Below are positions 1 to 20,241 of a stretch of 20,241 nucleotides of DNA, one piece after another. The translations under genes and the position numbers were made by a program. Below the pieces are notes generated by a model, which had not been told where the DNA came from, made no database searches, and was given only the letters and a program-made list of their open reading frames with translations. This DNA comes from Nitrospirales bacterium (GTDB taxonomy: Bacteria; Nitrospirota; Nitrospiria; Nitrospirales; UBA8639): NCBI GenBank assembly GCA_029261305.1, contig JAJDBO010000248.1, positions 1 to 20,241 of the forward strand, in the 5' to 3' direction. The stretch's first letter is position 1, and every line of letters begins with the position of its first letter.

Positions 1-1608
1 CTCACTGAAGCTCGCCGTCGTATCCACCGCCGTCGCATCCCCAAACGTCGCAATCCCTGTCGCCGGCCCACTGAATTGACTCCACATCGTGGTCACCGTC
101 GCGGGCGGATTTGGTAACCCATCATCCGTTACCGTTCCATCGAGATTGGCCACGGCTGGCAGGATAATCGTTTGGTTCGCCCCCGCATTTACCGTCGGTG
201 CTTGGTTCCCCACAGACTTGTTAATTGTAAAGGTATCAGTAATATCTCCGTCAGAAGCTCGAATATTTTGAACAGTGAGACTGTTTCCATTCACATCCAT
301 CAGTACAGAGCCATAAGCCGACTCAAAGGTATACATCACAGGATGCCCTTGAGTAATAGGCCCACCAATATTATGTCCACCATGACCCGCGACGATATAG
401 ACTGAACCGGAGGTGTATGCCCCGGTGCCAGATGGGTTGCCGTCTCCTGTATTGAGAATGTTTCCATTGGCCTGCAAGGTGGCTAAGGGCGGCGTGACAA
501 AATTTGGGGCAGTGCCATAACCAAAAGCTCCGCTCAAAGGAAACGATCGCTCATAATTGTGGGAATGCCCTCCAAGAACAAGATCCACTCCACCTGCTTC
601 CAAAGTAGGCAGTACGTCCTCACGCATATCGACAAGCCGGCCACCAGAATCACCGGAGAGTCCTCCACTGTCCGAATCATGAGTGCCTTTTGAATAGGGG
701 GGATGATGCCAATAAGCGATCACCCAATCTTGACTCGTGAGCGCGAGATCGGCCGCCAGCCAATCGATCATATCCTCCTTCGCGATTAGATCCTGGGTAG
801 TATCCATGGAATCCAACACAACAAAATGAATGTTGGCATAGTCGTATGAGTAGTACGCCTCGGTAGATGATGGCTCACCTCCTGCTTCCCCATTTGTAGG
901 AAGAACATGGGCCTCGTAATAGGGACCCATCTGAAGGCTGGTATCGACAGATCTGGCCTCGTGATTCCCCAGGGTTGGATAGACAGCCGTATTGCGCAGA
1001 ATGTTTTGAAAGATATTAAAATGATTGGTCGTAAACTCAGAGTCTAGCCCATCGTCGTAGGCAATGTCCCCCATATGAATAAAGAGGTCAGGAGGGTTCC
1101 CAGCAGTCTCTGTGAGCATGGAATTACGAACCTGTATTTGGTTGGCCCCGCCATCACCAGAATCTCCAATTCCCCATATCCTAACGGGTGTGGCCGAACC
1201 CACAGTCGGCGGGGTCACAAAGTTGTAATCTACCGTGCCGGTACCTTCGGCGCCTCCACCTTCCACACCACCACTTGTTGTGCCAAAGTTGTAGAAATAT
1301 TGTGTGTTCGGTGTTAACCCAGTGATCGTGATGATATGATCTAGCACATTTCCATTCGAGGCAGGAGGCACCGCCACACCTGTCGCTTCCTGGTTAAGAT
1401 CATTGACATCGGTGCCATATTGTATGCGGCTATCCGTGGGATCAGTCGAATCAGTTCGCCAGACGATCGTCATCGACGTCGGTGTAGGCATCTGAAGATA
1501 GGATTGTCGTACAACTGCACTCAAGGCAGGCACAACAGATGTCATTAACATCAGGAGCATACAGCTAAAGGCTAATGTTCCTTGAATGATCCGATTCGCC
1601 GGCTTCAT
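1..1608 (-). CDS. Secreted purple acid phosphatase-like metallophosphoesterase with PKD-like tail (C-terminus cut by window edge)
   Basis: The reading frame is open for 536 codons from the ATG at 1608 to the left edge, so the C-terminus is missing. The start has a strong ribosome binding site (AAAGGAGAG, 3 nt before ATG). Residues 1-31 form a Sec signal peptide ending near PALSA. Residues about 35-135 look like the fibronectin-type N-terminal domain of purple acid phosphatases. The catalytic domain shows the family's metal-ligand blocks in order: GDSG (148-151), GDIAY (180-184, with the iron-binding Tyr), GNHE (214-217), the HHPPY block (301-305) and GGHSH (346-350). From about residue 469 a PKD-like immunoglobulin fold begins ([14 protein letters not shown]) and continues past the edge. 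Known for the family: hydrolysis of phosphate monoesters at a binuclear metal centre. Inferred: an exported phosphatase acting in the periplasm or outside the cell. It lies 38 bp downstream of the TPR gene and is probably co-transcribed with it. The substrate is unknown. Confidence 0.9.
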
Positions 1609-1646
1609 ATTCTCTCCTTTTGAATGTGTTCTTTGATTTCCCATGA

Positions 1647-2648
1647 TTACCTGCCCTCCAAAGACGCCAACAATTCCCCAGCCTCTGCGTAGAAGGGCGC
1701 CACCTGAATAGCCAACTGAAGATCACGTTTGGCATCCTCCAGACGACCCATTGAAATTAATACTTTCGCTCTATACACCCTGTGAAGCGCTGTTGGCCTC
1801 TTACCCAATGCCCGATTAGTTTCGACGAGAGCTCTTTCCCTATCGCGCTGTGCGGCTTTGACCTGTCCCTTTAACGCCCACAACTCGGCACGTTTGAGAT
1901 ACCAGGGAGCCTTTACTCTCACCCGTGCGATTTCCTCGTCGATGAGTCTCAATGCCACGTCATATCGATATTGCGCCGTCTCCGCGCGAATGAGAGCTTT
2001 TTTCAGCGAAACCTTGTTTCCCAACTGCGAAAGGCCTTCACGATAGCCTAATGCTGCAGCCTCAAGATTTCCCAAACTTTCCTGTGCCTTCCCCCGAGCC
2101 ATAAACAATCCAGCCCGTGGCTCTTTTTGAATCGCGTTGGTGAAGTCCAAGATAGCAAGACCTTCTCGCCCCGTACGTGCACGAATATGACCACGCGCCA
2201 CCAAAGCCATCATTGAATCATTCAATTCCTGGTCGAGGAATTGATCTAGCACCACCTCTGCATCCACATCACGACCCAGAGCAGATAAGGTAAGACCGCG
2301 TTCCAATAAAATGTTTGAATTTTCTGGATCCAACTCTGCCGCTCGATTTAAATCATTTAATGCTTCAAGATAATTCCCATTTGAGCGATAGAGTTTGCCG
2401 CGTTTGACCCAGAGATCTATGCGTTCCGGTTCTTCTTCTAAGGCCTGCGTTTGGTCCTCAATTTCGTGATCCGGGGAAGTATGGGCAACCGTTTTTTCGA
2501 CGGACACCATTCCCCACGCGACAATGGCGAGGAAAGAAAATACCAAGGTCGCACCTTGGCAATGCTTACAAATTGCATGGAATCTACTGCCTGCCGTTTG
2601 AGGGTAGGTTTCCCTACCTATTCGCGCTAAGGGATTAACTTGATCCAT
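1647..2648 (-). CDS. TPR-repeat protein with N-terminal membrane/signal segment
   Basis: The product is 333 aa. I chose the ATG at 2648 because GGAGGA sits at the right distance upstream. The open frame extends to 2732, but that 28-residue extension is very basic and lacks a ribosome binding site. Residues about 33-50 are hydrophobic ([16 protein letters not shown]) and could be a signal anchor. The segment before it carries a CKHC motif at 27-30, which could be a metal or redox pair but is not a haem motif. From about residue 75 to the end the sequence is a run of tetratricopeptide helices; [20 protein letters not shown] and the [20 protein letters not shown] segment are typical. TPRs mediate protein-protein contact. 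The gene directly precedes the secreted phosphatase, so the two probably form a transcription unit and the TPR protein could be its partner; that link is inference from position only. Confidence 0.85.
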
Positions 2649-2949
2649 TTTCCTGTCCTCCTCCTTCTCCGAATGATGCCGGCCTGAACCTTGTTCCCCG
2701 CTCAACTTCCTTCGGCGAAGATGTTTCTTCAAACTGGTTCCCTAAAATAAATATTGTTTTTTTTTCTAATGCAGATTTGTAATCACTCACGACCAAAAAT
2801 GAAGAACTTTTTTCATAGTCTAATTATTTCTCAAGTCTTTTCCTGAGCTGCGGCCTCTCATGCCGCTCTAACATCGGGAAACTGTGGCTTTGATTGATCT
2901 CGGCCAAAGACAAGTGAGATCGCGCCCATCAAAAGACCTTTCCGCAACC

Positions 2950-2989
2950 AATGGTCTATATATCTTCTTAGGGTGATACCCAGACCATT
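2950..2989. repeat. Nested inverted repeat (possible RNA hairpin)
   Basis: AATGGTCT at 2950-2957 pairs perfectly with AGACCATT at 2982-2989. Inside the loop GGGT (2971-2974) can pair with ACCC (2978-2981). No T-run follows on either strand, so this is not a standard terminator. On the minus strand it would lie in the long leader of the TPR gene. Confidence 0.35.
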
Positions 2990-3514
2990 TGTTCTTGATT
3001 AAATGATGTAAGATTAGGTGGCTAGAGGGGAAAACCTTCTATACCATGGAGATCATCAAAAGGAAGGTTGAACTGCAAACTTTGGCGATCTGCCCAGATA
3101 AATTTTCTGTGCATTTTTTTATCGAATACCGCAGGGGCACTACTCAAGATTAAGAGTGGAATCGAAATTTCTATTCAGCATTACCACACAATTGGGAATA
3201 CACCCCCAAGATTTAAGGAAGGATATTCCACTCCTCTGGAATAGACCAAAAAGGGAAAATATTTTTCTGTGGTTATGTCTGAGGAAGTTTAAACCAGGAA
3301 TAGAGATGGCGTGAAAATTTTACCAATAATATTTGCAGATTTGGCTACAGAAATTTTTTAGAATTTTGGCACCCTCTTCCTCAAGATTGGAATTGACACA
3401 TCCAAACATTTTTTGAAATATGAAAATATTTATGAAGAAAGTAAAGGATAAGGTGAAAAATCAATCGAAATTTTGGGGAGTTTTTTCTTGAAACTTATTT
3501 ACTGTATATAGACG

Positions 3515-3524
3515 GGCTACCGCC
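3515..3524 (-). promoter_or_regulatory. ops-like element (candidate NusG/RfaH-paralogue recruitment site)
   Basis: The minus strand reads GGCGGTAGCCCG here. The Escherichia coli RfaH recruitment signal (ops) is GGCGGTAGCGTG, so the first nine bases are identical and 10 of 12 match. The core can form a GGC-GGTA-GCC hairpin in the non-template strand, as the E. coli element does with its GC-GGTA-GC core. It lies about 460 bp downstream of the gene for a NusG/RfaH-like protein, on the same strand, and about 870 bp before the TPR gene. A nine-base match can arise by chance, and the recognition sequence of this paralogue is unknown. Confidence 0.3.
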
Positions 3525-3981
3525 ATTCACAGACATCGCCTGACATCACTGACCATTTTCAAATTTCAAACAATCGCCTCCTGCGATTATATTCAGCCTC
3601 CTGCAATAATTTCTACAAAGAATGTCTCTTGGTAGTAATTCTTTGGTGCGCTATTTAGTACAAAACTCCAATGAGTTTAACCAGGGGAAACCCTAGTTTT
3701 TGAAATTAACCTCCCACCAGAAAAATTCTCTTCTAACAACCCCTTTGTGTTTGATGGGCCAATATTACTCCACCAGCTGTGCTGACATTTACGACCTCTC
3801 CCCCGAATCGAACGATGGTCATTTTGGTAGTAATTGTCAGCAAAACTAGCACTTCGTCTATATTTAATCAGAATGAAATTGTATTCACAATTAGCAATTC
3901 ACCCTATCCCTGCAGAGTAACCCCAAGTAAAAGACATCCTGGCAAAGGAAATGCAATCCCATCTCAAATTTTCACTGTATC

Positions 3982-4473
3982 TCAAATTTGTCCTATCAAC
4001 TCACGTTCAACGATGACCCGAGCACTATACGACACTGTCTTCAGAAGGAGAGCGACACGTTGAGTACCAGTTAATTCTTTTTCAAACACGGCACTAAGAC
4101 CCTTCAAAGGACCTTCTTGAATTCGAACGGTTTGACCGGTCGTAAATGAACCCATTGAATTCGATAGACGACCTTCTTCCAACCGTTTTTCAATTATTTC
4201 AATAATCTTTTCGTCCACTCTTGCAGGGACTGCCCCAAACATCACTACATTGGAAACTCCATGTGCATAAGCGACCTTCCGATAATCCGTTTGGAAATTG
4301 AACTTTGCAAAAAGATAGCCAGGGAATAAAGGACTTAATATTGTCTGTTTTTTTCCTCGGATTTGTTTGGTCTCTTTAAGCAGGGGACAGAAGGAGCTTA
4401 CCTCAAATTGTTGAAGATTCCAGTCCGCAACTTTTTCCTGACGTGGTTTGCTTCGCACCAGATACCAGTCCAT
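3982..4473 (-). CDS. NusG/RfaH-family specialised transcription antiterminator
   Basis: The product is 163 aa, almost the length of E. coli RfaH (162 aa) and shorter than most housekeeping NusG proteins. The N-terminal NGN domain begins MDWYLVRSKPRQEKVADWNL, the usual 'WYxxxxKxxQE' opening, and contains SPLFPGYLFAKF followed by VSNVVMFGAVPARV, standard NGN features. The C-terminal half (about 108-160) contains a KOW-type segment (TGQTVRIQEGPLKGLSAVFE). Known for the family: NGN binds the RNA polymerase clamp and suppresses pausing and termination in long operons, often for polysaccharide genes. Position at the end of an export gene group supports that role. It is not the housekeeping nusG, which would sit next to secE and the L11/L1 ribosomal genes. 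It is separated from the wzc-like gene by about 400 bp containing an IS remnant, so it may have its own promoter. Confidence 0.9.
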   Translation of the reverse strand: MDWYLVRSKPRQEKVADWNLQQFEVSSFCPLLKETKQIRGKKQTILSPLFPGYLFAKFNFQTDYRKVAYAHGVSNVVMFGAVPARVDEKIIEIIEKRLEEGRLSNSMGSFTTGQTVRIQEGPLKGLSAVFEKELTGTQRVALLLKTVSYSARVIVERELIGQI

Positions 4474-4639
4474 TGATCACCTCACATTGGCCTCATTGCG
4501 TTGTTCTTGGAACTGGACTCAGGATACAACGCATCTCTTCCCCTCACCATACGACCAATGACGTATTACTGTACGATTGACTCCCTCTATCATGTTCGTC
4601 TCTGTTGATGTACTGGAAGGCAGAACTCCCCTTGGTGCT

Positions 4640-4777
4640 AACTCAAGAGGGTCTCATTCAACACGGAGGGATGAATTATAGGAAGAACCGCAGCTGGAAG
4701 TATTGGAACTCTTTTATCGCCGCCGGAACCGCAGCACTCAGATAAATGGACTTTCACCCGGAGAATGCCCACTATGA
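4640..4777 (+). pseudogene. Degenerate IS3-family transposase C-terminus (remnant)
   Basis: Read on the plus strand, 4682-4774 encodes EEPQLEVLELFYRRR followed by RNRSTQINGLSPGE, then a stop. This resembles the end of IS3-family integrase domains, which read roughly 'TREEA..IFEYIEVFYNRRRRHS.LGYLSPVEFE'. Just upstream TRRDEL precedes a stop in the same frame, and LTQEGLIQH appears in a neighbouring frame, as expected of a decayed fragment with stops and shifts. No full transposase, terminal inverted repeats or target duplication can be seen. It fills most of the gap between the wzc-like and NusG-like genes. The match is from memory of the family pattern and short, so confidence is limited. Confidence 0.4.
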
Positions 4778-4869
4778 CGCCCTGTTTGGGCTGGATACTG
4801 AGCCCGAGGAAGGGTCGAAGTATGAACGGACCAACCGCCATAAATCGACGACACAAACTTTTGGAATTT

Positions 4870-7182
4870 TTAGTTTTTTGTGGAATTGAAATAAGGGGAT
4901 GTTCGATAATACATTGGTAAATCCTTCAATGGAACCTTCTGCATCACTACTCCCAAAATTTTTATTTCATGACTGGTTAATTTCTCAACGGTTTCCTGAG
5001 CGTTGGCTTTAGAGGTTTGTCCCGCACTCACCACCAAAATGGTGCCCGCAACTAAATGGCTGACAATCATGGCATCGACCACTGGTAGTATAGCAGGCGT
5101 ATCCAGGATTACGCTAAACCCCTGCTCATGACACCATTGCAAGAGCGTTCTCATCTTTATCGAATGCAACATTTCTGTTGGATGCGGAGGCAGGAACCCA
5201 GCGGGGATCACGGCCAAATTGGGGACGCTTGTTTCATGGAGAATTTCGCTTTCCTCGGCATCCCCATCCAAATAATGTGCTAAACCTTTGACCTTTTCCT
5301 GGTCCTCCTCAATACCAAATATATTGCCAATGCGAGACCGTCTCATGTCTGTATCTATCAAGACAACGCGGATCCCTTCGACTTGGGCCAAGGCAATAGC
5401 CATATTCACCGCAAGGGTCGTTTTGCCTTCATTGTCGCCGGGACTCGTGATCGCCAGCGAGAATGGCGGCTCACTTTCCATAGCGATCCAAAGACTTGTC
5501 CTGATGTGACGATAGCAATTCGCCGAAACCCCCGTGGGTTGTGACAACATTACCGGAGAATAACCAGATTTACTCACCCCAAGAATCTTAGGAAGCATCC
5601 CAAGCAACTTGAGCCCAGTGAAGTGGCGAGAAAAATCACGAGGCCCATTTAGGTTCTTTCCACCATATTCAAGGAATAGGGCAAATCCTACACCGAAAGC
5701 CAAACCAAGGATTAAACCAAATAAAGCATTTCTAGGAGTTTTTGGACTAATGGGCCTTCCATCCGGAATGGCCTGTTCAGCTTGGTAAATATTACTTGTT
5801 TGGACTTTCGCCGAAAGATCTGCACGGCTCATTTGTTCTAAAAACCCGTCATAGAGTAGACGACTACTATTGGTTTCTCGTTCTAACAAGGACGCTTGGA
5901 GAACATACTTGTCGAGCGCAATTTTTTCATCCTTGAGGTGCTTCACATTTTCCCGTATCGCCTGTTCCCTAGCCAGGGCGAATTGGTAGTCATTCTTGAC
6001 GGAACCGTATACCTTTTCAAGCTCCTCTGCCATGCGTGCTTGAAACTCTTTCAACATGGTCTTGGCCTGGATCATCTTAGGATGGAGTTCCCCATATTTC
6101 TCGGATAAATTTGCCAATTCCACCAATGATTCAATCTCACGTGTTCGAAGACGCCGAATGACGTCGGAATTCAATACATCCGTTAACGAATCCAACTCCG
6201 ATCGGTTGGCTTTGGGACTATCCACTTGCGAACGAATCTTGGCTCGAATCTTTTCAACTTGTTTATACCGAGTTTGGGCCTCCGTTCTAGTTTTCTCCGC
6301 CCTAATCAATTCCGTGTTTTGTTCATCCAGTCTTTGGGCAGCAATCGTTTGTTGATTGCCCAGATTCACCAATCCGTGCTTCACTCGAAAGGTATACAGG
6401 GCCTGCTCAGATTCTTCTACCTTCCCTCGGAGATTTTCCAATTGAGAACCAAACCAGTCAGACGCAAATTCCGAAAATTGAGATTTCCTCTTCAATGTGC
6501 GATCGATATAAATCTGAGCTAAGGTATTGGCAGCCAATGCAGCAAATTGTGGATCTTCGGAAGTAATTGAGACCTCAACTACCTTGCTCCCCTTGATAGG
6601 AGCAACACCCACATGACCCTTGAACGCTCTAATTAAAGAGACCATTTTTTTATGGGGAAACTTTTCCGCTGTATCCAGGGATATATTTTCTTTGGATTCA
6701 GCACCGAGCAAGCTTTTTACCAGGGCTACGATATTAGTTTTCAAGGATCTGACGAAGACCTTGCACCAATGCAAACTATCTCTTATCCAAGGCGTCTCAA
6801 TGTTTCGAACCAACCTGAGTGAGGCCGAAGATTTGGGCTGGTATTCTGCTTGCTCTGCAAGGTTAAGAGTGTTTACCACTTCTTCAAGCACAGGATAACT
6901 TGTGATCAAATTCACATGGGTTTCAATTTGGTCACCCCCGGTTGACTCCTGTTGCAATTGGCCATCTAGAATTTTCGGATCACGTGGTTCAATCACCAAC
7001 CTCGTAACTGATTGATAGATGGGAATCTCCGTATAAGACCAAAGAGCGACAATGCCTCCAAAGACCAAAGCCATACTCCCCACCAACCAGATCCGTCGAC
7101 GAATACTCGTTAAATATTCCATGAGATTGACAATCTCATCGACCTCATACTCTTGTGAGTCATTTTCAGAATACTTATTCAT
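4870..7182 (-). CDS. Wzc-like polysaccharide co-polymerase with C-terminal bacterial tyrosine kinase domain
   Basis: The product is 770 aa. Residues 31-50 and about 486-505 are two membrane helices bracketing a large periplasmic part (Wzz domain with a long coiled-coil region around 240-470), with the proline-rich segment GRPISPKTPRNA just before the second helix, as in polysaccharide co-polymerases. The cytoplasmic kinase domain has Walker A GDNEGKTT (582-589, Lys587), Walker A' VVLIDTDMRR (Asp610, Asp612) and Walker B VILDTP (Asp694). The C-terminal tail is short and carries only a few tyrosines (MYYRTSPYF), fewer than the E. coli Wzc cluster. Known for the family: controls chain length and export together with the Wza channel, governed by tyrosine autophosphorylation cycles. 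It follows the Wza-like gene by 122 bp on the same strand, supporting an export operon. A cognate phosphatase (Wzb type) is not in the window. Confidence 0.93.
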   Translation of the reverse strand: MNKYSENDSQEYEVDEIVNLMEYLTSIRRRIWLVGSMALVFGGIVALWSYTEIPIYQSVTRLVIEPRDPKILDGQLQQESTGGDQIETHVNLITSYPVLEEVVNTLNLAEQAEYQPKSSASLRLVRNIETPWIRDSLHWCKVFVRSLKTNIVALVKSLLGAESKENISLDTAEKFPHKKMVSLIRAFKGHVGVAPIKGSKVVEVSITSEDPQFAALAANTLAQIYIDRTLKRKSQFSEFASDWFGSQLENLRGKVEESEQALYTFRVKHGLVNLGNQQTIAAQRLDEQNTELIRAEKTRTEAQTRYKQVEKIRAKIRSQVDSPKANRSELDSLTDVLNSDVIRRLRTREIESLVELANLSEKYGELHPKMIQAKTMLKEFQARMAEELEKVYGSVKNDYQFALAREQAIRENVKHLKDEKIALDKYVLQASLLERETNSSRLLYDGFLEQMSRADLSAKVQTSNIYQAEQAIPDGRPISPKTPRNALFGLILGLAFGVGFALFLEYGGKNLNGPRDFSRHFTGLKLLGMLPKILGVSKSGYSPVMLSQPTGVSANCYRHIRTSLWIAMESEPPFSLAITSPGDNEGKTTLAVNMAIALAQVEGIRVVLIDTDMRRSRIGNIFGIEEDQEKVKGLAHYLDGDAEESEILHETSVPNLAVIPAGFLPPHPTEMLHSIKMRTLLQWCHEQGFSVILDTPAILPVVDAMIVSHLVAGTILVVSAGQTSKANAQETVEKLTSHEIKILGVVMQKVPLKDLPMYYRTSPYFNSTKN

Positions 7183-7304
7183 AACGATATCGTCTTATCC
7201 TATACCTTCACCAAAACATGCGTTTGCAACCAATTCGATTCCCCGTTTAACGACCAAAAATTTTTCCCAACGATAATTCTCAGCAAGACAAAATTCCTGA
7301 ATTT

Positions 7305-7883
7305 TTAAAAGAAACTTTCTGGAACAATGATGATATCATCCGGATGTACGTGACCCTCCATCCCCACCTGAAGTGTTTGCTCCTCCCCATTAACAATCCG
7401 AAGTATTTTCGCCTCATCCTTGACGGCCCGAGCTGTCCAGCCTCCAGCGCGGGTGATGGCCTTGAGGACAGTCATGCCTTCTTGAAAAGGAAACTCACCT
7501 GGATTTTTGGCTTCGCCCGTCACATAATAATTGCGATACTTTTTGATAGAAACCGTCACCTTCGGACTTTTTAGGTACCCCGCCGCAAGTCGTTGGGCCA
7601 AGTCCTCCTCCACCTCTTTCACCGTCAGTCCCGCAACGGAAATTTCCCCCAGCAATGAAAACTTTATTGTTCCATGTCCACTCACTGTGGTCTCAGTCGA
7701 TAAGTCAGCCTCATCAAATACTTCGATCATTATTGAATCATTGGGACCAAGGCGATACGAATTTGCTGTAATTTCTGTCAATAGGATAGGGTTCTTTTCC
7801 CCATGGTTGATCAAAGATCCACTACACCCCAAGGTGACCAAACACATCATCCCCAACAAGCATCTCAAATACCTAGATTTCAT
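7305..7883 (-). CDS. Wza-type polysaccharide export outer-membrane lipoprotein
   Basis: The chosen ATG at 7883 gives 192 aa beginning with a short basic segment and a hydrophobic stretch ending in a lipobox-like TLGC (Cys20), so the mature protein is probably lipidated. The frame extends to a GTG at 7916, but that adds residues that spoil the signal peptide. Neither start has a strong ribosome binding site. Residues about 45-115 are the Poly_export domain (YRLGPNDSIMIEVFDEADLS, then GTIKFSLLGEISVAG), and about 118-185 an SLBB-like domain (YYVTGEAKNPGEFPFQEGM). The end, HPDDIIIVPESFF, is typical of the family. The length is short compared with E. coli Wza (about 380 aa), as is usual for the single-SLBB exopolysaccharide type, which relies on a separate outer-membrane barrel. 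The adjacent beta-barrel gene fits that. Confidence 0.92.
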   Translation of the reverse strand: MKSRYLRCLLGMMCLVTLGCSGSLINHGEKNPILLTEITANSYRLGPNDSIMIEVFDEADLSTETTVSGHGTIKFSLLGEISVAGLTVKEVEEDLAQRLAAGYLKSPKVTVSIKKYRNYYVTGEAKNPGEFPFQEGMTVLKAITRAGGWTARAVKDEAKILRIVNGEEQTLQVGMEGHVHPDDIIIVPESFF

Positions 7884-7938
7884 AAAAATACTGTATTTCC
7901 ATTCGACTGACTCCACATCATTCGTCTAATTTCTCATA

Positions 7939-9312
7939 TTAAAAAAATCCCTGAAATGAGACCATGAGCGTATTAGCGTAGAACTCAAACTGGCTGGTGG
8001 TGGATGTTCGTTGTTCATATTGATACTGAGCACTAATACCCAACCACCGAACCGCCTTATAGGTCACTCTCATGCTGCCACGCAATAAATCGTCGGTCCT
8101 ATTTTGAGATGATTGAGATCCCTGATCATTTGTAAACTCGTTATTGGTATATTGGGCACTTCCTCCAATGGTTGTGCGATTCCCAATGGCATAGCGTGCA
8201 TTAAGACTCATTCCAGTTTGAATAAAGGTAGATGTATTGAACACTCCTGACTGTCGAATGACCCGGAATGGCCGGAATTGTACTTTGGAGCGTTCCGTGG
8301 GAGCCCAATTCAGGTTCCCCGTTATTCTGAGGTTTTGCCTTCCATTGCCCCCTGAACTCAAAGATGATCCGGCAGGCTGGGTGACAGGAGCATGGTCAAA
8401 ATTTAAGAATTCGTATCCAACCTGGATTTCCCCTTTTGTTTTACCCGTCGCATTCCATCGAAGCCCGGTGCTCACTCGATAATTGACACTATCCAATTGA
8501 GTGTTTTGGTCATACACAGTACGGTTGATACCAATACTGAGCAAAGCAAAGGTTTTGGGGGCAATTAATCCAAACACGGAAAAATCAGCTTGGCTATTTA
8601 ACCGATCACGTGCTGGAGCCTGGTTGTTGTTTGTAAAATTCCTGTCAGCAACTCGAACCCGGAGCCTTACTCCTATTTGACTGCCGATATTCTCTGCTTC
8701 ACCTGCAAAATTTTTGACATTCCATTTCGTAGGCTCTTGGAACTGAAGATCCACCGCCGACCCCCTAAAATCAAATCCTTTCACATAACCCCCTTGCAGG
8801 TGAAGTTTCAGTCCCCCTGGGAAATTAAACAGAACCTGTCCAGTGAGATCCTGCCTGAGAACATTATTCGTAGAAAACCGTTGGGATAACCACTGGCTAG
8901 CCCTGTAATCAACCACGGCCTGATGCAAACCCGCAAACGGCAATTGGACCTGAAGGCCAGGGCTGAGGATATGAACAAAGTCGTGTTGTCGATTTCCTTT
9001 TGTCCGAAAGACATTATCCGTATAAATTTCAGCCGCACCCAAGAACGGGTGAATCCGAAGGGGCCCAGCCTTCAGACTTTGTTCAGAAAAAACCGGTGTA
9101 AATCCAATGATAGGAGGAGTTGCATTACCGGTATAGGCATAAGCAACTGTATTCTGTGATACCTGTGCAAAACTACGACTCACTCCCAGAACCAAGAGAA
9201 CCCCTATGGAGAGAAACACTAGGAAGAGACAACTCTTGTATACCCATTTTGTTCCTCCTGATTTCCCCTGGCCTATTATGTCGCCTTTTTCTTTATTGAC
9301 AGATATAACCAT
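7939..9312 (-). CDS. Outer-membrane beta-barrel protein of an exopolysaccharide export locus (BBP2-like)
   Basis: The product is 457 aa from the ATG at 9312. Residues about 27-50 form a signal peptide core (LFLVFLSIGVLLVLGVSRSFAQ) after an unusually long hydrophilic start. The mature region opens with LRIHPFLGAAEIYTDNVFRT, characteristic of putative beta-barrel porin 2 proteins. It continues with alternating amphipathic strands and ends in VSFQGFF, where a terminal Phe is the usual signal for BAM-mediated insertion. Known context: such barrels accompany Wza and Wzc in synthase- or Wzy-type exopolysaccharide loci. The stop is 55 bp before the Wza-like ATG, same strand. The start is uncertain: the only strong Shine-Dalgarno nearby (AGGAGG, about 9253-9258) precedes an ATG in a different frame. 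Confidence 0.85.
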   Translation of the reverse strand: MVISVNKEKGDIIGQGKSGGTKWVYKSCLFLVFLSIGVLLVLGVSRSFAQVSQNTVAYAYTGNATPPIIGFTPVFSEQSLKAGPLRIHPFLGAAEIYTDNVFRTKGNRQHDFVHILSPGLQVQLPFAGLHQAVVDYRASQWLSQRFSTNNVLRQDLTGQVLFNFPGGLKLHLQGGYVKGFDFRGSAVDLQFQEPTKWNVKNFAGEAENIGSQIGVRLRVRVADRNFTNNNQAPARDRLNSQADFSVFGLIAPKTFALLSIGINRTVYDQNTQLDSVNYRVSTGLRWNATGKTKGEIQVGYEFLNFDHAPVTQPAGSSLSSGGNGRQNLRITGNLNWAPTERSKVQFRPFRVIRQSGVFNTSTFIQTGMSLNARYAIGNRTTIGGSAQYTNNEFTNDQGSQSSQNRTDDLLRGSMRVTYKAVRWLGISAQYQYEQRTSTTSQFEFYANTLMVSFQGFF

Positions 9313-9715
9313 CCAACTGCTAGCTTTCCAACCAAATATCTAATAGTGGCATATTGATTATCATACAAGACGGAGCCCAGAGATATTGGCTCAACCTGCG
9401 GGTGAAGTTGAAGGGCTAACAGTTTCGTCCTGGTACTGCCACGCAAAAAACCATCTGACGAATCAGAGGACCCAAACAATAGTGCTCACGGATTAATAGA
9501 TTACCCCCTTTCTTTAATAGGGTATTTCCCTAGGATCAGTCTATTCGCTATTTGACGTAGAAAAGTTCAGGTGGTAGCCCAGGGGCATAAAAACAACAGC
9601 CAATGCCAAAACTTTTTTTTATGAGCACTCATCATCGAAACGGTGACACTCGGTGAGAGTCATAAAAAATAATGGTGGAATTTACCTGAAGAAGGCTGAG
9701 GAGAAACGGTATTGC
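9313..9715. other. Intergenic region upstream of the exopolysaccharide export genes
   Basis: About 400 bp with no supported gene; the 67-aa frame at 9276-9479 has no family features and overlaps the barrel gene start. The region should hold the promoter of the barrel-Wza-Wzc group. It contains two hairpin-forming sequences, ATGAG-TG-CTCAT near 9620-9631 next to a run of eight T, and an interrupted hairpin at about 9644-9662. Neither has the order needed for an intrinsic terminator. The plus strand reads GGTGGTAGCCC at 9570-9580, similar to the ops-like site at 3515-3524 but in the orientation opposite to transcription. Confidence 0.5.
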
Positions 9716-10975
9716 TCAACGTGTAGGAATGGACCCGTTTGATTGAAAATGAAACTGATGGACTTCCCCTGCATCGGGCATTTCGTGAAGATCTCCGTAG
9801 GGAGACCCTACAAATAAGTAGGCGCCGGCACCAGCCATGGAAAGCCCAAACAAATCCGCCACACCTGTGGTTTTTGAAGGATTTGGTATGGTGTGTTGAA
9901 GTTTCCCACTAAGTTCATCAAAAACATACACCGTTCCGGCATCTACCCCTGCCAGATCATCGCCAGGCGCGGCAACCACGTAATACTCACTTAGGAGCGC
10001 CACCGATTCCCCAAAATGATCTCCTTTCTGGGGATGAGGGGCCAGTAGTCTTTTCTGAAACTCTCCGCTTGGTGAGAACAAATATGCCGCACCGGCTTCC
10101 GGAAGTTTTGTCCCTTGCCCTAGGGCTCCGACCAACAAGGATTCAGGACCACTCGCCAAGGACCACCCGAAATATTCGTTGGGTTGGGGTTCGGTGGATT
10201 CGAGTATTCGGACAAGCTTGTTGGTTTGAACATCAAATAAATATACCTTTCCCTGATCAATCGGTTTGTCTCCTCCTAATGGAGCACTAATCGCAAGTGT
10301 CGACCCCATAAATGCCAGGGCATGGCCAAACCCATCAGGTTTTCCGTGCTGAGATTCAGGAGCTAAAAACGTTTGCACCAACGATCCCGTGGTCATGTCA
10401 AATACATAAACTTCTCCGACTTCGAAATTCGTCGGTGAACTTGCGCCTGGATCTCCAATTGCCACCCATGAGCCATGAGTAGTGATAGCATGACCAAATA
10501 CTGCTGCTGTGGGATTGGGACTCACAAGCTCCCGAACTAACATCCCACTGTCTCGATCAAATACCGTGACCCTCCCTGCTGGCCGCTGAGTGTTTCCCAT
10601 TCCCCGTGGAGCCCCAACCACCACAAACTGATCGGTCAACCCCACGGACAGACCAAATAAATCATCTCCGACAGGTGAAGTAGGCAAGAAGGTGTGAATG
10701 ACCTGGCCTGTTGCCCACTCCATTAAGAGCGCAGTTCCCATTTGGCCACGTGCGCCAGACGCATGCGGTGCCCCCACGACTACCGCATTTCCATCGCTGG
10801 CAACAGCAAATCCAAATCCATCCAACAAGGTTGGTTTTGAGGCATGAAGGCTCACCTGTTGCTCATAATGGTGTTGTCCCCAAACATGTTGGTCAAAACC
10901 AACTAAGCACATGGCAAGGAACACCACCGTTTGGAAAGGAATCAAGCTGGAGTGCATTCTTTTAAGGGTGAGCAT
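9716..10975 (-). CDS. Secreted FG-GAP repeat protein (predicted seven-bladed beta-propeller)
   Basis: I chose the ATG at 10975 (419 aa, MLTLKRMHSSL) because GAGGAG lies 10 nt upstream; the frame reaches 11038. Residues 1-33 are a signal peptide ending VWGQ. The rest is seven tandem units of about 52 residues starting near 54, 106, 159, 214, 267, 319 and 373. Each begins with an FG(F/L/H/W/E) pair, followed by a 'VVVGAP' strand and a 'G.VYVFD..TG.LV..' strand. This is the FG-GAP pattern found in integrin alpha propellers and many bacterial extracellular proteins. Seven units would close a propeller. Likely role, by analogy only: cell-surface or extracellular binding. It lies upstream of the exopolysaccharide genes on the same strand but about 400 bp away, so common transcription is uncertain. 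Confidence 0.85.
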   Translation of the reverse strand: MLTLKRMHSSLIPFQTVVFLAMCLVGFDQHVWGQHHYEQQVSLHASKPTLLDGFGFAVASDGNAVVVGAPHASGARGQMGTALLMEWATGQVIHTFLPTSPVGDDLFGLSVGLTDQFVVVGAPRGMGNTQRPAGRVTVFDRDSGMLVRELVSPNPTAAVFGHAITTHGSWVAIGDPGASSPTNFEVGEVYVFDMTTGSLVQTFLAPESQHGKPDGFGHALAFMGSTLAISAPLGGDKPIDQGKVYLFDVQTNKLVRILESTEPQPNEYFGWSLASGPESLLVGALGQGTKLPEAGAAYLFSPSGEFQKRLLAPHPQKGDHFGESVALLSEYYVVAAPGDDLAGVDAGTVYVFDELSGKLQHTIPNPSKTTGVADLFGLSMAGAGAYLFVGSPYGDLHEMPDAGEVHQFHFQSNGSIPTR

Positions 10976-11038
10976 TAACAAGGAGCTCCTCTTGGGCAAA
11001 CTCAACATGTTGGCACTGAGAAGAAGAGAAATTCTCAA

Positions 11039-11289
11039 TGGGGTAATTCACTATCTTACCATGCTGCCAGAAAACAATCCCAACGAGGATAGAATTTCAA
11101 TTCCATGAACCCGAGCACCATTTCATATCGAATCCATATTCATAATCCTTTTCGCGCCTTCCGATTCCTCTAACTAGTTCGAAGAAGCTACTGCGGACAA
11201 ATGGTCAGTGTCCACTTTTAATCCGATGAACCGAACACGGTGATACCTTTGCTATAAAGGTGAAGCTTGACTTCGTGGATAGCCTACGA
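11039..11289. other. Intergenic gap between the STAS and FG-GAP genes
   Basis: About 315 bp to the chosen FG-GAP start. It contains a 6-bp hairpin (ACCTTT..AAAGGT, 11245-11261) after the STAS stop and GGACA..TGTCC near 11195-11213. Neither is followed by a T-run on the minus strand. No gene is seen. Confidence 0.4.
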
Positions 11290-11601
11290 TTACGCCTTAA
11301 TTTTGAGAAAACTACGCCCAGAATTTTGGATCGATTGAAAGGCTTGGTGAAGGTGTTCGGGGGGATGTTTTAACCGTATGCGGCCCCCATTTTTTTCAAC
11401 CTGGCGGGCCAGTGAAGCTAGGAATCCAAGACCAGAGCTATCAATGGAGGATACTTGGGCAAGGTTGACCAAGACATTGGAATACTTCTTAACTTTTATG
11501 CCCTGTAATAGTTCACGCACCTTAAGACTTTTGGCATAATCAAAGACCCCGTAGACTTGAATTAAGAGGGTACGGTGGAAAACCCGAAAGGAAATATCCA
11601 T
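11290..11601 (-). CDS. STAS-domain protein (anti-anti-sigma factor type)
   Basis: The product is 103 aa, the length of a lone STAS domain such as SpoIIAA. The central motif VSSIDSSGLGFLASL (residues 50-64) is the signature, with Ser55 in the D-S-S-G position that partner kinases phosphorylate in SpoIIAA-like proteins. The start is preceded only by a weak AGG. Known for the family: binds an anti-sigma/serine kinase in the unphosphorylated state, or acts in other partner-switch modules, including control of polysaccharide and biofilm genes. No matching kinase, phosphatase or sigma gene is in the window, so the target is unknown. It is 315 bp upstream of the FG-GAP gene on the same strand. It lies just outside the tRNA-bounded element. 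Confidence 0.88.
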   Translation of the reverse strand: MDISFRVFHRTLLIQVYGVFDYAKSLKVRELLQGIKVKKYSNVLVNLAQVSSIDSSGLGFLASLARQVEKNGGRIRLKHPPEHLHQAFQSIQNSGRSFLKIKA

Positions 11602-11851
11602 AGAGGTGACCTAGAAGAAGGAAGAAATTCTATCTTCTTTGGACTATGCCCCAAGAATGGGCTGGCTACCATTAGCTGTTTGACGTATCTAGAGATAGGG
11701 AAGCAGTAGCACCAACAATCCAATAAAAAAATCACTGCTATCGAAAGTTAGCAGCAGCACTCGGAATCCCCGTGTGCGAACGTCCTGATGAACCACAAAT
11801 TTCATGAAGAAGGAAGTGACTAGACTGACCAAGCGAAATGAAAAAGAGAAT

Positions 11852-11899
11852 TTTTGGAGCGGGTGAGGAGATTCGAACTCCCGACCAACGGCTTGGGAA
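11852..11899 (-). repeat. attL-like duplication of the tRNA-Gly 3' part (left end of integrated element)
   Basis: These 48 bp are identical to 15564-15611, which covers the intact tRNA-Gly gene from its anticodon loop through the T arm, acceptor 3' strand and encoded CCA plus three following bases. Identity stops exactly at the anticodon loop (TTCCCAA), a common crossover place for tyrosine recombinases acting on tRNA genes. The copy lacks the 5' half, so it cannot encode a tRNA. Same orientation as the intact gene. Confidence 0.85.
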
Positions 11900-11976
11900 T
11901 ACGCGAAGGGGAATTGCTTAAACGCTAGTAAACACGGGCAATTCTCCTCCACGCCTACACAGGTATGCACTTGGTT

Positions 11977-12051
11977 CTTTGCCTGACTTTGCCTCTCTTT
12001 GCCGCTCACCCACTCTGGTTGGCCCTATTTCTAACACCTATTTAACACCTA
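11977..12051. repeat. Helically phased short repeats inside the left junction (integrase/excisionase arm-site candidates)
   Basis: CTTTGCC occurs three times with exact 10-bp spacing (starting 11977, 11987, 11997). TAACACCTA occurs twice with 11-bp spacing (12032 and 12043). Short direct repeats spaced by one helical turn within about 200 bp of a recombination core are typical of arm-type binding sites for tyrosine integrases and their directionality factors. The role is inferred from position and spacing; no cognate protein is present. Confidence 0.45.
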
Positions 12052-12212
12052 CCAATTTTGCCAGAACAAAGAGGGGGGGTATCAAGCCAATGAGGGTGGG
12101 TGCCGAATGAGGACTCCTCGGCCTAGCACTCTATCTGGCCACTTCTCAAAATAACAGAGACATTATGGATAGCCATTAGGACTCTTGAGGGCAAGTGGAG
12201 GGCCTGAAAACG

Positions 12213-12719
12213 TTAACTTAGCTTTTCTCTAGATTCCATTTCTCGAAACAAGTCCCCCCACGGCTTCCTCAAAGATATATTCATGTCCCGTTGCAGGTCG
12301 TTTATCTTCACCTCGAATTCGTCGTTGGACGGACCAGTGGACTGAGCATCCCACCCTTTAATGAGTTCGGCGAATTTTTCCATTGCGTCATTGACCAGCC
12401 TGTCCTCGATCACGCTCATTTGCCCATGGTAGAGATTAAAGAAATCCTGTCGAGCCTTCTCGCCTTCCATAGTGTCAGCCCTGTGTCGACAACGGGCAGC
12501 CGCATCAGCCGCAACAAGGTATACACGCATGCGTTCGTTCCAAAAATGACCGTATAGCTCCCTCTTTCGGGTGTCACTATACTGTCGAGCTCCGAAAAAG
12601 GCTCCAAGCGCGACTAATACTCCCCCAGCCAACTTGATTAGAAGATCTCCGGCTTCATACCAGCTTATCTGACAGATTCCCTCCAAGAGTGCCTCCACTA
12701 GTAGTGCATATTTTTCCAT
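12213..12719 (-). CDS. Hypothetical protein with one N-terminal membrane helix
   Basis: The product is 168 aa and I do not recognise the family. Residues about 24-45 (GDLLIKLAGGVLVALGAFFG) are a single membrane helix with a short outside segment before it. The following basic residues (ARQYSDTRKRE) put the C-terminal part in the cytoplasm. The remaining 120 residues are charged and predicted helical, with aromatic-rich FWNERMRVYL and a coiled stretch EFEVKINDLQRDMNISL. The layout resembles small membrane-anchored proteins found in accessory islands. There is no clear ribosome binding site before the ATG at 12719. It lies inside the tRNA-bounded element and is its best-formed gene besides the propeller gene. 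Codon pattern and lack of internal stops support real coding. Confidence 0.6.
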   Translation of the reverse strand: MEKYALLVEALLEGICQISWYEAGDLLIKLAGGVLVALGAFFGARQYSDTRKRELYGHFWNERMRVYLVAADAAARCRHRADTMEGEKARQDFFNLYHGQMSVIEDRLVNDAMEKFAELIKGWDAQSTGPSNDEFEVKINDLQRDMNISLRKPWGDLFREMESREKLS

Positions 12720-12888
12720 AAGATTTGATAAGGCGATCTCGCTTCTTGAACATTGCTTAGCGCTTCATTTTCACACCTTCCCTTAGGCATCCATCATGAT
12801 TCATCGGGTACTCTGATTTATTGGCGTGCACTAAATTCAACTCCCGAATGCCCCACTTTTCTGAATAGCGTCCAATAAGCATGTATAA

Positions 12889-13209
12889 TTATTCACCATC
12901 ATCACAAGACATAGATCGGAAGTCTTTAGCCTTTCGTTCAGCACGGAGCGTGTTCTCTGCTTCAATCCCCTTTGTATGGGCAAAATGATACATGCGCCCT
13001 AAGAGGACACCCCGTTTGTCGTAGGGAAGCTCAAAACCCAGCTCTCTTAAGCCATTCAGTAAATATGAAAATTCAATGGTCTCATGAATGATCAGATCAC
13101 ATCTGGTTGTTCCCCAACCTGAATAAGGGGACGCTTCCCTTTGCTTTCTCTCCCAAGCTCTCCATTGAGGCCGGCATTGAATTGATAGCAAACCTTGCAT
13201 TGATATCAC
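12889..13209 (-). pseudogene. Chimeric ORF: repeat-derived start fused to a gene remnant
   Basis: The frame is 106 codons. The first 29 or so (MISMQGLLSIQCRPQWRAW and on) are encoded entirely by one copy of the 91-bp repeat (13123-13213), which also occurs outside this ORF. The rest (LNGLRELGFELPYDKRG, then YHFAHTKGIEAENTLRAERK) looks protein-like and may be the C-terminal part of an older gene whose 5' end was replaced when the repeat entered. I do not recognise this part. The ORF lacks a good ribosome binding site. It could still be expressed, but I treat it as a remnant. Confidence 0.35.
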
Positions 13210-13213
13210 GTCA
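13123..13213. repeat. 91-bp direct repeat, copy 1
   Basis: Matches 15351-15440 with three substitutions and one single-base insertion, about 95 percent identity, in the same orientation. The first part contains AAGGGGACGCTTCCCTT, itself an imperfect palindrome. The two copies bracket the propeller-protein gene. Such dispersed copies suggest a small repetitive or mobile sequence; the family is not identified. Confidence 0.8.
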
Positions 13214-13281
13214 AAAAGGGTAACATCCCCTCTTCAGGTCTAGCTATCGAATTTTGGGGCTCTCATTCACTCAGCACAGGG

Positions 13282-14772
13282 TTAGTTGTTGGGCCACTTC
13301 TTTTTCAAGTACTTAAACAGCCGCAGCCATTTCTCATGATCCTTCGAAAATTTCAATTTCCCTTTCAAACGAGGATTGGCCATCCCAGCATCGCCCCCAA
13401 TAGCGAGAAAAATATCGAGTGGATTAGGAGTGCCTGTTAAATCGATTTTCTTCGCTTCAGCCTTAAACGAAAATTTCTCAGACCCAATTTCCTTGATCGC
13501 CATATTCACCTTAACACCACTGACCACTCCATCAAATTTATATTTAGACCCCACAGCCACAAAAGAACCAGCGGAAATACTGACTGAACTCATACCAACA
13601 CCGACCACCACATTATCCGTAGCAAGGTTGATCCCGTTATTGTCTGGACCAAGTGTAAATTCACCCTCGACTTTAAACCGATCATTCATACCGCCCTTCT
13701 TATCAAACATGATCTCGGCTTTTTTTAGGGTAAAATCTGAAAAAAACGGCCCTTTACATTTACCTGCGTTGTTTTTGTGGCAAATCATTACCTTCTTGTT
13801 GAACTTCGGGGCGACCGCTATGCCTCGGAGTCCCAGGGCGAGGAGGTCCCCTGCCGTCACCGTAGCAAACGTATCAGTCCATGGGTTGATACGAATGACC
13901 ACAGGTGTTTGATCAGGTAATGCGCCCGCAACAAGAATGTTTCCATTTGCCTCCACAGCCACATCCGGGAAGTATTCGCCCTCCAAAAGCGCTATAACGG
14001 GGGAGGCGACACCCGTGACCTTGTTAATGCGTATCACTATAGTCGAATCGGTAAAATCATCTATACCAGCCACAAGGAGATCACCATTTGCGGCGAGTGC
14101 AATTTTGTGTGAATCGCGAAGACTGCTAATATTAGGAGGAGTAAGAGAAAAATCTATGGATAAAATTGATTCAGCAGCTGTAGTCCGGTCAATTTGCAAC
14201 ATGTCAAAACCTAAATGTCGGATAGCCCAAATTGTTCCGTTGTCCACTAGTAGAGGAGCTATTCTATCAGTGGTCGAAAAAAGGGTTTGACTTCCTGTGT
14301 CAGCATCGATCCTAACGATTCCTAATGCGAAATTTGAAACTAGGATGGTTCCTTCTGGTTCGACGGCCATACCCAAAAATGTACCTCCCGAGGGATTCTG
14401 TGATAATAGCCCACCTGACGAAATAATGGATTGCTCACCAGTCATGCGGTCAATTTTGATCACTCTCCCAGTAGGAATGCCATCATCTAACCGTTGGGTA
14501 ATGAGCAGGTCCCCCTTTAGATCAAATTCCAGGTCGTGTGATATACCATCAGCTAGTAATCCATCTGAGGCATAGACGGATTGTTTGCCCGTTACCGGAT
14601 CAATTCTGACCAGTCTTGTACCTCCACTTTGCCCAATTCCGCGATCCATCCAGATAATATCCCCGGGAAAAATAGGGGGATCGGCCATAGCGGGACTCGG
14701 CGGAAATAGAATAGCTCCTACAATTATCGTCCAGGCGAGAACGTAGCTCCATCTATCGTGAATGAGTTTCAT
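13282..14772 (-). CDS. Secreted propeller-repeat protein with an unrecognised C-terminal beta domain
   Basis: The ATG at 14772 (496 aa) has a strong ribosome binding site (GGGAGG, 8 nt away); the frame extends to 14808 without one. Residues 1-30 form a signal peptide (LAWTIIVGAILFPPSPAMA). Residues about 45-325 hold six repeats of the type 'VRIDPVTGKQSVYASDGLL', 'KIDRMTGEQSIISSGG', 'RIDADTGSQTLFSTTD', 'QIDRTTAAESILS', 'RINKVTGVASP' and 'RINPWTDTFATVTAGD', giving a predicted six-bladed propeller of the NHL/SMP-30-like kind. After a Cys-containing link (KVMICHKNNAGKCKGPFF) comes a domain of about 130 residues (FKVEGEFTLGPDNNGI, then a basic end), rich in beta strands, that I cannot assign. No enzymatic residues are evident. 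It is the main cargo of the tRNA-bounded element and is flanked by the 91-bp repeats. Probably exported; function unknown. Confidence 0.85.
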   Translation of the reverse strand: MKLIHDRWSYVLAWTIIVGAILFPPSPAMADPPIFPGDIIWMDRGIGQSGGTRLVRIDPVTGKQSVYASDGLLADGISHDLEFDLKGDLLITQRLDDGIPTGRVIKIDRMTGEQSIISSGGLLSQNPSGGTFLGMAVEPEGTILVSNFALGIVRIDADTGSQTLFSTTDRIAPLLVDNGTIWAIRHLGFDMLQIDRTTAAESILSIDFSLTPPNISSLRDSHKIALAANGDLLVAGIDDFTDSTIVIRINKVTGVASPVIALLEGEYFPDVAVEANGNILVAGALPDQTPVVIRINPWTDTFATVTAGDLLALGLRGIAVAPKFNKKVMICHKNNAGKCKGPFFSDFTLKKAEIMFDKKGGMNDRFKVEGEFTLGPDNNGINLATDNVVVGVGMSSVSISAGSFVAVGSKYKFDGVVSGVKVNMAIKEIGSEKFSFKAEAKKIDLTGTPNPLDIFLAIGGDAGMANPRLKGKLKFSKDHEKWLRLFKYLKKKWPNN

Positions 14773-15171
14773 CTCAGGATCCTCCCGTGCAAAAGTGCAT
14801 AAGACCATCTATTTCTTTTCCTAACACCCGAATGCCGGCAAAGCTGGGAGCGCAAGCCCGTGCAGTTCCCGTCAGCTTGCATTGAGCAGCCACATTCACT
14901 CATCACACAGTGCCTCATCGTTTCGGCGCTGAGGGTTGCTCGTTTTCAAACACCAGCCCCAAATTGTACTACCATCAGTCCTAAGAAATCAGCACATTCC
15001 CACTACCTAAAAAGAGGGGGGTGATTCCCATATCAAAGAAGGCTCACGATTGGCACCAATGGAGGCCGATCTATGGGGTAAGGAATGATGAGGCAGATAC
15101 ACGGCTGAACGAGAAGTCCTTTACAAGGAATTGTGAGGGGCTTTTGTGTTTAAGGATGAGGAGAGTTTGAA

Positions 15172-15261
15172 ATGGGAACAGTTAAGCGAGGACTTTTGGG
15201 GTTGTTCAGTATCGTATTTTTGCTGAGTATTCTGCCACTTGGGAGTGAGGCGGGAGAATGA
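15172..15261 (+). pseudogene. Signal-peptide-like mini-ORF, possible 5' remnant of a lost secreted-protein gene
   Basis: On the plus strand, GAGGAGAG lies 6 nt before an ATG that encodes a 29-residue peptide: MGTVKRG followed by a hydrophobic run and PLGSEAGE, then TGA. The layout (ribosome binding site, basic N-terminus, hydrophobic core, small residues before the end) is that of a Sec signal peptide with nothing attached. It is the only plus-strand candidate with good initiation signals. Either the 5' end of a truncated gene or a genuine small membrane peptide. Confidence 0.3.
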
Positions 15262-15350
15262 AAATAGTACTTTAAAAACCATGCCAGCCATCAGGATCTT
15301 CGCGAAGATCATCAGCAACTGGAATACGACAGTCGGAAGACGCATGAATA

Positions 15351-15440
15351 ATAAGGGGACGCTTCCCTTTGTTTTCTCTCCCAAGCTTTCCATTGAGGCC
15401 GGCATTGAATTGATAGCAAGCCTTGCATTGATTCACGTCA
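15351..15440. repeat. 91-bp direct repeat, copy 2 (90 bp here)
   Basis: Near-identical to 13123-13213 in the same orientation, with one base missing and three substitutions. It lies 123 bp from the right junction of the tRNA-bounded element. Confidence 0.8.
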
Positions 15441-15566
15441 GACTACCCAACTCACCAACGGGATTAGGAGAAAGGTGCAGGTTTTTATTGAAAAAATCCC
15501 GTTAATATCAAATAAGAGTTCTTTTATTAGGAGCAATCAGTTTCAAATTGAGGAAGGAAGAAATTT

Positions 15567-15641
15567 TGGAGCGGGTGAGGAGATTCGAACTCCCGACCAA
15601 CGGCTTGGGAAGCCGATGCGCTACCACTGCGCTACACCCGC
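15567..15641 (-). tRNA. tRNA-Gly (anticodon CCC)
   Basis: The minus strand gives a 75-nt cloverleaf: acceptor GCGGGTG pairs with CACCCGC, D arm GCGC..GCGC, anticodon loop TTCCCAA with anticodon CCC on a stem of four G-C pairs (CGGC/GCCG; the fifth, outer position is T-T), T arm with TTCGAAT, discriminator T and an encoded CCA. It closely resembles E. coli tRNA-Gly(CCC). The 3' part (from the anticodon loop) is duplicated at 11852-11899, marking it as an integration site. It decodes GGG codons. It has its own promoter upstream and lies 83 bp after the tyrS stop. Confidence 0.95.
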
Positions 15642-15661
15642 TCAAATGGTAGAAGAGAGGC

Positions 15662-15691
15662 ATTCTAGACAGGGGTCTGACGGCAAGTCAA
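15662..15691 (-). promoter_or_regulatory. Sigma70-type promoter for tRNA-Gly
   Basis: On the minus strand TTGACT (15691-15686) and TAGAAT (15667-15662) are separated by 18 bp; each matches the consensus at 5 of 6 positions. The -10 box ends 20 bp before the tRNA 5' end, giving a very short leader, as is usual for tRNA genes. Confidence 0.75.
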
Positions 15692-15724
15692 GGCAGGGAA
15701 CAATCCGAATATGAGACCTTTCAT

Positions 15725-16951
15725 CTATGAAAGCTGCACTTTGACCAAAGCGTATTTTCGCTTGCCGATCTTCATTTGATAATCGTTGCCGTCATGGAAT
15801 TCAATGATGGTGTTGGGGTCTTGATAGCGCTCATTGTTTATCGTCAAGGCACCTTGTGCTATGAGCCGTCGGGTTTCGCCTTTGCTGGGAGTCAGGCCGG
15901 TGCGCATGATGAGATCGACGACGCCCATTGACGGAATCGATGAATTCTCAAAATCTTCTTTTTTCAGGATGACTGTGGCATCGGGTTCATCGGGAAATTC
16001 ACGTTTTCGAAATTTTTGTTGAAACTCTTCTTTACCTTGATGCGCCCCTGCTTCCCCGTGGTATCGACTCACGATTTGTTCCGCCAAGGCGATCTTAGCT
16101 TCCATAGGGTGCTGTTGTTTCACCTCATCAAGGTCATTAGAAGTCAGGAGTTCGTAGTAGCGGAACATGAGTTCATCACTAATAGACATCACTTTACCAA
16201 ACATATCACCAGGCTGATCTTCCAAAGCAATATAATTACCAAAACTTTTACTCATCTTCCGAACACCATCGGTACCTTCCAGCAACGGCATTGTGATGAC
16301 CACTTGGGGAGCTTGACCATAATCACGTTGCAAGTCACGGCCGACGAGCAGATTAAATTTTTGATCCGTCCCGCCCAGTTCCACATCGGCCTTGAGCGCC
16401 ACCGAATCATACCCTTGCACCAAGGGATACAAAAATTCGTGTACACTGATAGGCAATTGGTCACGATAGCGTTTCGAAAAGTCATCGCGTTCTAACATGC
16501 GTGCCACACTGTAATGAGAGCACAGTTCCACCATTTCTTCAGCACCCATCTTTTCCATCCATCGACTATTAAATTCAATGCGAGTCTTACCTTTATCCAA
16601 CGTCTTAAAGATTTGGCGCTCATAGGTTTTGGCATTGGAAAGCACTTCTTCTTTGGTGAGGGCTTTTCGAGTATCTGACCTTCCAGTTGGATCACCGATT
16701 ATTCCGGTAAAATCACCGATGAGAAAAATGACCTCATGCCCGAGTTCTTGAAAATGCCTAAGTTTTTGAATCAACACCATGTGTCCAATGTGCAAATCAG
16801 GAGCGGTCGGATCAAACCCGGCTTTGATGCGTAAAGGACGACCTTCTTTAATCGAGGCCGTCAGCCGCGTTTCCAGTTCCTGTTCTTGAATAATTTCGAT
16901 TGTTCCCCGTCGGATTAGATCTAGCTGACGGGTTAATTCAACATTAGCCAT
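15725..16951 (-). CDS. tyrS: Tyrosyl-tRNA synthetase
   Basis: The ATG at 16951 gives 408 aa and has AAGGA 5 nt upstream; the frame reaches 16996 but overlaps the ComEA-like gene there. The class I HIGH motif is intact (HIGH, 54-57) within [15 protein letters not shown], and KMSKS is at 232-236 ([13 protein letters not shown]). The tyrosine and tRNA-binding block [20 protein letters not shown] (190-209) is present. Residues about 345-408 form an S4 RNA-binding domain ([20 protein letters not shown]). Length and motifs fit the TyrZ-like bacterial branch. The enzyme charges tRNA-Tyr in the cytoplasm. It begins 19 bp after the ComEA-like stop codon, so the two are likely co-transcribed. No T-box or other leader is seen. 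Confidence 0.97.
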
Positions 16952-16970
16952 GAGATTCCTTTTTATTTTT

Positions 16971-17426
16971 TCATTCTTGTGATTTCCTTGCCACAAGGTT
17001 GGGGGAAATCTTGAGTAAGGGGATCAAAGCCTGGAGTTTTTTCTTTCCAATCCCTTTCACTTGTGTCAACGCTTGAATCGATTGAAAGACGCCGACCTGC
17101 ATTCGATGATTGACAATTCGCTTAGCCAAGGTTGGCCCGATTCCAGGTAACGTTTCTAACTCTTGAGCCGTAATGAGATTGAGATCCTTAGGATCAGAAA
17201 CATTGAAGTCACCCAGCTTAGATGCAGCCGACACCTTGATCGAAGGTTCAACCTTGCCACCAGGTGCGGTAAAGCGAGATGCCTTCTCAAGCGATACCGG
17301 CACTGATTGCAGAGAAGCCATTCTGCTAGTTTCTGCACTAGGATCCACAACCGACCAGTTCAATGCCATGACAAGTCCAAGTGTCCCAGCTAACAACAGG
17401 AACTTAATGGTTAGGGAACGAATCAT
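16971..17426 (-). CDS. ComEA-like helix-hairpin-helix DNA-binding protein
   Basis: The product is 151 aa. Residues about 5-23 are a hydrophobic signal or anchor ([20 protein letters not shown]), followed by a low-complexity linker to about residue 75. Residues about 80-140 form the tandem helix-hairpin-helix domain ([28 protein letters not shown] and [18 protein letters not shown]) with the two 'GIG' turns that contact the DNA backbone. ComEA proteins bind incoming double-stranded DNA at the membrane surface during natural transformation, but many anchored HhH proteins of this type are found without other competence genes; none is present here. It lies between lpdA (47 bp) and tyrS (19 bp) on the same strand. 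No strong ribosome binding site. Confidence 0.88.
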
Positions 17427-17473
17427 AAGCGGTATTGAAATTATCCAACTTCTTAGATCTTCTTCGATTCACA

Positions 17474-18877
17474 TCATTGACGTTTCGGGGCCTGATGTAT
17501 GGCCAACGCATGAACATCTTCGGCCGCTTCCATCAGAGCTTCGGATTGCGTGGGATGTGCATGAATCATTTCAGCCATCTGGGTAGCTGTGGCCTTCATC
17601 TGCATAGCCATGGCTGCTTCATGAACAAGATCCGCAGCATGAGCGCCAACCAAATGCGTTCCAAGAATTGCATCGGTTTCGGGATGGGCGATAACTTTCG
17701 CGAATCCAATGGTATCCCCTATAGCATGACTTTTCCCTAAACCTGCAAATCGGAATCGCCCGATTTTTGGCTCAATCCCTTGCTCGCGCACTTGCTGTTC
17801 GGTGAGCCCCACTCGACCGACTTCAGGAAGCGTAAAGATTCCTGCGGGAATCACCTCATAGTCGATGACCTGATCATGGCCCATAATATTTTCGACCGCG
17901 ACTTTTCCTTGGGCCGATGCCACATGAGCCAACATGGCTTTCCCCACAACATCCCCAATCGCATACACACCCGGCACATTCGTTTCCATTCGATCGTTGA
18001 CGGAAATTTCTCCACGCTCTCCCAAATGCACACCAGCTTTTTCCAATCCTAATCCCCTCGTATTAAAGCTACGCCCGACCGAGACAAGAATCATATCCGC
18101 ATCCACTGATGTTCCGTTTTCAAGAGTGACGGTTGCGGAAGTCTCACTTCGAGTGACTTTCTCCACTTTCGTTCCCATATAAAATTGCACTTTGCGTTTT
18201 TTAAGTTCTCGTTCAATGAGTGCCGAAACTTCGTCATCTTCAAGTGGCAGCAATCGTGGCATCATTTCAACGATCGACACTTTCGAACCCAGCCCAGAAT
18301 AGAGTGACGCGAATTCACAGCCCTCCACTCCACCGCCGACGATCAAAAGTTTTTCGGGAACACGTTTAATTTCCAAGGCCTCTTTGCTCGTGATAATCAT
18401 GCTACCGTCTATGGGGAACAGTGGAAGATTGGGCCATGATGAACCTGTGGCAAGAATAACAGCGTCGGCCTGAATTGATTCGGAGGTACCATCCGTTTTT
18501 TGCATGTCTACAGTTCGATCATTTTGCAGCGAACCGGTTCCATCGATATGGGTGACACCCCAACCTTTGAACAACGTGGCAATGCCTTTGACTAACCCCG
18601 TCACTACACGATTTTTTCGCTCTACCATTTGGATAGGATTCAATACCGTGGGTCCCGCAAGTGTCAGCCCAAGATCGTCAGCTTTTTTGAGTTTCTCGCT
18701 CAACTCGATCACGGACAATAAGGCCTTGCTGGGGATACACCCAGAATTTAGACAGACCCCACCTAAAGCTTGATTCTCAACCACGGTCACCTTTGCGCCT
18801 AGCTGGGCGGCACGAATGGCCGCGACGTACCCACCAGGACCAGCGCCAATAATCACGATATGCTTGGATTGAGACAT
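17474..18877 (-). CDS. lpdA: Dihydrolipoyl dehydrogenase (E3)
   Basis: The ATG at 18877 gives 467 aa starting MSQSKHIVIIGAGPGGY; an upstream in-frame ATG (18895) lies in the inverted repeat. FAD-binding GAGPGG is at 11-16, the redox-active disulfide GGVCLNSGCIPSK has Cys42 and Cys47, a second Rossmann motif VGGGVEGCEFA binds NAD, and the C-terminal HAHPTQSEALMEAA carries the catalytic His-Glu pair. The enzyme reoxidises dihydrolipoamide on lipoyl proteins of glycine cleavage and 2-oxoacid dehydrogenases, passing electrons to NAD. Its position right after gcvH points to glycine cleavage as one role. The only ribosome binding site (AGG, 5 nt away) is inside the arm of an inverted repeat beginning at the gcvH stop, suggesting coupled or controlled translation. 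Confidence 0.96.
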   Translation of the reverse strand: MSQSKHIVIIGAGPGGYVAAIRAAQLGAKVTVVENQALGGVCLNSGCIPSKALLSVIELSEKLKKADDLGLTLAGPTVLNPIQMVERKNRVVTGLVKGIATLFKGWGVTHIDGTGSLQNDRTVDMQKTDGTSESIQADAVILATGSSWPNLPLFPIDGSMIITSKEALEIKRVPEKLLIVGGGVEGCEFASLYSGLGSKVSIVEMMPRLLPLEDDEVSALIERELKKRKVQFYMGTKVEKVTRSETSATVTLENGTSVDADMILVSVGRSFNTRGLGLEKAGVHLGERGEISVNDRMETNVPGVYAIGDVVGKAMLAHVASAQGKVAVENIMGHDQVIDYEVIPAGIFTLPEVGRVGLTEQQVREQGIEPKIGRFRFAGLGKSHAIGDTIGFAKVIAHPETDAILGTHLVGAHAADLVHEAAMAMQMKATATQMAEMIHAHPTQSEALMEAAEDVHALAIHQAPKRQ

Positions 18878-18878
18878 T

Positions 18879-19058
18879 AGGACCTGAGAGAACATACCTT
18901 GAACATATCGCGCCAAGATTTGGGTCGAATTTGGACGGAACGATTGAGAAAAACCCGAGGCATAGCACAGCTCTGTTGAGGGTGTTTCGATTGAGGCCCG
19001 TTCAAAGACGGCCCGAAGATTGGATACGAGGTGTCCAAGGTATGTTCTCTCAGGTCCT
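18879..19058 (-). promoter_or_regulatory. Large inverted repeat filling the gcvH-lpdA gap
   Basis: The 22-bp ends at 18879-18900 and 19037-19058 are perfect reverse complements. Beyond them the two sides continue to match at roughly 70-75 percent for about 40 bp more, allowing small gaps. The outer end touches the TAA stop of gcvH (19060-19058), and the other ends one base before the ATG of lpdA. In the mRNA the lpdA Shine-Dalgarno AGG would pair with CCT just after the gcvH stop. Inside the loop a smaller hairpin (ACCC..GGGT) is followed by TTTTT on the minus strand. Likely roles: translational coupling of lpdA to gcvH, partial attenuation or mRNA stability. Confidence 0.6.
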
Positions 19059-19441
19059 TAGCTCTGCGAGGAAAGAAATTCTTGGTACTGCGCGGCGGTC
19101 ATCAAGCCATCAAGGTCGGCAGGATTTGAAAGTTCTAGGACGACAATCCATCCTTGACCATAAGGATCTTTATTGAGGTGTTCGGGATGGTCTTGAAGGT
19201 CGGTGTTGACTTGCACAATTTTTCCGCTCACCGGGGAATAGATACTGGACGTCGCTTTGGTAGATTCAACTTCTCCAATTTCTTGATCCTTTTCCAGCAC
19301 CGTGTCGATCTTCGGAAGATCCACAAACACCACATCACCAAGAGCCTCTTGCGCAAAATCGCTAATTCCAATGGTGACTTGTTGGCCCTCTTGTCGAACC
19401 CACTCATGCTCCTTGTGATATCGCAAATCTTCAGGAATCAT
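19058..19441 (-). CDS. gcvH: Glycine cleavage system H protein
   Basis: The ATG at 19441 gives 127 aa, the normal length, with AAGGAG 6 nt upstream; the frame reaches 19513 without a further good start. The sequence opens MIPEDLRYHKEHEWV, typical of GcvH, and continues GISDFAQEALGDVVFVDLP. The lipoylation site is Lys62 in VESTKATSSIYSP, followed by SPVSGKIVQVN and the NKDPYGQGWIV block. The protein carries the aminomethyl group on its lipoyl arm between GcvP, GcvT and Lpd. The downstream lpdA gene supplies the oxidising partner; gcvP and gcvT are not in the window. A candidate promoter lies 44-72 bp upstream of the ATG. Confidence 0.97.
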   Translation of the reverse strand: MIPEDLRYHKEHEWVRQEGQQVTIGISDFAQEALGDVVFVDLPKIDTVLEKDQEIGEVESTKATSSIYSPVSGKIVQVNTDLQDHPEHLNKDPYGQGWIVVLELSNPADLDGLMTAAQYQEFLSSQS

Positions 19442-19484
19442 TCCATTCTCCTTCGTTCTATACTCAAAAAATAGCCGCCGTCTT

Positions 19485-19513
19485 TCTTTAAAGAAGGGGG
19501 TCTGGATTGTCAA
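19485..19513 (-). promoter_or_regulatory. Candidate promoter for gcvH-lpdA
   Basis: On the minus strand a perfect TTGACA (19513-19508) is followed after 17 bp by TAAAGA (19490-19485), which matches the -10 consensus at only 3 of 6 positions. The -35 box overlaps the stop codon of the preceding PgaB-like gene. The position, about 40 nt before the gcvH ATG, is sensible. Confidence 0.4.
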
Positions 19514-20241
19514 GGAACCGGGAAGAAATCATGCAGTTCTCCCACCCCGTTAGGCCAATTGCGTGGCTTCCCTGGTTGTTCCTTCGAAACCGTACCGAAC
19601 CCAGGTCGGGCGCCCGGCGTGGGGACGATCACCCAGGCCTTTTGAGGTTCCTCCAAAAAATTCACCATGCGTTGAATAAGATCTTCTTCAAATGATCGAG
19701 AGTTGGATTGAGACGCATGAGGCAAATTCGAATATATCCTTGAGCCTCCTGTATCGAACACACGAGCCACAAAAAAATCAAACGGGGCCTGAGCCATTTC
19801 AACCCAATCTTCACTAAAATTCGCTAAGGCATATACCGGGGCATGAAGACTTTCTTGATGAATCTCCACACCAAATTGCAGGTGCGGAAATTGCTCCCGG
19901 ACGGATTGCATTAACGTTTTCATCACCCGAAGGCGTTCACGTGATTTCCAGCCAGCCCATTTCCAAAACACATCAGGATAGGTCTCCATGAGGATTTCTT
20001 GAACTTCCTCTGGGCCGCGTTGAGACGTGCGTACCGGATTACCACGCCTGAACAAGGTAGTGGGATACAATTGGACATCAAACACATCGGCAAATCTTTT
20101 CTTGGCAATTGGGCTTAATCCTTGATAGGGCCCAAGAGGTGCATCTTCTTGAAATACTAACCCAGCAATTTTGAATCGACTCAACTTGGCAAGCATGTCG
20201 AACAACGCCCTCTGATATTCCGAAGAAAACAACGAGAAATA
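19510..20241 (-). CDS. PgaB-like polysaccharide deacetylase/hydrolase, C-terminal part (N-terminus cut by window edge)
   Basis: The frame is open to the right edge; the visible 243 residues start inside the protein, and the TTG at 20232 is not a convincing start. The segment resembles the C-terminal glycoside hydrolase domain (GH153 type) of PgaB: KIAGLVFQEDAPLGPYQ matches the '..GILFHDDA.L.DYE' block with its acidic pair, and WKWAGWKSRERLRVMKTLM matches the 'QWARFKSRALTDFTLEL' block. FGVEIHQESLHAPVY and DFFVARVFDTGG follow. Known for PgaB: an N-terminal deacetylase and a C-terminal hydrolase act on poly-beta-1,6-N-acetylglucosamine in the periplasm during export. Here only the C-terminal domain can be seen, so the deacetylase part is unverified. 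It sits 68 bp upstream of gcvH, probably a separate unit. Confidence 0.7.
   Translation of the reverse strand, partial: YFSLFSSEYQRALFDMLAKLSRFKIAGLVFQEDAPLGPYQGLSPIAKKRFADVFDVQLYPTTLFRRGNPVRTSQRGPEEVQEILMETYPDVFWKWAGWKSRERLRVMKTLMQSVREQFPHLQFGVEIHQESLHAPVYALANFSEDWVEMAQAPFDFFVARVFDTGGSRIYSNLPHASQSNSRSFEEDLIQRMVNFLEEPQKAWVIVPTPGARPGFGTVSKEQPGKPRNWPNGVGELHDFFPVP

Follow-up and report, generated by a model that had tools for sequence, protein, structure and literature searches.

The locus considered here raises the question of whether a segment that is bounded by two copies of a tRNA 3' half and encodes no integrase is an integrated element and, if so, of what kind. It lies in a 20,241-nt stretch of a Nitrospirales bacterium (contig JAJDBO010000248.1, assembly GCA_029261305.1), which was analysed as a whole and is referred to as the window. 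We conclude that positions 11900–15563 are probably a member, lacking an integrase, of a family of tyrosine-integrase elements in Nitrospirota; the insertion sites of this family are the anticodon loop or the 3' end of various tRNA genes.

Boundaries and contents of the element

The sequence-only reading of the window had claimed 48 identical bases at the two ends of the segment, and direct alignment of the two core copies (Table 1) confirmed this (48/48). A repeat search of the window extended the direct repeat to 11847–11899 and 15559–15611, with 98% identity over 53 bases. The tRNA-Gly(CCC) is the sole tRNA found in the window by ARAGORN and by Rfam, and the far copy corresponds to its positions 31–75 of 75, in agreement with the earlier claim that the repeat ends in the anticodon loop of an intact tRNA. 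The displaced fragment has the same orientation as the intact gene and lies on the side expected for a tRNA island. Such a match, 48 bases long and reaching from the anticodon loop to the final base of the tRNA, is not due to chance. Base composition does not distinguish the element (G+C is 46.3%, and 46.5% in the window).

Table 1. Positions of features in and around the element, in window coordinates.
Feature	Position	Strand	Source
Far core copy: displaced tRNA 3' half, anticodon loop to last base	11852..11899	-	Repeat search, alignment to tRNA
Hairpin between repeats and core	11902..11953	-	Pairing conserved within the family, with two-sided changes
Conserved distal module of about 150 bp, putative attachment arm	11904..12053	-	Covariance model; adjoins tRNA fragments across the phylum
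CAAAG-type repeats of module	11976..12003	-	Sequence comparison
GGTGTTAAATAGGTGTTAGAAATA, two GTGTTA-type repeats of module, putative arm-type sites	12026..12049	-	Sequence comparison
168-aa ORF	12213..12719	-	ORF list, protein database
106-aa ORF, doubtful; first codons within D1 repeat	12889..13209	-	ORF list
D1 direct repeat, second copy	13122..13204		Repeat search
508-aa ORF, probably exported (look of N-terminus)	13282..14808	-	ORF list, database matches
D1 direct repeat, copy also in L001	15350..15432		Repeat search
tRNA-proximal block inside the element, common to L001	15353..15563		Sequence comparison
Near core copy, 48 bp: tRNA 3' half plus 3 bp	15564..15611	-	Repeat search, alignment
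Intact tRNA-Gly(CCC), target gene	15567..15641	-	ARAGORN, Rfam

The claimed absence of an integrase was also borne out. No Pfam family was found in the six ORFs in or overlapping the element (168, 106, 508, 94, 106 and 177 aa), no integrase profile matched any element ORF of at least 60 aa, and a tblastn search of 11800–15700 with 56 integrase sequences gave a best E value of only 0.098. An integrase remnant inside the element was therefore rejected. The element thus contains no integrase gene of the kind expected inside an island and, at its tRNA end, none of the kind that other members of the family described below carry there. Three interior ORFs that were compared with defence and phage profiles gave no match. 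Seven other database proteins matched the 508-aa ORF, four of which were annotated with NHL repeats, and the 168-aa ORF had a single protein-database match (99% identical, located on a 1.3-kb contig). The 508-aa gene is bracketed by the two D1 copies, suggesting a nested insertion or duplication. Relatives carrying the same contents, which the sequence-only reading had named as evidence against an insertion, were not seen: in 48 family genomes, with the six best candidates of each scored, the interior (12060–15340) gave only 47-bp matches or pieces of the end repeats, and none of gene length.

A conserved module next to tRNA fragments in Nitrospirota

The first lead to the module was a match elsewhere in G001, the genome of a Nitrospirae MAG, to 75 bp that lie within the far end of the element. 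The module consists, in order, of GGTGTTAAATAGGTGTTAGAAATA, CAAAG-type repeats and a hairpin, followed by a few bases and then the tRNA fragment. The 24-base pattern GGTGTTAAATAGGTGTTAGAAATA was found with at most two mismatches in 4 of 295 genomes of the phylum. A covariance model built from seven sequences, the window among them, matched 78 of 395 Nitrospirota genomes at E≤0.1 and 84 places in 47 of these 395 genomes at E≤1e-6; matches at E≤0.01 occurred in 14 of 40 genomes from the family of G001, and family members were numerous in several genomes (up to seven module matches per genome). Two exact patterns gave no match in IMG/VR, and a single 151-base query taken from G220 gave none in collections of phages and plasmids; nor was the module found in G417, the one genome from outside the phylum (Deltaproteobacteria by its record). 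Besides, Rfam had no family for 11840–12100 at E≤1, and we found no description of the module in the open-access literature as judged by titles and the starts of abstracts.

We surveyed 63 module sites, comprising 60 of the 84 places at E≤1e-6, two weaker matches (in G148 and G205) and the window; three of the 63 were training-set sites, and leaving them out gives 60. At 53 of the 63 sites, and at 50 of 60 once the training-set sites are left out, a tRNA fragment started within 11 nt after the module; random positions in the same loci were near a tRNA fragment in 46 of 2000 cases. In the window, which is one of the seven training sequences, the module lies directly beside the fragment. The exact tRNA end was reached by 49 of the 53 fragments, of which 36 were 3' parts and 17 were 5' parts, and the best-matching tRNAs were Leu, Thr, Pro, Gly, Lys and Arg. 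Within the fetched DNA, 30 of the 63 sites had a second core copy, and many of the remaining 33 were cut by contig ends or by the limits of the 20-kb stretches analysed. An integrase was present at 24 of these 30 sites, at 17 as an ORF of at least 289 aa beginning within about 50 bp of the second core copy and at seven in partial or broken form; these seven cases show that integrase loss is a common course in the family. The six sites without an integrase were L182 and L183 (alike in length and repeat), L192, L203, L229 and the window. Where the second copy lay inside a tRNA called by ARAGORN (23 of 30 sites), 21 contained an integrase, whole or broken, and only L229 and the window had none. 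Because the module thus lies beside tRNA fragments and accompanies an integrase at 21 of the 23 sites with an intact tRNA, we infer that it is the distal attachment arm of a tyrosine-integrase element family, in keeping with the general picture of arm-type sites in integrase attachment sites. A tree of 19 integrase rows, in which several forks were moderately supported and one branch was very long, grouped Leu, Thr, Pro and Gly targets by clade. Nine sites that were added later had a tRNA fragment in six cases and a second copy in none. Neither these nine family sites nor six integrase contigs of G307 contained an autonomous element with an integrase and a tRNA-Gly(CCC) 3'-half core.

Two single sites may be recorded here. 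In L173 (G250:C1), two modules of the same orientation are 11.5 kb apart with one integrase ORF beside tRNA-Gly(CCC), an arrangement that looks like a tandem. In L012 (G001:C33), a 900-aa ORF at 1458–4160, just outside a module-bearing tRNA-Leu fragment, matches the PADLOC BrxD model (E 4e-19).

The hairpin adjoins the predicted crossover, and its pairing is kept through two-sided changes, which makes it a testable feature. Over the 63 sites (62 distinct), 81.3% of cells pair, compared with 34–50% in slid controls, and two-sided changes were seen at 11 of 14 pairs, compared with 3–9 such pairs in the controls; these statistics lean towards pairing, since the sites were found by a model that includes the hairpin. 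None of 500 shuffles matched the observed covariation score. The count of further pair types was reached by 89 of 500 shuffles and so did not exceed them. In a count of 44 sites picked by eye, 82.8% of cells paired and 9 of 14 pairs had a two-sided change. Folding was stronger than z = -2 at 51 of 63 sites and weak in L229 (z -0.5). The lambda sib site controls integrase expression. As the integrases of the family read towards the core, the hairpin would lie just downstream of the integrase in an excised circle and could, by analogy, control its expression in a similar way.

Relatives of the locus and the search for an empty site

A scan with the neighbouring tyrosyl-tRNA synthetase gene gave four loci, the closest of which, L001 in G001, was 93% identical and had the same tyrS-tRNA-Gly order as the window. 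The earlier prediction of an empty site in such a relative was not supported in the form in which it was made. Similarity between L001 and the window continues past the tRNA to 15353, inside the element, and then stops; the shared block is identical at 105 of 131 positions outside the D1 repeat and at 71 of 80 within it. No far copy or tRNA fragment was present in the next 5.2 kb of L001 beyond this block, and nothing in L001 matched window DNA left of 11836. Joined flanks were seen neither in L001 nor in the 48 family genomes searched with the DNA of the window, nor is there a plain empty site in the window or in G001. Thus, the claim of an integrated element stood with regard to a pair of attachment sites of the tyrosine-integrase type, whose module marks tRNA fragments in many Nitrospirota, but the relative with the same gene order did not show an empty site of the expected form.

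The surroundings of the tRNA differ among relatives. The left flank of the far copy matches the tRNA neighbourhood of neither L001 nor G308. Next after the tRNA, G308 has a STAS gene, a conserved 187-aa ORF and an LpxD gene; in G001 this set is on another contig, which continues into DNA containing a Mutator-type transposase ORF. The STAS gene of the window was considered as the native tRNA neighbour and rejected, being only 38% (G308) and 33% (G001) identical to the corresponding genes; it is probably a paralogue. Further along L001, a stretch is 78–83% identical to G311 and G325; the tyrS region of the window and that of G325 are only 73% identical, and this difference suggests that the stretch was acquired horizontally. 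In G174 the distance from the tRNA to the start of a downstream P4-type integrase is about 240 bp, and a protein start that looks closely similar by sequence is at the corresponding place in G297, indicating that the tRNA-Gly(CCC) site is a hotspot. The counterpart in G308 of the FG-GAP gene of the window (9716–11150) is at 962 kb, a long way from the tRNA-Gly of that genome at 615 kb; in G001 it lies on a different contig from the tRNA, next to a methyltransferase-like ORF. Similarity ends near window position 11150. This placement points to a rearrangement close to the element.

Three further observations concern repeats and tRNA variation in these loci. At L001 11511–11585, the T stem of the tRNA-Gly has two pairing-preserving changes, and the compared tRNA-Gly(CCC) copies with the same 5' part are without this pair. 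At L001 16571–16756, a REP-like GGGGACG...CCCTTT stretch precedes an ORF whose start resembles that of an IS200-type (Y1) transposase; D1 in the window opens with a similar motif. Finally, window positions 18872–18910 and 19027–19065, between gcvH-like and lipoamide-dehydrogenase-like ORFs, form 39-nt arms that are 85% complementary around 116 bp, and a similar stretch in G307 (L140 2544–2682, 80%) makes this possibly a dispersed palindromic repeat.

Origin of the element and comparison with known systems

In the course of events that we consider likely, an integrase would have recombined the attachment site of the element with tRNA-Gly(CCC) in the anticodon loop. The tRNA would have been restored by the element's own 3' half, the old 3' half being displaced to its far position, and the module would be the distal arm of the element's attachment site. 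The integrase-bearing end seen in relatives was presumably once present; most likely it was deleted or replaced here, so that passenger genes remain between distal sites that are still intact. One feature fits a single insertion poorly. Under neutral drift of about 10% since the split from L001, the chance that the core copies would remain identical at 48 of 48 positions is about 0.006; the proximal block is identical to L001 at only 105 of 131 positions outside D1, yet the core copies are identical, so the two ends of the element may differ in age and may not date from one insertion. A composite history, in which an older proximal block (native or from an older island) is common to L001 and the module and far fragment came later, either by another insertion or through a rearrangement that placed the FG-GAP/polysaccharide locus alongside as well, would account for this age difference, and the displaced position of the FG-GAP gene in G308 and G001 and the D1 copies around the 508-aa gene point the same way. 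However, it requires several events, of which no intermediate was found, and we regard it as a tentative possibility, somewhat short of even chances. It overlaps with the preferred reading, and the probabilities that we attach to the two do not add up to one.

Integrase loss has also to be weighed against a non-autonomous passenger, a mini-element that retains only attachment sites and is moved by the integrase of another family member in the same cell. The identical core copies, the well-preserved module, the second integrase-less case (L229) and the genomes with many family members would all suit a passenger. However, no integrase with a tRNA-Gly(CCC) 3'-half core was found at further family sites or on the G307 integrase contigs, and the broken integrases at seven other sites make decay a sufficient cause; we regard a passenger as rather unlikely. 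An assembly artefact joining two places with a common tRNA half is far less probable still: contigs in this lineage do often end near such repeats (e.g., G307:C338), but an artefact would not put the family module exactly beside the fragment, as it is at 50 of 60 other sites. Beyond the preferred reading of an integrase-less family member, we may add a broader speculation, to which we give little weight, that the module is a portable attachment cassette kept as integrases move from one tRNA target to another and from one tRNA half (5' or 3') to the other, with integrase-less elements such as those of the window and L229 being minimal passengers mobilised in trans. The module provides a means of detecting mobile elements in Nitrospirota and of placing their ends, and it raises the question of how a single attachment design has come to be used with several tRNA genes and with either tRNA half.

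Within the family, elements at tRNA-Leu(CAG) in G207 (L018, 4.6 kb) and in G220 (L019/L090) share with the window a module at the distal end and a tRNA fragment next to it, and differ in having an integrase beside the tRNA. The G220 element also encodes Rep_1, an excisionase-like HTH_17 protein and an S24-type repressor, and its integrase was flagged as having one stop within the matched stretch. The closest parallel in lacking an integrase, L229 (G416:C5), has an intact tRNA-Thr(CGT), a clean 46/46 core repeat and the module, and differs from the window in its smaller size (1434 bp), its tRNA and its weak hairpin. With the tRNA islands of Islander, the element shares ends marked by a tRNA gene and a displaced fragment, a crossover at the anticodon loop or the T-arm/acceptor end and, in its relatives, tyrosine integrases; it differs in having no integrase, which Islander requires (PMC4383910). 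The proportion of 5' fragments also differs, with 17 of 53 in the module family and 159 of 3919 islands in Islander (PMC4383910). Elements like that of the window are dropped by searches in which an integrase is mandatory, as it is in Islander; the non-coding module identifies them.
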